Below are positions 1 to 64,000 of a stretch of 64,000 nt of DNA, in pieces. This DNA is from Amycolatopsis thermoflava N1165 (GTDB lineage: Bacteria; Actinomycetota; Actinomycetes; Mycobacteriales; Pseudonocardiaceae): NCBI RefSeq assembly GCF_000473265.1, contig NZ_KI421511.1:6651909-6715908 (forward strand), read 5' to 3'. Positions within the stretch are counted from its first letter, which is position 1, and each line of letters opens with the position of its first letter. The position numbers and the translations under genes were made by a program. Below the pieces are notes generated by a model. That model worked only from the letters and a program-made list of their open reading frames with translations. It was not told the DNA's origin and ran no database searches.

Positions 1-1998
1 GCCCTTGCGGCTCGCCGCGGCTCGGTCGCCCGCCCGGATGTGCGCGACCACCGACGCGGCCTGCTCGCCGGTCAGCCCGGTCGGCTCGGGCACCACCCGC
101 CGCGCCGTGCGGGGGCGCGCCGGGATCCTCCTGCCGGACGGGCGCAGGTCCACCACCCGCCCGTCCGGTCCCTCGGCCGCCGGCGCGAAACCAGCGGCCC
201 GCAGCCCGTCCAGCACCTCGGCCAGCGGGTACGGGCTGACCAGCACCGTCGGCGCGATCCGGCGCAGCTCGTACTCGCCCGACACGGAGTTGCCCATCAC
301 CTCCGCGAGCAGCACCTCGTCGTCACACCGCAGGAACGACCCGGCCGCCCCGCCGCGCAGCCTGCCGTGCCGCCGCGCCACGTCGTCGATCAAGTACGTC
401 AGCGACTGCGGCACCTCGGTGGCCGACCGCTTCCGGAACAGCTCGTGCAGCTCGTCGGCGGTTCGACCGGTGTCCAGCGCCCGCCGCACCGACGCCTCCG
501 TGATCCGGTAGACCGTCGCGTGCCCGGCGGACTCCACATCGGCCACCGCGGCGATCTCCGTCGCCAGGTCCATCTCCAGCGGCCCCGGCGCGACCACCGT
601 CAGATCGGCCTGCACCAGCACGTACCCGATCGGCTTCGGCATCGCGTCGTACACCGCGTTCAGCGCGCCCGCGCGATCACCGGCCAGCAGCGCGCCGCCC
701 GCCGTCGTCAGCGCCCCGAGCGCGATCACGCCCAGCGCGGACGCCTCGGCGAACGTCCACCGCACCGTCTCGTCCCGCAGCCGCCCGCCACGCCGCGGCG
801 CCCGCCACGCGAGCAGCTCGACCAGGTCGTCCGCGCCGTGCACACCCGCGCCACGCGGCAGCTCGGCCAGCGTGCCCAGCACCCGCCGCCGCACCGACGG
901 CGCCAGCGGCCGCCGCAGCTCGTCGGACAGCGGCACGATCGGCTTGTCCTTGGCGTCGCGCTGACCGGCCAGCGCAGGCAGCCGCGGCAGGTCCAGCCAC
1001 GCCTCGGCGAGGATGACCCACCGCTGCGCCGGCTCGGACGCCAGCCACGAGTCCGCCAGTGTCGTCGGCACCCACTCCGGGCTGGTGCTCTGGCTGTCCG
1101 CGACCAGCCCGGCCGCCGCCGCCAGCTCGGCGAGCAGCGTGGCGCGGGCGTCGTCGGTGTCCAGTTCGCGCGCCAGCTTCCGCAGCTCCCGCACCCCGAG
1201 ACCGCCGGACTTCAGCACCGGCGGCGGCTGCTCCGACCACTGCGTCAGCAGCGATTCGGTCTGCCGCAGGAACTCCATCGCCTCCCCGGCGGCCGCCTCG
1301 TCCACTGTGGACTGCTGGTGCGGGCTCGTCGGCAGCTCCGGCTCGCGCAGCGCCTTCGGCGAGCAGATCCGGCCGCCGCGCAGGGCGATCGCCACCTCGC
1401 GGGGCAATTCGACCGTCTCGTCGTCGCGGCGCAGCAGCAGTCCGCGGGCGAGCAGCTTCTGCACCGGCTTCGCCTCCGCGGCCAGCGACGGTTCGGCCGC
1501 CGCGTCCCGGGTACGCCCGATGGGCGGGCCGGCGGCGAGGGCGCCGAGCAGCCCGCGTTCGTCGTCACCGACCTCGGCGAGCGCGGCCTCGACGTCCAGC
1601 CCGGGTGCGGACGCGCCGAGCCCGGCCGGGAACGGCCCGGCCAGCTCGCGCGCGGCGGGGACGACGCGGACCGCGTCGTCGTCGCCCCAGGCCAGCACCC
1701 GCGACCGCAGCCGGTCGACGGCCGGCCGGACGTCCGCGCCGACCAGCTCGGTGATCGCGGCCAGCGGGACGGCTTCGGTGTCCGCGTCGGCGACCAGCAG
1801 CGCATCGAGCACGGAGAGGGTGAACGTGTCCAGGTCCTCCATCGCCCTGGCGACCGATCCGGCCGTGCCGGCGCGGGTGGCCAGCACTGTGCTGTCGGAC
1901 GGTGGCGGGGTCGCCAGGTCGCGCCTGGCCTGCAGGAGCGCGCCCAGCTCGTCGTCGGACGCGGACCGCAGCCAGTCCGCAAGGGAGGTCGCGGGCAT
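1..1998 (-). CDS. Helicase-associated protein (XPB/Ssl2 N-terminal-domain family), C terminus cut off
   Basis: Open from an ATG at 1998 to the window edge (666 codons, no stop), so the 3' end lies outside the window. The protein begins [18 protein letters not shown]. Roughly residues 450-560 ([16 protein letters not shown], then [13 protein letters not shown] and [18 protein letters not shown]) match what I know as the Helicase_C_3 / XPB-Ssl2 N-terminal region found in the protein encoded next to the XPB-like helicase in actinobacteria (M. tuberculosis Rv0862c). No Walker motifs are visible, so it is more likely a helicase partner or a degenerate helicase than an active motor; its role in DNA repair is inferred. 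The start is supported by a TATCCT hexamer 7 nt upstream and no Shine-Dalgarno sequence. It is divergent from the small gene at 2086. Confidence 0.8.
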
Positions 1999-2005
1999 CA
2001 CATCG

Positions 2006-2011
2006 AGGATA
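2006..2011 (-). promoter_or_regulatory. -10 hexamer TATCCT, leaderless start
   Basis: TATCCT lies 7 nt before the ATG at 1998 (minus strand). The start would fall at or next to +1, giving a leaderless mRNA. Confidence 0.55.
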
Positions 2012-2085
2012 CCCGCCCTGACCATCGTGTTCGGGCGGCTGTGAGGCAAACTGGGGACCGTAGGTGCCGAGCACTGGAGGATGAA

Positions 2086-2274
2086 GTGGCGAAGGGCGAC
2101 AAGGACAAGAAGAGCGGTCGTATCGACCCCACCTGGCCGCATCTGCCGGACGGCGAGCACCCGGTCACCGAGCTCTCGGCGGACCGCCAGGGCGCGCTGT
2201 CGCCGTTCGGGAACGTGACGTTCCCCCTCGAGACCGTGCCGTACGTGCACCCCGAGACCGAGATCAACAAGTAG
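2086..2274 (+). CDS. Small conserved hypothetical protein (62 aa)
   Basis: GTG start preceded by GGAGG at 2076-2080, 5 nt away. The product is hydrophilic with a Lys/Asp-rich N terminus ([20 protein letters not shown]) and an acidic, proline-containing C terminus; no membrane segment or known domain. It lies between the divergent helicase-like gene and the malic enzyme (19 nt before the latter), the same position as M. tuberculosis Rv0863; homology to that gene is not verified. Function unknown. A longer reading frame in this phase runs from position 40, but it is antisense to the helicase-like gene, so only the part after 2086 is credible. Confidence 0.65.
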
Positions 2275-2293
2275 ACAGCAGGGGGTTACTGCC

Positions 2294-3687
<1,394 letters not shown>

Positions 3688-3688
<1 letters not shown>

Positions 3689-4110
3689 TGAGCCGCGCCG
3701 TCGAGGAGTCGAACCGGCGGATGCTGCGGGCCCGCGACGCGATGGACCGCGCTTACGCGCAGCCCCTCGACGTCGCGGCCCTGGCCCGGATGGTGCACGT
3801 CTCGGAGGCGCACTTCATCCGCACCTTCCGGGCCACCTTCGGGGAGACGCCGCACCGGTACCTGCAGCGGCGGCGGGTCGAGCGGTCGATGTTCATGCTG
3901 CGGGAGAGCGATCGCAGCATCACCGACATCTGCCTCGCCGTGGGGTTCACGAGCCTCGGCACGTTCAGCCGGACGTTCCGCGACATCGTGGGGCAGTCGC
4001 CGTCGGAGTACCGGGCAGCCGGCGCCGGGGCGGTGGCGGCGCCCACGTGTTTCGCGATGGCGTGGACGCGGCCGAGCAGTTTCGGAGAAGCCAGGGGCGG
4101 GGCCCGCTGA
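3688..4110 (+). CDS. AraC-family transcriptional regulator, HTH-only form
   Basis: 140 aa. It consists almost entirely of the C-terminal double helix-turn-helix domain: LDVAALARMVHVSEAHFIRTFRATFGETP, then ITDICLAVGFTSLGTFSRTF with the family signature GQSPSEYR. The usual N-terminal ligand-binding domain is absent, as in many short AraC proteins. Its ATG overlaps the malic enzyme stop by one base, and the VOC gene follows 14 nt after its stop. AraC/VOC pairs are common in actinobacteria and the regulator probably controls the VOC gene; this is inference from context. The alanine-rich tail after residue 110 has no recognisable motif. Confidence 0.88.
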
Positions 4111-4111
4111 T

Positions 4112-4117
4112 TAGCGT
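4112..4117 (+). promoter_or_regulatory. -10 hexamer TAGCGT, leaderless start
   Basis: TAGCGT begins just after the AraC stop codon and lies 7 nt before the VOC ATG at 4125. This suggests the VOC gene has its own leaderless promoter. Confidence 0.5.
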
Positions 4118-4124
4118 TGCGGAC

Positions 4125-4541
4125 ATGTTCAACGCGATCACTCTCTCCCAGATCTTCGTGACCGACCAGGACGAGGCGCTCGACTTCTACGTGGGGAAGC
4201 TCGGGCTCGAGGTGAAGGTCGACCAGGACCTCGGCTTCATGCGGTGGCTGACGGTGTGCGTGCCCGGCGAGCCCGGGCGCGAGATTCTCCTGGAGAAGCC
4301 CGGCCCGCCCGCGATGGACGAGGGGACCGCCGAGCAGGTGCGCGAGCTGCTCGCGAAGGGCGCGACGGGCGGCTGGATCGGCCTGACGACGGACGACTGC
4401 CGCAAAACGTACGAGGAACTGCTGGCGAAGGGCGTGGAGTTCACGCAGGAGCCGATGGAACGCCCGTACGGCATCGACTGCGGCCTGCGGGACCCCTTCG
4501 GCAACGCGATCCGCATCAACCAGCCCACGCAGCCGACCTGA
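4125..4541 (+). CDS. VOC-superfamily protein (glyoxalase/bleomycin-resistance fold)
   Basis: 138 aa, the size of a single VOC subunit with two beta-alpha-beta-beta-beta modules. Visible signatures are ITLSQIFVTDQDEALDFYVG at the start, FMRWLTVCVP, and the closing YGIDCGLRDPFGNAIRINQP, which carries the conserved DPFGN turn. Members bind a metal and include dioxygenases, glyoxalases and drug-binding proteins; no substrate can be assigned. ATG at 4125 chosen because of the TAGCGT hexamer 7 nt upstream and the lack of a Shine-Dalgarno sequence. It lies directly after the AraC regulator. Confidence 0.85.
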   Translation: MFNAITLSQIFVTDQDEALDFYVGKLGLEVKVDQDLGFMRWLTVCVPGEPGREILLEKPGPPAMDEGTAEQVRELLAKGATGGWIGLTTDDCRKTYEELLAKGVEFTQEPMERPYGIDCGLRDPFGNAIRINQPTQPT

Positions 4542-5477
4542 CGGCCGCCGGGGCGGGCCGGGATGCAGCCCGGCCTGGCGGGGCCGCCGGGCGGGGCGGG
4601 ATGCATCCCGGCCTGGCGGGGCCGCCCGGGCGGGTCGGGACGCAGCCGGCCTGGCGGGGCTGCTGGGACGGATCGGGATGCAGCCGGCCTGGCGGGGCTG
4701 CTGGGGCGGGCGGGATGCAGCCGGCCTGACGGCTCTGTCGGCGGGCAGGCCGGGTTGTGTGGCAGGCCGGTGGGCCGGCTGCCTGGCCTGGCCCTGCCGC
4801 TGCCTGGCGTGGTCTTGCTCCGCCGCCGCCCGGCACGGCCCCGCCGCCACCCGGCCAGGCCGGGTGGCGGCGGGCCGAGATGGTGTGGCCGGGTGGCGGC
4901 GGGCCGAGATGGTGTGGCCGGGTGGCGGCGGGCCGAGATGGTGTGGCCGGGTGGCGGCGAGTCGAGATGGTGTGGCCGAGATGCGCCAGCTCGGCTTCGC
5001 CGAGTGGGGTGGCGGTGCGGGCGGATCGGGTGGTGCGGCGCGGGCGAGGTGGCGCGGGTGCATTTGCGGCCACGTCGAGTGGGGCGCGGCCCTGGGTGGC
5101 GGTGCGGGCGGATCGGGTGGTGCGGCGCGGGCCAGTGGCGCGGCGGGTGGATTTCGGCCACGTCGAGTGGTGCGGCGCTGGGTGGCGGTGCGGGCGCATC
5201 GGGTGGTGCGGCGCGGCTGGCGAGCCGGTAGAAGACCTGTCCGTGCGGGTGGCGCACCGCGGGATCGGGGGGCGTGGCCTGCGGCGGGTCTGTCCCGCCT
5301 GGCCCGGTGACGGCGGGCGGCCTGGGGTCGGCCCCTGGCCCGGTCGGGCGCCGACGCGGATCGGGGGGCGCTACTGAAGGTGGGACGCCCGGTCGGTCCT
5401 GCGGAGTGGGGGCGGGCCGCGGTGGCTCGTGTGCCCCTTCACCGGGTGGGCGGTGCTCGGCGATTAGCCTTGTCTTC
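4542..5477. repeat. Gene-free stretch of GC-rich tandem repeats
   Basis: 936 bp with no credible gene. 4560-4740 holds degenerate repeats of a GGGATGCAGCCGGCCTGGCG-like unit. About 4861-4977 has four copies of a 29-bp unit containing GGCCGAGATGGTGTGGCCG, the first three essentially exact. About 5002-5222 has three imperfect copies of an 86-87-bp unit (markers GGTGGCGGTGCGGGCG at about 5009, 5096 and 5182). The 29-bp period is not a multiple of three and the long open frames here have no Shine-Dalgarno sequence or domain, so I treat them as artefacts of GC bias. Strand slippage is the simplest origin. The moaC promoter lies at the right edge. Confidence 0.75.
5465..5470 (+). promoter_or_regulatory. 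-10 hexamer TAGCCT, leaderless start of moaC
   Basis: TAGCCT lies 7 nt before the moaC GTG at 5478; there is no Shine-Dalgarno sequence. Confidence 0.55.
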
Positions 5478-5948
5478 GTGAGTGAACTGAGCCACGTCGA
5501 CGAGAAGGGCGCTGCCCGGATGGTCGACGTCTCCGGCAAGCAGGCCACCGCTCGGACGGCCGTCGCCACGGGGGTCGTGCACACCACGGCCGAGGTGGTC
5601 GATCTGCTGTCGCGGGACGGGCTGCCCAAGGGCGACGCCCTCGCGACCGCGCGCATCGCCGGGATCATGGGCGCCAAGAAGGTGCCGGACCTGATCCCGC
5701 TCTGCCACCAGATCGCCCTGTCCGGCGTCAAGGTCGAGTTCGACCTCGGGCCCGCCGAAGTGCGCATCACGGCGACCGTCAAGACCACCGATCGCACCGG
5801 GGTCGAGATGGAGGCGCTGACCGCCGTCGCCGTCGCGGGGCTCACCGTGCACGACATGATCAAGGCCGTCGACCCCGCAGCCACCTTGGACGGGGTCCGT
5901 TTGGAGCGCAAGCTCGGCGGCAAGTCCGGCGTGTGGGAGCGGCCATGA
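5478..5948 (+). CDS. moaC: Cyclic pyranopterin monophosphate synthase MoaC
   Basis: 156 aa, full length for the family. Acts after MoaA to make cyclic pyranopterin monophosphate, the first stable intermediate of molybdenum cofactor synthesis; cytoplasmic hexamer. Conserved blocks are visible: KGDALATARIAGIMGAKK, VPDLIPLCHQI with the conserved His, GVEMEALTAVAVAGLT and HDMIKAVD, containing the Asp and Lys of the active site. The GTG start follows a -10 hexamer by 7 nt. Its TGA overlaps the ATG of the mogA-moaE fusion (ATGA), so the two are translationally coupled. Confidence 0.96.
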   Translation: MSELSHVDEKGAARMVDVSGKQATARTAVATGVVHTTAEVVDLLSRDGLPKGDALATARIAGIMGAKKVPDLIPLCHQIALSGVKVEFDLGPAEVRITATVKTTDRTGVEMEALTAVAVAGLTVHDMIKAVDPAATLDGVRLERKLGGKSGVWERP

Positions 5949-6913
5949 GCAACGACAAGCGCACCGCGCGGGTGATCGTCGCGTCGAACCGGGCCTCGGC
6001 GGGTGTCTACGCCGACCACACCGGCCCGGTGATCGCCGCCTGGCTGGCCGAGCGCGGGTTCGACGTGCCGGAACCACGGGTGGTGCCCGACGGCGACCCG
6101 GTCGCCCAGGCACTGCGCGAGGCGCTCGACGACGACGTGCACGTGGTCATCACGACCGGCGGCACCGGGATCTCGCCCACCGACCGCACCCCGGACGTCA
6201 CCGCGCCGCTGCTGGACCACCAGCTGCCGGGCCTCGCGGAGGCGATCCGGTCCGCCGGGCTGCCGAAGGTGCCGACCGCGGTGCTGTCCCGCGGCGTGGC
6301 CGGTGTCGCCGGCCGGACCCTCGTCGTGAACCTGCCCGGCTCACGCGGCGGGGTGAAGGACGGGCTCGGCGTGCTCGACGGGGTGCTCACGCACGCCGTC
6401 GACCAGCTCGCGGGCGGCGACCACCCGCGCCCGGCCACCGAAACACCCGCTACGAAGGCCCCGGAAACGCCGACGGTCACCCAGGCGACCGCGCACATCG
6501 CGCGGGCCGAGGTGACTGATCAGCCGTTGTCCGTCGAGGAGCACGCGGCCCTCGTGGACGACCAGTCCGCCGGAGCGGTGGTGACCTTCGGTGGCGTCGT
6601 CCGCGACCACGACGGCGGCAAGGGCGTGAAGTCCCTGTTCTACGAGGGGCACCCGAGCGCGGGCGACGTGCTGGCCCGCGTGGTCGCTCAGGTCGCCGGC
6701 CGCCGCAGCGGAGTGCGGACGATCGCCGTCAGCCACCGGATCGGGGCACTGGAGATCGGGGACGTGGCGCTCGCTTGCGCCGTGTCCGCCGACCACCGGG
6801 CCGAAGCCTTCGCCACCTGCGCCGAACTGGTCGACGAGGTGAAGGCCCAGTTGCCGGTGTGGAAGCACCAGCACTTCACCGATGGCACGGACGAGTGGGT
6901 CAACTCGCCCTGA
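5945..6913 (+). CDS. MogA-MoaE fusion: molybdopterin adenylyltransferase / MPT synthase large subunit
   Basis: 322 aa from the ATG overlapping the moaC stop. Residues ~8-155 are a MogA/MoaB domain with TTGGTGISPTDRTPD and a C-terminal VNLPGSRGGVKDGL loop; this domain adenylylates molybdopterin before metal insertion. A Pro/Ala/Thr-rich linker (~158-182) leads to a MoaE domain (~185-320) with GAVVTFGGVVRDHDGG, FYEGHPSAG, ISHRIGALEIGD-like VSHRIGALEIGD, and the catalytic lysines in LVDEVKAQLPVWKHQ. MoaE with MoaD inserts the dithiolene sulfurs. In mycobacteria mog and moaE2 are adjacent separate genes, so this is a fusion of neighbours that joins steps on either side of MPT. No internal start or frameshift is seen. 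Confidence 0.93.
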   Translation: MSNDKRTARVIVASNRASAGVYADHTGPVIAAWLAERGFDVPEPRVVPDGDPVAQALREALDDDVHVVITTGGTGISPTDRTPDVTAPLLDHQLPGLAEAIRSAGLPKVPTAVLSRGVAGVAGRTLVVNLPGSRGGVKDGLGVLDGVLTHAVDQLAGGDHPRPATETPATKAPETPTVTQATAHIARAEVTDQPLSVEEHAALVDDQSAGAVVTFGGVVRDHDGGKGVKSLFYEGHPSAGDVLARVVAQVAGRRSGVRTIAVSHRIGALEIGDVALACAVSADHRAEAFATCAELVDEVKAQLPVWKHQHFTDGTDEWVNSP

Positions 6914-6951
6914 CGCCGGCGGCACGGGCGTAACCCGAACCGCCAGGGCGC

Positions 6952-6990
6952 CGGCGCCCCACCACCCGGGGGATTGCGGTGGGGCTGCCG
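6952..6990. terminator. Hairpin between convergent mogA-moaE and rpf
   Basis: GCCCCACC (6956-6963) pairs with GGTGGGGC (6978-6985), extendable through CGGC/GCCG with one bulge. It lies between the two convergent stop codons. There is no U-tract, as is common for actinobacterial terminators. Confidence 0.5.
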
Positions 6991-7003
6991 GACACCCCCA
7001 GTG

Positions 7004-7952
<949 letters not shown>

Positions 7953-8096
7953 GTAACATCGCGCAACCTCTGCCGATCTCATCGTTTCGCCTGGTCAGCG
8001 CGCCGTTACCTGGCCGTTTCCAAGTCGAGATATTTCACCGATCGTGAGGTCTGGATCACGTCGTTCTGGCACGGTTGGGCCAATCGTGAACCCCGT

Positions 8097-8354
8097 TCAA
8101 CCGCCCGCGAAGGGCGGCAGGACGTCCAGTTCGGCCCCCTCCGGGAGGGGTCGCGAACGGTCGCGGACGGCCACCCCGTCGACGAGGAAGCTGGCCGCCT
8201 GAAGGATCCGCGGGAGGGTCTCCGGATGAAGATCACGGAGAGCGACGACGGCCTCGGCGACCGAGGCGCCGGCAGGAAGCTGGAGTACCTCTTCTTCCAC
8301 GCCCGCGGCCGCGCGCGCGGACGCGAAATAGCGCACCAGGACGCTCACGGTCAA
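8097..8354 (-). CDS. moaD: MoaD/ThiS-family sulfur carrier (MPT synthase small subunit)
   Basis: 85 aa ubiquitin-like protein ending in the diagnostic Gly-Gly (LPPFAGG), whose C-terminal thiocarboxylate donates sulfur to MPT synthase. The fold signature VRYFASARAAAGVEEE at the N terminus and LVDGVAVRDRSRPLPEGAEL near the end fit MoaD. The start is a TTG at 8354, 3 nt after the moaA stop, with GGGGGA 6 nt upstream; a GTG at 8348 is an alternative. It is transcribed with moaA, and its partner MoaE is the C-terminal half of the fusion at 5945. Confidence 0.92.
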   Translation of the reverse strand: MTVSVLVRYFASARAAAGVEEEVLQLPAGASVAEAVVALRDLHPETLPRILQAASFLVDGVAVRDRSRPLPEGAELDVLPPFAGG

Positions 8355-8357
8355 GAT

Positions 8358-9419
8358 CTATCCCCCGATCGCGCTCATCGGCCGGATCGGCTGGGCGAAG
8401 CCGGCGTCGTTGATCTCGTGGCCGGCGAGCTTGCCCCACATGGTCGTGCGCCAGGCCTGGGCGATCGCCTCGTCGTCCGCCCCGCCGCGCAGCAGTGCCC
8501 GCAGATCCGTCTCGTCGTTGCTGAACAGGCACGACCGCACGGCACCGTCGGCCGTCAAGCGGGTGCGTTCGCAAGCCGCGCAGAACGGGCGCGTGACCGA
8601 CGCGATGATCCCGACGTCGCCGGGGCCGCCGTCGACGAGCCAGCGCTCCGCCGGCGCCCCGCCGCGCGCCTCCGGGCTCGGGGAGAGCGTGAACTCCTTG
8701 CTGAGCAAGGAAAAGATCTCCTCCGCGGTGACCATGTCGGCGCGGTTCCAGCCGTGCTGGGCGTCCAGCGGCATCTGCTCGATGAACCGCAGGTGGTAGC
8801 CGTGGTCGAGGCAGAACCGCAGCAGCGGCGCCGCCTCGTGCTCGTTGATCCCGCGCAGCAGCACCGCGTTCACCTTCACCGGGTCCAGCCCCGCGTCGCG
8901 GGCGGCGGCGAGGCCGTCCAGCACGTGGCTCAGCCGGTCGCGCCGGGTGATCCGCACGAACGTCTCGGGATCGACGGTGTCGAGCGAGATGTTGATCCGG
9001 TCCAGGCCCGCCTCGGCGAACGCGCGGGCGCGCTTGGCGAGCCCGATCCCGTTGGTGGTCATGGAAAGCCGGGGCCGCGGGCGCAGCGCGGTGATCTCCG
9101 CGACCAGGTGCTCGAGCCCGGGCCGCAGCAGCGGTTCGCCGCCGGTGAGCCGGATGTCGGTGATGCCGAGACGCTCGACCGCTATCCGCAGCAGGCGCAG
9201 CAGCTCGCTGTCGGTGAGCACGTCGTCACCGGGTAGCCACGGCAGGCCCTCGGCCGGCATGCAGTACGTGCAGCGGAGGTTGCAGCGGTCGGTCAGCGAC
9301 ACGCGCAGATCCGTCGCGACGCGGCCGAACGTGTCGACGAGGGCGGGGTTGTCAGGGCGGGGCTGCGTGGTTCCGCGTGTGCCCGGCACGCGGGGGAGCC
9401 CGAGATCTACCGCACTCAT
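8358..9419 (-). CDS. moaA: GTP 3',8-cyclase MoaA
   Basis: 353 aa radical-SAM enzyme that converts GTP to 3',8-cyclo-GTP, the first step of molybdenum cofactor synthesis. The N-terminal cluster motif is CNLRCTYC (CxxxCxxC) and the second cluster is in FCAACERTRLTADGAVRSCLF-type sequence near residues 265-290. RLTGGEPLLRPG and SMTTNGIGL are standard SAM-binding segments, and the C terminus ends in the conserved Gly-Gly (SAIGG). ATG at 9419 preferred over GTG at 9425 because a TAGGCT hexamer lies 7 nt upstream. moaD follows after 3 nt. Confidence 0.96.
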   Translation of the reverse strand: MSAVDLGLPRVPGTRGTTQPRPDNPALVDTFGRVATDLRVSLTDRCNLRCTYCMPAEGLPWLPGDDVLTDSELLRLLRIAVERLGITDIRLTGGEPLLRPGLEHLVAEITALRPRPRLSMTTNGIGLAKRARAFAEAGLDRINISLDTVDPETFVRITRRDRLSHVLDGLAAARDAGLDPVKVNAVLLRGINEHEAAPLLRFCLDHGYHLRFIEQMPLDAQHGWNRADMVTAEEIFSLLSKEFTLSPSPEARGGAPAERWLVDGGPGDVGIIASVTRPFCAACERTRLTADGAVRSCLFSNDETDLRALLRGGADDEAIAQAWRTTMWGKLAGHEINDAGFAQPIRPMSAIGG

Positions 9420-9426
9420 TGACACC

Positions 9427-9432
9427 AGCCTA
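9427..9432 (-). promoter_or_regulatory. -10 hexamer TAGGCT, leaderless start of moaA
   Basis: TAGGCT lies 7 nt before the moaA ATG at 9419 on the minus strand, with no Shine-Dalgarno sequence between. Confidence 0.55.
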
Positions 9433-9521
9433 ACCCGCCGACCGGACCGTGGATCCTCACTAGAATGTCTCGGTAGCAGAGTGTTTCAACTGCGAAGACC
9501 ACTTGGGAAGGGACGCGCCGG

Positions 9522-9998
9522 ATGCCGGAGGAAAAAAGGTACCCGGTGCCCGGCGACGTGCTCGCCCGCTTCGCCGAGATCGGCCGGGAATCGAGCACCC
9601 TCGCCGTCCTCCGGCACGCCCAGATCGCCGAGAAGCTGGGGCTGTCCGCCACCGACCACAAGGCCCTCGACCTGGCCGCGCGCGCCGAGGGGCCGCTGAC
9701 CGCGGGGGAGATCGCCAAGCTCACCGGCCTGTCCACCGGCGCCGTGACCGGTGTGATCGACCGTTTGGAGCGCGCGGGTTTCGTGCGCCGCGTGCGGGAC
9801 GTCCGGGACCGCCGCAAGGTCCTCGTCGAGGTGCTGCCGCTGGACGAGGAGAAGATCGCGCCGCTGTTCGAGTCGGCGCTCGTGATCACCGAGAAGGTGC
9901 TGGAGAAGTTCAGCCCGGCCGAACGCGACGCGATCGAGCGGTACCAGAACGAACTGCTCGACCTGTTGCGTGCGGACGTTCTCGGGGACAACCCGTAG
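9522..9998 (+). CDS. MarR-family transcriptional regulator
   Basis: 158 aa. Winged-helix MarR domain: DHKALDLAARAEGPLTAGEIA, recognition helix region LSTGAVTGVIDRLERAGFV and wing RRVRDVRDRRKVLVEV, followed by a C-terminal dimerisation helix (SPAERDAIERYQNELLDLL). Divergent from moaA across a 102-bp intergenic region containing a TAGAAT hexamer near 9461. GGGAAGGGA lies 9 nt before the ATG, so this gene, unlike many neighbours, seems to have a leader. The target is unknown; position suggests moaA or itself. Confidence 0.88.
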   Translation: MPEEKRYPVPGDVLARFAEIGRESSTLAVLRHAQIAEKLGLSATDHKALDLAARAEGPLTAGEIAKLTGLSTGAVTGVIDRLERAGFVRRVRDVRDRRKVLVEVLPLDEEKIAPLFESALVITEKVLEKFSPAERDAIERYQNELLDLLRADVLGDNP

Positions 9999-10001
9999 CT
10001 T

Positions 10002-10017
10002 TTCCGCAATTGCGGAA
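10002..10017. promoter_or_regulatory. Perfect 16-bp palindrome TTCCGCAATTGCGGAA, candidate operator
   Basis: It lies 4 nt after the MarR stop and directly upstream of the -10 hexamer (10019-10024) of the HTH-Mop gene, so a bound repressor would cover the -35/spacer region. The half-site CCGCAATT recurs just inside the gene at 10034-10041. Most likely an autoregulatory, molybdate-responsive site. Confidence 0.6.
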
Positions 10018-10018
10018 G

Positions 10019-10024
10019 TAATCT
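10019..10024 (+). promoter_or_regulatory. -10 hexamer TAATCT, leaderless start
   Basis: TAATCT lies 7 nt before the ATG at 10032; no Shine-Dalgarno sequence. Confidence 0.6.
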
Positions 10025-10031
10025 CGCCTCC

Positions 10032-10436
10032 ATGCCGCAATTCCGGTTGTCCGAAGCCGCCGAACTTCTCGGCGTCAGCGACGACACCGTCCGGCGCTGG
10101 GTGCGGGGCGGGCAGCTGACCGCCACCACCGACGGCGCCGGCCGCAAGGTCGTCGACGGCGCGGAGCTCGCCGCCTTCGCGCGTGAGCAGGCCGCCCGCC
10201 CCAACGACCCGTCCGGCGTCGGGCGCTCCGCCCGCAACCGGTTCGTCGGCCTGGTCACCGACGTGGTCGTGGACAAGGTGATGGCGCAGGTCGAGCTGCA
10301 GTGCGGGCCGTTCCGCGTGGTGTCGCTGATGAGCGCCGAGGCGGTGCGGGAGCTGGACCTGAAGCCCGGATCGCTGGCCGTTGCGGTGGTGAAGGCGACC
10401 ACCGTGGTCGTCGAGACTCCGGGAGGACAGAGTTGA
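10032..10436 (+). CDS. HTH-Mop molybdate-binding regulator
   Basis: 134 aa. N-terminal MerR/excisionase-type helix-turn-helix (FRLSEAAELLGVSDDTVRRW, residues ~4-25) fused to a C-terminal Mop/TOBE domain (~68-130: NRFVGLVTDVVVDKVMAQVE, VVSLMSAEAVRELDLKPGS, AVVKATTVVVE). Mop domains bind molybdate or tungstate oxyanion. The order regulator-modA-modB-modC and the palindrome over its promoter suggest a one-component ModE-like repressor of molybdate uptake. This role is inferred; proteins of this layout are often annotated only as TOBE or excisionase-domain proteins. Its TGA overlaps the TTG start of modA. Confidence 0.88.
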   Translation: MPQFRLSEAAELLGVSDDTVRRWVRGGQLTATTDGAGRKVVDGAELAAFAREQAARPNDPSGVGRSARNRFVGLVTDVVVDKVMAQVELQCGPFRVVSLMSAEAVRELDLKPGSLAVAVVKATTVVVETPGGQS

Positions 10437-11185
10437 GGAAGCTGGGCGCCCTCGTGGCCGCGGCCACGCTGATGATCACCGGCTGCGGGTCGTCGTCGGG
10501 CGGGAGCGGGAGCGAGACGCTGACGGTGTTCGCCGCCGCCTCGCTCACCGAGTCGTTCACCGCGCTGAAGACGTCCTTCGAGTCGGCGCACCCGGGCACC
10601 GAGGTCAAGTTCAACTTCGCCGGCTCGTCCGCGCTGGTGCAGCAGCTGTCGAACGGCGCGCGGGCGGACGTGTTCGCCTCGGCCGACCAGACCAACATGG
10701 ACAAGGCCGTGCAGGCCGGGGTGGTCGACGGCGCGCCGTCGGTGTTCGCGACGAACCGGCTGACCATCGCCGTCGCGCCGGGCAATCCGAAGGGCATCAC
10801 GGGATTCGCCGACCTCGCGCGGGGCGGGCTGACCGTCATCGTCTGCGCCCCGCAGGTGCCGTGCGGCTCCGCGGCGGAGAAGGTCGAGCGGGGCACCGGG
10901 GTCACGCTGCGGCCGGCCAGTGAGGAGCAGGACGTCAAGCAGGTCCTGAACAAGGTGCAGACCGGGGACGCGGACGCCGGCCTGGTCTACGTCACCGACG
11001 CCGCGAGTGCCGCGGGCAAGGTCGGCCAGGTCGACTTCCCGGAGTCGGCGCAGGCGGTCAACTCCTACCCGATCGCCGTCGTCAAGGACGCTCCGCAGGC
11101 CGGTCTCGCGAAGCAGTGGGTCGAGTTCGTGCTGGGCGAGCAGGGCAGGGCCGAGCTGCAGAAGGCCGGTTTTGGCGCTCCGTAG
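10433..11185 (+). CDS. modA: Molybdate ABC transporter substrate-binding lipoprotein ModA
   Basis: 250 aa. TTG start overlapping the preceding TGA, with GGGAGG 6 nt upstream. A lipoprotein signal MRKLGALVAAATLMITGC places the lipidated Cys at residue 18. The body is a ModA fold: TLTVFAAASLTESFTAL, FNFAGSSALVQQLSNGARAD and DVFASADQTNMD, the oxyanion-binding segments, with the closing GDADAGLVYVTDAASA. It captures molybdate outside the membrane and delivers it to ModBC. The gene is translationally coupled to the HTH-Mop regulator and overlaps modB. Confidence 0.95.
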   Translation: MRKLGALVAAATLMITGCGSSSGGSGSETLTVFAAASLTESFTALKTSFESAHPGTEVKFNFAGSSALVQQLSNGARADVFASADQTNMDKAVQAGVVDGAPSVFATNRLTIAVAPGNPKGITGFADLARGGLTVIVCAPQVPCGSAAEKVERGTGVTLRPASEEQDVKQVLNKVQTGDADAGLVYVTDAASAAGKVGQVDFPESAQAVNSYPIAVVKDAPQAGLAKQWVEFVLGEQGRAELQKAGFGAP

Positions 11186-11972
11186 GACCCGGCGGGTGCC
11201 GTGGGTTCTGTGGGTGCCCGCGACGCTCGCCCTCGCGCTCGTCGTGCTGCCGGTGGTCGGCCTGCTCGTGCGGACCGATCTCCGGCGCGTCCCGGAGCTG
11301 ATCGTCAGCGACGCCGCCCTCACCGCGCTGCGGTTGTCGCTGGAGACCGCGGCCGTGTCCACGCTCGCGTGCATCGCGCTCGGCGTGCCGCTGGCGGTCG
11401 TGCTCGCCCGGTCGACCGTCCGCGGGATCCGGGTGCTGCGCGCGGTCGTGCTGCTGCCGCTGGTCCTGCCGCCGGTCGTCGGCGGGCTCGCGCTGCTGTA
11501 CCTGCTCGGCCGCAAGGGGTTCCTCGGCTACCTGCTGGGCGTCACGGCCGGGGTGCAGGTCCCGTTCACCACCGCGGCGGTGATCATCGCCCAGACCTTC
11601 GTCGCGATGCCGTTCCTCGTGGTGAGCCTGGAGGGCGCGCTGCGCAGCGGCGGCGACCGCTACGAGCAGATCGCCTCGACCCTGGGCGCGCGCCCGTGGA
11701 CGGTGTTCCGGCGGGTCACGCTGCCGTTGCTGCTGCCCGCGCTCGGCTCGGGGGCGGTGCTCAGCTTCGCCCGCGCGCTCGGCGAGTTCGGCGCGACCAT
11801 CACGTTCGCGGGTAGTTACGAAGGCGTGACGAGGACGCTGCCGCTGGAGGTCTACGTGCAGGCCGAGGCCGATGTGGACAGTGCGGTCGCGCTGGCGCTG
11901 CTGCTGATCGTCGTCGCGGTCGTGGTCATCGCGGTCGCCCGGCCGCGCGCGCTGGAGGGGACCGCCCGGTGA
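11172..11972 (+). CDS. modB: Molybdate ABC transporter permease ModB
   Basis: 266 aa with about six membrane segments, the first VLWVPATLALALVVLPVVGL. The ABC permease EAA loop is visible as SGGDRYEQIASTLGARPWTVF, and the ModB signature GEFGATITFAGSYEG lies near residue 215. A TTG at 11172 gives a basic N terminus (MALRRTRRVPW) and a 14-nt overlap with modA; a GTG at 11196 is an alternative. Its stop overlaps the modC GTG (GTGA). Forms the inner-membrane channel of the ModABC importer. Confidence 0.94.
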   Translation: MALRRTRRVPWVLWVPATLALALVVLPVVGLLVRTDLRRVPELIVSDAALTALRLSLETAAVSTLACIALGVPLAVVLARSTVRGIRVLRAVVLLPLVLPPVVGGLALLYLLGRKGFLGYLLGVTAGVQVPFTTAAVIIAQTFVAMPFLVVSLEGALRSGGDRYEQIASTLGARPWTVFRRVTLPLLLPALGSGAVLSFARALGEFGATITFAGSYEGVTRTLPLEVYVQAEADVDSAVALALLLIVVAVVVIAVARPRALEGTAR

Positions 11973-13045
11973 GCCTGCACGCCGAGATCGAGCTGACCCG
12001 CGGCACCTTCGCGTTGTCCGCGGAGTTCGACGTGCCCGCCGGGAGCGTGCTGGCGATCCTGGGCCCGAACGGCTCCGGCAAGTCGAGCATCCTGGGGTGC
12101 CTCGCCGGGCTGTTCCGGCCGGACCGGGCGGTGATCACCCTCGGCGGGCGGGAGTTGCACGACCTGCCCGCACACGACCGGGCCGTCGGCCTGCTGTCGC
12201 AGGACGCGCTGCTCTTCCCGCACCTGTCCGTTGTGGACAACGTGGCGTTCTCGCCGCGGTCCAAGGGGGCGGGGCGCGCCGAGTCGCGGGAGATCGCCCG
12301 GCGCTGGCTGGCCGAGGTGGACGCCGCCGAGTTCGCCGAGCGCAAGCCCACGCAGCTCTCCGGTGGTCAGGCGCAGCGCGTCGCGGTCGCCAGGGCGCTC
12401 GCCGGGAACCCGGACCTGCTGCTGCTCGACGAGCCGCTCGCGGCGCTCGACGTGGACGCCGCCCCGGCCATCCGCGGCCTGCTGCGCCGGGTGCTGGCCG
12501 CCGATCCGCACCGCGCGACGGTGCTGGTCACCCACGATCCGCTGGACGCGCTGGCGCTGGCCGACCACGTCGTGGTGCTGGCCGCGGGCCGGGTCGTCGA
12601 ACGCGGCCCCACCCGGGAAGTGCTGGCCGCGCCCCGAACGGCGTTCACGGCGCGGATCGCCGGGCTCAACCTGGTGCCGGGCACCGCGGTCGCCGAGGGA
12701 CTGCGGACCGCGGACGGCGGCCTGGTCGCCGGGATCCTGTCGCCGGACGCGGTCACCGGCGAACCGGCCGTCGCGGTGTTCGAGCCGAGCGCGGTGTCGG
12801 TGTACCCGGCGGAGGACGGGCATCCGGGCAGCCCGCGCAACACGATCGGGGCCGTCGTCGGCGCCCTCGAACCACACGGACCGGTGATCCGGGTCCGGGC
12901 CGCCGGTGAGGGCTGGGCGGCCGGCCTGTCCGCCGACCTCACCCCGGCCGCGGTCGCCGACCTGCGCCTGGAGCCGGGTGCGCCGGTGCGGCTCGCGATC
13001 AAGGCCACCGCGGTCACGGTTCACCCGGCTAGTCTTCAGGCATGA
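11969..13045 (+). CDS. modC: Molybdate ABC transporter ATPase ModC
   Basis: 358 aa. Walker [10 protein letters not shown] (32-40), Q-loop [14 protein letters not shown], signature [15 protein letters not shown], Walker [13 protein letters not shown], and H-loop [11 protein letters not shown] form the ATPase domain (1-~220). The C-terminal ~80 residues are a Mop/TOBE domain ([19 protein letters not shown]...[15 protein letters not shown]), which senses intracellular molybdate and can inhibit transport. It completes the mop-modABC operon. Its stop overlaps the ATG of the HAD phosphatase, which nevertheless seems to have its own promoter. Confidence 0.95.
13030..13035 (+). promoter_or_regulatory. 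-10 hexamer TAGTCT inside the modC 3' end
   Basis: TAGTCT lies 6 nt before the ATG at 13042, within the last codons of modC; a leaderless internal promoter. Confidence 0.5.
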
Positions 13046-13842
13046 GCCGTTGGACGTATCTGACCGACATGGACGGCGTGCTGGTGCACGAGGAGCACCT
13101 GGTGCCCGGCGCCGACGAGTTCCTCGCCGAACTGCGGGCCAACGACACCCCGTTCCTGGTGCTGACCAACAACTCCATCTACACCCCGCGGGACCTGCGG
13201 GCCCGGCTGCTGCGCACCGGGCTGGACGTGCCGGAGGAACGCATCTGGACCTCCGCGCTGGCGACCGCGAAGTTCCTGCACAGCCAGCGGCCGGGCGGGT
13301 CGGCGTTCGTCATCGGCGAGGCCGGGCTGACCACGGCGCTGCACGAGGCCGGGTACGTGCTCACCGACCGCGACCCGGACTACGTGGTGCTGGGCGAGAC
13401 GCGCACGTACAGCTTCACCGCGATCACCCGCGCCATCCGGCTCATCGAGGCCGGCGCGAAGTTCATCGCCACCAACCCGGACGCCACCGGGCCGAGCCTG
13501 GAGGGCAGCCTGCCTGCCACCGGTTCGATAGCGGCCCTCATCGAGCGCGCCACCGGGCGGCAGCCGTACTTCGTGGGCAAGCCGAACCCGCTGATGATGC
13601 GGTCGGCGCTGCGCAGCCTCGGCGCGCACTCCGAGGGCACGATCATGATCGGCGACCGGATGGACACCGACGTGCACTCGGGCATCGAGGCCGGGTTGCA
13701 GACGATCCTGGTGCTCACCGGCATCTCCACCAAGGAGTCGGCCGAGCGGTACCCGTACCGGCCGACGCTGGTGCTCGACTCGATCGCGGACCTGGTCGGC
13801 CGCACGCAGGACCCGTTCGGGGACGGGGCGGTGCTCACCTGA
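13042..13842 (+). CDS. HAD-IIA family phosphatase (NagD-like)
   Basis: 266 aa. HAD motifs: I TDMDGVL with nucleophile Asp, [14 protein letters not shown] Lys in [28 protein letters not shown]. The C2-type cap lies between motifs II and III, as in NagD/PGP-like subclass IIA phosphatases. Substrates of this subclass are mostly nucleotides and sugar phosphates; the specific one cannot be read. The ATG overlaps the modC stop by 4 nt but is also preceded by a -10 hexamer. The sequence [18 protein letters not shown] matches actinobacterial HAD-IIA proteins well. Confidence 0.9.
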
Positions 13843-13857
13843 CCTGCGGCAACCGCC

Positions 13858-13863
13858 TATCGT
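13858..13863 (+). promoter_or_regulatory. -10 hexamer TATCGT, leaderless start
   Basis: TATCGT lies 6 nt before the ATG at 13870. Confidence 0.5.
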
Positions 13864-13869
13864 CGAGGG

Positions 13870-14676
13870 ATGAGTGACCACCAGCGCACCTACGTCGTCG
13901 GCGACGTGCACGGGCACCGGGAACCGCTGGTGGCAGCGCTGCGCCGCGCCGGGCTGGTCGACGAGTCCGGCGACTGGTCCGGCGGGGACGCGCACCTGTG
14001 GTTCCTCGGCGACTTCGTCGACCGGGGCCCGGACGGGATCGGCGTGATCGACCTGGTGATGCGGCTGCACCGGCAGGCCGCCGAGGCAGGCGGGTCGACG
14101 CGGACGTTGCTGGGCAACCACGAGATCCTGCTGCTGGGCATGCACCGCTTCGGCGACACCGAGGTGCCGTCCGACTTCGGGCCGCGCAGCTTCGCCCGCA
14201 GCTGGGAGATCAACGGCGGGCAGCTGTCCGATCAGGACGCGCTGACCGACGAGCACGTCGAGTGGCTGACCAGCCGTCCGCTGATCGCGCACGCGGCGGG
14301 CCACCTGCTGATGCACTCGGACACCGTCGAATACCTCGACTGGGGCGACGACGCGGAGGACATCAACACCACTGTGCGCGAGATCCTGGTCGGCGACGAT
14401 CTGGTGGAGTGGTGGGACGTGTGGCGCCGCATGACGACGCGCTACGCCTTCCGCGGCCCGCACGGCCCGGACATCGCCGACTACCTGCTGGAGCAGCTCG
14501 GCGGCGAGCGGGTCGTGCACGGGCACAGCGTGATCGCCGACCAGCTCGGCATCCACCCCAGCCAGATCGAGGCGCCCTACCTGTACGCCGGTGGCAAGGT
14601 GCTGGGCATCGACGGCGGGCTGTTCGTCGGCGGGCCCTGCCTGGTGGTGCCGCTGCCGTGGAAGCCCGAGGACTGA
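13870..14676 (+). CDS. Calcineurin-like metallophosphoesterase
   Basis: 268 aa. Metal-binding motifs of PPP-type phosphatases are in order: GDVHGH (residues ~11-16), GDFVDRGPDG (~47-56), GNHEIL (~82), and a distal VVHGHSVIAD (~217). This resembles diadenosine tetraphosphatase/serine-threonine phosphatase relatives, though the substrate is unknown. Start chosen from the -10 hexamer 6 nt upstream. It is followed after 3 nt by the small gene at 14680. Confidence 0.88.
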   Translation: MSDHQRTYVVGDVHGHREPLVAALRRAGLVDESGDWSGGDAHLWFLGDFVDRGPDGIGVIDLVMRLHRQAAEAGGSTRTLLGNHEILLLGMHRFGDTEVPSDFGPRSFARSWEINGGQLSDQDALTDEHVEWLTSRPLIAHAAGHLLMHSDTVEYLDWGDDAEDINTTVREILVGDDLVEWWDVWRRMTTRYAFRGPHGPDIADYLLEQLGGERVVHGHSVIADQLGIHPSQIEAPYLYAGGKVLGIDGGLFVGGPCLVVPLPWKPED

Positions 14677-14679
14677 GCG

Positions 14680-14994
14680 GTGGGGGTGGAGCTGGAACTC
14701 CACGCCGGCCGTCCCGTACGCGACGGCTCGTCGCTGGTGCGCGGGTCCTACGAGCACGGTGAGGCGCTGGCCCGGGTGCTGGACGGCGTCCGGACGGGCA
14801 GGCTCGCGCTGGTCGACCCGTACGGCGACACGATGTTCAACGAGCAGGAAGCGGAGGCGGCGCTGCCGCAGGTTGCCGCGCTGCTGCGGGACTGCGCGGA
14901 CGACTCGGCCCGAGCCGCGCTGACCGATCTCGCCGGGATGCTCGAAGCGTGCGCGGCCACGCCCGGCGGCTACCTGTGGTTCATGGGCGACTAG
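14680..14994 (+). CDS. Conserved hypothetical protein (104 aa)
   Basis: GTG start 3 nt after the metallophosphatase stop, with GAGGA upstream inside the previous gene. The product is acidic and soluble (GVELELHAGRPVRDGSSLV, then a helical C-terminal half ending GGYLWFMGD). No known domain is recognised. Co-transcription with the phosphatase is likely. The stop overlaps the convergent TetR stop: 14992-14994 on plus and 14991-14993 on minus. Confidence 0.7.
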   Translation: MGVELELHAGRPVRDGSSLVRGSYEHGEALARVLDGVRTGRLALVDPYGDTMFNEQEAEAALPQVAALLRDCADDSARAALTDLAGMLEACAATPGGYLWFMGD

Positions 14995-15632
14995 CGCAGG
15001 TACGTGGTGCGCAGGCCGGTCAGGATGACGCGCAGTCCGGCTTCGAAGGCGGCGTCGGTGTCCTGGGCGAAGAGGCGGCCGACGACGCTCGCGGTGAGCG
15101 GGAATTGTTCGCGGTCGATGGATCGCTCCAGGCGGCCCGGTTCGTACGGGTTGTCTTCACCGTAGGCGGTGCCCGTGCGTGCTTGTTCCTCGATCGTGAA
15201 GCCGATCGTGTAGTGCAGCAGCGCGGGGTAGCCCTCCGCCGCGTCCGCCACCGAGAAACCCGCGTCCCGCATTGTGCGCAGCGTGAGTTCGACCGTGCGG
15301 AACAGCCCGGGGTGCGTGGTGTTCGTGCCGGCCAGGACGCGCGCGCCGTCGCGGTAGCGCAGCATCGTGCGCCGCAGGCGGCGGGCGCCGTCGGCCAGCC
15401 AGTCCTCCCAGGACATCCCGGCGCTCGGCGCTTCGAGCCCGCCGGTGGCTTCGATGTACATCGCGGTGGCCATCGCGTCCAGTAGTTCCTGCTTGTTCTT
15501 CACGTGCCAGTACAGGGTCGGCGCGCGCACGCCGAGTTCCGTCGCGACCACCCGCATCGTGAGCCCGTCGAGGCCGACGTCGGTGAGCAGTCGCAGCGCC
15601 GTCCGCGCGATGACCTCGGGATTGATCGCCAT
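14991..15632 (-). CDS. TetR-family repressor (TetR class C-terminal domain)
   Basis: 213 aa. N-terminal HTH (GLDGLTMRVVATELGVRAPTLYWHVKNK) and a C-terminal ligand domain of the tetracycline-repressor type (LHYTIGFTIEEQ). TetR proteins with this C-terminal domain typically sense hydrophobic aromatic drugs. The gene is divergent from a flavin monooxygenase, and two palindromes in the 38-bp intergenic region are its likely operators. Classic layout of a drug-inducible inactivating enzyme. Confidence 0.92.
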   Translation of the reverse strand: MAINPEVIARTALRLLTDVGLDGLTMRVVATELGVRAPTLYWHVKNKQELLDAMATAMYIEATGGLEAPSAGMSWEDWLADGARRLRRTMLRYRDGARVLAGTNTTHPGLFRTVELTLRTMRDAGFSVADAAEGYPALLHYTIGFTIEEQARTGTAYGEDNPYEPGRLERSIDREQFPLTASVVGRLFAQDTDAAFEAGLRVILTGLRTTYLR

Positions 15633-15643
15633 GGCTTGACACT

Positions 15644-15656
15644 CTAACAGAGTTAG
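15644..15656. promoter_or_regulatory. Palindromic operator CTAAC-AGA-GTTAG
   Basis: Perfect 13-bp palindrome between the divergent TetR and monooxygenase genes. Confidence 0.6.
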
Positions 15657-15661
15657 GGAAC

Positions 15662-15680
15662 TCTCTAATCATGTTAGAGA
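15662..15680. promoter_or_regulatory. Palindromic operator overlapping the monooxygenase start codon
   Basis: Arms TCTCTAA (15662-15668) and TTAGAGA (15674-15680) flank the ATG at 15671-15673. The half-site CTAA is shared with the neighbouring palindrome, so the same TetR protein probably binds both. Confidence 0.6.
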
Positions 15681-17113
15681 ACGTGGTGATCGCCGGCGGC
15701 GGGCCGACCGGTTTGATGCTCGCCTGTGAACTGCGGCTGGCGGGGGTCGAGGTGACCGTGCTGGACCGCCTGCCCGGCCGCAGCGGTGAATCGCGCGCGG
15801 GCGGGTTGCACGCGCGCACCCTCGAGGTGCTGGACCAGCGGGGCGTCGTCGACCGGTTCCTCGCGGCGGGCCGTCCGATGCAGGTGGGCCACTTTTCGGG
15901 GCTGTGGCTGGACTTCAGCCGCCTGCCGACCCGGTATCCGTTCCTGCTGAACCTGTTGCAGGCCGACGTCGAGCGGCTGCTGGAGCAGTGGGCCGCCGAG
16001 CTGGGCGTGCGGGTGCGGTGGTCGTCCGAGGTGACCGGGTTCCGGCAGGACGCGACCGGCGTCGAGGTGGCGCTGGCGGACGGTTCCACCATCGAGGCGG
16101 CCTACCTGGTCGGCTGCGACGGCGGGCGCAGCGCCGTCCGCAAGCTCGCCGGCATCGGCTTCCCCGGCACGCCCGCGACGCTGACCGCGCTGCTCGGCGA
16201 CGTCGAGCTGGCCGACCCGCCCGGCGAGCCGGTGTTCATGCGCCGCACCGAGCGCGGTGACTTCTCGGTGCTGGGCTTCCAGCCGGGCTGGTTCCGGGTC
16301 ATGACCACCCGCTACGACCACGTGGCAGGCCGGGACGAACCGGTCACGTTCGAGCAGCTGCGCGAGTCGCTGATCGAGATCGCGGGCACCGACTTCGGCA
16401 TGCACAGCCCCCGCTGGATCTCCCGCTACGGCGACGCCGCACGGCAGGCCGAGCAGTACCGGCGCGGCCGCGTGCTGCTCGCCGGCGACGCGGCGCACAT
16501 CCACTTTCCGGCGGGCGGGCAGGGCCTGAACACGGGGGTGCAGGACGCGGTCAACCTCGGCTGGAAGCTCGCCGCGGTCGTCCGCGGACACGCGCCTGAG
16601 GCCCTGCTCGACACCTACCACGCGGAGCGGCACCCGGTCGGCGAACGGGTCCTGGACAACACCCGTGCGCAGACCGCGTTGAGCCGGCCGGGTGCACATG
16701 TCGACGCCCTGAGGGAGGTGTTCGCCCGCCAGATCGCGGTCGAGGAGGTGAACTCCGCGCTCGCGGGCATGATCACCGCGCTCGACGTCCGCTACCCGCT
16801 CGGCGACGCGGATCCCTTGCTGGGAAAGCGAATCCCGGACCTCGACCTCGTCACCGAACACGGCGCGACCCGGCTGTTCACGCTGCTGCACGCGGGCCGG
16901 GCGGTGCTGCTGGACCTCGCAGGCGACCCGGAACTGGCGGCCGCCGCGCGGGATTGGGGCGACCGGCTCGCCGTCGTCGTGGCCAAGGGCCCGTCCGACT
17001 TCCCGCCGGCCGTCCTCGTGCGCCCCGACGGTCACGTGGCGTGGGTGGCCTCACTGGGGGTCGACGGACTTCGGGCCGCGTGCGCCAAGTGGCTGGGGCC
17101 GGTCGCCGGCTGA
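15671..17113 (+). CDS. FAD-dependent aromatic monooxygenase (rifampicin/tetracycline monooxygenase-like)
   Basis: 480 aa. Group A flavoprotein hydroxylase: dinucleotide motif VVIAGGGPTGLMLACEL (residues 5-21), DG motif LVGCDGGRSAVRKLAG (~152-167) and GD motif RVLLAGDAAHIHFPAGGQ (~267-284). The start LAGVEVTVLDRLPGRSGES with GGLHARTLEVLDQRG resembles Rox-type rifampicin monooxygenases, and the C-terminal thioredoxin-like tail is present. Control by a TetR repressor and the adjacent MFS exporters point to xenobiotic inactivation; the actual substrate is not established. There is no room for a Shine-Dalgarno sequence outside the operator, so translation is probably leaderless. The last 63 bp overlap the convergent MFS gene. 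Confidence 0.88.
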   Translation: MLENVVIAGGGPTGLMLACELRLAGVEVTVLDRLPGRSGESRAGGLHARTLEVLDQRGVVDRFLAAGRPMQVGHFSGLWLDFSRLPTRYPFLLNLLQADVERLLEQWAAELGVRVRWSSEVTGFRQDATGVEVALADGSTIEAAYLVGCDGGRSAVRKLAGIGFPGTPATLTALLGDVELADPPGEPVFMRRTERGDFSVLGFQPGWFRVMTTRYDHVAGRDEPVTFEQLRESLIEIAGTDFGMHSPRWISRYGDAARQAEQYRRGRVLLAGDAAHIHFPAGGQGLNTGVQDAVNLGWKLAAVVRGHAPEALLDTYHAERHPVGERVLDNTRAQTALSRPGAHVDALREVFARQIAVEEVNSALAGMITALDVRYPLGDADPLLGKRIPDLDLVTEHGATRLFTLLHAGRAVLLDLAGDPELAAAARDWGDRLAVVVAKGPSDFPPAVLVRPDGHVAWVASLGVDGLRAACAKWLGPVAG

Positions 17114-18253
17114 GCCGCGGCGCAGCATCGCCAGCGCGATGCCCAGACCCGCCAGCGTGACCGCCGCCGCGGCCGGGTAGAGGGCTCCCGCGCCGGCGCC
17201 GGTCAGCAGCTGCCCGCCCAGCCACCCGCCGAAGGCCGCGGCGAGCTGGAAGCCGGACGCGTTGACCGCGATGGCCAGGGTGGGCGCGGCTCCCGCGGCG
17301 GTGAGGACGCGCGTCTGCATGCCCGGGATAATCGCGAAGGCCAGCGCGCCGAGCACGAACGTCAGGATCGCCGCTGCCACGCGGTTGTCGCCGGCGATCC
17401 AGAACAGCAGCAACGTGACAGCGAGCGCGGCCAGCATCCAGGCGAGCGACGGCATCAGCGCGCGGTCAGCCAGCCGCCCGCCGAGCAGGTTCCCGAGCAC
17501 CGCTCCCGCGCCGTACACCAGCAGCAGTACCGGTACGGCGTCCGCGGCGAAACCGCCGAATTCGGTCAGCAGCGTCGCGATGTAGGTGAAAACCGTGACG
17601 GCGCCGAGGTTTCCCACCGCGGTCAGGAGGATGCCGAGCTGCACCTCGCGGTCGGCGAGGACCCGCAGTTCCCCGGCAGCCGACGCGCCTGCCGCCGGGA
17701 ACGCCGGGACGGAACGCAGCACCAGCAGCAGTGCGAGGAGCGTGATCGCCGCGACCGCGACGAAGGTGGACCGCCAGCCGAAGTGGTGCCCCACGAACGT
17801 GCCCAGCGGTGTGCCGAGGACGATCCCGAGGTTCATGCCCAGCGCGACCTTCGCGATCATGCTCGGCTGCCGGCCCGGCGGGGCCATCGCCGCCGTGGTC
17901 GCGATCGCGACCGCGAAGAACGTGGCGACGACCAGGCCCGCGACGAACCTCGCCAGCAGCAGGACGGCGTACCCCGGCGCGAGGGCGGATCCCAGGTTCC
18001 CCAGCACGGACACCACGACGAGCCCGGTGATCAGCGGTTTCCGGCCGACCCGCGCGGTGAGCACGGTGAGGACCGGGCCGCCCACGATCATGCCCGCGGC
18101 GTAGGCGCTGACGAGCAGGCCGGCCGACGGGACGGACACGGACAGGCCGGCTGCGACGTCCGGCACGAGTCCGGCGATCACGAACTCGCCGGTCGTGAGC
18201 CCGAAGACGACGAGCATCAGCGAGAAGACGGGCAACGGCACGACAACCCCCAT
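17051..18253 (-). CDS. MFS drug-efflux transporter (DHA1, Cmx/CmlR-like)
   Basis: 400 aa, about 12 membrane segments. Family signatures: VFGLTTGEFVIAGLVPDVA in TM1, SAYAAGMIVGGPVL with ARVGRKP after TM2, and ALAPGYAVLLLARFVAG in TM4; these fit the chloramphenicol-resistance/arabinose-efflux group. The C-terminal tail is hydrophilic and overlaps the end of the monooxygenase gene by 63 bp. Divergent from a MarR gene across an inverted repeat that starts 4 nt upstream of its ATG. Confidence 0.92.
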   Translation of the reverse strand: MGVVVPLPVFSLMLVVFGLTTGEFVIAGLVPDVAAGLSVSVPSAGLLVSAYAAGMIVGGPVLTVLTARVGRKPLITGLVVVSVLGNLGSALAPGYAVLLLARFVAGLVVATFFAVAIATTAAMAPPGRQPSMIAKVALGMNLGIVLGTPLGTFVGHHFGWRSTFVAVAAITLLALLLVLRSVPAFPAAGASAAGELRVLADREVQLGILLTAVGNLGAVTVFTYIATLLTEFGGFAADAVPVLLLVYGAGAVLGNLLGGRLADRALMPSLAWMLAALAVTLLLFWIAGDNRVAAAILTFVLGALAFAIIPGMQTRVLTAAGAAPTLAIAVNASGFQLAAAFGGWLGGQLLTGAGAGALYPAAAAVTLAGLGIALAMLRRGSAGDRPQPLGARGPKSVDPQ

Positions 18254-18258
18254 TGGTT

Positions 18259-18296
18259 CGAACTGTAATAATGCTAGTCAGAACTATCACAGTTCG
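18259..18296. promoter_or_regulatory. Inverted repeat in MFS/MarR divergent promoter
   Basis: CGAACTGT (18259-18266) and ACAGTTCG (18289-18296) are exact complements 22 nt apart. A likely operator for the MarR protein. Confidence 0.5.
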
Positions 18297-18308
18297 GAAC
18301 ACCGCCGC

Positions 18309-18314
18309 TAGACT
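18309..18314 (+). promoter_or_regulatory. -10 hexamer TAGACT, leaderless start of marR
   Basis: TAGACT lies 7 nt before the ATG at 18322. Confidence 0.55.
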
Positions 18315-18321
18315 CGGGATC

Positions 18322-18741
18322 ATGGTGGACGCCGGAATCGACCGCGACGTGTGCAAACTCGTGCACGAGTTCGCGCGACGGCTGGACGTGCACGTGCGGC
18401 GGGTCGGCGAGGAGGTCGGCCTGACCCCGACGCAGGTCGTCGCCCTGCGCGAGTTGTCGGAGCCGATCACGGCACGTGAGCTGGCGAGCCGGATGGCGTG
18501 CGAGGCCTCGAACGCGACGTTCGTCATCGACCGGCTCGAGGAGCAGGGCCTGGTTCAGCGCAGGCCGCACCCGACCGACCGGCGGGCCAAGGAGATCGTG
18601 CTGACGGCCGCCGGGCGCGACGCGCGGGCCGGGGTGCTCGACCGCCTCGACCGCGCCTCGCCGCTGGTCTCACTCGGGCGGGAGCAGCAGGAGAAGCTGG
18701 TCGAGTTGCTGCGCGAGCTCGTCGGGCCTCAGGGGCGGTAG
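18322..18741 (+). CDS. MarR-family transcriptional regulator
   Basis: 139 aa. Winged helix with [20 protein letters not shown], recognition helix [20 protein letters not shown] and wing [19 protein letters not shown]. Start ATG at 18322 fixed by the hexamer 7 nt upstream; the frame is open further upstream but enters the operator. Divergent from the MFS transporter and probably its repressor. The DNA-reading helix is almost the same as that of the MarR protein at 39547 (CEPSNATFVVDKLEK), so the two are recent paralogues. Its end overlaps the convergent YccF gene by 13 bp. Confidence 0.9.
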
Positions 18742-19130
18742 TACGCCTCGGTGCCGCGGTCGACCGGCACGATCGCCTTGCCAAGGGGCATCAGCGAAAC
18801 CGGGATCAGTTTGAAGTTCGCCAGCCCGAGCGGGATACCGATGATCGTGACGCACAGGGCGATCCCGGTGAGGACGTGGCCGATCGCGAGCCAGATGCCC
18901 GCGAAGATGATCCAGATGACGTTGCCGATCAGCGACCCGACGCCGGCGTCGCGGCGGTCGACGATCGTGCGGCCGAACGGCCACAGCGCGTAGTTCGCGA
19001 TGCGGAACGACGCGATGCCGAACGGGATCGTGATGATCAGGACGCAGCAGATGATCCCCGCCACCACGTACGCGAGAGCCATCCAGAAGCCGGCCAACAC
19101 CAGCCAGATCAGGTTCAGGATGATGCGCAT
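18729..19130 (-). CDS. YccF-domain membrane protein
   Basis: 133 aa with two repeated hydrophobic modules ([20 protein letters not shown] and [20 protein letters not shown]), each followed by a glycine/proline turn ([41 protein letters not shown]). This internal duplication is characteristic of the YccF family, whose function is unknown. Its start codon overlaps the phzF stop by one base, so the two are co-transcribed. Confidence 0.9.
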
Positions 19131-19891
19131 CAGGCGTGCAGCTCCCCACTGACTACGGTGACGGCCTGTCCGGACAGCGTCACCCGATCACCGTTCACCA
19201 GGACCCGGACGATCCCGCCGCGTTCCGACGCCTGCTCGCCGACGAGCTTGACCCGCCCCAGTTTCTCCGCCCAGAACGGCGCCAGCAGGCAGTGCGCCGA
19301 ACCGGTCACCGGGTCCTCCGGCACGCCGACGGCGGGCCCGAAGACGCGGCTGACGAAGTCCACGTCGTCCCGGTCGCCGGGCGCGGTGACGATCACGCAG
19401 CGCGCGTCCCACCCGGCGATGACGTCGAGGTCCGGCTTCAGCTCGCGGACCTGGGCGGCGTCGGTGGCCTCGACCAGGATGTCCCACTTGCCGCGGGCGA
19501 CGCCCGCGATCGTCACGCCCGGTAGCGCGTCGAGGACGTCGTCGTCCGCGGCGCGCGGCGGGTCGTTCGGGAAGTCCATGCTGACCCACCCGTCGGCGGC
19601 GCGGGTGCGCAGCTCGCCGCTGCGGGTGGTGAACACCTGCTCGCCGCCGAGGACGTGTCCGGCGGCGAGGGTGGCGTGCCCGCACAGGTCCACCTCGACC
19701 GTCGGTGTGAACCAGCGCAGCGGCTTGGGGCCGTCGGCGGTGACCTCGACGAACGCCGTCTCCGAGTGCCGCAGCTCAGCGGCCACCGACTGCATCCACG
19801 CCGGGTCGGCAGGCTCGTCGAGCAGCACCACCCCGGCCGGGTTGCCCGCGAACGGGGCGCCGGTGAACGAGTCGACGATGGAGAGCCGCAT
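19130..19891 (-). CDS. PhzF-family isomerase/epimerase
   Basis: 253 aa. Signatures: [29 protein letters not shown] with the catalytic Glu, [21 protein letters not shown], and [18 protein letters not shown]. PhzF-fold proteins catalyse isomerisation or hydrogen shifts; the phenazine role is not implied because no other phenazine genes are present. ATG at 19891 chosen because a TAGAGT hexamer lies 7 nt upstream. yccF follows with a 1-nt overlap. Confidence 0.92.
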
Positions 19892-19898
19892 GCCACCC

Positions 19899-19904
19899 AC
19901 TCTA
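19899..19904 (-). promoter_or_regulatory. -10 hexamer TAGAGT, leaderless start of phzF-like gene
   Basis: TAGAGT lies 7 nt before the ATG at 19891 (minus strand). Confidence 0.55.
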
Positions 19905-19976
19905 GGGGGTGTCCGGGACGAGCCGGGATTTCTAAACTCGGTCACAGTCAGTGTCGACAGCGTCCGAGGAGGCGTC

Positions 19977-21587
19977 ATGCCAGCCGTGCCGAGTTATGCG
20001 TCGGGTATCTCCGAGGTGCCCTTGCTGGGTGACACGATCGGTGACAACTTCGACCGGACCGTGGCCGCGTTCGGTGACCGGGACGCGCTGGTGGAGTTCG
20101 CGTCGGGCCGCCGGTGGACCTACCGCGAGCTGGCCGCCGAGGTCGACGCGCTGGCCGCCGGGCTGACCGGGCGCGGCATCGGCAAGGGCGACCGGGTGGG
20201 GATCTGGTCGCCGAACTGTGCCGAGTGGACGTTCCTGCAGTACGCGACGGCGAAGATCGGCGTGGTGCTGGTCAACATCAACCCCGCCTACCGGTCGCAC
20301 GAGCTGGAGTTCGTGCTGAACCAGGCCGGGGTGAAGATGCTGGTGGCGGCGCGGTCGTTCAAGACGTCCGACTACGCGGCGATGATCGAAGAGGTCCGGC
20401 CGCGGTGCGCCGCGCTGGAGCAGGTGGTGCTGCTGGGCTCGGACGAGTGGTCGGAGTTGATGGAGTCCGGGCGGGGCAAGGCGTTGCCGGAGGTCGGCCT
20501 GTCCGCCGACGACCCGATCAACATCCAGTACACCTCGGGCACGACGGGCTTCCCGAAGGGCGCGACCCTGTCGCACCACAACATCCTCAACAACGGCTTC
20601 TTCGTCGGCGAGCTGTGCCACTACACGGAAGCGGACCGGGTGTGCATCCCGGTGCCGTTCTACCACTGCTTCGGAATGGTGATGGGCAACCTCGCGGCCA
20701 CCACGCACGGCGCGTGCATGGTGATCCCGGCGCCGTCGTTCGAGCCGAAGGCCACCCTGCAGGCGGTGGAGGCGGAGCGGTGCACGTCCCTGTACGGGGT
20801 GCCCACGATGTTCATCGCGGAGCTGGCCGAGCCCGGCTTCGAGGACTACGACCTGAGCAGCCTGCGAACCGGCATCATGGCGGGCTCGCCCTGCCCGGTC
20901 GAGGTGATGAAGCAGGTCATCGAGCGGATGGGCATGGCCGAGGTGTCCATTTGTTACGGCATGACGGAAACCTCGCCGGTGTCGACGCAGACCCGGTCGG
21001 ACGACTCGATCGAGCGGCGGGTGTCGACGGTCGGACGGGTCGGGCCGCACCTGGAGGTCAAGATCGTCGACCCGGAGACCGGGCTGACGGTGCCGCGCGG
21101 CGAGCCGGGTGAGCTGTGCACCCGGGGCTACTCGGTGATGCTCGGATACTGGGACCAGCCGGACAAGACGGCCGAGGTGATCGACAAGGCGAGGTGGATG
21201 CACACCGGCGACCTCGGCGTGATGGACGACGAGGGCTACATCCAGATCACCGGGCGGATCAAGGACATGGTCATCCGCGGCGGCGAGAACATCTACCCCC
21301 GGGAGATCGAGGAGTTCCTCTACACGCACCCGGATGTGCTGGACGCGCAGGTGATCGGCGTCCCGGACCAGCGCTACGGCGAAGAGCTGATGGCGTGGAT
21401 CCGGATGCGCGAGGGAGCCCAGCCACTGACGGCGGAGTCGCTGCGGGAGTTCTGCACGGGAAAGCTGGCGCACTACAAGATCCCGAAGTACGTGCACATC
21501 GTGGACGAATTCCCGATGACCGTGACCGGAAAGGTACGAAAGGTCGAGATGCGGGAAAAGGCACTGAAGATCCTCGACCTGGAATAG
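19977..21587 (+). CDS. Fatty-acyl-CoA synthetase / AMP-dependent ligase
   Basis: 536 aa. Activates a carboxylic acid as acyl-AMP then transfers it to CoA. The P-loop [17 protein letters not shown] lies near residue 183, [15 protein letters not shown] near 327, [20 protein letters not shown] near 408, [18 protein letters not shown] near 428, and the catalytic Lys in [10 protein letters not shown] at the C terminus. GAGGAGG lies 4 nt before the ATG. The sequence resembles medium-chain ACSF2/FadD35-like enzymes; chain length is not readable. Its upstream neighbour is divergent, and downstream lie two structured repeat elements rather than a gene. Confidence 0.93.
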
Positions 21588-21596
21588 GAAAGGAAA

Positions 21597-21803
21597 CCGC
21601 CACCCGGCAACGAAGGCGGCCCGACAAACCCACCCCAAAACCGCCACCCGGCAACGAAAGCAAGCCGACCAACCCAACCAGACCTCCCCCGCCCCCGATC
21701 CACAGCCGATCTTTAGTCGCCGATCAGGGTTGTCAAGGCACGCTTTCCCGCCTTGACAACCCTGCTCGGCGACTGAAACACAATCAGGCATCGGGGGCGG
21801 GGG
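21597..21803. repeat. Structured element 1: long two-part stem-loop with conserved loop
   Basis: Two direct copies of CCGCCACCCGGCAACGAA (21597-21614, 21641-21658) precede a long hairpin. Outer stem: 21686-21699 with 21790-21803, 14 perfect pairs. Inner stem: 21715-21739 with 21750-21774, 24 of 25 pairs. Apical loop: ACGCTTTCCC (21740-21749). The same loop and apical 8 bp recur in element 2 (25274-25388) with different outer stems. It lies just after the acyl-CoA synthetase stop and may terminate its transcript, but has no U-tract. Confidence 0.75.
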
Positions 21804-21870
21804 TGGTCGGAAGGTGACCATTCGAGCGCCGTGAGGCGCACCGCCCGAAGGGCGGAAAAAGATCAAAAGA

Positions 21871-22103
21871 GTCCTCGCCGGACGGGCAGGCTCCGGGATG
21901 ACCAGGGGTTGGGTGCCTCGTCCCACCTCGGGTGGGTGGTCGCCGGGTGGTCATCCCGTCGCCTTCCGGTTTGTGCATATCACCTTGAGCCAGGGCCGCA
22001 AGGTTGGCATGGTCGGCTGCCGGTTGGCGGCCTGGGTTGCGGCCCTGGCTCAAGGTGATCGTTCCGGTGTCAGGCGACGGGATGACCACCCAGCTACCTT
22101 GGG
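21871..22103. repeat. Nested-hairpin repeat, copy A
   Basis: About 230 bp, nearly identical to copy B at 46103-46322. Outer stem 21945-21964 with 22072-22091 (20 perfect pairs, containing GGTGGTCATCCCGTCG); inner stem 21979-22001 with 22037-22059 (23 perfect pairs, containing CACCTTGAGCCAGGGCC). Copy A has an 11-bp insertion relative to B before the outer stem. It lies between the convergent acyl-CoA synthetase and R2lox genes. No credible reading frame. Confidence 0.85.
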
Positions 22104-22132
22104 TTGTTCGAAAGACTTGCGCTGCGCGCTTT

Positions 22133-23095
22133 TTAGCTCACTGCGTTCGCGAGTGCCTTGGCGTCTTCTTCGCCGAACGTCTCTTCCAGTTGCTCGGGGG
22201 AGTAGTCCAGGTCGATCTGGCCCACCGGGACGCCTCGTGCCGATTCGATGGCGCCCAGGCGGCGTTGTGCCCGGTCGGCCGCGTACTCGATGAACTCCTG
22301 CGGGTCGTTGTCGAACGGGCGCGGCTCTTCGAACTGGTCCTGCACCCATTGGATCATCCCGAGCGCGTGCGGCAGCAGTTCGCCCATGCGCTGCTGGACG
22401 GCGTCCCACAGGGAGTCGTCGGCGGCGATGTGCCGTCGGCAGGTGAAGGTGCCCCATGCCATGTGGCGACGTTCGTCGTCGCCGATGTGTTTCACCAGTT
22501 GCTGCATGCCGGGCAGGATGCCGCGCGTGGTGCAGACCTTTTGCCACGCGTAGTAGCCCGTCAGCGCCAGGCTGCCTTCGATCACGTGGTTGTAGGTGAC
22601 GCTCGCGCGGACCTGGTTCAGCGGGCTCGGGTCGTGCTCCAGTACGGCGAGCGACTCCGGCAGCTCCTCGTAGAACAGCTTGCGGTAGTGCGGGTTCTCA
22701 CTCACGTACGAGGTCAGGTCCTCCGTCAGCCCCACCGCGTCCATCCACCGGCGGAAGACCTCCGTGTGTTTGGCCTCCTCGAAGCAGAACTGGGTCAGGT
22801 ACATCTCGTCGCCGAACCGGCCCTCGGCGGCCATCGCCTTCATGAACGGCTGGATGTCCTCCGTCACCGCCTCCTCGCCGGCGATGAACTGCGCGCACAG
22901 GTACGTTGACGACCGGCGCTCCTCGTCGGTGAGGGTCTGCCAGTCCTCGGCGTCCTTGCTGAAGTCGATGTCGGCCGGGTTCCAGAACTTGCGGTTGCCC
23001 TTGACGAACAGGCGCAACGGGAACGAATCCCAGTTCAGTCCGCCCCGGCGCAGCGAGGCGAATCCGGTGCGGTGCGCGGGCAGGGTTCCAGTCAT
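22133..23095 (-). CDS. R2-like ligand-binding oxidase (R2lox)
   Basis: 320 aa, ribonucleotide-reductase R2 fold. All six metal ligands known from M. tuberculosis R2lox (Rv0233) align with a constant offset of 6: Glu74, Glu107, His110, Glu173, Glu208, His211. The Val and Tyr that form the ether cross-link in that protein also align (Val77, Tyr168). It is therefore an R2lox with a probable Mn/Fe site rather than a class I reductase subunit, and no nrdA or nrdI is nearby. R2lox proteins bind a long-chain fatty acid and are thought to oxidise hydrophobic substrates. A TetR gene lies 6 nt upstream in the same operon, the arrangement of Rv0232-Rv0233. Confidence 0.95.
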
Positions 23096-23101
23096 GATCG
23101 C

Positions 23102-23707
23102 TCACTCCATTGTGGACGAATAGTGGGTGATGGCCGGTGCGAGCGCGGCGCAGACCAGGTCGGCCGCCTCGGCCGCGGAATGGGTCGGCAGCACCAGATG
23201 GCTCAACGAGAGCCGTACCGCGGTCTCGGCGAGCAGGTTCGCGGCGTCGGTGCTGAGGGTGGGCAGGAACTGGCGGTAGTGCGTCGCGGCGGTGTCCATC
23301 GCCGCGGACAGCACCGGCTCACCCCGGGTGGTGAGCAGCGGCAGCAGGTCCTCGCCCTGGGGCGTGCCCAGCGCGGAGGCGACCAGGCGGTTCTCCCTGG
23401 CGTGCTCGATCGTGTAGGTGACCGCGCCCCGGATGCCGGTCAGCAGATCGGGCGCCGACGCGAACCGCTGGTGAATGCCGTCCAGGAACTCGCCCGTGGT
23501 GCGCAGGACGACCGCCTGCACGAGCGCGTTCTTGTTGCCGAACTCGTTGTAGACCGTCTGACGGCTGACCCCGGCCGCCGACGCCACGTCCGCCATCCGC
23601 AGGGCCGCGTAGCCCCGCGCCGCCAGGATGTCGGCCGCCGCGTCGAGCAGGGTCTCCCGGAGCGAAGTCCTGGTCCGCTCCACGAACGAGTCGGTGATGT
23701 CAGTCAC
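23102..23707 (-). CDS. TetR-family regulator of the R2lox operon
   Basis: 201 aa. HTH at residues ~17-62: LRETLLDAAADILAARGYAA, MADVASAAGVSRQTVYNEFG. The GTG at 23707 is used. R2lox follows after 6 nt, so the repressor and the oxidase form one transcript, and the inverted repeats just upstream would give autoregulation. The ligand is unknown; a fatty acid or lipid is plausible given the R2lox ligand. Confidence 0.9.
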   Translation of the reverse strand: MTDITDSFVERTRTSLRETLLDAAADILAARGYAALRMADVASAAGVSRQTVYNEFGNKNALVQAVVLRTTGEFLDGIHQRFASAPDLLTGIRGAVTYTIEHARENRLVASALGTPQGEDLLPLLTTRGEPVLSAAMDTAATHYRQFLPTLSTDAANLLAETAVRLSLSHLVLPTHSAAEAADLVCAALAPAITHYSSTME

Positions 23708-23715
23708 AGAAACAG

Positions 23716-23765
23716 CTTGACACAGGATGTCTCGGTGTCAAGAAGGTTGACCCGAAAGGCGTCAA
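23716..23765. promoter_or_regulatory. Two inverted repeats upstream of TetR-R2lox
   Basis: CTTGACAC (23716-23723) with GTGTCAAG (23735-23742), 11-nt spacer; then TTGAC (23747-23751) with GTCAA (23761-23765), 9-nt spacer. Shared TTGAC half-sites suggest two binding sites for the same TetR dimer. TTGACA may also be the -35 box. Confidence 0.5.
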
Positions 23766-23812
23766 TGTAAAGCGGAGGTGAGACGCCCCCCGGATCTGTC
23801 GGTGGGTCCGGC

Positions 23813-23818
23813 TACCGT
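23813..23818 (+). promoter_or_regulatory. -10 hexamer TACCGT, leaderless start
   Basis: TACCGT lies 7 nt before the GTG at 23826. Confidence 0.55.
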
Positions 23819-23825
23819 GGCTGTC

Positions 23826-24458
23826 GTGGGAACAGCCGTCGGATTCGACCTGGACATGACGCTCATCGATCCACGGCCGGGCATGGTCGCGGTGATGAAC
23901 GCGCTCGGCGTGGAGGCGGGCCTGCCGCTGGACGGCGAGCACTTCGCCGCGAACCTGGGCCCGCCGCTGGACATGGTGCTGCGTGACTTCGGCGCGCCCG
24001 AGGAGCGCATCGGGGCGCTCGTCGACCGGTTCCGCCAGCTGTACCCCGAGATCGTGATCCCGGAGACCGTCGCCCTGCCCGGCGCGCACGAGGCGCTCGC
24101 CGCGGTGCACGAGGCCGGTGGCCGCACGGTCGTCGTCACCGGCAAGTACGGCCCGAACGCGGCGCTGCACGTGAAGGCGCTCGGCCTGGCCGTCGACGTG
24201 CTCGTGGGCGAGCTGTGGTCGGACGGCAAGGCGGTGGCCCTGCGCGAGCACGGCGCGACGATCTACGCCGGCGATCACCTGGGGGACGTGCGTGGCGCGC
24301 TGGCGGCCGGCGCGGTGCCGGTGGGTGTGACGACGGGCCCCTGCAGCCGCGCGGAGTTACTGGAGGCGGGGGCCGAGGTGGTCTTCGAGAGCCTGGCGGA
24401 GTTCCCGGCCTGGCTCAGCCGGCAGCCGCTTTCCGGTGCTCGCGAACCAGTGAGATGA
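23826..24458 (+). CDS. HAD-superfamily hydrolase
   Basis: 210 aa. Motif I VGFDLDMTLIDPRPG, motif II VVVTGKYGPNA, motif III Lys near SDGKAVAL, motif IV IYAGDHLGDVRGALAAG. The helical cap between motifs I and II fits subclass I (phosphoglycolate phosphatase-like). GTG start fixed by the hexamer 7 nt upstream; it gives MGTAVGFDLDMT, the standard distance to motif I. Substrate unknown. The last 44 bp overlap the convergent membrane-protein gene. Confidence 0.88.
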   Translation: MGTAVGFDLDMTLIDPRPGMVAVMNALGVEAGLPLDGEHFAANLGPPLDMVLRDFGAPEERIGALVDRFRQLYPEIVIPETVALPGAHEALAAVHEAGGRTVVVTGKYGPNAALHVKALGLAVDVLVGELWSDGKAVALREHGATIYAGDHLGDVRGALAAGAVPVGVTTGPCSRAELLEAGAEVVFESLAEFPAWLSRQPLSGAREPVR

Positions 24459-24645
24459 GCGACAGGGCGATGCCGAGGGGAGTGGCCACCCCGGCGACGG
24501 CGCTCAGCCACACCGGGAGGTCCCGAAGGCCGAACGCGAACAGGACGAACACGGCCAGCACGGCCAGCACGCCGACGGCGAACACACCGATCCCGAGCCG
24601 CATGAGGAACGGCTTGCGCGGGGAAGTCTTGGCCGGAGTATCCAT
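24415..24645 (-). CDS. Small two-helix membrane protein (76 aa)
   Basis: Basic N terminus (MDTPAKTSPRKPFLMRLG), two hydrophobic segments (VFAVGVLAVLAVFVLFAFGL and LSAVAGVATPLGIALSLISL) and a charged tail (VREHRKAAAG). No known domain. Start supported by a TAACCT hexamer 6 nt upstream (24652-24657). It is divergent from the cold-shock gene. Confidence 0.72.
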   Translation of the reverse strand: MDTPAKTSPRKPFLMRLGIGVFAVGVLAVLAVFVLFAFGLRDLPVWLSAVAGVATPLGIALSLISLVREHRKAAAG

Positions 24646-24651
24646 GGCACA

Positions 24652-24657
24652 AGGTTA
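24652..24657 (-). promoter_or_regulatory. -10 hexamer TAACCT, leaderless start
   Basis: TAACCT lies 6 nt before the ATG at 24645 (minus strand). Confidence 0.5.
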
Positions 24658-24808
24658 GAACCCATATCTTCTTCACCGGAGGGCGCATACCGGGATAGGC
24701 TGGTGGTTACGCGTCCTGGGTACGCCCAGGGCGCGTTCGTCGTGCAGGGCGGTCACGTGCCGCCGGTACGCGAGATGACTTACTCAGAGCGAAGGAACGG
24801 TGAGGGCA

Positions 24809-25195
24809 GTGCCGACCGGCAAGGTCAAGTGGTACGACGCGGAGAAGGGGTTCGGTTTCGTCACCCAGGACGGCGGCCAGGACGTCTACATCCGCAAGAC
24901 CGCGCTCCCCCAAGGGGTCGAGGCACTCAAGGCAGGCCAGCGGCTGGAGTTCGGCGTCGCCGACGGCCGTCGTGGTCCGCAGGCCCTGTCCGTTCGGCTG
25001 ATCGACAGCCTGCCCTCGGTCGCCGAAGCGCGCCGCCGCCCGGCGGAGGAGCTGCACGGCCTGATCGAGGACATGATCAAGCTGCTCGAGATGAAGGTGC
25101 AGCCGGACCTGCGCCGCGGCCGCTACCCGGACCGCAAGAACACCAAGCGGATCGCCGAAGTGATGCGCGCGGTGGCCCGGGACCTCGACCCGTAA
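24809..25195 (+). CDS. Long cold-shock protein CspB-type
   Basis: 128 aa: a cold-shock domain (residues 1-65) plus a ~60-residue basic C-terminal extension. RNP1 is KGFGFV and RNP2 is DVYIRKTAL. The extension ([40 protein letters not shown]) matches the C terminus of M. tuberculosis CspB (Rv0871) as I recall it, which is longer than classical ~67-aa CspA. Binds RNA or ssDNA. GTG at 24809 gives the conserved start [14 protein letters not shown]; the GTG at 24800 is an alternative with GAAGGA upstream. Its end is followed by structured element 2. Confidence 0.9.
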
Positions 25196-25211
25196 GTCAG
25201 GTCACACCGGA

Positions 25212-25388
25212 GCCGCCAGCCGCCACGCAACCGCACCCGGCAACGCAAGCTGCTGACCTCACGAGCCACCCCTCTCCCGCAACCCGATCCCCAGCCAAAT
25301 CGGTTGCCGAGCCACCGGGTCAAGGCACGCTTTCCCGCCTTGACGCGGTGTCTCGGCAACCGAACACCTGAAAGATCGGGTTCGGGAG
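25212..25388. repeat. Structured element 2: long two-part stem-loop with conserved loop
   Basis: A CACCCGGCAACGCAAGC motif (25234-25250) precedes the hairpin, matching the direct repeat of element 1. Outer stem: 25274-25288 with 25375-25388, one bulge. Inner stem: 25300-25326 with 25337-25363, 25 of 27 pairs. Loop ACGCTTTCCC (25327-25336) and the apical GTCAAGGC/GCCTTGAC are identical to element 1; the remaining stem sequence differs but stays paired. It lies between convergent cspB and DUF2771 genes. Confidence 0.75.
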
Positions 25389-25448
25389 GGACTCTTTCAA
25401 TCGGGGCGTAGCGAAGCGAAGCCGGCGATCGAGAAACCCGCGTAGCGG

Positions 25449-25949
25449 CTACGAACCCGGCTCAACCTGCAAAGACCAGAAAGCCCGCGCCACCAACTGC
25501 GGATTCCCGTTCTCATCCAGTAACGGATTCCCGGCCTGATCAGCCGCATAGGCAGCTCCGAGCTGCTGCACCTCCACAACGACCAGCTGGTCGTCCGGCG
25601 CGGCTCCGGTAGCGGTGTAGGCCAGCTTGTCCCCGGGCGAGAAGAACTGCTGCTTCACCGGCTGCAGTTCGCCCTTGGCGTTGGCGTACTGGACGTTCAC
25701 CAGCCAGGGCGTGTCGCCGATCTCGGACGGCACGGAGATCTGCACCGGCTTGCCGGGCCGCACCTTGAGTGTCACGGCGGCGTCCGGGTTTTCCGAGCAC
25801 GACTTCAACAGCGCGTCGCAGTTGACGATCGGCTCGGCGTTGACCGTGTGACCGTCACCGAAGAACGTGACCTCGGGCGGGCCGACCGTGGCGGAGCACC
25901 CGGTCAGCGCCAGCACACCGGCCGACAGCAACAGCAAAGTTCGCCGCAT
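25449..25949 (-). CDS. DUF2771 lipoprotein
   Basis: 166 aa. Lipoprotein signal MRRTLLLLSAGVLALTGC with the lipobox Cys at 18, then an extracellular beta-rich domain (VTFFGDGHTVNAEPIVNCDA, two further Cys that could form a disulfide: NCDALLKSC). I place it in DUF2771 from the sequence style and position after the MFS gene, as in Rv0875c-Rv0876c. Function unknown. ATG at 25949 is 7 nt after TAGGGT. The MFS stop lies 22 nt upstream. Confidence 0.82.
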   Translation of the reverse strand: MRRTLLLLSAGVLALTGCSATVGPPEVTFFGDGHTVNAEPIVNCDALLKSCSENPDAAVTLKVRPGKPVQISVPSEIGDTPWLVNVQYANAKGELQPVKQQFFSPGDKLAYTATGAAPDDQLVVVEVQQLGAAYAADQAGNPLLDENGNPQLVARAFWSLQVEPGS

Positions 25950-25956
25950 GCCGGAA

Positions 25957-25962
25957 ACCCTA
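25957..25962 (-). promoter_or_regulatory. -10 hexamer TAGGGT, leaderless start
   Basis: TAGGGT lies 7 nt before the DUF2771 ATG at 25949 (minus strand), so this gene may be transcribed separately from the MFS gene. Confidence 0.5.
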
Positions 25963-25971
25963 CGGGTCGGC

Positions 25972-27702
25972 TCACTGCACGCGGGGAGCGGCCCCGCTGC
26001 CGGTCCGCGCCGGCCTGCGGTCCCGCCTGCTGCCCAGCCCTGGCAGGAGCGACGAGCCGCGCTCCAGCAGGAACGTCTGCACCAGCCCCACCGCCAGCAG
26101 GATCGACACCACCAGGAACCCGATCCAGTACGTCGGCGGCAGCAGCAGCCCGATCGCGCCGCCGAACACCCACGCCAGCTGCAGCACCGTCTCCGACCGG
26201 CCGAACGCCGACGCCCGCGACTCCTCCGGCAGGTCGCGCTGGATCACCGCGTCGAGGCTGATCTTCGCCAGCGCGCTGGCCGTGGCGCCGACGAGACCGA
26301 CGATCGCGGCCGTGACGATCCCGGCCATGACCGTCGCGAGGATCGTCGAGGCCAGCGCCGCGCCCACGCAGCCGAGCACGACCTGGCTGGGGTGCCCGAA
26401 GCTCAGCCGCGAGCCGAGCGCGTTGCCGACGAACCCGCCGACCCCGGCCGCGCCGCCGATCAGGCCGAGCAGCAGCAGCTGCATGAACGGGCTCTGCCCG
26501 GTCTGCTCCGCCTGCGCCTTCACGGCGAACGCCGCGAACATCATCAGGAACCCGGTGAGGATGCGGATGGTCCCGTTGCCCCACAGGGCGAGGACCACGT
26601 CGCTGCCGAGCGGCTGTCGTTTCTTCTTCTTCGCCGGGTGCGCCTTCAGGGTGGCCGGGACCTCGCCCTCGGTCACCTCGACCCACGCCGGGATCCGCAT
26701 CGCCTGCACGGCGCCCGCCGCGCAGATCAACGCGGTGAACCACAACGCGCCCGCCGACCCGAACAGCGAGTTCACGCCGGAGGCGATGGCGCCGAACACA
26801 CCGCCCGCCGCGAGCCCGAACACCGTCAGCCGCGCGTTGGTCTTCGACAGCGTGATGTCCGGCGGCACCACCCGCGGGGTGACCGCCGACTTCAGGACCG
26901 TGAACGACTTGGACAGCACCATCTTCCCGAGCGCGGCCGGGTAGAGGCCCCAGTCGTTGAAGTGCAGCGCCATCAGCACGGCCATCAGCACCTGGCCGAC
27001 CGAGGTGAGGCACATCGCCAGCCTGCGGCCGCGCTGGATCCGGTCCAGCAGCGGGCCGATGACCGGCGCGACGAGCGCGAACGGCGCGATGGTGATCAGC
27101 AGGTACAGCGCGACCTTGCCGCGGCCCTCGCCACTGGTGGCCGCGAAGAACAGGGTGTTGGCCAACGCGATGGCCATCGCCGCGTCGCTGGCGTAGTTCA
27201 GCATCACCGCGTACGTCAGCGAGGTGAGGCCGGACTTGTCCGCGCCGTCGGCCTTCGTCGCGCGCTGGAACATGCCGACCGCGCGGCCGCCCAGCTCACG
27301 GCTGCGCAACGCGGCGACGCGGGTGACGGTCAGCTTCTTCGGCATCCGGGGCAGCGGCCCTGCGGTCGCCTCCGTGCGGTGCTCGGCGGCCGGCTCCGGC
27401 TCGGGACGCGCGTTGTGGTCGGCGTACCCGTCGGTGTTGTAGTGCTCGTAGAGCGGCTCCGTGCGGCGGGGCGGCGGCTCGCTGTGCCACGGCCGCTGCT
27501 GCGGCGGCGGGCTCTGCCGCGGCGGGTACGGCCGCGCGCCACGCGGCGGTGGCGGCGGTGATGTGCGCCCGCCTGCCGGGAACGCGCTCGTCGGCGCCTC
27601 GTCCGCGTTCGGCACCGCGGCCGACTCGGGGTAGAAGCGCCCCTGGGCGCGCCACGGCTGCCCGGCACCCGGTGCCGGTGTCCACTTCCGTTTGCGCCCC
27701 AC
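25972..27702 (-). CDS. MFS-fold membrane protein with long proline-rich N terminus
   Basis: 576 aa. The first ~120 residues are cytoplasmic, low-complexity and proline/arginine-rich (e.g. SPPPPPRGARPYPPRQSPPP), unlike ordinary MFS exporters. About 12 membrane segments follow (AVMLNYASDAAMAIALANTL, VALYLLITIAPFALVAPVIG and others), with the A-loop LLDRIQRGRRLAM and a basic central loop (HPAKKKKRQPLGSD). It corresponds by position and style to M. tuberculosis Rv0876c. The substrate is unknown. The start is GTG at 27702. Followed by the DUF2771 lipoprotein, possibly its extracytoplasmic partner (inference). Confidence 0.85.
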   Translation of the reverse strand: MGRKRKWTPAPGAGQPWRAQGRFYPESAAVPNADEAPTSAFPAGGRTSPPPPPRGARPYPPRQSPPPQQRPWHSEPPPRRTEPLYEHYNTDGYADHNARPEPEPAAEHRTEATAGPLPRMPKKLTVTRVAALRSRELGGRAVGMFQRATKADGADKSGLTSLTYAVMLNYASDAAMAIALANTLFFAATSGEGRGKVALYLLITIAPFALVAPVIGPLLDRIQRGRRLAMCLTSVGQVLMAVLMALHFNDWGLYPAALGKMVLSKSFTVLKSAVTPRVVPPDITLSKTNARLTVFGLAAGGVFGAIASGVNSLFGSAGALWFTALICAAGAVQAMRIPAWVEVTEGEVPATLKAHPAKKKKRQPLGSDVVLALWGNGTIRILTGFLMMFAAFAVKAQAEQTGQSPFMQLLLLGLIGGAAGVGGFVGNALGSRLSFGHPSQVVLGCVGAALASTILATVMAGIVTAAIVGLVGATASALAKISLDAVIQRDLPEESRASAFGRSETVLQLAWVFGGAIGLLLPPTYWIGFLVVSILLAVGLVQTFLLERGSSLLPGLGSRRDRRPARTGSGAAPRVQ

Positions 27703-27743
27703 ACGTCAATCTTGCCGTATTCCTGCGCCGACGCGCTCGGTGA

Positions 27744-28520
27744 TCAGGAAGCGGGCACGAATTTCACCCGGAACATCACCGGCCAGAGCTTCCCGGTGAC
27801 CAGGAACTCGTCCGTGCCGGGGACCGCGGCGATGCCGTTGAGCACGTCCGCGGCCGACGCCTGGGCCGGGGTGAGCAGCCCGGCCGCGGTGATCTGCCCG
27901 GTGACCTCGCCGGTCGCCGGGTCGATCCGCAGGATCCGGTCGGTCTGCCACACGTTCGCGTACACCGCGCCGCCGGCGCACTCGAGCTCGTTGAGCTGCG
28001 AAAAGGTCTGCTCGCCGTGGTGGACGGTGACCTCGCCGGTCACCGCGAACGTGGCCGGGTCGCGGAAGGTGAGCCGGTCGGAGCCGTCGCTCATCACCAG
28101 ACGGCCGCCGTCGTGGCACAGCCCCCAGCCCTCGCCGTCGTAGGACACGCGCCGCAGCTCGGCGAGCGTCCGCGCGTCCCGTTCGATCGCGACACCGTTC
28201 TGCCAGGTCAGCTGCCACAGGGTCGGCCCGGTGACGGTGATGCCCTCGCCGAACAGCGGCGCGGGCAGGTCCACGCGCGTGGCGGGCGGCTGCCCGGGCG
28301 CGCCGGCCCGCACGGACGACTGCCCGACCAGCCCGGTGCCCTCGTACAGGGTGGCGCCGGAGAACTCGAGGCCCTGCGTGAACGCCGCCGGATCGTGCGG
28401 CAGCGTCTCCAGCACCTGCACCGTGAGCTGCGGAACCGTGGCAGGCGCGGGCGGCGCCGCCGCCGCGCAGCCCGCGAGCGCGACGACCGTGGCGAGGGTC
28501 AAGGTGATCAGGGTGCGCAC
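27744..28520 (-). CDS. Glutaminyl-peptide cyclotransferase (plant/bacterial beta-propeller type), lipoprotein
   Basis: 258 aa. Signal MRTLITLTLATVVALAGC with a lipobox Cys. The beta-propeller carries family signatures: DPAAFTQGLEFSGATLYEGT, LFGEGITVTGPTLWQLTW, YDGEGWGLCHDGGRLVMSDG, LNELECAGGAVYANVW, and VLNGIAAVPGTDEFLVTGK, WPVMFRVKF. This enzyme forms N-terminal pyroglutamate on exported peptides. GTG start at 28520; GGAGG is only 1 nt upstream, so initiation is probably leaderless or uses an unusual site. Divergent from the DUF3027 gene. Confidence 0.92.
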   Translation of the reverse strand: MRTLITLTLATVVALAGCAAAAPPAPATVPQLTVQVLETLPHDPAAFTQGLEFSGATLYEGTGLVGQSSVRAGAPGQPPATRVDLPAPLFGEGITVTGPTLWQLTWQNGVAIERDARTLAELRRVSYDGEGWGLCHDGGRLVMSDGSDRLTFRDPATFAVTGEVTVHHGEQTFSQLNELECAGGAVYANVWQTDRILRIDPATGEVTGQITAAGLLTPAQASAADVLNGIAAVPGTDEFLVTGKLWPVMFRVKFVPAS

Positions 28521-28569
28521 GCCTCCACCCTGACACGGCCGCCGGAGGCGCGCGGGGCACAATTGGGGT

Positions 28570-29391
28570 ATGACGCTGCTGCTCACCCTGGACGACGGCT
28601 CCGTGGAGCGCGCTCTCGCCGAGGCAGTCGACCTCGCGCGCGAGGCCGCGGTCGAAGAGGCGGGGGCCGAGCAGGTCGGGGCGCACGTCGGCGTGTCGCG
28701 TGAGGACGCGGTGTCGGCGAGCCACCTCTTCGAGGCCAACGTGCCGGGCTACCGCGGCTGGCGCTGGTCGGTGACGGTCGCGAGCGCGGGCGCGGACGCC
28801 CCGGTGACGGTCAGCGAGGTCGTGCTCGTGCCGGGCCCGGACGCCCTGATCGCCCCGCAGTGGGTGCCGTGGGAACGTCGGGTGCGGGCGGGCGACCTGG
28901 GCGTCGGCGACATCCTCCCCCCGGACAAGGACGACCCGCGGCTGGTCCCGGCGTACCTGCAGTCCGACGACCCGGCGGTCGAGGAGGTCGCGCACGAGGC
29001 CGGGCTCGGCCGGGTGCACGTCCTGTCCCGCTTCGGCCGCGAGGAGGCCGCCACCCGGTGGCACCGCGGCGAGTTCGGGCCGCGGTCGGACATGGCCCGC
29101 AGCGCGCCCGCCCACTGCGGCACGTGTGGCTTCTACCTCCCGCTGGCCGGATCGCTGCGCGCCGCCTTCGGCGTGTGTGGCAACGAGATCGCCCCGGCGG
29201 ACGGCAACGTCGTGCACGCCGAGTACGGCTGCGGCGCGCACTCCGAGGTCGAGGTCGAGGTGACCTCGTCGGTGCCGGTCGCCGAGCTGGTCTACGACGA
29301 CTCGCTGCTGGACATGGAGCCGGTCGAGGAGCCGAAGACCGAGACGGGCGCGACCCCGGACGTCGAGACGGCGAGTGAGTCAGCTGAGTGA
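28570..29391 (+). CDS. DUF3027 protein
   Basis: 273 aa. Conserved blocks: VSASHLFEANVPGYRGWRWSV, LIAPQWVPWERRVRAGDLGV, and a four-cysteine set HCGTCGFYLPLAG...FGVCGNEIAP...EYGCG that may bind a metal. Corresponds to M. tuberculosis Rv0877. Function unknown. The acidic C-terminal tail is poorly conserved. Its end overlaps the sacsin-like ATPase gene by 17 nt, so the two are translationally coupled. Confidence 0.88.
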   Translation: MTLLLTLDDGSVERALAEAVDLAREAAVEEAGAEQVGAHVGVSREDAVSASHLFEANVPGYRGWRWSVTVASAGADAPVTVSEVVLVPGPDALIAPQWVPWERRVRAGDLGVGDILPPDKDDPRLVPAYLQSDDPAVEEVAHEAGLGRVHVLSRFGREEAATRWHRGEFGPRSDMARSAPAHCGTCGFYLPLAGSLRAAFGVCGNEIAPADGNVVHAEYGCGAHSEVEVEVTSSVPVAELVYDDSLLDMEPVEEPKTETGATPDVETASESAE

Positions 29392-32125
29392 TCCGTTCGG
29401 CACCGAGGCGCTGCGGGCCTCGGTGCTGCGGGCCTGGCGGGACTCGCCGACCCGGTTCACCGAAGACACCAACGCCGAGACCGACCTGCGGGTCGGCGGC
29501 TACCGCGACCGGCTGTTCGTCGAGCTGGCGCAGAACGCGGCCGACGCCGCCGCGCTGGCCGGCGCCCCCGGCACGCTGCGGGTGTCCGTGGCCGGCCGCG
29601 AGCTCCGTGTCGCCAACACCGGCGCGCCGCTCGACGCCGCCGGCGTGGCGTCGCTGGCTTCGCTGCGGGCGTCGGCCAAGCAGGGCGACACCGTGGGGCA
29701 GTTCGGCGTCGGCTTCGCGGCGGTGCTCGCGGTCAGCAGCGAACCGCGGGTGATCTCGCGGACCGGCGGCGTCGCGTTCTCCGAGACCCGCACCCGGGAG
29801 GCCGCCGGGCGCGACGGCGCGGTGCCGGTGCTGCGCCTGCCGTGGCCGGCAGACGAGGACCTGCCCGCCGGCTTCGACACCGAGGTCCGGTTGCCCCTGC
29901 GCGACGGCGTGGACGCGGACGAGCTGCTGGCCCGCCTGCACGACGAAGCCGAGGACCTGCTGCTGTCGCTGCCCTGGCTGGCGCGGATCGAGGCGCCCGG
30001 CGCGGAGTGGACGAGATCCGAAGTGGACGGTGTGGTGGAGCTGTCCACCCCGTCCGGGACGGTCCGCTGGCTGACCAGGGTCGGCGAGAACGTGGTGTGG
30101 GCGAAGCCGGTCGACGGGCGCCTGACCGAGGACGTCCTGCACGCCCCGACGCCCACCGACGAGCGGCTGTCGTTGCCTGCCCGGCTGATCGCGACGGTGC
30201 CGCTGGAGCCGTCCCGCCGCCGGGTCCTGCCCGGCGCCGACGACGCGCTCGCCGCGGCCGCCCGCGAGTACCCGGCGCTGGTGCGCGGGCTCGCGCCGGA
30301 GGACCGGCTGGAGCTGGTGCCCGAAGCGGGTTTCCCACTGTCCGAAGTGGACGGTAAGCTGCGTGAGCTGGTCGGCAGGCAGCTCGCGACGCAAGCATGG
30401 CTGCCCGCGGCCGAGGGCGACGACCTCGTGCCGTCGAGCGCGCGCGTGCTGTCGGTCGAGTCGCCGCGGCTGCTGGAACTGCTCGCCGGTGTCGTGCCCG
30501 GGCTCGCCGGGATCAGCGGCTACGAGCCGGCGCAGCTCCTCGCGACCGTCGACGCCGACCGGCTCGACGTCGCCGACCTGGTCGACCTGCTGATCGGCGT
30601 GGACCGGGACCCGGAGTGGTGGCGTTCGCTGTACGACGCCTTCCTGCCGCTGCTGGACAACCACGAGGTGACCGCGGACGAGCTGGGCGCTCTGCCGGTG
30701 CCGCTGGCGGACGGGCGGACGCTGCCCGGCCCGCGCGGCGCGTTGCTGCTCGGCGCGTCGGAGCTGCTCGACCTGCTGGCCGACGCCGACGTGGGCGGGC
30801 TGCGGCTGGTCCACCCGGAGGCGGCGCACCCGTTGCTGGAGCGCCTCGGCGCGAAGCAGGCGGAGGCGGCGGACCTGCTCGACGCGCCCGCGCTGCGTGA
30901 GGCGATCGAGCGCAGCGTGGCCGACGCCGAGTCCGGTTTGGACACCCGCCCGCTCGCGGAAGCCGTGCTGCGCCTGGTTTCCGACACCTCCGCGGAGGGG
31001 CTGGGCGCGCTCGCGTTGCCGTCGGCGGACGGCTGGCGGCGCGCGGACGAGCTGGTGCTGCCGAACTCGCCGCTGCGCGAGGTCTTCGACCCCGAGGTGT
31101 TCGAAGAGGACGGTCCGTTCTCCGTGCTGGACGCGGAGTTCGCCGAGCAGTGGCCGTCCCGGGTGCTCACCGAACTCGGGGTGCTCGACGAGTTCCTGGT
31201 GGTGGACAACTCCGACGAGCAGCCGGAGATCCGCGACCTCGACCTCGTCGCCGACGACGCCTGGCCGCAGGCGCTGCGGCTGATCGCCGGGCAGCGCGAG
31301 ACCTGGCAGGCGCTGACGATGCCGGACAGCCCGTCCGCGGCCTGGCTGGAGCGCAACGCGCTGCTGGCCGGCCGCGCGCCGGCCGAGTGGCGGCTGCTGG
31401 ACGCGGCGAGCCTGACCGGCCTGTACGACCCGGTGCCCGACGTCGGGGTGCGCCCGGACGTGCTGGCCGCCGCCGGGGTCCGGGCGGAGCCGGCCGTGCG
31501 CAACCTCGACGACGCCGCCGACCTGCTCGACCGGCTCGGCGACCCGGACCGCGAGGTCCCGCCGGGCCTGATCCTGCGCGCGCACGCCCTGCTGGCCGCC
31601 GCGGACCTGGAGTGGGCCGAGCTGGACGCGCCCGAGCGGGTGCGCACGGTCGACGGGTCCGTGGTCGACGCCGAGCGGACCGCGGTGCTGGACCTGCCGT
31701 GGCTGGGCGCGGTGTGGGCACCGGAACGCCTGGTCGCCGCCGCGCCGGGCGCGGACGTGGCCGCGCTCGCCGAGCTGCTGGACATCCCGCTGCTGTCCGA
31801 ACACGCCGACGCCCGGGTCAGCAGCGACGGTGAGTTCGTGCCGTGGGCGGAGATGACCGCGCTGGTCCTGGCCGCGGAGCTGCTGGACATCCCACTGCCC
31901 GAGGGCGGGCTCGTGGTGCACGACGAGTTGACCGTCGAGGTCGACGGAGTCAAGCGCGCCACGCCGTGGTGGGTCGAAAGTGGGACGTTTCACGGGGAAC
32001 ATCACGCGGAGGACTCGCCCGAAGGGCTGGCCCGCGCGTTCGCCTGGGCTGCCGGTCGCTGGTCCGAGCGCCACCTGGTGGAGGCCGTGCTGAACGACCC
32101 CGCGACGACGACCTACCTGCTGTAG
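29375..32125 (+). CDS. Sacsin N-terminal ATPase-like (GHKL/Hsp90-type) protein
   Basis: 916 aa. The N terminus has an Hsp90/sacsin-type Bergerat nucleotide fold: N-box FVELAQNAADAAALAG (Glu50, Asn54, Asp57), ANTGAPLDAAGVASLASLRA with NTG at 81-83, and the G2 lid GQFGVGFAAVLAVS (108-121). The remaining ~700 residues are leucine-rich and alpha-helical with no domain I recognise; no kinase, topoisomerase or MutL module. It may act as a chaperone-like ATPase, but no client is known. GTG start inside DUF3027 (17-nt overlap), which makes DUF3027 its likely partner. Directly downstream is a GNAT remnant. Confidence 0.87.
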   Translation: MSQLSDPFGTEALRASVLRAWRDSPTRFTEDTNAETDLRVGGYRDRLFVELAQNAADAAALAGAPGTLRVSVAGRELRVANTGAPLDAAGVASLASLRASAKQGDTVGQFGVGFAAVLAVSSEPRVISRTGGVAFSETRTREAAGRDGAVPVLRLPWPADEDLPAGFDTEVRLPLRDGVDADELLARLHDEAEDLLLSLPWLARIEAPGAEWTRSEVDGVVELSTPSGTVRWLTRVGENVVWAKPVDGRLTEDVLHAPTPTDERLSLPARLIATVPLEPSRRRVLPGADDALAAAAREYPALVRGLAPEDRLELVPEAGFPLSEVDGKLRELVGRQLATQAWLPAAEGDDLVPSSARVLSVESPRLLELLAGVVPGLAGISGYEPAQLLATVDADRLDVADLVDLLIGVDRDPEWWRSLYDAFLPLLDNHEVTADELGALPVPLADGRTLPGPRGALLLGASELLDLLADADVGGLRLVHPEAAHPLLERLGAKQAEAADLLDAPALREAIERSVADAESGLDTRPLAEAVLRLVSDTSAEGLGALALPSADGWRRADELVLPNSPLREVFDPEVFEEDGPFSVLDAEFAEQWPSRVLTELGVLDEFLVVDNSDEQPEIRDLDLVADDAWPQALRLIAGQRETWQALTMPDSPSAAWLERNALLAGRAPAEWRLLDAASLTGLYDPVPDVGVRPDVLAAAGVRAEPAVRNLDDAADLLDRLGDPDREVPPGLILRAHALLAAADLEWAELDAPERVRTVDGSVVDAERTAVLDLPWLGAVWAPERLVAAAPGADVAALAELLDIPLLSEHADARVSSDGEFVPWAEMTALVLAAELLDIPLPEGGLVVHDELTVEVDGVKRATPWWVESGTFHGEHHAEDSPEGLARAFAWAAGRWSERHLVEAVLNDPATTTYLL

Positions 32126-32131
32126 AACGCC

Positions 32132-32271
32132 TTGAACGCGACGGCCGCTCCGTACGTGGCCACGCGGCGGTTCCGGGAGCGGCACGGGTTCGTCCACATC
32201 GACTCGATCGACCCCCTGCCGGGCCGGCCGCCGGGCAACCCCGCCGCGCTCTACGTCGCCCGTCAGAGACC
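32132..32271 (+). pseudogene. C-terminal remnant of a GNAT acetyltransferase
   Basis: The frame after 32132 reads PYVATRRFRERHGFVHIDS and GNPAALYVAR, which looks like the last ~40 residues of a GNAT fold (the ATRxFYxxxGF element and terminal strand). The acetyl-CoA motif and the N-terminal two thirds are absent, and the sacsin-like gene ends 6 nt upstream. The right end runs into the convergent DUF2530 gene. Probably a decayed leftover. Confidence 0.45.
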
Positions 32272-32553
32272 GGTCTGCGCGCTGCGGCTGCCGTGGCGGC
32301 GCGCCCAGCGCTGCCAGCTCATGATGCCCATACCCATCAGCCCGAGCACGCCGCCGGACAGGCAGGTCCACATCCACACGCTCGCCGGCCCGCCCGTTCC
32401 GAACAGGCGAATCCCGCCGAGCACGAGGAAACCCGCGAACCACACGAGTGTGCCGACCGCGACGACCGGGTAGAGCACCACCAGCCGCTCGGGTAACTCG
32501 GGCACCGGAAGCAACGGACGTTTAACATCCCCGGCGTTGATCGGATCGGCCAC
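32263..32553 (-). CDS. DUF2530 membrane protein
   Basis: 96 aa with two membrane segments (LYPVVAVGTLVWFAGFLVLG and MWTCLSGGVLGLMGMGIMSW). N terminus MADPINAGDVKRPLLPVPEL and basic tail WARRHGSRSAQTGL fit DUF2530 (M. tuberculosis Rv0879c). Function unknown. GTG at 32553 is 7 nt after TAGCCT. Divergent from the purine permease. Confidence 0.86.
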   Translation of the reverse strand: MADPINAGDVKRPLLPVPELPERLVVLYPVVAVGTLVWFAGFLVLGGIRLFGTGGPASVWMWTCLSGGVLGLMGMGIMSWQRWARRHGSRSAQTGL

Positions 32554-32560
32554 GTCAGGA

Positions 32561-32566
32561 AGGCTA
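32561..32566 (-). promoter_or_regulatory. -10 hexamer TAGCCT, leaderless start
   Basis: TAGCCT lies 7 nt before the GTG at 32553 (minus strand). Confidence 0.55.
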
Positions 32567-32606
32567 CCCGCGGGTCATCCCAGTGGCACCAGGTAAGGCA
32601 GGTTGC

Positions 32607-34064
32607 ATGGCTGTGCAGGGCGGCAGGACCGGACTCGACCGGTTCTTCAAGATCACCGAGCGTGGGTCGACCGTCGGCCGCGAGGTGCGCGGCGGGCTGG
32701 TCACCTTCGTCACGATGGCCTACATCGTGGTGCTCAACCCGCTGATCATCGGCAGCTTCTCGGCCCAGGACGCGGGCGCGCACAAGGACCTGTTCGGCAA
32801 CATCCTGCCGGTCCCGCAGGTGGCGGCCGTGACCGCGCTGATCGCGGGCGTCATGACGATCCTGATGGGCGTGGTGGCGAACTACCCGTTCGCGATGGCC
32901 ACCGGGCTCGGCATCAACTCGCTGATCGCGGTCAGCGTCGCGCCGCAGATGAGCTGGCCCGCCGCGATGGGCCTGGTCCTGCTCAACGGCCTGATCATCC
33001 TGGTGCTGGTGCTCACCGGCATCCGCACGATGGTGTTCCGCGCCGTGCCGCCCGCGCTGAAGGCCGCGATCGCGGTCGGCATCGGCCTGTTCATCACGCT
33101 GATCGGCCTGGTGGACGCCGGTTTCGTGCGGCGCATCCCGGACGCGGCGAACACCACCGTGCCGGTCGGGCTCGGCATCGGCGGGTCGATCGCGAGCTGG
33201 CCGACGTTGGTGTTCGTGATCGGGCTGCTGATCACCGGTGTCCTGGTGGCGCGGCGGGTCCGCGGCGCGATCCTCATCGGCGTCCTGGTGACGACGGTGA
33301 TCGCGATCATCCTGGAGGCGCTCGTCAACGCGGGCCCGGCCGGCGGCACCAACCCGAAGGGCTGGAACCTCGGGTACCCGGCGCTGCCGGACCGGATCGC
33401 CGGCTGGCCGGACCTGTCGCTGCTGGGCCAGGTGAACTTCGACGCGTGGGTGCAGGTCCCGGCCATCACCGCCGCGCTGATCGTGTTCACCCTGATCCTC
33501 ACCGACTTCTTCGACACCATCGGCACGATGACCGGCCTCGGCAAGGAGGCCGGGCTGCTGGACCGTGACGGCGAGCTGCCCAACACCGGCAAGGCCCTGT
33601 TCGTGGACAGCCTCGGCGCGGTGGCCGGCGGTGCCGGCTCGTCCAGCTCCAACACCGTGTTCGTGGAGTCGGCGTCCGGCATCGCCGAGGGCGCGCGCAC
33701 CGGGCTGGCCAACGTGGTCACCGGGCTGCTGTTCCTCGGCGCCATGTTCTTCACGCCGCTGTACGAGGTGATCCCGGTCGAGGCCGCGGCGCCCGCGCTG
33801 GTGGTCGTCGGCGCGCTGATGATCAGCCAGGTGCGGGAGATCGACTTCACCGACTTCAAGATCGCGCTGCCCGCGTTCCTGACGATCGTCGTCATGCCGT
33901 TCACCTACTCGATCACCAACGGCATCGGCGTCGGGTTCATCTCCTACGTCGTGATCCAGGCCGTGACGGGCGGGGCGCGCAAGGTGCACCCGCTGCTGTG
34001 GGTCATCGCCGTGGCGTTCGTGGCCTACTTCGCGGTGGGGCCGATCCAGGACGCGATCGGCTGA
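32607..34064 (+). CDS. NCS2-family purine permease (AzgA/GhxP-type)
   Basis: 485 aa, ~13-14 membrane segments. Signatures of the adenine/guanine/hypoxanthine subgroup: REVRGGLVTFVTMAYIVVLN near the start, NYPFAMATGLGINSLIAVSV, LTDFFDTIGTMTGLGKEAG and AGSSSSNTVFVESASGIAEG. Imports nucleobases by proton symport. ATG at 32607 chosen for AAGGCAGG upstream; a GTG at 32583 is in frame. No purine-metabolism gene is adjacent, and no purine riboswitch was recognised. Confidence 0.93.
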   Translation: MAVQGGRTGLDRFFKITERGSTVGREVRGGLVTFVTMAYIVVLNPLIIGSFSAQDAGAHKDLFGNILPVPQVAAVTALIAGVMTILMGVVANYPFAMATGLGINSLIAVSVAPQMSWPAAMGLVLLNGLIILVLVLTGIRTMVFRAVPPALKAAIAVGIGLFITLIGLVDAGFVRRIPDAANTTVPVGLGIGGSIASWPTLVFVIGLLITGVLVARRVRGAILIGVLVTTVIAIILEALVNAGPAGGTNPKGWNLGYPALPDRIAGWPDLSLLGQVNFDAWVQVPAITAALIVFTLILTDFFDTIGTMTGLGKEAGLLDRDGELPNTGKALFVDSLGAVAGGAGSSSSNTVFVESASGIAEGARTGLANVVTGLLFLGAMFFTPLYEVIPVEAAAPALVVVGALMISQVREIDFTDFKIALPAFLTIVVMPFTYSITNGIGVGFISYVVIQAVTGGARKVHPLLWVIAVAFVAYFAVGPIQDAIG

Positions 34065-34065
34065 G

Positions 34066-34641
34066 TCACTCCGCCACGAGCCGCTCGACCGCGGCCGCGA
34101 TCAGCTCGTCCCGCTCGGCTTCGCCGTACACCTCGGGCAGGGTGAGCTGCTCGACGATCATCCAGCTGAGGGTGAGGATCAGCAGCCGCACCGCGGTCGC
34201 GTCGCCGGGCAGCCCGGACTGCTCGTGGTAGGTCACGTTCGCGTCGACGTCGGCGCGCACGCGCTCGGTCAGCAGCTTGCGCAGCTCCGGGCGGCGGGTG
34301 GCCTCCAGGCGTAGTTCGAGCAGCGCGAGGTAGCCGCTGGGGAACGCGGTGATCCGCGCCACGAGTTCACGCATGAGCTGGGTGTAGGTCGCCCGGTCCC
34401 GCGGCGCGGTCCGCTGCCGCTCGATCGTCGCCGCGTCCGGCTCCATGCGCTCGTAGAACCGCTGGGCGATCTGGTACAGCAGGTCGTCGCGGTTGGCGAA
34501 GTAGTTGGATGCCGTGCCGGCCGGCACGGCGGCCTCCTTGTCGACGGCCCGGAACGTCAGCCCGCGCGCGCCCTCGGCGGCCAGCACCTCGATCGCGGCG
34601 TCCAGCAGAGCCGCCCGTCGCTCCTCGTTCCTCCGCACCAT
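34066..34641 (-). CDS. TetR-family transcriptional regulator
   Basis: 191 aa. HTH: RRAALLDAAIEVLAAEGARG, LTFRAVDKEAAVPAGTASNYFANRD. The C-terminal domain is helical with LLILTLSWMIVEQLTLPE. Stops one base after the convergent permease. Divergent from a RibD-C/DHFR-like gene, with GTAGTACTAC palindromic sites between them, so it probably represses that gene and itself. Confidence 0.9.
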   Translation of the reverse strand: MVRRNEERRAALLDAAIEVLAAEGARGLTFRAVDKEAAVPAGTASNYFANRDDLLYQIAQRFYERMEPDAATIERQRTAPRDRATYTQLMRELVARITAFPSGYLALLELRLEATRRPELRKLLTERVRADVDANVTYHEQSGLPGDATAVRLLILTLSWMIVEQLTLPEVYGEAERDELIAAAVERLVAE

Positions 34642-34658
34642 TTGACACCACTCCAGTT

Positions 34659-34696
34659 GTAGTACTACGGTCGAACCACTACAGACAGAGTACTAC
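34659..34696. promoter_or_regulatory. TetR operator region with GTAGTACTAC palindromes
   Basis: A perfect 10-bp palindrome GTAGTACTAC (34659-34668) and a second AGTACTAC half-complex (34689-34696) lie 20 nt apart in the divergent TetR/RibD-C promoter. Confidence 0.55.
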
Positions 34697-34708
34697 GAGC
34701 GGAGCGAT

Positions 34709-35296
34709 ATGCGAGAGTTGGTCTACTACGTCGGGGTCAGCATCGACGGCCGGATCGCGGGCCCGGCCGGCGAGTTCGACTTCTACCCCGAGGGCGAGGG
34801 TGCCCAGTTCGAGGCCTACCGGGGGTGGATGCTGAAGTCCTTCCCGGAAACCGTGCCGACCATGATCCGGGAGGCGGCCGGGATCGCCGACGCCCCCAAC
34901 GAGAACATCGACACGCTGGTCATGGGGCTCGGCACCTACCGGCCGGCGCTGGACATCGGTGTCACCAGCCCGTACGCCCACCTGCGGCAGTACGTCGTGT
35001 CGAGCACCCTGCGCGAAAGCCCCGACCCCGCCGTGACGGTGGTCGGGGGCGACCCGCTCGGCCTGGTCCGCTCACTCAAGCAGGAGGAGGGCAAGGACAT
35101 CTGGCTCTCCGGCGGGGGCAAGCTGGCCGGGGCGGTCTGGCCGGAGGTCGACCGGCTGGTGATCAAGAGCTACCCCGTGGTCGCCGGGGACGGGATCCCG
35201 CTGGTGGACGGGAAGTTCGACCCGACGCGGTTCGAGGTGACCGACCGCAGGGTGTTCGACAACGGCGTGGTCGTGAGCTGGTTCAGCCGAAAGTAA
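34709..35296 (+). CDS. Dihydrofolate reductase-like / RibD C-terminal-domain protein
   Basis: 195 aa. ELVYYVGVSIDGRIAGPAGE at the N terminus, DTLVMGLGTYRPAL, and IWLSGGGKLAGAVWPEVDRL are typical of the RibD-C/YwjB family, NADPH-binding proteins of DHFR fold. True DHFR or riboflavin function is not implied. Actinobacterial members are often controlled by an adjacent TetR, as here. ATG after AGCGGAGCG; weak ribosome-binding site. Confidence 0.88.
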   Translation: MRELVYYVGVSIDGRIAGPAGEFDFYPEGEGAQFEAYRGWMLKSFPETVPTMIREAAGIADAPNENIDTLVMGLGTYRPALDIGVTSPYAHLRQYVVSSTLRESPDPAVTVVGGDPLGLVRSLKQEEGKDIWLSGGGKLAGAVWPEVDRLVIKSYPVVAGDGIPLVDGKFDPTRFEVTDRRVFDNGVVVSWFSRK

Positions 35297-35338
35297 AGGT
35301 GCGATCGATTTCACCCGCGAGGTCGATTGATCGTAAGG

Positions 35339-35344
35339 TATGCT
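35339..35344 (+). promoter_or_regulatory. -10 hexamer TATGCT, leaderless start
   Basis: TATGCT lies 6 nt before the GTG at 35351 of the MarR gene. Confidence 0.5.
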
Positions 35345-35350
35345 AACTAT

Positions 35351-35782
35351 GTGTCCGATATGCGGGAGCGCGCCCTGGCGAGCCGGTTGCGGCTCGCGGT
35401 GGTGCGGCTGAACCGCAAGCTCCGGGCGCAGCGCACCGACGAGAACGTTTCGCTCACGCAGCTGGCGGCGTTGTCCACGCTGCACAAGTGCGGACCGCTC
35501 ACGCCGGGCAAGCTCGCGGCGAAGGAGGGTGTCCAGCCGCCGTCGATGACCCGGGTCATCGCGGCGCTGGAGGACTTCGGGTTCGTCGAGCGGAGCCCGC
35601 ACCCGACGGACGGGCGGCAGTCGATCGTCGCCCTCACCGAGCGGGGCCTGGCGTTCGTCGGGGAGACGATTTCGGTGCGCGAGGCCTGGCTGGACCGGAA
35701 GCTGGCAGAACTGAGCGGCGACGAGCGGGAAGTGCTCGCCCGTGCCGCCGAGATCATCGACAGGATGGCGGGGAACGAATAA
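35351..35782 (+). CDS. MarR-family transcriptional regulator
   Basis: 143 aa. N-terminal helix SRLRLAVVRLNRKLRAQRTD, winged helix LTPGKLAAKEGVQPPSMTRVIAALEDFGFV-type with the wing RSPHPTDGRQSIVALTERG. GTG start at 35351 favoured by the hexamer; the ATG at 35360 is the alternative. The MFS gene begins 2 nt after its stop, so the pair is a self-contained regulator/exporter operon. Confidence 0.9.
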   Translation: MSDMRERALASRLRLAVVRLNRKLRAQRTDENVSLTQLAALSTLHKCGPLTPGKLAAKEGVQPPSMTRVIAALEDFGFVERSPHPTDGRQSIVALTERGLAFVGETISVREAWLDRKLAELSGDEREVLARAAEIIDRMAGNE

Positions 35783-35784
35783 CG

Positions 35785-37233
35785 GTGGGGCTCAACACGG
35801 GTACTGACGGACAGTCCGAACTGACGAACACAGGTACCCGGGGCCAGGCGCCACCCGCCGACCGCGCCGCCTGCACCGCGCCCTCCGGCCGGATGCGTCC
35901 CAAGCCCGCCGCCACCCCGGCCGCGGAGCCCGAGGAGAAGGCGCAGCCGAAGGCGAGCATGTTCGCCTCGCTGCGGGTGCCCAACTACCGGTTGTTCTTC
36001 TCCGGCCAGATCATCTCCAACATCGGCACCTGGATGCAGCGCATCGCGCAGGACTGGCTGGTGTTCGAGCTGTCCGGGAACAACCCGGTGGCGCTGGGGA
36101 TCGCGGTGGCGCTGCAGTTCCTGCCGACGCTGATGCTGTCCCTGTGGGCCGGTGTGCTCGCCGACCGGGTGGACAAGCGCAAGCTGTGCATCGCCATCCA
36201 GAGCGGCATCGGGGTGCAGGCGCTGGTGCTCGGGCTGCTCGACGTGTCCGGGGTGGTGACCCTGTGGCAGGTCTACGTGCTGTGCTTCGTGCTGGGTGTC
36301 TTCAGCTCGCTGGACGTGCCGGCGCGGCAGTCGTTCGTCGCGGAGATGGTGGGGCGCAAGCAGATCACGAACGCGGTCGCGTTGAACTCGTCGGTGTTCA
36401 ACATGGCGCGGATCGTCGGACCCGCCATCGCCGGGTTCGCGATCACGTGGGTCGGCACCGGGTGGATGTTCCTGGCGAACGCGGTCAGCACGCTGGCCGT
36501 GATCACCGGGTTGCTGCTGATGGACCCGGACAAGCTGTTCCGCGGCCCGGCCGTCGCGCGGGCCAAGGGGCAGCTGCGCGAGGGGCTGGCCTACGTGCGC
36601 GGGCGGTCGGACCTGGTTTCGCTGATGGTGCTGGTGTTCTTCGTCAGCACTTTCGGTATCACGTTCTTCACGTCGCTGGCCATCGTGGCGGGCAACGTGT
36701 TCGGTACGCAGGCCGACGGGTACGGGCTGTTGTCGACGCTGCTCGCGGTCGGGACGTTCACGGGTTCGCTGATGGCGGCCCGGCGCGGGGCGCGGGGCCG
36801 TCCGCGGGTGCGGCTGCTGTTGATCGCGGCGTTCAGCCTGGGCGCGGTCGAGTTCGTCGCCGGGTTCATGCCGACCTACCTGGCGTTCGGCATCGCGCTG
36901 ATCCCGCTGGGGTTCGCCACGATCACGTTCCTGAACACGGCGAACTCGCTGGTGCAGACGTCGGTGAGCCCGGAGATGCGCGGCCGCGTCATGGGGCTCT
37001 ACGTGCTCGTGCTGATCGGCGGCAACCCCATCGGCGGCCCGATGGTCGGCTGGATGGCCGACACCTTCGGCGGCCGGTCCCCGTTCCTCATCGGAGGCGT
37101 GATCTCCGCGGTGGCCGCCGTGGCGTGCGCGGTGGTGCTGGCCCGCCGCGGCGGCATGACGCGGCCGGTGCGCCTGGCCGGCCTGCGGGTGCTCAACGCG
37201 CGGCGCCGCTCGGACCGGTCGCAGGCCGCCTGA
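35785..37233 (+). CDS. MFS transporter (EntS/MFS_3-type exporter)
   Basis: 482 aa. A ~55-residue hydrophilic N terminus (TGTDGQSELTNTGTRGQ) precedes 12 membrane segments. Motifs: SLRVPNYRLFFSGQIISNIG, WMQRIAQDWLVFELSGNNP, LADRVDKRKLCI after TM2, and VPARQSFVAEMVGRKQITNA, typical of the enterobactin-exporter-like MFS_3 family. GTG start 2 nt after the marR stop. The last 49 bp reappear at 37518-37567 as part of a mosaic duplication. Confidence 0.9.
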   Translation: MGLNTGTDGQSELTNTGTRGQAPPADRAACTAPSGRMRPKPAATPAAEPEEKAQPKASMFASLRVPNYRLFFSGQIISNIGTWMQRIAQDWLVFELSGNNPVALGIAVALQFLPTLMLSLWAGVLADRVDKRKLCIAIQSGIGVQALVLGLLDVSGVVTLWQVYVLCFVLGVFSSLDVPARQSFVAEMVGRKQITNAVALNSSVFNMARIVGPAIAGFAITWVGTGWMFLANAVSTLAVITGLLLMDPDKLFRGPAVARAKGQLREGLAYVRGRSDLVSLMVLVFFVSTFGITFFTSLAIVAGNVFGTQADGYGLLSTLLAVGTFTGSLMAARRGARGRPRVRLLLIAAFSLGAVEFVAGFMPTYLAFGIALIPLGFATITFLNTANSLVQTSVSPEMRGRVMGLYVLVLIGGNPIGGPMVGWMADTFGGRSPFLIGGVISAVAAVACAVVLARRGGMTRPVRLAGLRVLNARRRSDRSQAA

Positions 37234-37234
37234 C
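37185..37234 (+). repeat. MFS 3' end, source copy of the duplication
   Basis: 50 bp identical to 37518-37567. It covers the last codons and stop of the MFS gene. Confidence 0.85.
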
Positions 37235-37370
37235 GCGCTGGTGCCCGGGTGCCGCTCGGTGTCGTGACTTGTGACGTGTATGGGGAGGACCTTCGGGCCG
37301 AGTGCCTGGATCACCCGAGTGACCTGACCGTCCACACCCCGTGGGGCACACGGGTGCTCGGACGCTGGGG

Positions 37371-37520
37371 CTCAGCGTCCGAGGAGGGCGGGTAGCACCG
37401 TTTCCGCGAGTGACTTCAGGTCGCGGCCTGTGCCGGTGAACGCCAGTTCCTGGCTCGAGTCCTGATCGAGCTTCACTGCCACTACCTCGTCGGTGATCAG
37501 GGCGGGGCGGCCGGCCAGCG
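37371..37520 (-). pseudogene. Orphan C-terminal fragment of the neighbouring secreted protein gene
   Basis: 150 bp matching 37576-37725 at 145 positions. In the gene's frame all five differences are synonymous (TCC/TCA, CTA/CTC, GAG/GAA, GTG/GTA, GCG/GCA), so the fragment still encodes the same ~49 C-terminal residues and stop but has no start or upstream part. A GGACGCTG/CAGCGTCC hairpin (37360-37380) covers its stop codon. Confidence 0.8.
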
Positions 37521-37567
37521 GGTGCTCAACGCGCGGCGCCGCTCGGACCGGTCGCAGGCCGCCTGAC
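37518..37567 (+). repeat. Second copy of the MFS 3' end
   Basis: Exact 50-bp repeat of 37185-37234, including the MFS stop, fused directly to the end of the orphan fragment at 37520. Confidence 0.85.
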
Positions 37568-37576
37568 CGGCGGACC

Positions 37577-38563
37577 TCAGCGTCCGAGGAGGGCGGGTAG
37601 CACCGTCTCCGCTAGGGACTTCAGGTCGCGGCCTGTGCCGGTGAACGCCAGTTCCTGGCTCGAGTCCTGATCGAGCTTCACCGCCACCACCTCGTCGGTG
37701 ATCAGGGCGGGGCGGCCGGCCAGCGTGTCCGGGTACGCGCGCGGTGTCACGTCGTCCGTCAGGGCGGCTTGCACGGTGCGCACCGTGCAGCGGCCGTCGA
37801 ACCTCGGCTTCGCCGCCGACGGGCTCGTGCCCATCGCCCTTGCGAGCTGCGTGCACAGCTGCCACGACACCACCGGCCACGGCGCGTCCTGAATGCCGTA
37901 ACCCGGGATCGGCTCGGTCACCCGCATGGCGATCACCGCGTCGCGGCCCTGTGCGGGCAGGTCCGGGCCGGGCGCCATCGTCGCGTCGATGACGTCCCGC
38001 GCGATCGACGTGGCGAGGTCGTCCAGCGTGAGGCCCGGGCGCGTGACGGCGTAGCGGGTGATGTCGAGGCGCAGGTACGGGTGGACCTCGCCACTGGGCG
38101 CGTCGTCGACCAGGTGGACGTTGAGCCGCGCGTTGACGGTGCCGCTCGACTCGACCTCCGCAGCCCGCCCGGACACCGTCACCGACTGCGGCGACCGGAG
38201 GGTGGCGGGCACGTTGTCGAGGCGCAGGCTGACGTCGAGGCTCCCGGTGACGAGGTGGCAGACGCTGCCCCGCACCTCGCGCAGCGTGGCGCCGCCGAGC
38301 ACCGCCTCCCAGCGCTGCTCGGACAACGCCTGGCACAGCACGTGACCGGAACTGCCCGCGGGCAGCGCGGCCAGCATCTCGCCGGAGGGCATCGGCACGC
38401 GGCGCGGCAGTTCGCCGTCCTTGCCCGGCCACACGGCGGGCAGGCCGGGGGCGGGCGGCGGCGCGTCGCTGCCCTGCGACCACAGGTAGCCGGCCGCGCC
38501 GGCGACGGAGGCGAAGGACAGCAGCACGCCGAGCACGATCGCGATCACTGTCGACGTCTTCAC
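37577..38563 (-). CDS. Secreted/membrane-anchored hypothetical protein
   Basis: 328 aa. A signal anchor (TSTVIAIVLGVLLSFASVAGAAGYLW) is followed by a proline-rich stalk (SDAPPPAPGLPAV) and a large extracytoplasmic domain with six or so cysteines (VLCQALSEQ, SVCHLVTG, WQLCTQL, GRCTVRT). No family recognised with confidence; similar proteins are common in Pseudonocardiaceae. GTG at 38563 fixed by TAGCGT 7 nt upstream. The last 49 codons are duplicated at 37371-37520. Confidence 0.78.
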   Translation of the reverse strand: MKTSTVIAIVLGVLLSFASVAGAAGYLWSQGSDAPPPAPGLPAVWPGKDGELPRRVPMPSGEMLAALPAGSSGHVLCQALSEQRWEAVLGGATLREVRGSVCHLVTGSLDVSLRLDNVPATLRSPQSVTVSGRAAEVESSGTVNARLNVHLVDDAPSGEVHPYLRLDITRYAVTRPGLTLDDLATSIARDVIDATMAPGPDLPAQGRDAVIAMRVTEPIPGYGIQDAPWPVVSWQLCTQLARAMGTSPSAAKPRFDGRCTVRTVQAALTDDVTPRAYPDTLAGRPALITDEVVAVKLDQDSSQELAFTGTGRDLKSLAETVLPALLGR

Positions 38564-38570
38564 ACGGCAA

Positions 38571-38576
38571 ACGCTA
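38571..38576 (-). promoter_or_regulatory. -10 hexamer TAGCGT, leaderless start
   Basis: TAGCGT lies 7 nt before the GTG at 38563 (minus strand). Confidence 0.55.
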
Positions 38577-38598
38577 TCCGGTGACCGAGCGAGTTCGA

Positions 38599-39468
38599 TC
38601 AGTGATCCCCGGTTGGCGGAAGGGGCTGCCACGCCGGTGCGCCGCCGCCCCGCCGGACCCGCCCGAACACCACGTCGGCGAAGTGGATGCCGAACCCGAT
38701 CGTGTCCGGTTCGGACAGTTCGGCGACGAGGCGGGCGCGGTGCGCGGCGGCGCGGGCCGGATCGTGGTCGACCGCCGCCGAGAACTCCGGGTGGTCCACC
38801 TGGACCGGTGAGTGCAGCGCGTCGCCGAACGCGATGAGCCGCTTCCCGCCGCCGCTGATCACGTACTCGGCGTGACCTGCGGTGTGGCCCGCGCTGATCC
38901 GGATCCGCACGCCGGGGAAAATCTCCTGCCAGTCGCGCACCGTGCGGACCCGCGGCGCCAGCGCGGCGATGTCGCGTGCCGTCGCGTCGCGCGCGGCCCA
39001 TTCCGGTTCGGCGACCAGGTAGTCGGCGTGCGCGAAGAGGGGCTGGTCGGGAGCGAGGTGCCAGGCCCAGCCGGTGTGGTCGGGGTGCAGGTGCGTGAAC
39101 GCCACCGCCTCGATGCCGGCGGGGGACCGGCCGAGCGCGGCCAGGTTCGCCGGCAGCGCACCGCCGCGGATCGCGCCGCGCGGCGTGCCCGGATCGGGTG
39201 GCAGGGACTCCGGCCCGAAGCCGGCGTCGATGAGCAGCGCGCGGTCGCCGTGCTCGACGAGCAGCCCGCCGAGGCTCGCCACCAGGTGACCGGAGTCGTC
39301 CAGGTACTCCGGGTGCGCGTGCCAGAAGTCGTCGGTGGTGTCCGGCAGCCAGCCGCGCGGCGGCAGGTGCACCACGCCGTCCGGCACGAACGTCACCCTC
39401 GTGTCGCCCAGCCGCAGTGAGTGGATGCCGGCCTGCCGTCGCAGGCGCTCGTCGGAAGAGGTGATCAT
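38599..39468 (-). CDS. Metallo-beta-lactamase-fold hydrolase
   Basis: 289 aa. Metal motif THLHPDHTGWAWH (residues ~124-136), ISAGHTAGHAEYV, and FGDALHSPVQ with a third metal-site residue; this layout fits the lactonase/AidC-like branch of MBL hydrolases. Divergent from a MarR gene across a clear operator. ATG at 39468 is 7 nt after TACGGT. Substrate unknown; quorum-quenching lactonase activity is only a possibility. Confidence 0.9.
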   Translation of the reverse strand: MITSSDERLRRQAGIHSLRLGDTRVTFVPDGVVHLPPRGWLPDTTDDFWHAHPEYLDDSGHLVASLGGLLVEHGDRALLIDAGFGPESLPPDPGTPRGAIRGGALPANLAALGRSPAGIEAVAFTHLHPDHTGWAWHLAPDQPLFAHADYLVAEPEWAARDATARDIAALAPRVRTVRDWQEIFPGVRIRISAGHTAGHAEYVISGGGKRLIAFGDALHSPVQVDHPEFSAAVDHDPARAAAHRARLVAELSEPDTIGFGIHFADVVFGRVRRGGGAPAWQPLPPTGDH

Positions 39469-39475
39469 GCGTCCG

Positions 39476-39481
39476 ACCGTA
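39476..39481 (-). promoter_or_regulatory. -10 hexamer TACGGT, leaderless start
   Basis: TACGGT lies 7 nt before the MBL ATG at 39468 (minus strand). Confidence 0.55.
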
Positions 39482-39489
39482 AAGCATCA

Positions 39490-39508
39490 AGCTTGAAACA
39501 TTCAAGCT
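39490..39508. promoter_or_regulatory. MarR operator AGCTTGAA-ACA-TTCAAGCT
   Basis: Perfect 8-bp arms with a 3-nt spacer, midway between the divergent MBL and MarR genes. A MarR dimer bound here would block the MBL promoter. Confidence 0.65.
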
Positions 39509-39534
39509 GAAAATGTACTGACTTGACGGATCAC

Positions 39535-39540
39535 TACGAT
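39535..39540 (+). promoter_or_regulatory. -10 hexamer TACGAT, leaderless start
   Basis: TACGAT lies 6 nt before the MarR ATG at 39547. Confidence 0.5.
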
Positions 39541-39546
39541 GGGAGC

Positions 39547-39978
39547 ATGGAACCGCAGGTCATCGCCGAACGGGAGCTGTGCGGGCTGGTGAACGGGCTG
39601 GCCCAGCAGATCGCCGACCACGTCCGGGAGCGCGCCGCCGCTCTCGGGCTCACCGCGCCACAGGCGACCGCGTTGCGGGAGATGACGGGGCCGATGACCA
39701 TGCGCGAACTGGCCGAGCGGATGAGCTGCGAGCCGTCCAATGCCACCTTTGTCGTGGACAAGCTCGAGAAGCTGGAGCTGGTCGAACGCCGGCCGCACCC
39801 CACGGACCGCCGCGCCCGCCAGCTCGTCCTCACCGCGAAGGGCGAGGAGCTGCGCGGCAAGCTCCTCGACCTCCTCGTGCGCGACTCGCCGCTCGCCGCT
39901 CTCGACGCCGGCGAGCAGCGCGCGCTCCACGGGCTGCTGGAGCGGGCGATCGTCCGCCGCGATCACACCGACGGGTGA
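39547..39978 (+). CDS. MarR-family transcriptional regulator
   Basis: 143 aa. Winged helix: LTAPQATALREMTGPMTMRE, recognition helix MSCEPSNATFVVDKLEKLEL, wing [23 protein letters not shown] at 39547 from the hexamer upstream. Divergent from the MBL hydrolase, with an inverted repeat between. Close paralogue of the MarR protein at 18322, sharing the SNATFV recognition helix and PHPTDRRA wing, although their operators here look different. Confidence 0.9.
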   Translation: MEPQVIAERELCGLVNGLAQQIADHVRERAAALGLTAPQATALREMTGPMTMRELAERMSCEPSNATFVVDKLEKLELVERRPHPTDRRARQLVLTAKGEELRGKLLDLLVRDSPLAALDAGEQRALHGLLERAIVRRDHTDG

Positions 39979-40017
39979 ACGGACGATCTCCCGGAACCGG
40001 CCCCTTGCGAGGCTTGG

Positions 40018-40036
40018 TGAAGTTAGGCTAACCTAA
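40018..40036. promoter_or_regulatory. Orphan IdeR/DtxR iron box
   Basis: TGAAGTTAGGCTAACCTAA matches the 19-bp IdeR/DtxR consensus TTAGGTTAGGCTAACCTAA at 17 positions. It lies 39 bp after the MarR stop and 30 bp beyond the stop of the convergent N-acetyltransferase gene; no credible gene starts next to it on either strand. Confidence 0.7.
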
Positions 40037-40066
40037 TGCTTGTCCGCTTCGTGGTGGGAGCGGCAG

Positions 40067-40855
40067 TCAGTTCGGGAACGGGCGGAGCCCCGGTGCCGGG
40101 AAGGATCCCAGCACCGGGGCTTCGTTCATGTCGATCCCGAAATGCACGCGGTAGGCCTCGACCTTCTCGGCGTCGCTCAGCTCGCGCTCGGCCCGCTTGC
40201 CGTCGACCGTCTCGATCAGCTTGTCGCCCGCCAGGGTGACTCGCCCGGACGGCGTCGAGATCGTGCTCAGCACGTTCTGCGTGAAGTGCGACTCCGGCGA
40301 AGTGGCCTGCCACCAGCAGGTCGGGCCGAAGTCGGACAACTGCCGCGGGCGCTTCTCCAGCCGGTAGGCCGGCTCGCCGTTCAGCCGCACCTCGATGTCC
40401 CCGTCCGGCGCGTCCACCACCAGGAACTCGCCCTCGGGGTCGGTCTGCGGCTCGCACGCCGTCAGCCGCAGCGGGTGGCGGGCGAAGCGGCCGAAGCCCA
40501 CGTCGGCCAGCCACGGCTCCTCCAGGTCGACCCGCAGCGCCAGGTGGTCGAACGGCGGGCCCCACCGGCCGCCGCCGAACACGCGGGCGCCCAGCAGGGT
40601 CACGCTGAAGCCCAGCTCGCGCAGGAGGGCCCCGAACAGGCCGTTGAGCTCGTAGCAGAACCCGCCGCGGCGGCGCCGGACGACCTTGTCGAACAACGCG
40701 TCCTCGTCCAGCACGATCCGCTCGGGCAGGTGCACGCTGAGGTTCTCGAACGGAACCGTCAGCAGGTGGGCTTCGTGCAGCTCCCGCAGCGCCGCCGGGG
40801 TGGGGGCGGTGGGACGGCCGGCTCCGATGCGGGCCAGGTACGCGTCGACATCCAT
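40067..40855 (-). CDS. nat: Arylamine N-acetyltransferase
   Basis: 262 aa. Catalytic triad Cys67 (RGGFCYELNG), His104 (FDHLALRV), Asp118 (WLADVGFG) at the family spacing, and the N-terminal TVPFENLSVHL. Transfers acetyl from acetyl-CoA (or propionyl) to arylamines and hydrazines such as isoniazid. ATG at 40855. It lies downstream of sodA on the same strand but a strong terminator separates them, so it is probably transcribed independently. Confidence 0.94.
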   Translation of the reverse strand: MDVDAYLARIGAGRPTAPTPAALRELHEAHLLTVPFENLSVHLPERIVLDEDALFDKVVRRRRGGFCYELNGLFGALLRELGFSVTLLGARVFGGGRWGPPFDHLALRVDLEEPWLADVGFGRFARHPLRLTACEPQTDPEGEFLVVDAPDGDIEVRLNGEPAYRLEKRPRQLSDFGPTCWWQATSPESHFTQNVLSTISTPSGRVTLAGDKLIETVDGKRAERELSDAEKVEAYRVHFGIDMNEAPVLGSFPAPGLRPFPN

Positions 40856-40897
40856 GGCAGCCAGCCTGCACCCTCCACTGTGGTCGAGGTCAAGCGC

Positions 40898-40942
40898 AAA
40901 AAAAAGAAGGGCCCTGTCCGCGCGGGTGCGCGGAAGGACCCC
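40898..40942 (-). terminator. Intrinsic terminator of sodA
   Basis: TCCGCGC/GCGCGGA stem flanked by further GC pairing (GGTCCT side), followed on the minus strand by TTCTTTTTTTT. One of the few classic U-tract terminators in the window. Confidence 0.85.
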
Positions 40943-40956
40943 TCGATCAGGCTCGC

Positions 40957-41577
40957 TCAGAGGAGCAGGCCGTTGCCGCCGGAAACGGCGTTGTCGAAGC
41001 GCTTGCTGATCTCGCCCCAGTTGTAGACGTTCCACAGCGCCTTGACGTAGTCCGCCTTGACGTTCTTGTAGTCGAGGTAGAAGGCGTGCTCCCACACGTC
41101 GACCAGCAGGATCGGCACGGTCGGCAGGATCAGGTTGTTGTGGTGGTCGCGCAGCTGCTGCGTGATCAGCGTCTTGCCGATCGGGTCCCACGACAGGGCG
41201 GCCCAGCCGTTGCCCTGGATCGTCGTGGCGACCGCGTTGAACTGCGCCTGGAACTTGTCGAACGAGCCGAACGCCTCGTCGATCGCCGAGGCCAGCTCAC
41301 CGGTCGGCTTGTCGCCGCCTTCGGGGGACAGGATCTTCCACCACACCACGTGGTTGGCGTGCCCGGCCAGGTTGAACGCCAGCGTGGTCTCCAGGCCGAC
41401 GATCGAGCCGAAGTCGCCCTTGTCCCGAGCCTCCGCGAGCTTGTCCAGGGTGTCGTTGGCCCCCTTGACGTAGGTCGCGTGGTGCTTGCTGTGGTGCAGC
41501 TCGTTGATCTGACCCGAGATGTGCGGGGCGAGCGCGCCGTAGTCGTAGTCGAGGTCAGGAAGCTCGTAGCGGGCCAT
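40957..41577 (-). CDS. sodA: Superoxide dismutase, Fe/Mn family
   Basis: 206 aa. Metal ligands His28 (NELHHSKHH), His76 ([10 protein letters not shown]), Asp160 and His164 ([14 protein letters not shown]) are all present at canonical numbering. His145 sits where the M. tuberculosis iron SOD has His, but metal choice cannot be decided from this alone. No signal peptide. GGAGGG precedes the ATG. A terminator with a U-tract follows the gene. Confidence 0.97.
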
Positions 41578-41740
41578 CAGCCCTCCTTCTTGTCTGACGC
41601 AGAGTCCCTTGCGGTATCAAAACCTAGTCCTCGCGCGCGCAGGAAGCTAACTGGGGAGCCGCTGTCCGCACTGCGGGAACCGGTCATGCGGCAAGCCTGC
41701 AATCTCCAGCTAGATGGAGGTCAACGGGGTGTGCGGATGA

Positions 41741-42421
41741 TCACTGCACCAGGTCGTCGAGCACCGCGATGTTGAACTCGAAGGCCACCAGCGTCTCGGT
41801 GACGATCCGGTCGCGCTCGGCCCCGGTCCACGGGGTGTCGTCGAGCAGCGCCTTGTACCGCTTCCGGAACGCGGGGACGTTGTCGATGTCGTCGAAGTGG
41901 TAGAACAGCGCGCCCGGCCCCTCGACGCCGTGGGCCTTGGCCAGCAGCTTGCGCACCGCCTGGCCGCCGGCGAGGTCGCCGAGGTAGCGCGTGTAGTGGT
42001 GGGCCACGTAGCCGCCGGCCCAGTCGAAGGCGACCGCCCGGATGCGGCGCACGTAGTCCTCGGTCGCGGGCACCGGCGTGACGCGGTCCCGCCACTGCTC
42101 GCCGTAGAGGAACTCCAGGTCGGCCGCCAGCGCGGGCACCCGGCGCAGCTCGTCGAACACGAACCGGCCGCCGACCGGGTCGCGGCGCATCGCGTCCGCG
42201 GCCTCCTCGATGGCCTGGTAGATGAACCAGTACTGGGCCGCCAGCCGGGCGTAGTCGGTCAGGTCCAGGTCGCCGTTGAACAGGTCCCGCATGTACCGGG
42301 AGTGGTGTGCCCGGTCGTGCGCCCGCCGTGTCGACTCCCTCAGGGTGGTCGAGAACGGGGTCTGGGTCAGGTCCGAGTCAACCGCGAGGGGAGCCGCCAT
42401 GAGTGGCACTGTAAGCGACAT
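41741..42421 (-). CDS. Heme oxygenase (HmuO-type)
   Basis: 226 aa. Proximal heme His35 in STRRAHDRAHHSRYM; distal helix YTRYLGDLAGGQAVRK with the flexible GDLxGG. Degrades heme to biliverdin, CO and iron for iron acquisition. ATG at 42421 is used; ATG at 42400 (MAAPLAVDS) is an alternative, and neither has a Shine-Dalgarno sequence. An iron box covers the promoter 4 nt upstream, so expression is expected only in low iron, as for C. diphtheriae hmuO. No heme-uptake genes are adjacent. Confidence 0.94.
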   Translation of the reverse strand: MSLTVPLMAAPLAVDSDLTQTPFSTTLRESTRRAHDRAHHSRYMRDLFNGDLDLTDYARLAAQYWFIYQAIEEAADAMRRDPVGGRFVFDELRRVPALAADLEFLYGEQWRDRVTPVPATEDYVRRIRAVAFDWAGGYVAHHYTRYLGDLAGGQAVRKLLAKAHGVEGPGALFYHFDDIDNVPAFRKRYKALLDDTPWTGAERDRIVTETLVAFEFNIAVLDDLVQ

Positions 42422-42425
42422 CGGT

Positions 42426-42444
42426 CACTTAGGCTACCCTAACA
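42426..42444. promoter_or_regulatory. IdeR/DtxR iron box at heme oxygenase promoter
   Basis: TTAGGCTACCCTAA (42429-42442) matches 13 of the 14 bases of the consensus right half TTAGGCTAACCTAA. It overlaps a possible -10 (TAGCCT, minus strand, 42431-42436). Confidence 0.65.
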
Positions 42445-42476
42445 AGGCCGGATTGACCCGAACAGAGCCCGGTTGA

Positions 42477-43979
42477 TCACGGAGTGTCCACGGGCCAGGT
42501 GTGCACGGCCTCGCCGCTCCGGCTCAGCTCCAGGTAGCGGCCGAGCATCGTGCTCAGCGCGGTCTCGCGGTCGGCGCCGCGGTCCTCCGCTCCGGTGACG
42601 ACCGCCCGCTGCCACCACGCGCCGTTGCGGCGGGTCAGGCAGCGCTGCTCGATGACGCCGAGGTAGCGGTCGATGGCCGCTTCGGACACGTCCGCGCTGC
42701 GCAGGCCCTCCACCGCGAGCGGCAACAGCACGCGCAGCACCAGTTCGTCCGGCGGCACCCAGCCCTGGCCGGGCCAGTAGAGCTGCGCGTCGAACCCGTT
42801 GCGCGCACCGGCGTACAGGTTCTCCTCCGCCGCCTGGAACGACATCTGTGTCCACACCGGACGCTCGGCCTCGGCGAGCGCCCGCTGCGTGCCGTAGAAG
42901 AACGCCGCGTTGGCCATCATGTCGAGCACCGTCGGGCCGGCGGGCAGCACGCGGTTCTCCACGCGCAGGTGCGGCTTGCCGTCCACCACGTCGTAGACCG
43001 GGCGGTTCCAGCGCCACACGGTTCCGTTGTGCAGCATCAGTTCCGTGAGCTTCGGCGCCTGCCCGGACTCGAGGGTCTCCAGCGGGTCCTCGCTGTCGGT
43101 CTCCGGCAGCAGGCCGGGGAAGTAGCGGACGTTCTCCTCGAACAGGTCGAAGATCGAGGTGATCCACCGCTCGCCGAACCACACCCGCGGCCGCACCCCC
43201 TGGTTGCGCAGCTCCTCCGGGCGCGTGTCGGTGGCCTGCAGGAACAGCGGGATGCGGGTCTCGTGCCACAGCGCCTTGCCGAGCAGGAACGGCGAGTTCG
43301 CGCCGACGGCCACCTGCACGCCGGCCAGGCACTGCGCGGCGTTCCAGTGGGTGGCGAACTCCTCCGGCGCCACCTGCACGTGCAACTGCACCGACGTGCA
43401 CGCGGCCTCGGGCAGGATGGACTCCGAGTAGGCGCGCAACCGCTCCGGGTTGTGCCCGCCGAGCGGGGCGCCGTCCATGGACAGCGTCATGTTCTCCCCG
43501 CGGGCGGCGAAAATCTGGTCGTTGAGCAGCGTGTACCGGGTGTTGTTGGTGATCCACTTCTGGTCGAAGTGGTCCTCCGCCAGTGTCGGCAGGATGCCGA
43601 TGACGGCCAGCCGAGCGCCCGCGGCGGTCGCGTTCCGGTCGGCCTCGCCCAGGTAGCCGACCAGATCGTGCTCCAACTCGATCGCGGACTTCCCGGCGAG
43701 CGGGCGCGGCGGCACGTTCAGCTCGATGTTGTGCTGGGACAGTTCGGTGGTGAAGGACTCGTCGTCCAGCGCCTCCAGCACGGCGCTGTTCGACATGGAC
43801 GGCCGCAGCCGGTCGTCCACCAGGTTCAGTTCGACCTCGAGCCCGATGTGTCTTCGCGGGAACGAAAAGCTGTCGTCGGCGAGCATCCTGGCCAGGGTGT
43901 CCAGGCACCGCTGGAGCTTGTGCCGGTACCGCGCCCGGTCCCGGGGGCTGAAGGCTTCCGCCGACACGTCCTTGCCCAT
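42477..43979 (-). CDS. Glutamate-cysteine ligase family (GCS2) carboxylate-amine ligase
   Basis: 500 aa. GCS2-type fold: IGLEVELNLVDDRLRPSMSN, ELSQHNIELNVPPRPL, a metal/ATP region SVQLHVQVAPEEFATHWNAA, and VENRVLPAGPTVLDMMAN. Longer than the ~370-aa YbdK branch. Catalyses ATP-dependent gamma-peptide bond formation; a true gamma-glutamylcysteine product (ergothioneine, glutathione) is not certain since mycothiol users lack glutathione. ATG at 43979. Divergent from the SpoU methyltransferase. Confidence 0.85.
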   Translation of the reverse strand: MGKDVSAEAFSPRDRARYRHKLQRCLDTLARMLADDSFSFPRRHIGLEVELNLVDDRLRPSMSNSAVLEALDDESFTTELSQHNIELNVPPRPLAGKSAIELEHDLVGYLGEADRNATAAGARLAVIGILPTLAEDHFDQKWITNNTRYTLLNDQIFAARGENMTLSMDGAPLGGHNPERLRAYSESILPEAACTSVQLHVQVAPEEFATHWNAAQCLAGVQVAVGANSPFLLGKALWHETRIPLFLQATDTRPEELRNQGVRPRVWFGERWITSIFDLFEENVRYFPGLLPETDSEDPLETLESGQAPKLTELMLHNGTVWRWNRPVYDVVDGKPHLRVENRVLPAGPTVLDMMANAAFFYGTQRALAEAERPVWTQMSFQAAEENLYAGARNGFDAQLYWPGQGWVPPDELVLRVLLPLAVEGLRSADVSEAAIDRYLGVIEQRCLTRRNGAWWQRAVVTGAEDRGADRETALSTMLGRYLELSRSGEAVHTWPVDTP

Positions 43980-44206
43980 GCCATCCCTGCTCTTGTCCTC
44001 GGCCGCTGCTGTGGTGATCGCCGCGGCACCCCGGCCGACAACGGTCGCACAACGATCGTCACGAGGTCATCGGCCAAAACGGTGGCTCCGCCACGACGCG
44101 CCCCACCGCGGCCCCCGCTGGTCCGTTCGGCCCAGTGGTACGCATGACGTTCGGAGCACCCACCCCGACGACGGAGGATCTACCCCGAAGCCGCAGACTT
44201 CATGCC

Positions 44207-45016
44207 GTGGCGCAGATCGTGCGAACCGAAGACGAGGGTGATCCCAGGCTCGACGACTTCCGGGACCTCTCCACGGCCGACCGGCGACCGGACCGGCCCG
44301 GCGGGCGCGGCCTGGTGATCGCCGAGGGCACCGTGGTGGTCCGGCGCCTGCTCGCGTCAGCGTACCCGCCGCGGGCCCTGCTGGGCGTCGAGCGGCGGAT
44401 CGCCGAACTCGCGCCCGACCTGGCGGACGTGCCGGTGCCGGCGTACGTCACGTCGGCCGAGGTGATGGCGAAGGTCGTCGGGTTCCACCTCAACCGGGGC
44501 GTGCTCGCGGTGGCCGACCGCGCGCCCCAGCCGGACGCCGACGAGATCCTCGCGCGGTCGCGGGTGGTCGCCGTGCTGGAGGGCGTCGGCGACCACGAGA
44601 ACATCGGCGCCCTGTTCCGCAACGCGGCCGCGCTCGGGGTCGACGGCGTGCTTCTCGGCGCCGGCTGCGCGGACCCGCTGTACCGGCGGAGCGTGCGGGT
44701 GTCGATGGGCAACGTGCTGCGGGTGCCGTTCGCCCCGCTGACGCCGTGGCCGTCCGGGCTGGAGCGGGTGCGGGCGGCGGGGTTCCGGGTGGCGGCGCTG
44801 ACCCCGCGCGCGGACTCGCGGACGCTGCGCGAGGTGGCCGCCGATGGTGGCCGGACGGCCCTGCTGCTCGGCTCGGAGGGGCCGGGCCTGACCGCGGAAG
44901 CGCTGGACAGCGCCGACGTCGCGGTGCGGATCCCGATGAGCGAAGGCGTCGACTCGCTCAACGTGGCCACTGCCGCGGCGGTGGCCTTCTACGAGCTCGC
45001 CGCAGCGGTAAATTGA
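44207..45016 (+). CDS. TrmH/SpoU-family rRNA or tRNA 2'-O-methyltransferase
   Basis: 269 aa. Knotted methyltransferase motifs: 1 ENIGALFRNAAALGVDGVLL, 2 ALLLGSEGPGLTAEAL, 3 VRIPMSEGVDSLNVATAAAV. The N-terminal ~90 residues are a substrate-binding L30e-like domain (VIAEGTVVVRRLLASAYPPR). GTG at 44207 gives a typical length; upstream GTG/ATG at 44135/44144 are in frame. Synteny fits M. tuberculosis Rv0881. The target nucleotide cannot be read. Confidence 0.92.
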   Translation: MAQIVRTEDEGDPRLDDFRDLSTADRRPDRPGGRGLVIAEGTVVVRRLLASAYPPRALLGVERRIAELAPDLADVPVPAYVTSAEVMAKVVGFHLNRGVLAVADRAPQPDADEILARSRVVAVLEGVGDHENIGALFRNAAALGVDGVLLGAGCADPLYRRSVRVSMGNVLRVPFAPLTPWPSGLERVRAAGFRVAALTPRADSRTLREVAADGGRTALLLGSEGPGLTAEALDSADVAVRIPMSEGVDSLNVATAAAVAFYELAAAVN

Positions 45017-45051
45017 CGACGTCCTGGCGTGACGGCCGGAAAGGTGCATGC

Positions 45052-45648
45052 GTGGAATTGCGGGTCCGCGGCGACCGCGCCGTGCTCAAGGGGCACGGCG
45101 ACGTGTACACGCGCGAGATCGACCCCCACAGCCTCGCGCTGGGTGTCGAACTGGCCGACGCGCTGCACGAGTGGGCACAGGTCGCTGCGGCGCTGCGGCG
45201 GTCGGCGAACGACCCGAGCGAGGCCGCGACCGTGGTGTCCCGGCGCGGGCAGCAGCTGGCTTCGCGCGTCGCCGGGGTGATGGGCACGCCGGTGCACTAC
45301 GTGGACCCGGTGACCGGTGAGCAGGTGGTCGTGCCGCCGCCACCGCGCGCCGAGGAGCCGCCGCGGCTGTTCGCCGGGGTCGGGGACGAGCCGACGCCGT
45401 GGGCGACCGGGCTGGTGGTGGCCGGGTTCGTGGCGGCGGTGGTGATCGTCGCGATGATGGCGCTCGCGATCGCGCTGGCCGCGGAGACCGCGGGCTGGCT
45501 GGTCCTGTTGGCGGCGGTCGTGGTCACCGCCGGGATCGCGCCGTCGCTGTGGCTGGCGCGGAAGCTGCCGATCATCCGGTGGGTCGCGCTGGGCGCGGCG
45601 GCCGGCGTCGTGCTGTCCTGGTTCGGCGTGCTGGCCGTCGTGTTCTGA
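45052..45648 (+). CDS. DUF2537 membrane protein
   Basis: 198 aa. Soluble N-terminal half (ELRVRGDRAVLKGHGDVYTR, DPHSLALGVELADALHEWAQ) and a C-terminal half with three hydrophobic segments (GLVVAGFVAAVVIVAMMALA; WLVLLAAVVVTAGIAPSLWL; WVALGAAAGVVLSWFGVLAV). GTG with GGAAAGG 7 nt upstream. Family function unknown. Its stop overlaps the start of the YjbR gene. Confidence 0.85.
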   Translation: MELRVRGDRAVLKGHGDVYTREIDPHSLALGVELADALHEWAQVAAALRRSANDPSEAATVVSRRGQQLASRVAGVMGTPVHYVDPVTGEQVVVPPPPRAEEPPRLFAGVGDEPTPWATGLVVAGFVAAVVIVAMMALAIALAAETAGWLVLLAAVVVTAGIAPSLWLARKLPIIRWVALGAAAGVVLSWFGVLAVVF

Positions 45649-46001
45649 TGGACCCGCTCTCGCTGCTTCGTGAGACCTGCCTGGCGCTGCCGGAGGTGGA
45701 GGAGCGGCTCAGCCACGGCGAGCCGACGTGGTTCATCCGCGGCCGCAAGGCGTTCGTGATGTACGCCGACCACCACCACGACGACCGGGTGGCGTGCTGG
45801 TGCGCCGCGCAGCCCGGAGCGCAGGAGGAGATGGTCGCGGCCGAGCCGGACCGGTTCTTCCGGCCGCCTTATGTCGGGCACCGCGGGTGGCTCGGGGTGT
45901 ACCTCGACGTGCGGGTGGACTGGGACGAGATGCGGGCTGTCGTGCGGGAGGCGTACCGGGTGGTGGCGCCGAAGTCACTGGTCGCGCGGCTGGAGGACTG
46001 A
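45648..46001 (+). CDS. MmcQ/YjbR-family protein
   Basis: 117 aa. CLALPEVEERLSHGEPTWFI, FVMYADHHHDDRVACWCAA, and the end WDEMRAVVREAYRVVAPKSL match the YjbR DNA-binding-like fold. One-base overlap (TGATG) with DUF2537 indicates coupling. Function unknown; the fold suggests nucleic-acid binding. Followed by nested-hairpin repeat copy B. Confidence 0.9.
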   Translation: MDPLSLLRETCLALPEVEERLSHGEPTWFIRGRKAFVMYADHHHDDRVACWCAAQPGAQEEMVAAEPDRFFRPPYVGHRGWLGVYLDVRVDWDEMRAVVREAYRVVAPKSLVARLED

Positions 46002-46102
46002 CGGAAGCGGGCGTTCGCGCGGCCGGAGCGGTTCGCGGCCGCGCCGCGTCGGGGCGATGACCGCGGAGAGTTGTTGGGTGGCGGGTTCAAAGATCAAGGG
46101 AT

Positions 46103-46322
46103 GTCCTCGCCGGACGGGCAGGCTCCGGGATGACCAGGGGACCGTTGTCGGCTCACCTCGGGTGGGTGGTCATCCCGTCGCCTTCCGGTTTGTGCATATC
46201 ACCTTGAGCCAGGGCCGCAAGGTTGGCATGGTCGGCCGCCGGTTGGTGGCCCAGGTTGCGGCCCTGGCTCAAGGTGATCGTTGCGTGTCAGGCGACGGGA
46301 TGACCACCCAGCAACCTTGGGG
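46103..46322. repeat. Nested-hairpin repeat, copy B
   Basis: About 220 bp, nearly identical to copy A (21871-22103). Outer stem 46164-46183 with 46290-46309 (20 pairs), inner stem 46198-46220 with 46256-46278 (23 pairs), all perfect. AGATCAAGGG occurs just left (46091-46100) and right (46328-46337) of the copy, a possible target-site duplication. It lies between the convergent YjbR and sepH genes. Confidence 0.85.
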
Positions 46323-46355
46323 TGCAGAGATCAAGGGCGTGGCGCTGCGCGCCGC

Positions 46356-47138
46356 TCAGCCGCGTTGGCTGCGGACTCCCAGTAGGACGTCTTCCCAGGC
46401 CGGGACCGCTGGGTGGGCCTTCTTCTTCGGCTTCGGCTTGGCGGCCGACGGGTCCGGTTGCGCGTCGATGTCGAGCGTGGGCTGCTCGTCCACCGGCTCG
46501 GGCTCGGGCTCCGGCAGGGGCTCGGCCTCGGCGCCCACCGCCCGCAGCGTCCGCGGCGTGCGGTGCGGGTCCAGCAGGTCCTCGGCGTGCTCGTCCAGCG
46601 CCGTGACCGTGCCGCCGTGCGCGCCGGCCGAGAACTGCCAGTGCGCGGCGTTGTCGGAGCGCCCCGCGGTCCACCGGAGCGCCACGATCCACCGGCCGTC
46701 GTCGCCGCGCCAGGCGTCCCACGACGCCTGCGAGTAGTCCTGGCCCCGCACGCCGAACGCGTAGGCCACGATCTCGCCGAGCGTCCGCAGGTCCGGGCCG
46801 TCCTCGCGGACCGGGTGCGCCGACTGCGCCAGTTCGGCGGTGCGGGACCGCTCCAGCAGCACCGGGTACGCGAACCGCTCCACCCGTTCCACCGAAACCC
46901 CGGCGGCGTCCGCGACCTGCTGCACCGACTCGCCGGCCCGGATCCGGGCCTGGATCTCGCGTGGTCGCATCTGGCTCTCCGTCTCGATTTCGATCTGCCC
47001 GAGCCTCGGCACGTCGCCCCGGACGGCCGCGCGCAGCTTCTCATCGGCGGGCAGGAGGAAACGCTCGCGCCGCGCCGGGTCTTCGCACACGATGGACTTA
47101 CCGTCCTCGTGCAGCCCGACCACTCTCAGCGTCCGCAT
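46356..47138 (-). CDS. sepH: Septation protein SepH
   Basis: 260 aa. N-terminal DUF3071 region with an HTH-like segment (MRPREIQARIRAGESVQQVA, DAAGVSVERVERFAYPVLLE) and a Pro/Glu/Lys-rich C-terminal tail (EPLPEPEPEPVDEQPTL, AKPKPKKKAHPAVP) ending in the conserved VPAWEDVLLGVRS. SepH binds and bundles FtsZ in actinobacteria. AGGAGGAAG precedes the ATG. Neighbour of serC as in M. tuberculosis Rv0883c-Rv0884c. Confidence 0.95.
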   Translation of the reverse strand: MRTLRVVGLHEDGKSIVCEDPARRERFLLPADEKLRAAVRGDVPRLGQIEIETESQMRPREIQARIRAGESVQQVADAAGVSVERVERFAYPVLLERSRTAELAQSAHPVREDGPDLRTLGEIVAYAFGVRGQDYSQASWDAWRGDDGRWIVALRWTAGRSDNAAHWQFSAGAHGGTVTALDEHAEDLLDPHRTPRTLRAVGAEAEPLPEPEPEPVDEQPTLDIDAQPDPSAAKPKPKKKAHPAVPAWEDVLLGVRSQRG

Positions 47139-47270
47139 CCGCTTCCTCCTGACTTCACCTTCGGATGTTCACGGTAGGTCGGCGCGTCCGCTTGACGGGG
47201 CAGGCGCGCCGACACTTTTTGGTTGATCTTGCAGCAATTCCACCCGTTCGGCCACCCGGACGGGACCCCG

Positions 47271-49538
<2,268 letters not shown>

Positions 49539-50891
49539 CTATGCGGTACGCCAGCCCTCCGGGTCGACGCCGCCGGGGACGGGCGCCGCCGGGTCGTACG
49601 GGGTGCGCGTGAAGACGAACGTCGCCAGGTCCAGGTGCCGCGGCGTGCCGTCGGTGTCGCGGCCGACGCGCAGCGTCTCGCCGGCGTAGTAGCCGTCCAG
49701 CCCGAGCCACTCGTCCTGCGCGACCGGGCGGAACCGGGACGCCCGGCCCATGCCGTTGACCGGGGCGAGGCTCAGCATGCCGCCCGGGGTCAGCCGCAGG
49801 TGGTACGGCGTCGGGCCCCAGTGCCACAGGCCGGTGAGGGTGAGCAGCGACCGGTCCACCTCGGATGGGTGCCACTCCTCGGGCAGGTTCGGCTCCTGCT
49901 CGTCGGCGATCGAGATCAGGTCGACCGCCAGGCCGAGGATCGCCGGGCCGGAGGTGGTGTTGGCGAAGGTCAGCGCGCCGGTGCCGGTGACCTCGTCGAC
50001 CAGCGTGCAGGCGAGGAACCCGGGCATCGACCCGGTGTGCCCGGCCAGCCGCCTGCCCTGGTGGCGCAGGACCTGCAGGCCCAGGCCGTAGCCGGAGGTC
50101 CAGGCGTCGGCGTCGTCGACCGTGGCGACCGCGCGCATCTCGGCCACGGTGTCCGGGCTGAGCACGTCCGCGCTGTCGCCGCCGACGAACGCCGTCCAGC
50201 GGGCCAGGTCGCGGACGGTCGACCACAGCTGCCCGGCCGGGGCCATCGCGCCGGCGTCCGGGCTGGGCTCGGGCAGCAGCAGGTCGGCGAACGGGTGCAC
50301 CGCCCAGCCACGCGCGTGCTTGCCGGTGGGGTGCGGCGTCGTGCGCGACATGCCCAGCGGTTCGAGGACCTCGCGGTTGAGCGCGGTCAGCCAGTCGGTG
50401 CCGCGGTGGCGGGCGACCAGTTCGCCGAGCACGCCGTAGCCGACGTTGGAGTAGTGGAACCGGCTGCCCGGGCGGTTCTTCAGCGCGTCCTTGGCGAGGC
50501 TGGCTTCGAGGGTGGCCCAGTCGCCGCCTTCGCTGCGCTCCCACCACGAGCCGGGGGACTCCGAGGTCAGGCCGCCGGTGTGCGAGAGCAGCTGCCCGAC
50601 GGTGGAGGCGCCGAAGCTCGTGCCGGGGACGTGCTTGTCCAGCGGGTCGTTGAGGTCGAGGCGGCCCTCGTCGCGCAGGCGCATCACGAGCGCGGCCACG
50701 ATCGACTTGGTGATCGAGCCGAGGCGGTACTGGGTGTCGTCGTCGGGCGCGGCGCCCTCGACTGAGCCCCGCGCGCCCCACCAGGCGACCTCGCCGTCAC
50801 GGACGACAGCGGCGACCATCGACGGCGCGCGGCCGTTCACCTGTTCCAGGGACAGGCGGCGGAGCAGGGCGAACTCGGTGCTGGGCAGCAT
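49539..50891 (-). CDS. Serine hydrolase of the beta-lactamase/class C (AmpC-like) family
   Basis: 450 aa. Catalytic SITK (59-62), Tyr motif FHYSNVGYG (~145), and HTGSMPGF (~300) in place of KTG. A C-terminal ~100-residue lipocalin-like domain (LTGLWHWGPTPYHLRLTPGG, DGYYAGETLRVGRD) follows. No signal peptide, so it is probably cytoplasmic and an esterase or peptidase rather than a beta-lactamase. The TetR gene is 4 nt upstream in the same operon. Confidence 0.9.
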   Translation of the reverse strand: MLPSTEFALLRRLSLEQVNGRAPSMVAAVVRDGEVAWWGARGSVEGAAPDDDTQYRLGSITKSIVAALVMRLRDEGRLDLNDPLDKHVPGTSFGASTVGQLLSHTGGLTSESPGSWWERSEGGDWATLEASLAKDALKNRPGSRFHYSNVGYGVLGELVARHRGTDWLTALNREVLEPLGMSRTTPHPTGKHARGWAVHPFADLLLPEPSPDAGAMAPAGQLWSTVRDLARWTAFVGGDSADVLSPDTVAEMRAVATVDDADAWTSGYGLGLQVLRHQGRRLAGHTGSMPGFLACTLVDEVTGTGALTFANTTSGPAILGLAVDLISIADEQEPNLPEEWHPSEVDRSLLTLTGLWHWGPTPYHLRLTPGGMLSLAPVNGMGRASRFRPVAQDEWLGLDGYYAGETLRVGRDTDGTPRHLDLATFVFTRTPYDPAAPVPGGVDPEGWRTA

Positions 50892-50895
50892 GCCG

Positions 50896-51510
50896 TCATT
50901 CTGCCGCGCGGGGCGCGAGGAGCTCCGTGAGGGCGAACTCGAGGGAGCCGAGCAGGCGGCGGTGCAGCTCCGATCCGGGCGCGGCCTGCAGCAGGTGCTG
51001 GGCGAAGCCGTCGGTGAGGGCGACGACGACGTCGGCGAGCTTGCCTGCGTCCAGGTCGTCGCGGACGTGCCCGTGGCGCTGGGCCTGGCCGAGGAAGTCG
51101 GCGGTCTGCGCGCGCATGAACTCGTAGCCCTCGCGCAGGTGGTCGGCCCACTCCGGGAGGACGGCGGCGCGCGCGGCGAACGCGAGGACGACGATGACCT
51201 CGGCGCGGCGCTGGTCGTCCAGCGGCAGGGCCTCGGCGACCAGCGCGCGCAGCATGGTGAGCAGGTGGCCCTGCGGGACCCGCATCCAGCGCTGCTCGAT
51301 GTACTCGCCGGTGAGGTCGAACGCGAAGCGGAACAGCTCGTCGCGGGTGGCGAAGTACTTCTGCACGGCGCCCGCGGAGAGCCCGGCCTCGGTGGCGACG
51401 GTGCGGACGCTGACCGCTTCGATGCCCTCCCTGGCGATCAGCCGGAGCACGGCTTCCGCGATCTCCCGGCGGCGCTGCTCGCGGTCCACGATCTTGGGCA
51501 CGGTTGCCAT
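50896..51510 (-). CDS. TetR-family transcriptional regulator
   Basis: 204 aa. HTH: QRRREIAEAVLRLIAREGIE, VRTVATEAGLSAGAVQKYFA. The C-terminal domain fits the BetI-like group. ATG at 51510. It precedes the serine hydrolase by 4 nt and is divergent from an MFS gene; the GATACGATCGTATC palindrome between would control both directions. Confidence 0.9.
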   Translation of the reverse strand: MATVPKIVDREQRRREIAEAVLRLIAREGIEAVSVRTVATEAGLSAGAVQKYFATRDELFRFAFDLTGEYIEQRWMRVPQGHLLTMLRALVAEALPLDDQRRAEVIVVLAFAARAAVLPEWADHLREGYEFMRAQTADFLGQAQRHGHVRDDLDAGKLADVVVALTDGFAQHLLQAAPGSELHRRLLGSLEFALTELLAPRAAE

Positions 51511-51530
51511 CCTAGGTTCGGCCGCTTTAG

Positions 51531-51544
51531 GATACGATCGTATC
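51531..51544. promoter_or_regulatory. TetR operator GATACGATCGTATC
   Basis: Perfect 14-bp palindrome between the divergent TetR and MFS genes, 20 nt from each start. Confidence 0.65.
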
Positions 51545-51564
51545 TCGAAACCTGGGGGGTTGCG

Positions 51565-52764
51565 ATGGCGCAGGGGAAACGCCGCGCGAGTCAGAACGAG
51601 TTGGCCGCGGCGTTGACGCGCGGGCCGGTCGAGGTCCTGGACTTCTTCCTGCCGCTGTGGGCGGGCAGCGCGCTGGGCGCGAGCGCGGCCGGGGTGGGGG
51701 CCTTGACGGCGCTGGAGACCCTGGTGTCGTTCGCGGTGCGGCCGCTCGCGGGGGCGCTGGCCGACCGCTTCGACCGCGGGCGGCTGGCCGCCATCGGCGC
51801 CGTCCTCTATGGACTGTCGTTCGCCGGGTACGCGGTCACCCCGGGGCTGGGGCCGGCTTTCGCGGCGGCCGTACTCGGCGGGGCCGGCGGGGCGATCTTC
51901 TGGGTGGCGCTGCGTGCCCGCGTCGGCGAAGGGCTCGACGGCGACAAAGCCGCGTTCAGCAAACTGTTCTCGGCCGAGGGCGGCGGCACGTGGATCGCCT
52001 TCGTGGCCGCCATGACCCTGGTGCCACGCATCGACTACCGCGGCGTGTTCTGGCTCGGCGCGGCCGCCTGCGCCGTCGCGGCGGTGGTGATGCTCGCGCC
52101 GACCGGGCCGGCCGCACCTCGGACGACGGCCGGGCAGGGGACGACGGCCGGGCAGGGGACGACGGCCGGGCAGGGGTTCGGCCAGCTGGGCCGGCGGTTG
52201 CGGCCGATGCTGCTGCTCGTGGTGATCACCGCGCTCGCCGAGGCGGGCGTGGCGCTGTTGCTGCTGATGCACCTGCAGCGCGGGCACCACCTGCAGCTGG
52301 GCGAGATCGCCGGGGTGTTCCTGCCCGGCTTCATCGTCTACACGACACTGCCGGAGTACCTGCACAAGGTGACCGGACGGCTGGGCCGCACGACGGTGCT
52401 GTCGCTGGCGATGGGGTGCAGCGCGGTCTTCGCGGCGGGGCTGTCGTTCGCGCCGAACCCGCTGGTGCTGACCGGGATGTGGGTGCTGTCGGCGGCCGCG
52501 TTCGCCGCGGCGATCCCCGTCGAGCAGGAGATCGTGGCCGAGGCCGCGGGGGTGAGCCTCGGCCGGGCGATGGGCATCTACGAGAGCGCGACGCTGCTCG
52601 GCGCCACCATCGGCGCCTTCACCGCCGGCCTGCTCTACGGCACCGGCTCCGGCTGGCGGGCGGCCTGCCTCGGCGCGGCGGTGATCCTCCTGGCCGGCGC
52701 GGCCCTGGTGCGCCCGGTGCTGCACGCGGTGACAGCACGCGAAAAGGCCCCGGAACCGCAGTGA
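51565..52764 (+). CDS. MFS transporter with a tandem-repeat loop
   Basis: 399 aa, 12 membrane segments; LADRFDRGRLAAIGAVLYGL is the motif after TM2. The central cytoplasmic loop contains three exact tandem TTAGQG units encoded by an 18-bp repeat (52123-52176). The gene starts with GGGGGG a few bases upstream of the ATG. Divergent from TetR and probably regulated by it. The substrate is unknown. The 3' end contains one arm of a bidirectional terminator. Confidence 0.9.
   Translation: MAQGKRRASQNELAAALTRGPVEVLDFFLPLWAGSALGASAAGVGALTALETLVSFAVRPLAGALADRFDRGRLAAIGAVLYGLSFAGYAVTPGLGPAFAAAVLGGAGGAIFWVALRARVGEGLDGDKAAFSKLFSAEGGGTWIAFVAAMTLVPRIDYRGVFWLGAAACAVAAVVMLAPTGPAAPRTTAGQGTTAGQGTTAGQGFGQLGRRLRPMLLLVVITALAEAGVALLLLMHLQRGHHLQLGEIAGVFLPGFIVYTTLPEYLHKVTGRLGRTTVLSLAMGCSAVFAAGLSFAPNPLVLTGMWVLSAAAFAAAIPVEQEIVAEAAGVSLGRAMGIYESATLLGATIGAFTAGLLYGTGSGWRAACLGAAVILLAGAALVRPVLHAVTAREKAPEPQ
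52123..52176 (+). repeat. Three exact 18-bp tandem repeats in the MFS gene
   Basis: ACGACGGCCGGGCAGGGG repeated three times, in frame (TTAGQG), in the loop between TM6 and TM7. Confidence 0.9.
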
Positions 52765-52776
52765 TCCCGGGGCCTT
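52744..52776. terminator. Bidirectional hairpin between MFS and citA
   Basis: AAGGCCCCGG (52744-52753) pairs with CCGGGGCCTT (52767-52776), 10 perfect pairs and a 13-nt loop, spanning the MFS stop and lying 10 bp beyond the convergent citA stop. Confidence 0.7.
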
Positions 52777-52786
52777 CCGCGACGGA

Positions 52787-53929
52787 CTACAGCGGCTTGA
52801 CCGCCGACCAGCCCTCGACCTCCTCCGGCGAGCGCGGGCCGGGGCCGACGTAGCTCGCCGACGGGCGAACCAGGCGGCCGGTCTGCTTCTGCTCCAGGAT
52901 GTGCGCCGCCCAGCCCGCGGTGCGCGCCGAGGTGAACATGGCCGGCATCATGTGCGTCGGGACCTGCGCGAAGTCCAGGATCACCGCCGCCCAGAACTCC
53001 ACGTTCGTCTCGATCGCGCGGTCCGGGCGCCGCTCGCGCAGTTCGGCCAGCGCGGCCTGCTCCAGCGCCTCGGCCACCTCGTACCGCGCGGCGCCCAGCT
53101 CGCGGCACGTCCGCCGCAGCACGCGGGCCCGCGGGTCCTCGGCCCGGTACACCCGGTGCCCGAAGCCCATCAGGCGCTCCTTGCGGTCGAGGATCCCCTT
53201 GACCACCTTGCGCGCGTCGCCTTCCTTCTCCACCGCTTCGATCATCGGCAGCACCCGCGCGGGCGCGCCGCCGTGCAGCGGCCCGGACATCGCGCCGATC
53301 GCGCCGGACAACGCGGCCGCGACGTCCGCGCCCGTCGACGCGATCACGCGCGCGGTGAACGTCGAGGCGTTCAGGCCGTGCTCCGCCGCCGACACCCAGT
53401 ACGCGTCGACGGCCTTGACGTGCGCCGGGTCCGGCTCGCCGCGCCAGCGGATCATGAACCGCTCGGTGATCGTCTGCCCCGCGTCGACCGCGGACTGCGG
53501 CACGGCGGGCACCCCGACCCCGCGCGCGGACTGCGCCACGTACGACAACGCCATCACCGAGGCGCGCGCGAGGTTTTCCCGCGCCTCCTCGTCGCTGATG
53601 TCCAGCAGCGGCCGGAAACCCCAGATCGGCGCGACCATCGCGAGCGCGGCCTGCGCGTCGACCCGGACATCGCCGGTGTGCACGGGGATCGGGAACGGCT
53701 CGGCGGGCGGCAGGCCGTTGCCGAACCTGCCGTCGACCAGCAGGCCCCAGACGTCGCCGAAGCTGACCTTGCCTGCCAGGTCTTCGATGTCCACGCCCCG
53801 GTAGCGCAGCGCGCCGCCGTTGCGGTCCGGCTCGGCGATCTGAGTGCGGAAGGCGACCACGCCTTCCAGACCGGGCTTGAACCCGTCGTCCGGTTCAGTG
53901 TTGTTCGCAACGGGCGCTGAGGTAGTCAC
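52787..53929 (-). CDS. citA: Citrate synthase 2 (CitA type)
   Basis: 380 aa. Conserved segments: GALRYRGVDIEDLAGKVSFG, WVSAAEHGLNASTFTARVIA with the first active-site His, MSGPLHGGAPARVLPMIEAV with the second, LMGFGHRVYRAEDPRARVL with the substrate His/Arg, and NVEFWAAVILDFAQVP with the catalytic Asp. Corresponds to Rv0889c. Condenses oxaloacetate and acetyl-CoA; close relatives act as methylcitrate synthases, so the exact acyl-CoA is open. GTG at 53929 with AAAGG 9 nt upstream; ATG at 53965 is in frame. Confidence 0.93.
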   Translation of the reverse strand: MTTSAPVANNTEPDDGFKPGLEGVVAFRTQIAEPDRNGGALRYRGVDIEDLAGKVSFGDVWGLLVDGRFGNGLPPAEPFPIPVHTGDVRVDAQAALAMVAPIWGFRPLLDISDEEARENLARASVMALSYVAQSARGVGVPAVPQSAVDAGQTITERFMIRWRGEPDPAHVKAVDAYWVSAAEHGLNASTFTARVIASTGADVAAALSGAIGAMSGPLHGGAPARVLPMIEAVEKEGDARKVVKGILDRKERLMGFGHRVYRAEDPRARVLRRTCRELGAARYEVAEALEQAALAELRERRPDRAIETNVEFWAAVILDFAQVPTHMMPAMFTSARTAGWAAHILEQKQTGRLVRPSASYVGPGPRSPEEVEGWSAVKPL

Positions 53930-54171
53930 TGGTGAAACCTTTCGCTGCGCATTTTTCCCCGACATGGAGTTGTTACGCGCGCGTGACGCGCTCGGGGGCG
54001 CCTCGTCGCACGGTGACCACACCATGCCCCTCGAACGGCCTAGGGGCAATCGAAGAAAGCGGTGGTTTCGGTCACGATTACGAGAACGATTCAGCCGGAT
54101 GAGGCGTTCGCACGTAAATCCTGTGTTTCGCGCCTGCGTGTCGCCGTCCGCGCGGTGATAGACCTGAGCGC

Positions 54172-54474
54172 ATGCACTTGAGCCCTCAGGAGCGCGACAA
54201 GTTGCTGGTCCACGTCGCCGCCGACGTGGCACGGCGGCGGCTGGAGCGCGGCGTCCGGCTGAACTACCCGGAGGCCGTCGCCCTCATCACCGACCACGTC
54301 CTGGAGGGCGCCCGCGACGGCCGCACCGTCGCCGAGCTGATGTCCAGCGGCCGGTCGGTGCTGTCCACGGAACAGGTGCTCGACGGCGTGCCCGAGATGG
54401 TCGACTCGGTCCAGGTCGAGGCCACCTTCCCGGACGGCACGAAGCTCGTCACCGTGCACGACCCGATCGTCTGA
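54172..54474 (+). CDS. ureA: Urease gamma subunit
   Basis: 100 aa. [40 protein letters not shown] and [20 protein letters not shown] are diagnostic. First gene of ureABCFGD. A TAGACC hexamer 7 nt before the ATG suggests a near-leaderless promoter at 54159-54164. Confidence 0.97.
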
Positions 54475-54484
54475 GGAGCACCGA

Positions 54485-54781
54485 GTGCGTCCAGGAGAGA
54501 TCATCCCGGCGGAGTCACCCGTGCAGCTGAACCCCGGTCGCCCACGCGTGCGGTTGCGGGTGAGCAACACCGGTGACCGGCCGGTGCAGGTCGGCTCGCA
54601 CTACCACTTCGCGGTGACGAACCCGGCGCTCGAATTCGACCGGGCGGCCGCCCGCGGTCACCGCCTGGACATCCCCGCCGGCACCTCCGTCCGCTTCGAG
54701 CCGGGCGTCGAGCGCGAGGTCGACCTGGTGCCGCTGGCCGGCCGCCGGGTGGTGCCGGGCCTGCGAAAGGACAGCGAGTGA
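54485..54781 (+). CDS. ureB: Urease beta subunit
   Basis: 98 aa. [40 protein letters not shown] and [15 protein letters not shown] are the conserved blocks. GTG start 10 nt after ureA with AGGAGCA upstream; its end overlaps the ureC GTG by 4 nt. Confidence 0.97.
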
Positions 54782-56484
54782 CCAGCATCGACCGCGAGCG
54801 CTACGCCGAGCTGTTCGGGCCCACGACCGGCGACCGGATCCGGCTGGCCGACACCGATCTGCTCATCGAGGTCACCGAGGACCGCAGCATGGGCGCCGGC
54901 TCCGGCGACGAGGTGATCTTCGGCGGCGGCAAGGTGATCCGCGAGTCGATGGGCCAGGGCATGGCGACCCGCGCCGAGGGCGCGCCGGACCTGGTCATCA
55001 CCGGCGCCGTCGTGCTCGACCACTGGGGCGTGGTCAAGGCCGACGTCGGCGTGCGCGACGGCCGGATCGTCGGCATCGGCAAGGCGGGCAACCCGGACAC
55101 CATGGACGGCGTCGACCCGGCCCTGGTGATCGGGCCGGCCACGGAGGTCCTGTCCGGCAACGGGAAGATCCTCACCGCGGGCGGCGTCGACTGCCACGTC
55201 CACTTCATCTGCCCGCAGCTCGTCGACACCGCACTGGCCTCCGGCCTGACCACACTCGTCGGCGGCGGCACCGGCCCGTCGGAGGGCACGAAGGCCACCA
55301 CGGTCACGCCGGGACCGTGGAACCTGGCCCGGATGCTGCAGGCGATGGACCGCCAGCCGGTCAACGTCCTGTTGCTGGGCAAGGGAAACACGGTCCGGCC
55401 TGAAGCGCTGCGCGAGCAGCTCGCGGCCGGCGCCGGCGGGTTCAAACTGCACGAGGACTGGGGCACCACGCCGGCCGCGATCGACGCGTGCCTGTCGGTG
55501 GCCGACGAATCCGGCGTGCAGGTGGCGATCCACACCGACACGCTCAACGAGGCCGGGTTCCTGGAGTCCACTGTGGACGCGGTGGCCGGCCGGTCGATCA
55601 ACGCCTACCACACCGAGGGCGCGGGCGGCGGGCACGCGCCGGACATCATCAAGGTCGCCGGGCTGCCGAACTTCCTGCCGTCGTCGACCAACCCGACCCG
55701 CCCGCACACCGTCAACACCCTCGACGAGCACCTCGACATGCTCATGGTGTGCCACCACCTCAACCCGTCGGTGCCGGAGGATCTGGCCTTCGCCGAGAGC
55801 CGGATCCGCCCGAGCACGATCGCGGCCGAGGACGTGCTGCACGACCTCGGCGCCATCTCGATGATGAGCTCGGATTCGCAGGCGATGGGCCGGATCGGCG
55901 AGGTGATCATCCGCACCTGGCAGACCGCGCACGTGATGAAACGCCGCCGCGGCGCGCTGCCCGGCGACGGCGGGGCGGACAACCTGCGGGCCCGTCGTTA
56001 TGTCGCCAAGTACACGATCAACCCGGCCATCGCGCACGGGATGGACGGCGAGATCGGCTCGGTCGAGGTCGGCAAGCTCGCCGACCTGGTGCTGTGGGAG
56101 CCCAAGTTCTTCGGCGTCAAACCGCACGTGGTGCTGAAGGGCGGGTTCGTCGCGTGGGCCGCGATGGGCGACGCGAACGCGTCCATCCCGACCCCGCAGC
56201 CGGTGCTCGCGCGGCCGATGTTCGGCGCCGCGCCGTCCGTGGCCGCGGCGAGCAGTCTGTACTTCGTCGCGCCGGAAGCGCTCGACACCGGCCTTCCGGT
56301 CACCCGGCCGCTGGTGCCGGTGCGCAATGTGCGCCGCGTGACGAAGGCCGACATGGTGCTCAACGACGCGCTGCCGGACATCCAGGTCGACGCGGACAGC
56401 TTCGCGGTGCACGTGGACGGCGAGCTGATCGAGCCGCAGCCGGTCGCCGAACTGCCCATGGCCCAGCGGTACTTCCTGTTCTGA
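54778..56484 (+). CDS. ureC: Urease alpha (catalytic) subunit
   Basis: 568 aa, full length. Nickel-site residues visible: the His pair in [13 protein letters not shown], the carbamylated Lys in [33 protein letters not shown] and the catalytic lid His in [19 protein letters not shown]; the last Asp is in [14 protein letters not shown]. Hydrolyses urea to ammonia and carbamate. GTG start overlapping ureB; its TGA overlaps the ureF ATG. Confidence 0.98.
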
Positions 56485-57149
56485 TGGGCATCTCCGCGAT
56501 CCTGCTGGCCGACTCCCGGTTCCCGGGCGGCGGCCACGTGCACTCCGGCGGCCTGGAGGAAGCCGTGGCCCGCGGGCTGATCCGCGAGGTGCGCGACCTG
56601 CCGCGTTTCCTGCACGGTCGCTTGTGGACGGCCGGGTACCTCGCCGCCGCCTTCGCCGCCGCGTCCGTGGTGTGCAGGCAGTGGACGCGGCTGGACGAGG
56701 AACTCGATGCGCGCACGCCGTCCCCGGCGCAGCGCGCGGCCTCGCGCGCCCAGGGCCGCGGCACCGCGCGCGCCGGCCGGATCGCCTGGCCGTCGCCGGT
56801 GATCGACGAGCTGCTGACGGCCACCCCGCGGCCGCACCACCCGATCATCACCGGCGCGCTCACCGCCGTCTCCGGCGGCACACCGCGGGGCGCGGCGCTG
56901 GCCGTCGCCTACCTCGCGGTGAGCGGGCCGGCGAGCGCGGCGGTGCGGCTGCTGGGGTTCGACCCGTTCGCGGTCAACGCGGTGGTCGCGGCGCTCGCGC
57001 CCGACCTGGACGCCGTGGCGGACAAGGCGGCCGACTGCGCCGGAACCGATCCGGCGCGGCTGCCGTCCCCGGGATCACCGGCGCTGGACCTGCTCGCCGA
57101 AGCACACCTGCGCCACCACCAGGAAGAGGTGCGTCTCTTTGCCAGCTGA
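56484..57149 (+). CDS. ureF: Urease accessory protein UreF
   Basis: 221 aa. [40 protein letters not shown] and the C-terminal [14 protein letters not shown]. Part of the UreDFG nickel-insertion complex. More divergent than the structural genes, as is usual for UreF. ATG overlaps the ureC stop; ureG begins 11 nt before its end. Confidence 0.92.
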
Positions 57150-57837
57150 ACACGGACACGGGCACGGCCACGTGCACCCGGTCAACTTCGACCCGACGGC
57201 CACCGAACCCGACCGCTACGAGGCGCCGCCGTCCCGCGGCCGGGCCTTCCGCATCGGCATCGGCGGGCCGGTCGGCAGCGGCAAGACCGCGCTGACCGCC
57301 GCGCTGTGCCGCGCGCTCGGGAACGAGATCGACCTCGCCGTCGTGACCAACGACATCTACACCACCGAGGACGCCGACTTCCTGCGCAAGGCCGGCGTGC
57401 TCGACCCCGCGCGCATCGAGGCCGTGCAGACCGGCGCCTGCCCGCACACCGCGATCCGCGACGACATCACCGCCAACCTGGACGCGGTGGAACGGCTGGA
57501 GGAGCGGTTCCCCGGCCTGGAGCTGGTGATCATCGAAAGCGGCGGGGACAACCTGACGGCGGTGTTCAGCCGTGGGCTGGCGGACAGCCAGATCTTCGTG
57601 GTCGACGTCGCGGGCGGGGACAAGGTGCCGCGCAAGGGCGGGCCGGGCGTCACGACGGCGGACCTGCTGGTGATCAACAAGATCGACATCGCCCATCTGG
57701 TGAACGCCGACATGGACGTGATGACCTCCGACGCCCACCGCATGCGCGGGGAGCTGCCGGTGATCACCCAGTCGCTGGTGCGCACGCCGGACGCCCCCGA
57801 CGTGGCGGCCTGGGTGCGCAAGCAGCTGGCCGGGTGA
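57139..57837 (+). CDS. ureG: Urease accessory GTPase UreG
   Basis: 232 aa. A His-rich N terminus ([14 protein letters not shown]) precedes the P-loop [45 protein letters not shown] with the nickel-binding [20 protein letters not shown] and [13 protein letters not shown] start inside ureF with GAAGAGG upstream. As ureE is absent, the histidine stretch may provide nickel delivery (inference). Confidence 0.96.
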
Positions 57838-58586
57838 AGGCGCACGCCCGGCTCGTCGCCGAGGTCGCCGGCGAGCGGACGGTGCTGCGGGAGCTGAAGT
57901 CGATGGCGCCGCTGACCCTGGTGCCACGGCGGACGTCCGGTCCGGCGGCCCAGGTCCACCTGGTCAACTCGGCGACCTCCCCGCTCGGCGGGGACGAGCT
58001 GGTGCTGGAGGTCTTCGTCGGGCCGGGCGCGGACCTGCGGCTGTCCGGTGTCGCCGCGACGCTCGCGCTGCCCGGGCCTGCCGCGGCGGCCAGCCGGTCG
58101 TCCGTGCGCGTCGAGGTGGGCGCCGGTGGGTCGCTCGCGTACCTGCCGGAGCCGACCGTGATCACCGCGCGGGCGCGGCACACCGCGGAGCTGGTCGCGA
58201 CGCTCGACGAGACCGCACGTTTCCGCACGCGCGAGGTGCTGGTTCTCGGCCGCGCGGGTGAAGCACCCGGACGGCTCACCACGTCGCAGCGCGTCACCTC
58301 GGGCGCCAGGCCGGTGCTGGACCAGACCCTCACCGTCGGCGACCCGGCCCTCGACGCCAGCGTCGCCGTCCTGGCCGGGCACCGGGTGCTGGCGACCGAA
58401 CTGCTGGTCGGCGACGAGGTGGTGGAGCCGTCGAGCGGCGACTGGTGGGCGGTGACGCCGTTGCCGGTCGCGGGCTGCCTGATCACCGCGCTCGCCCCGG
58501 ACGCGGTCACCGCCGAGGAGCTGCTGGGCCGTGGCAGGTGTCACCGTTCGCTGGCTTTCGGAGTGGCCCCCCAGGCCCTAACGTGA
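57834..58586 (+). CDS. ureD: Urease accessory protein UreD
   Basis: 250 aa. Weakly conserved scaffold: [63 protein letters not shown] overlaps the ureG stop (GTGA). Last gene of the operon; no ureE and no nickel or urea transporter gene follows. Confidence 0.9.
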
Positions 58587-58623
58587 GCTGTTACGGGTGA
58601 GTAAGCGGGTCGGAGGTTGGCAC

Positions 58624-59295
58624 ATGCCAGAGGTCGAAAACATCGACGACGTTGCGGTACGCCTTCCCGGCATGCGGGTGGCCTACGACGGCGAGGCGCT
58701 GGACGAGGCCGATCTGGCCGGCAGCTGGACCGAGCAGCTGCAGGACTGGCTGAACGAGGCCATCGCCGCCGGGGTCGCCGAAGCCAACGCCATGGTGCTG
58801 GCGACCGCCGACGCCGAAGGACGACCTTCCTCCCGCACCGTGCTCTGCAAGGGCCTCGACGAGCGCGGTGTCGTGTTCTACACGAACTACACCTCGAAGA
58901 AGAGCCACGACCTGACCGTGACCCGGTACGCCTCGGCGACCTTCCCCTGGTACGCGCTGCAGCGGCAGGTGACCGTGCGCGGCGAGGTGGAGAAGGTCAA
59001 CGTCAAGGAGACCGCCGAGTACTGGAAGCAGCGCCCGCGCGGCTCGCAGCTCGGGGCGTGGGCGTCGCCGCAGTCGAAGGTCGTCACGAGCCGCCGGGAC
59101 CTGGACGTCGCGCTGTCCTCGATCGAGCGCCGCTTCGGCGACGTCGAGGAGGTGCCGCTGCCGCCGCACTGGGGTGGCTGGCGCATCCGGCCCGAGATCG
59201 TCGAGTTCTGGCAGGGACAGCAGAACCGGCTGCACGACCGGCTCCGCTACGTGCGCACCCCGGACGGATGGCACATCGAGCGCGTCGCCCCCTGA
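58624..59295 (+). CDS. pdxH: Pyridoxamine 5'-phosphate oxidase
   Basis: 223 aa. Makes pyridoxal 5'-phosphate with FMN and oxygen. Blocks: AMVLATADAEGRPSSRTVLC, GVVFYTNYTSKKSHDLTVTR, ASATFPWYALQRQVTVRGEV, SQLGAWASPQSKVV, PPHWGGWRIRPEIVEFWQGQ and LHDRLRYVRTPDGWHIERVAP. CGGAGG lies 7 nt before the ATG. Confidence 0.97.
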   Translation: MPEVENIDDVAVRLPGMRVAYDGEALDEADLAGSWTEQLQDWLNEAIAAGVAEANAMVLATADAEGRPSSRTVLCKGLDERGVVFYTNYTSKKSHDLTVTRYASATFPWYALQRQVTVRGEVEKVNVKETAEYWKQRPRGSQLGAWASPQSKVVTSRRDLDVALSSIERRFGDVEEVPLPPHWGGWRIRPEIVEFWQGQQNRLHDRLRYVRTPDGWHIERVAP

Positions 59296-59360
59296 CCCCC
59301 GCGCGCGAGTCCCACGTTCCCGTCCTGCGGCCGGCGAGCTAAATCACCGGCGCCAGTTAG

Positions 59361-59373
59361 TTAGCGCGGCTAA
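59361..59373. promoter_or_regulatory. Palindrome TTAGC-GCG-GCTAA at MFS promoter
   Basis: Perfect 13-bp palindrome overlapping a TAAACT -10 hexamer (59371-59376), which lies 8 nt before the GTG at 59385. A repressor site is likely. Confidence 0.5.
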
Positions 59374-59384
59374 ACTGGTCGGTT

Positions 59385-60671
59385 GTGAGTGTCGAGGCGG
59401 GGTCGCAACGGGGTAAGAAGCGCAAACTGCTGAAATCGGTCGTCGTGGACGTGCGGCCGCTGCGCACGCCCGCGTTCCGGCGCCTGTTCACCGGCACCGC
59501 GATCACCGCGATCGGCAGTCAGCTCACCACCGTCGCCGTGCCGAAGCAGGTCTTCGACCTCACCGGCTCGTCCGGGTACGTCGGCCTGACCGGCATCGTC
59601 GCGCTGGTGCCGCTGCTCGTCTTCGGGCTGTGGGGCGGCGCGATCGCCGACACCGTCGACCGCCGGAAGCTGCTCATCTTCGGCAACGCGGGCATCGCCG
59701 TCGTGTCCGCCCTGCTCTGGGCGCAGGCGTTCTTCGACGTCGGCTCGGTGTGGCTCGTTTTCGTGCTCCTGGCCTTCAACCAGGCGTTCTTCGCGATCAA
59801 CATGCCGACCCGCAGCGCGATCGTGGCCCGGCTGATCGAACCGGAGCTGCTGCCCGCGGCGGCCGCGCTGTCCGGCACCGTCAACACGTTCGGCATGGTG
59901 TTCGGGCCGATGGCCGCCGGCGCCCTGATGCCGGTGATCGGCCTGCCCACGCTCTACCTCATCGACACGATCGCCCTGGTCATCGCGCTGTACGCGGTCT
60001 GGCGGCTGCCCCCGCTGCCACCGCTGTCCGGCACCGTCCGGGCCGCCGGCCTGAAGGACGTCCTCGACGGCTTCCGCTACATGGGCACCCAGAAGGTCCT
60101 GCTCGCGTCGTTCGTCGTCGACATCATCGCGATGGTCGCCGGCATGCCGCGCGCGTTGTTCCCGGAGATGGCCGAGCGGACGTTCGGCGACCCGCCCGGC
60201 GGTGGCCTAGCCCTGGGCTGGCTGTACGCGGCGATCCCGATCGGCTCCGTGGTCATCGGGCTGTTCTCCGGCTGGCTCGGCCGCGTCCGCCGGCAGGGCG
60301 TCGCCGTCACGATCGCGATCTGCGCGTGGGGCCTGGCCGTGGTCGGCTTCGGGCTGTCGAGCTCGCTGTGGCTCGCCGTGGTGTTCCTGTGCCTGGCCGG
60401 CGCCGCGGACATGGTCAGCGCGATCTACCGGCAGGCGATCCTGGTGATGGCCGCGACCGACGAGATGCGTGGCCGGATGCAGGGCGCGTTCACGGTCGTC
60501 GTCGCCGGCGGGCCTCGGATCGCCGACCTCACGCACGGCTGGGCCGCGGCCGCGGTCGGCACGGCCGCCGCCGCAACAGGTGGCGGCGTGCTGGTCATCG
60601 TGTTCATCGCGATCGCCGTCGCGCTGCTGCCCGCGTTCTGGCGCTACCGGGCCGCGGCGGTCACCAAGTAG
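59385..60671 (+). CDS. MFS transporter (MFS_3, multidrug-export type)
   Basis: 428 aa. Basic N terminus (SQRGKKRKLLK), then 12 membrane segments: [60 protein letters not shown]. Related to the exporter at 35785. GTG start preceded by a -10 hexamer and a palindrome. No adjacent regulator gene is seen, so the repressor would act from elsewhere. Confidence 0.9.
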   Translation: MSVEAGSQRGKKRKLLKSVVVDVRPLRTPAFRRLFTGTAITAIGSQLTTVAVPKQVFDLTGSSGYVGLTGIVALVPLLVFGLWGGAIADTVDRRKLLIFGNAGIAVVSALLWAQAFFDVGSVWLVFVLLAFNQAFFAINMPTRSAIVARLIEPELLPAAAALSGTVNTFGMVFGPMAAGALMPVIGLPTLYLIDTIALVIALYAVWRLPPLPPLSGTVRAAGLKDVLDGFRYMGTQKVLLASFVVDIIAMVAGMPRALFPEMAERTFGDPPGGGLALGWLYAAIPIGSVVIGLFSGWLGRVRRQGVAVTIAICAWGLAVVGFGLSSSLWLAVVFLCLAGAADMVSAIYRQAILVMAATDEMRGRMQGAFTVVVAGGPRIADLTHGWAAAAVGTAAAATGGGVLVIVFIAIAVALLPAFWRYRAAAVTK

Positions 60672-60696
60672 GACGGGAACTGACCTGCTCGGCTCC

Positions 60697-60702
60697 TACC
60701 GT
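60697..60702 (+). promoter_or_regulatory. -10 hexamer TACCGT, leaderless start
   Basis: TACCGT lies 7 nt before the ATG at 60710. Confidence 0.55.
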
Positions 60703-60709
60703 TCGCGGT

Positions 60710-61429
60710 ATGAGCTCCGTCGACACCAACCAGCCCGAGGGCACCCCGACCTGGATGGCCCTCACCGCCCCCGACCTGCCGCGCGCCACCGCGTTCTACG
60801 GCGCCGTGTTCGGGTGGACCACGCGCGACGACCTGTTCCTGCTGGGCGACCGCGTGGCCGCCGGGTTCGCCGAAGGCGCCCCGGCCTGGACGACGTACCT
60901 CGCGACCGCCGACTGCGACGCCACCGCCAAGCGGGTGCGCGCCGCGGGCGGGCAGGTCGTCGAGGGTCCCACCGAATTCGGCGGCCGCGCCCGCATCGCG
61001 CTGGCGGTGGACCCGGTCGGCGCCCGGTTCGGGCTGTGGCAGGGGCGTGAGCTGCCCGGCTGCCAGGTGGTCAACGAGCCCGGCTCGCTCGTCCGCAACG
61101 ACCTGACCACGGCCCGGCCCGAGCACGCGCGCGCCTTCTACCCGCAGGTGTTCGGCTTCACGCTGGACCGCAACGCCGACCTGCCCGAGCTGGACTTCAC
61201 GTTCCTCCGCCGCCCCGACGGGCACGAAGTCGGCGGGATCATGGGCGTGCCGGGCCCCGCGGACTCCAGGTGGGCGACGACGTTCGAGGTGGCCGACACG
61301 GACGAGACGATCGCGCGGGCGCTCGCGGCCGGCGGGAAGTCCACCGAACCGGAGGACTTCGTGTACGGCCGCATGGCGACGATCACCGATCCGTCCGGAG
61401 TGGAGTTCGGGGTCATCGCGCGGGCCTGA
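60710..61429 (+). CDS. Two-domain VOC protein (glyoxalase-like)
   Basis: 239 aa with two VOC domains: PTWMALTAPDLPRATAFYGA with AVDPVGARFGLWQG closing the first, and DLTTARPEHARAFYPQVFGF with ITDPSGVEFGVIA closing the second. Similar two-domain proteins are known in Streptomyces as antibiotic- or stress-related (e.g. hydroxylase-linked) proteins; function not assigned. ATG fixed by a hexamer 7 nt upstream. Confidence 0.87.
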   Translation: MSSVDTNQPEGTPTWMALTAPDLPRATAFYGAVFGWTTRDDLFLLGDRVAAGFAEGAPAWTTYLATADCDATAKRVRAAGGQVVEGPTEFGGRARIALAVDPVGARFGLWQGRELPGCQVVNEPGSLVRNDLTTARPEHARAFYPQVFGFTLDRNADLPELDFTFLRRPDGHEVGGIMGVPGPADSRWATTFEVADTDETIARALAAGGKSTEPEDFVYGRMATITDPSGVEFGVIARA

Positions 61430-61449
61430 CCGTCCGGTGTGGTCACCCC

Positions 61450-61585
61450 GGGGCCGGCGGATCTCGGGACACCGCCGGCCCCGCGGCAGGCGCGGCGCGG
61501 ACGCGCTCGGCCATTCGGCAGGGGCTGCTCGTCGTCGAGCAGCCGGCACGGGGCCGGAGGCGTTCGGGGTGCCATCCTCCGGCCC
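61450..61585. other. Three consecutive strong hairpins
   Basis: 61450-61460 with 61472-61482 (11 pairs); 61523-61531 with 61536-61544 (9 pairs, tetraloop TCGT); 61551-61560 with 61576-61585 (10 pairs). They lie in the 307-bp gap between the VOC and permease genes. The first may end the VOC transcript; the others look like part of a structured leader or small RNA. I see nothing else in the gap. Confidence 0.6.
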
Positions 61586-61736
61586 GTGGTTCAACACATC
61601 TCCGGCAGGCGTGCCATCCCGGTCTCCCTTCGAAAGCCGTCGACGCACCGGTGTTACCCCCCGGCGTTGATCCAAACGGCGGGCATTCCCCCGAAAGCGT
61701 GGCCCGGCAAATCGGATTGCGGCACACTTCTCGGGC

Positions 61737-63092
61737 ATGGCTGAGGTGAGCGCTACTCAGGAACCGGCCCTCAAACGGGTCATCGGCCCGAAGCTCCTGC
61801 TGTTCTTCGTGGTCGGAGACATCATCGGCACCGGCGTCTACGCACTGACCGGGCAGGTGGCCGGCCGCGTCGGCGGCGCGCTGTGGCTGCCCTTCCTCCT
61901 GGCGTTCGTGGTCGCGTTCATGACCGCGTTCAGCTACCTGGAACTCGTCGGGAAGTACCCGAAAGCGGCAGGCGCGGCGCTCTACACCAACCGCGCCTTC
62001 CGGATCCCGTTCCTGACGTTCATGGTCGCGTTCGCGGTGATGTGCTCGGGCATCACGTCCGCGTCCTCGGCCGCGATCGCGTTCGCCGACACCTACCTGA
62101 AGGAGTTCGTCGACCTCCCGGGCTGGCTGATCGCGCCGCTGTTCATCGTCGGCCTGGCTGCCATCAACTTCCGCGGCGTGAGCGAGTCGGTGAAGACCAA
62201 CGTGGTGCTCACCTGCATCGAGCTGTCCGGTCTGCTGATCATCATCGGCGTCGGGGTGTGGGCGGTGCTCAACGGCTCCGGTGACGCCGGCCGCCTGGTC
62301 GAGATCGACACCGCCGACCAGACCGCGCTCGTCGCCATCACCTCGGCGACCTCGCTGGCGTTCTTCGCGATGGTCGGGTTCGAGGACTCGGTCAACATGG
62401 CCGAGGAGTGCCGCGACCCGGTGCGCATCTTCCCGAAGGCGATGCTGTGGGGCATGGTCGTCGCGGCCACCATCTACGTGCTGGTGTCGCTGACCTCCTC
62501 CCTGCTGGTGCCGGCCGACGAGCTGGCCGCCGCGAAGAGCAACGCCCTGCTGAAGGTGCTCGACGTCGGCGCGCCCGGCTTCCCGCGCGAGGTGTTCTCC
62601 GCGATCGGCCTGTTCGCGGTCATCAACTCGGCCCTGATCAACATGCTGATGGCCAGCCGCCTGCTCTACGGCATGTCGAACGAGCGGATCATCCCGAAGC
62701 TGCTCGGCAGGGTGCACCCGCTGCGCCGCACGCCGTGGGTGTCGATCGTGTTCACCAGCCTCATCGCGATCGTGCTGGTGTCCACGGTGGACATCAGCGT
62801 GCTCGGCGGGACGACGGCGCTGTTGCTGCTGGTGGTGTTCGCCATCGTCAACGTCGCGGTGCTGGTGCTGCGCCGGGAGAAGGTGGACCACCCGCACTTC
62901 CGCGCGCCGACGATCATCCCGGCGCTGGCCGCGGTGTTCTGCCTGTACCTGGTGAGCCCGCTGTCCGGCCGCCCGGCGCGGGACTACACGATCGCGGCGA
63001 TCCTGCTCGGCGTCGGCATCCTGTTGTGGCTGGTCAACTGGTTCGCGATGCGTGCTTCAGGAACCAGGGATCGTGCGCCGACAGCACCGTGA
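61737..63092 (+). CDS. APC-family amino-acid permease
   Basis: 451 aa, 12 membrane segments. GPKLLLFFVVGDIIGTGVYA is the TM1 substrate motif (GxGxG-type), TAFSYLELVGKYPKAAGAAL lies in TM2-3, FFAMVGFEDSVNMAEECRDP is the TM6 motif. Imports amino acids or polyamines by proton symport; specificity unknown. ATG without a good Shine-Dalgarno sequence. Its end overlaps the convergent MBL gene by 59 bp. Confidence 0.93.
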   Translation: MAEVSATQEPALKRVIGPKLLLFFVVGDIIGTGVYALTGQVAGRVGGALWLPFLLAFVVAFMTAFSYLELVGKYPKAAGAALYTNRAFRIPFLTFMVAFAVMCSGITSASSAAIAFADTYLKEFVDLPGWLIAPLFIVGLAAINFRGVSESVKTNVVLTCIELSGLLIIIGVGVWAVLNGSGDAGRLVEIDTADQTALVAITSATSLAFFAMVGFEDSVNMAEECRDPVRIFPKAMLWGMVVAATIYVLVSLTSSLLVPADELAAAKSNALLKVLDVGAPGFPREVFSAIGLFAVINSALINMLMASRLLYGMSNERIIPKLLGRVHPLRRTPWVSIVFTSLIAIVLVSTVDISVLGGTTALLLLVVFAIVNVAVLVLRREKVDHPHFRAPTIIPALAAVFCLYLVSPLSGRPARDYTIAAILLGVGILLWLVNWFAMRASGTRDRAPTAP

Positions 63093-63864
63093 CCTCGTCG
63101 CCGTGGTCGCGCACCAGCTCGCGCAACCGCCGGTGGTTCTCCCGCCGCGCGCCCGGCACGGTCTCCACCCGGGCCTCGAACCACGCGAGGCCCCGGGTGG
63201 CGTGCGGGCGGAACGGATCGATCTGACCGTGGTGGAAGAACGCGTCACCGGCGTGCAGCAGCCAGCCGTCGCCGGTGTCCACCGCGACCCCGGCGTGCCC
63301 GCGCGTGTGCCCGCCGAGCGGGACCAGCAGGATCTCCGGCGGCAGCCCCTTCAGCTCGCGCACCGCACCGAAGCCGAACCACTCCTCGCCGGTGTCCGGA
63401 TAGCTGCTCCACTGTGGACCGTGCGCGAAGTGGACCTGCTTGTACCGCAGGCGTTCCTTCGCGTCACGCGGTGATTGCAGCGCCCGCAGCTCCTCGGCGT
63501 AGACGTGCACGGTGGCGTGCGGGAAGTCGACCAGCCCGCCGGCGTGGTCGAGGTCGAGGTGCGTCAGCACGATGTGCCGGACGTCCTCGACGTCGTAGCC
63601 GAGCCGCCGGACCTGCTCGGCGGCGGTTTCCGCCACCGACGTCCGCACGCCGACCATGCGCACGAACTTCGCACCCAGCCACTCGTCGGCGCGGTCGACG
63701 GCAGGCGACCCCATGCCGGTCTCGATCAGGACCAGTTCGGCGCCGGTGTCGACGAGCAGGCAGTGGCAGACCAGCTCGGCGCGGTGCAGGAACCCGCCGC
63801 GGCCGTCGATCAGACGCCCGCCGAGCGGGCGCATGGTGCCGCAGTTGAGGTGGTGGACCTTCAT
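63034..63864 (-). CDS. Metallo-beta-lactamase-fold hydrolase (N-acyl lactonase-like)
   Basis: 276 aa. HIVLTHLDLDHAGGLVDFP carries the HxxxDH motif in the variant HLDLDH typical of lactonase-type MBL proteins; GGHTRGHAGVAVD and LHAGDAFFHHGQI give the other metal ligands. Possible quorum-quenching lactonase; not demonstrated. Its ATG overlaps the stop of the upstream TetR gene (ATGA), so they form an operon. Confidence 0.9.
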   Translation of the reverse strand: MKVHHLNCGTMRPLGGRLIDGRGGFLHRAELVCHCLLVDTGAELVLIETGMGSPAVDRADEWLGAKFVRMVGVRTSVAETAAEQVRRLGYDVEDVRHIVLTHLDLDHAGGLVDFPHATVHVYAEELRALQSPRDAKERLRYKQVHFAHGPQWSSYPDTGEEWFGFGAVRELKGLPPEILLVPLGGHTRGHAGVAVDTGDGWLLHAGDAFFHHGQIDPFRPHATRGLAWFEARVETVPGARRENHRRLRELVRDHGDEVTVLSAHDPWFLKHASRTS

Positions 63865-64000
63865 GACAGCTCCCGTTCGAAGGTGGCGCGCAGGTGCTCG
63901 CCGACGGCGTGCAGCGGCGCGAGGTCGTGCTGGGTCTTGGCCAGGAGCAGGGCGCCCTCGATGGCGCTCAGCGCGATGGTCGCCAGCGTCGCCGCCTTCT
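63861..64000 (-). CDS. TetR-family regulator, C-terminal part only
   Basis: The last 46 codons of a gene that begins outside the window: ATLATIALSAIEGALLLAKT, then HAVGEHLRATFERELS and TGA. This is the C-terminal helix pattern of TetR proteins of the LmrA/YxaF group. Coupled to the MBL gene by a 4-nt overlap. Confidence 0.75.
   Translation of the reverse strand, partial: KAATLATIALSAIEGALLLAKTQHDLAPLHAVGEHLRATFERELS

What the first reader, a model, noticed from the sequence alone, without database searches (positions are those of the whole stretch)
21686..25388. Two long stem-loops with an identical apical loop and covarying stems
At 21686-21803 and 25274-25388 the apical GTCAAGGC / ACGCTTTCCC / GCCTTGAC is identical. 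The rest of the inner stem (24/25 and 25/27 paired) and the outer stem (14 and ~14 pairs) differ in sequence but remain complementary. Both are preceded by a CACCCGGCAACG(A/C)AAGC motif and both follow a plus-strand gene end. Compensatory change points to selection on the folded RNA or ssDNA with a fixed loop as the recognised part: a non-coding RNA class, a loop-binding protein target or a REPIN-like mobile hairpin. I know of no named family with this loop.
Basis: partly seen in the sequence, partly recalled or inferred. Interest (0 to 1): 0.85.

Follow-up and report, generated by a model that had tools for sequence, protein, structure and literature searches.

The report
Dispersed mirror-stem hairpin repeats
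Dozens of copies of a long hairpin with a fixed tip, a fixed base and a freely changing but self-matching middle are scattered between genes in some relatives of Amycolatopsis, which makes them a natural test of how RNA-like hairpins are copied, corrected and lost.

Summary
The two hairpins belong to a dispersed family: 66 copies of the 26-nt apex in this genome, present in 12 of 19 congeners and 27 of 249 family genomes; no Rfam, phage, plasmid or viral-contig match. Stems covary: 94.4% of cells paired, 19 of 25 pairs changed on both sides, 0 of 500 shuffles as high. G·T wobbles outnumber A·C mismatches 56-97 to 7-8 events, so one defined strand folds. In an Actinokineospora genome, 32 of 33 copies examined (51 counted) have a perfect 17-bp stem whose 11 variable positions differ from copy to copy while the surroundings hardly vary. 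Changes there are always on both arms, mostly transversion-type, and one congener copy has its apex inverted in place: signatures of replication template switching. Copies lie mostly between convergent genes and avoid divergent gaps and the terminus third. Best reading: REP-like foldback repeats acting as single-stranded hairpins, probably RNA, at gene 3' ends. Recognising factor, transcription and mobiliser are not shown.

The parts
21601..21661 (+). two 5' motif units CACCCGGCAACGAAGGC / CACCCGGCAACGAAAGC in front of copy 1
   Evidence: similar units, in places as tandem arrays, precede most copies as read; Tandem Repeats Finder reports no array at 21560-22140
21681..21808 (+). copy 1 (type A): long hairpin, outer stem, asymmetric internal loop, inner stem
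   Evidence: fold; covariance model R1 hit 21712-21777 + 78.9 bits against 50.5 on the - strand
21732..21757 (+). fixed apex of copy 1: 8-bp stem, 10-nt loop ACGCTTTCCC
21809..21945 (+). type A 3' module, shared by other type A copies
   Evidence: flank listing (listing partly cut)
21946..22091 (+). second long hairpin (H2) that follows type A copies; a separate repeat family
25234..25250 (+). 5' motif unit CACCCGGCAACGCAAGC in front of copy 2
25272..25390 (+). copy 2 (type B): long hairpin
   Evidence: fold; R1 hit 25299-25364 + 80 bits against 45.9 on the - strand
25319..25344 (+). fixed apex of copy 2
25391..25451 (+). type B 3' module (GGGCGTAGCGAAGCGAAGCC ... CGCGTAGCGG)
   Evidence: shared by type B copies; its own fold is no better than shuffles (z 0.01)

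Best explanation
A family of dispersed foldback repeats that works as a single-stranded hairpin of one defined strand, most likely in RNA read past gene 3' ends. Anatomy: an A/C-rich 5' segment with GGCAACG units, an outer stem, an asymmetric internal loop with conserved letters, a 17-bp spacer helix whose sequence is free, and a fixed apex (8 bp, 9-10 nt loop around CTTTCC). The conserved apex and internal loop would be the two contact points of a trans-acting factor, held a fixed distance apart by the spacer helix. The spacer drifts fast because replication template switching copies one arm onto the other, so both arms change at once; the same process can invert the apex, and slippage between short repeats at the stem base deletes the hairpin. 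Shown: the family, its anatomy, covariation, the strand asymmetry, both-arm changes without intermediates, one in-place apex inversion, recurrent hairpin loss, position between convergent genes. Inferred: transcription, the factor, any effect on transcript ends, how copies reached new sites.
For: 66 copies; 94.4% of cells paired, 19 of 25 pairs changed on both sides, covariation 0.695 against 0.187 shuffled. G·T/T·G 158 instances against A·C/C·A 9, or 56-97 against 7-8 when similar stems are merged: a DNA palindrome acting on both strands, or arm copying alone, gives no reason for this. Context: 42 of 66 convergent against 27 of 123 background gaps of 100 bp or more (p 3e-8), 1 of 66 divergent against 38 of 123 (p 3e-7). 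A/C-rich, G/T-poor 5' side: A .276 C .385 G .25 T .085 against .142 .35 .357 .152 after 168 control ORFs; G094 C .54 G .153. No replichore preference of the folding strand, 38 to 28, p 0.27, which argues against lagging-strand ssDNA use. Template switching: G094 nearest stem pairs (up to 3 differences) show 32 transversion-type and 17 transition-type pair changes and 0 non-Watson-Crick cells; apex inverted at 4826816 in G009. G-C plus T-A pairs make 76% of variable columns in G094, the bias that PMC8794818 derives for intrastrand switching (passages).
Against: No transcript data. Orientation relative to tandem neighbours is weak: 16 sense against 7 antisense in this genome, p 0.09; 18:10, 7:5 and 1:3 in the other sets (flanks often cut). 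Gene calls are my own codon heuristic. The strand asymmetry comes from the Amycolatopsis-type copies; G094 has 1 G·T and 0 A·C and says nothing on strand. The G-C/T-A bias is 0.49-0.58 outside G094 and could follow the local A/C-rich strand. In several loci the gene's own terminator already lies in front of the element (by eye), so a terminator role is not needed there. Patchy copy numbers fit a mobile element as well.
Confidence: 0.5

Rival explanations
1. A mobile single-stranded DNA hairpin: a REPIN-like non-autonomous element recognised by its apex and moved by an unidentified transposase or recombinase acting in trans; position at gene ends only reflects where insertions are tolerated.
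For: A defined unit of roughly 130-240 bp occurs at many unrelated sites; numbers jump between relatives (0 to 63 among 19 congeners); 51 places in one Actinokineospora against 1 carrier of 15 genomes of its genus g45; head-to-head pairs (places); an extra inverted copy in G009 beside 5201570 and a site where the whole element is absent, 5190192.
Against: No Y1/RAYT gene in the 12 carrier congeners; no phage, plasmid or viral-contig copies; no replichore bias; missing from the terminus third, where new insertions should be best tolerated; no target duplication recognised by eye; most G009 differences are hairpin deletions, not empty sites.
Confidence: 0.3
2. A functionless palindrome family: arms are kept matched only by template switching and copies by recombination among themselves; covariation reflects mutation, not selection.
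For: Both-arm changes without intermediates, in-place inversion and repeated deletion; subfamily loops replaced at orthologous sites.
Against: G·T far above A·C; apex and internal-loop letters held nearly constant in G094 while adjacent stem positions approach saturation; loop orientation relative to the outer arms reversed in one clear case among 190 distinct copies.
Confidence: 0.12
3. Ordinary bidirectional transcription terminators of convergent genes that happen to be similar.
For: Convergent gaps, long G+C-rich hairpins.
Against: Fixed 26-nt apex across genera; no T-run directly after either window hairpin; genuine-looking terminators lie upstream in several loci (by eye). The consensus scan allows loops of 3-8 only and so could not test these hairpins.
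Confidence: 0.05
4. A dsDNA binding site for a chromosome-organising protein, avoided near the terminus as recalled for Noc or SlmA sites.
For: No copy in 0.254-3.102 Mb, a gap centred at 1.68 Mb with the point opposite dnaA at 1.53 Mb (P about 4e-10 if uniform); G009 shows a like gap, 2.26-5.05 Mb of 7.24 Mb with dnaA at its start.
Against: A duplex site needs no long covarying stem and no strand-specific wobble; several congeners have no copy; accessory gene content near the terminus explains the gap more simply.
Confidence: 0.03

Closest known systems
REP / REPIN elements (GTAG and CGTC families; PMC3733652, passages seen)
   Same: Dispersed intergenic palindromes, often in pairs, downstream of genes, plausibly transcribed; CGTC REPs also lack a dedicated transposase according to that paper.
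   Different: REPs are 20-40 bp with a GTAG or CGTC end tag; here the unit is above 110 nt with a fixed apex, an internal loop and a free-sequence helix; no RAYT in the genome.
Template-switch-maintained RNA stems (PMC8794818: abstract and passages; PMC8604942: abstract)
   Same: Arm homogenisation, multi-pair compensations, loop or spacer inversion, excess of G-C and U-A pairs.
   Different: Those studies treat rRNA, microRNA and yeast genes; here one genome offers dozens of sister hairpins with a constant frame and near-saturated mirrored stems.
BOX, RUP and other modular intergenic repeats or MITEs (recalled, not tested)
   Same: Modular make-up, tens of copies, foldback potential.
   Different: No shared sequence looked for; defining termini and transposase not established here.
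Structured RNA families of Rfam 15
   Same: Covarying secondary structure on one strand.
   Different: No family reaches its gathering score at either place; best weak hits at copy 1 are microRNA models far below threshold.

Membership tests
REP / REPIN | RAYT (Y1, PF01797) gene in the genome | tested here: not met
   1 of 19 congeners has a match (G014), and that one has 0 apex copies
REP / REPIN | short (20-40 bp) palindrome with GTAG or CGTC end tag | tested here: not met
   unit above 110 nt; GTAG occurs only inside the type B 3' module
REP / REPIN | dispersed, intergenic, enriched downstream of genes | tested here: met
MITE | terminal inverted repeats with target-site duplication | tested here: inconclusive
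   outer arms form terminal inverted repeats; no duplication recognised by eye; boundaries uncertain
Intrinsic terminator | G+C-rich hairpin followed by a T-run | tested here: not met
   no T-run after either hairpin; cannot score 10-nt loops
Intrinsic terminator | transcripts end there | not testable with these tools
   no RNA data
Known Rfam family | match at gathering score | tested here: not met
   (whole window): the single hit is at 54942-55231, elsewhere
Template-switching hairpin | both arms change together without unpaired intermediates | tested here: met
   G094: 49 pair changes, 0 non-Watson-Crick cells; not so in the Amycolatopsis sets, where non-WC cells are common
Template-switching hairpin | in-place inversion of the loop | tested here: met
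   one case, G009 orthologue of 4826816; one clear case among 190 copies
Integron attC or IS-end hairpins | recombinase gene beside the hairpins | not tested
   only one lead followed, G472, and it failed

The most novel reading that the evidence does not exclude
In Actinokineospora the hairpins are individually coded tags: a process writes a new sequence of about 11 positions, with its exact mirror, into each copy between a constant base and a constant tip, so that each copy carries its own double-stranded address or guide which a factor reads through the fixed apex and internal loop.
Probability: 0.07. Interest if true: 0.9.

Novelty: new variant of a known kind. Interest (0 to 1): 0.62.

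Why it matters
If the reading holds, one genome supplies dozens of parallel replicas of the same hairpin whose stem is near saturation while everything around it stays put. That makes an open question directly testable: how paired stems change on both sides without passing through unpaired states. It also warns that strong covariation, the usual proof of functional RNA, can be produced largely by arm copying; the wobble asymmetry (G·T against A·C) is the extra test that separates the two. The family is absent from Rfam and no paper with its apex letters was found in the held library. If the fixed tip is a docking site, it would lead to an RNA- or hairpin-binding factor in antibiotic-producing actinomycetes.

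Tried and rejected
1) RAYT as mover: rejected for this genus; other transposase classes were not searched. 2) The G472 hit outside the family looked at first like the end of a DDE transposase plus AAA ATPase transposon. Reading the 3.8-kb contig, the element's inverted repeats seem to lie near 317 and 3458, about 190 bp short of the hairpin; so it is not a transposon end. Contamination or transfer is not excluded. 3) A wider actinomycete family: in the genus of G506 the relaxed pattern hits 11 of 199 genomes, about the level of the reversed control (8 genomes); only the G506 place resembles the family. The G688 hits have an unrelated 43-nt loop region. 4) Stem letters taken from the neighbourhood: 4 matches of the variable 11-mer in local flanks against 2.6 in shuffles; no support. 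5) Lagging-strand preference: none. 6) Loop complement as an anti-Shine-Dalgarno or rRNA target: considered, not tested, too short to decide. 7) Deep positional conservation: 24 of 26 collinear own/other locus pairs keep a copy, but 'other' loci were picked for carrying the apex, and the four pairs with flanks at about 73-82% identity are roughly what chance coincidence could give (my estimate, not computed); not used as evidence. 8) Early gene-context counts were superseded: one search used a cruder caller (34/23/7/2), merged near-identical copies. 9) RNAalifold on the full-length alignment A1 found only 14 pairs because MAFFT gapped the stems; the shorter A2 was used instead. 10) Two Bacillota MAG contigs with the bare 26-mer (R1 37.1 and 36.4 bits over the apex only): about two chance hits of the 19 fixed letters are expected in 257 Gb by my estimate, so left open.
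Full report
OBSERVATION. The two hairpins are present at the stated places and share an exact 26-nt apex. Their stems differ and stay paired. Copy 1 lies between an AMP-binding enzyme gene ending at 21587 and a convergent ribonucleotide reductase small-chain gene (22133-23095, minus). Copy 2 lies between a cold-shock-domain gene ending at 25195 and a convergent DUF2771 gene (25449-25949, minus).

FAMILY AND RANGE. Genome-wide, up to 3 mismatches, there are 66 copies (43 exact; reversed control 0). Within the genus 12 of 19 genomes match a degenerate core, with 0 to 63 copies; within the family 27 of 249 genomes, 6 of 46 genera. Loci of A. tucumanensis are the nearest named relatives seen, about 94-98% identical over aligned stretches. 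A covariance model (R1) hits 12 of 200 genomes of the order at E 0.001; 11 are of the same family, the twelfth (G264) is weak at 6e-4 (candidates capped at 26 per genome and strict filters). At class level 4 of 296 match at 1e-5, three of them outside the family: one full hairpin on a 3.8-kb contig (G472), one relative with loop ACTCCTTCCC (G506), and a different hairpin (G688). No match in viral contigs, plasmids or phages.

ANATOMY. Copies in this genome fall into two main types that differ in arms and 3' modules and share the apex. Folds of five relatives from other genomes show the same plan: outer stem, asymmetric internal loop, long inner helix, apical loop of 9-10 nt; z-scores -6.4 to -11.2. 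With the loop left free, hairpins GTCAAGG-N6-20-CCTTGAC number 63 (G000), 56 (G007), 51 (G094), 20 (G154) and 19 (G027); the listing is capped, but all 50 G094 places shown and 19 of the 20 G154 places carry ACGCTTTCCC, ACTCTTTCCC, ATCTTTCCC or near variants. Loop constancy in my alignments is otherwise partly imposed by the search pattern.

COVARIATION AND STRAND. On 39 representatives (of 43; two cut by insertion sequences, one inverted and one decayed copy left out) 94.4% of cells pair, 19 of 25 pairs change on both sides, covariation score 0.695 against 0.187 in shuffles and 0.08-0.18 when slid. Over 148 distinct stems 16.9 of 24 positions pair, against 9.7 when arms of different copies are combined; 7% of such swaps reach the real mean, as expected among same-type copies. 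Wobbles are one-sided: G·T/T·G 158 cells, A·C/C·A 9; after merging similar stems 56-97 against 7-8 events. G·G also exceeds C·C (75 to 22, mostly position 1). A cruciform or mere arm copying predicts equality, so a single strand, the one drawn, is what matters. This evidence comes from Amycolatopsis-type copies.

MIRRORED HYPERVARIABLE STEMS. 32 of 33 have 17 of 17 Watson-Crick pairs; the exception has one extra base in the left arm. Positions 2-11 and 13 vary (0.8-1.8 bits), the rest of the stem and the flanking unpaired letters hardly at all. Nearest stem pairs with up to 3 differences give 32 transversion-type and 17 transition-type pair changes and no unpaired cell; up to 4 differences, 38 and 21. 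Transversion-type changes cannot pass through G·U. In the Amycolatopsis sets non-Watson-Crick cells are common among nearest pairs, so two regimes exist. PMC8794818 (abstract and passages) and PMC8604942 (abstract) describe template switching that homogenises arms and inverts loops; the former derives an excess of G-C and U-A pairs, seen here as 76% of variable columns in G094 but only 49-58% in the other sets.

TURNOVER. Comparing 400 kb of this chromosome with the collinear, roughly 97% identical stretch of G009, 12 hairpins have these G009 states: 5 intact in outline, of which one has the apex inverted in place (4826816) and one has new matching letters in both arms plus decay (4942132); 5 with the hairpin cut out and the rest of the element left (4840941, 4993807, 5043196, 5070855, 5201570), in at least three with one copy of a short direct repeat at the junction; 1 larger deletion (4979034); 1 element absent (5190192). 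At site 1 over 20 loci of 19 genomes the apex is present in 5 (G000 twice, G006, G007, G017), cut out in G009, cut off by a contig end in G015, and not seen in the other 13, one of which (L258) could not be anchored.

CONTEXT. With my codon-based gene calls, 42 of 66 copies are convergent, 16 tandem sense, 7 tandem antisense, 1 divergent; background gaps of at least 100 bp in 400 kb are 27 convergent, 58 tandem, 38 divergent. Sense bias in tandem gaps is not significant (p 0.09). The folding strand shows no replichore preference (38 to 28). The largest copy-free gap, 2.85 Mb, is centred at 1.68 Mb, near the point opposite dnaA at 5.86 Mb. The 5' side is A/C-rich and T-poor compared with other gene ends, the kind of unstructured tract that Rho prefers (recalled); a Rho link is untested.

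MECHANISM. I commit to a single-stranded, probably transcribed hairpin with two fixed contact points and a free spacer, maintained by selection on folding plus template switching (0.5). A DNA-level mobile hairpin is the main rival (0.3). The novel reading, individually coded tags, rests on the G094 set alone.

LITERATURE. Searches on Amycolatopsis or Pseudonocardiaceae with palindrome, stem-loop, miniature inverted-repeat and REP terms returned 1, 0, 1 and 3 papers, all off topic by their titles and abstract starts; the apex letters returned none. Only open-licence PubMed Central text was searched.

Noticed in passing
window 21946-22091: A second long hairpin family (arms ATCACCTTGAGCCAGGGCCGCAA) follows copy 1: 38+40 arm matches in this genome, 10 of 19 congeners, also in G012 that has no apex copy and in G005 that has one.
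   Followed up: partly
G000:C1:5119121-5120007 and window 20700-21586: The 3' 887 bp of the AMP-binding enzyme gene occur twice at 100% identity 1.55 Mb apart, with the hairpin element behind both.
   Followed up: partly
window 54942-55231 (-): Rfam 5_ureB_sRNA hit (66.9 bits) lies antisense to an ORF that reads as urease alpha subunit, 54778-56484; probably coding similarity, not an RNA.
   Followed up: partly
L063, L045, L087: Insertion sequences sit in or beside copies of the element: by eye IS3-like (L063), IS5-like end (L045), IS256-like ORF (L087).
   Followed up: no
L096 6109-6142; L107 304-335: Two Bacillota MAG contigs hold the bare 26-mer apex without the long stem, in similar contexts; L096 has an IS3-like ORF next to it.
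   Followed up: partly
L107 1663-3012: An ORF that reads like an IscB-type RNA-guided nuclease (name recalled, not searched).
   Followed up: no
L371, L373, L374 (G688): Another foldback repeat with GTCAAGG/CCTTGAC arms but a 43-nt different loop region, three places.
   Followed up: no
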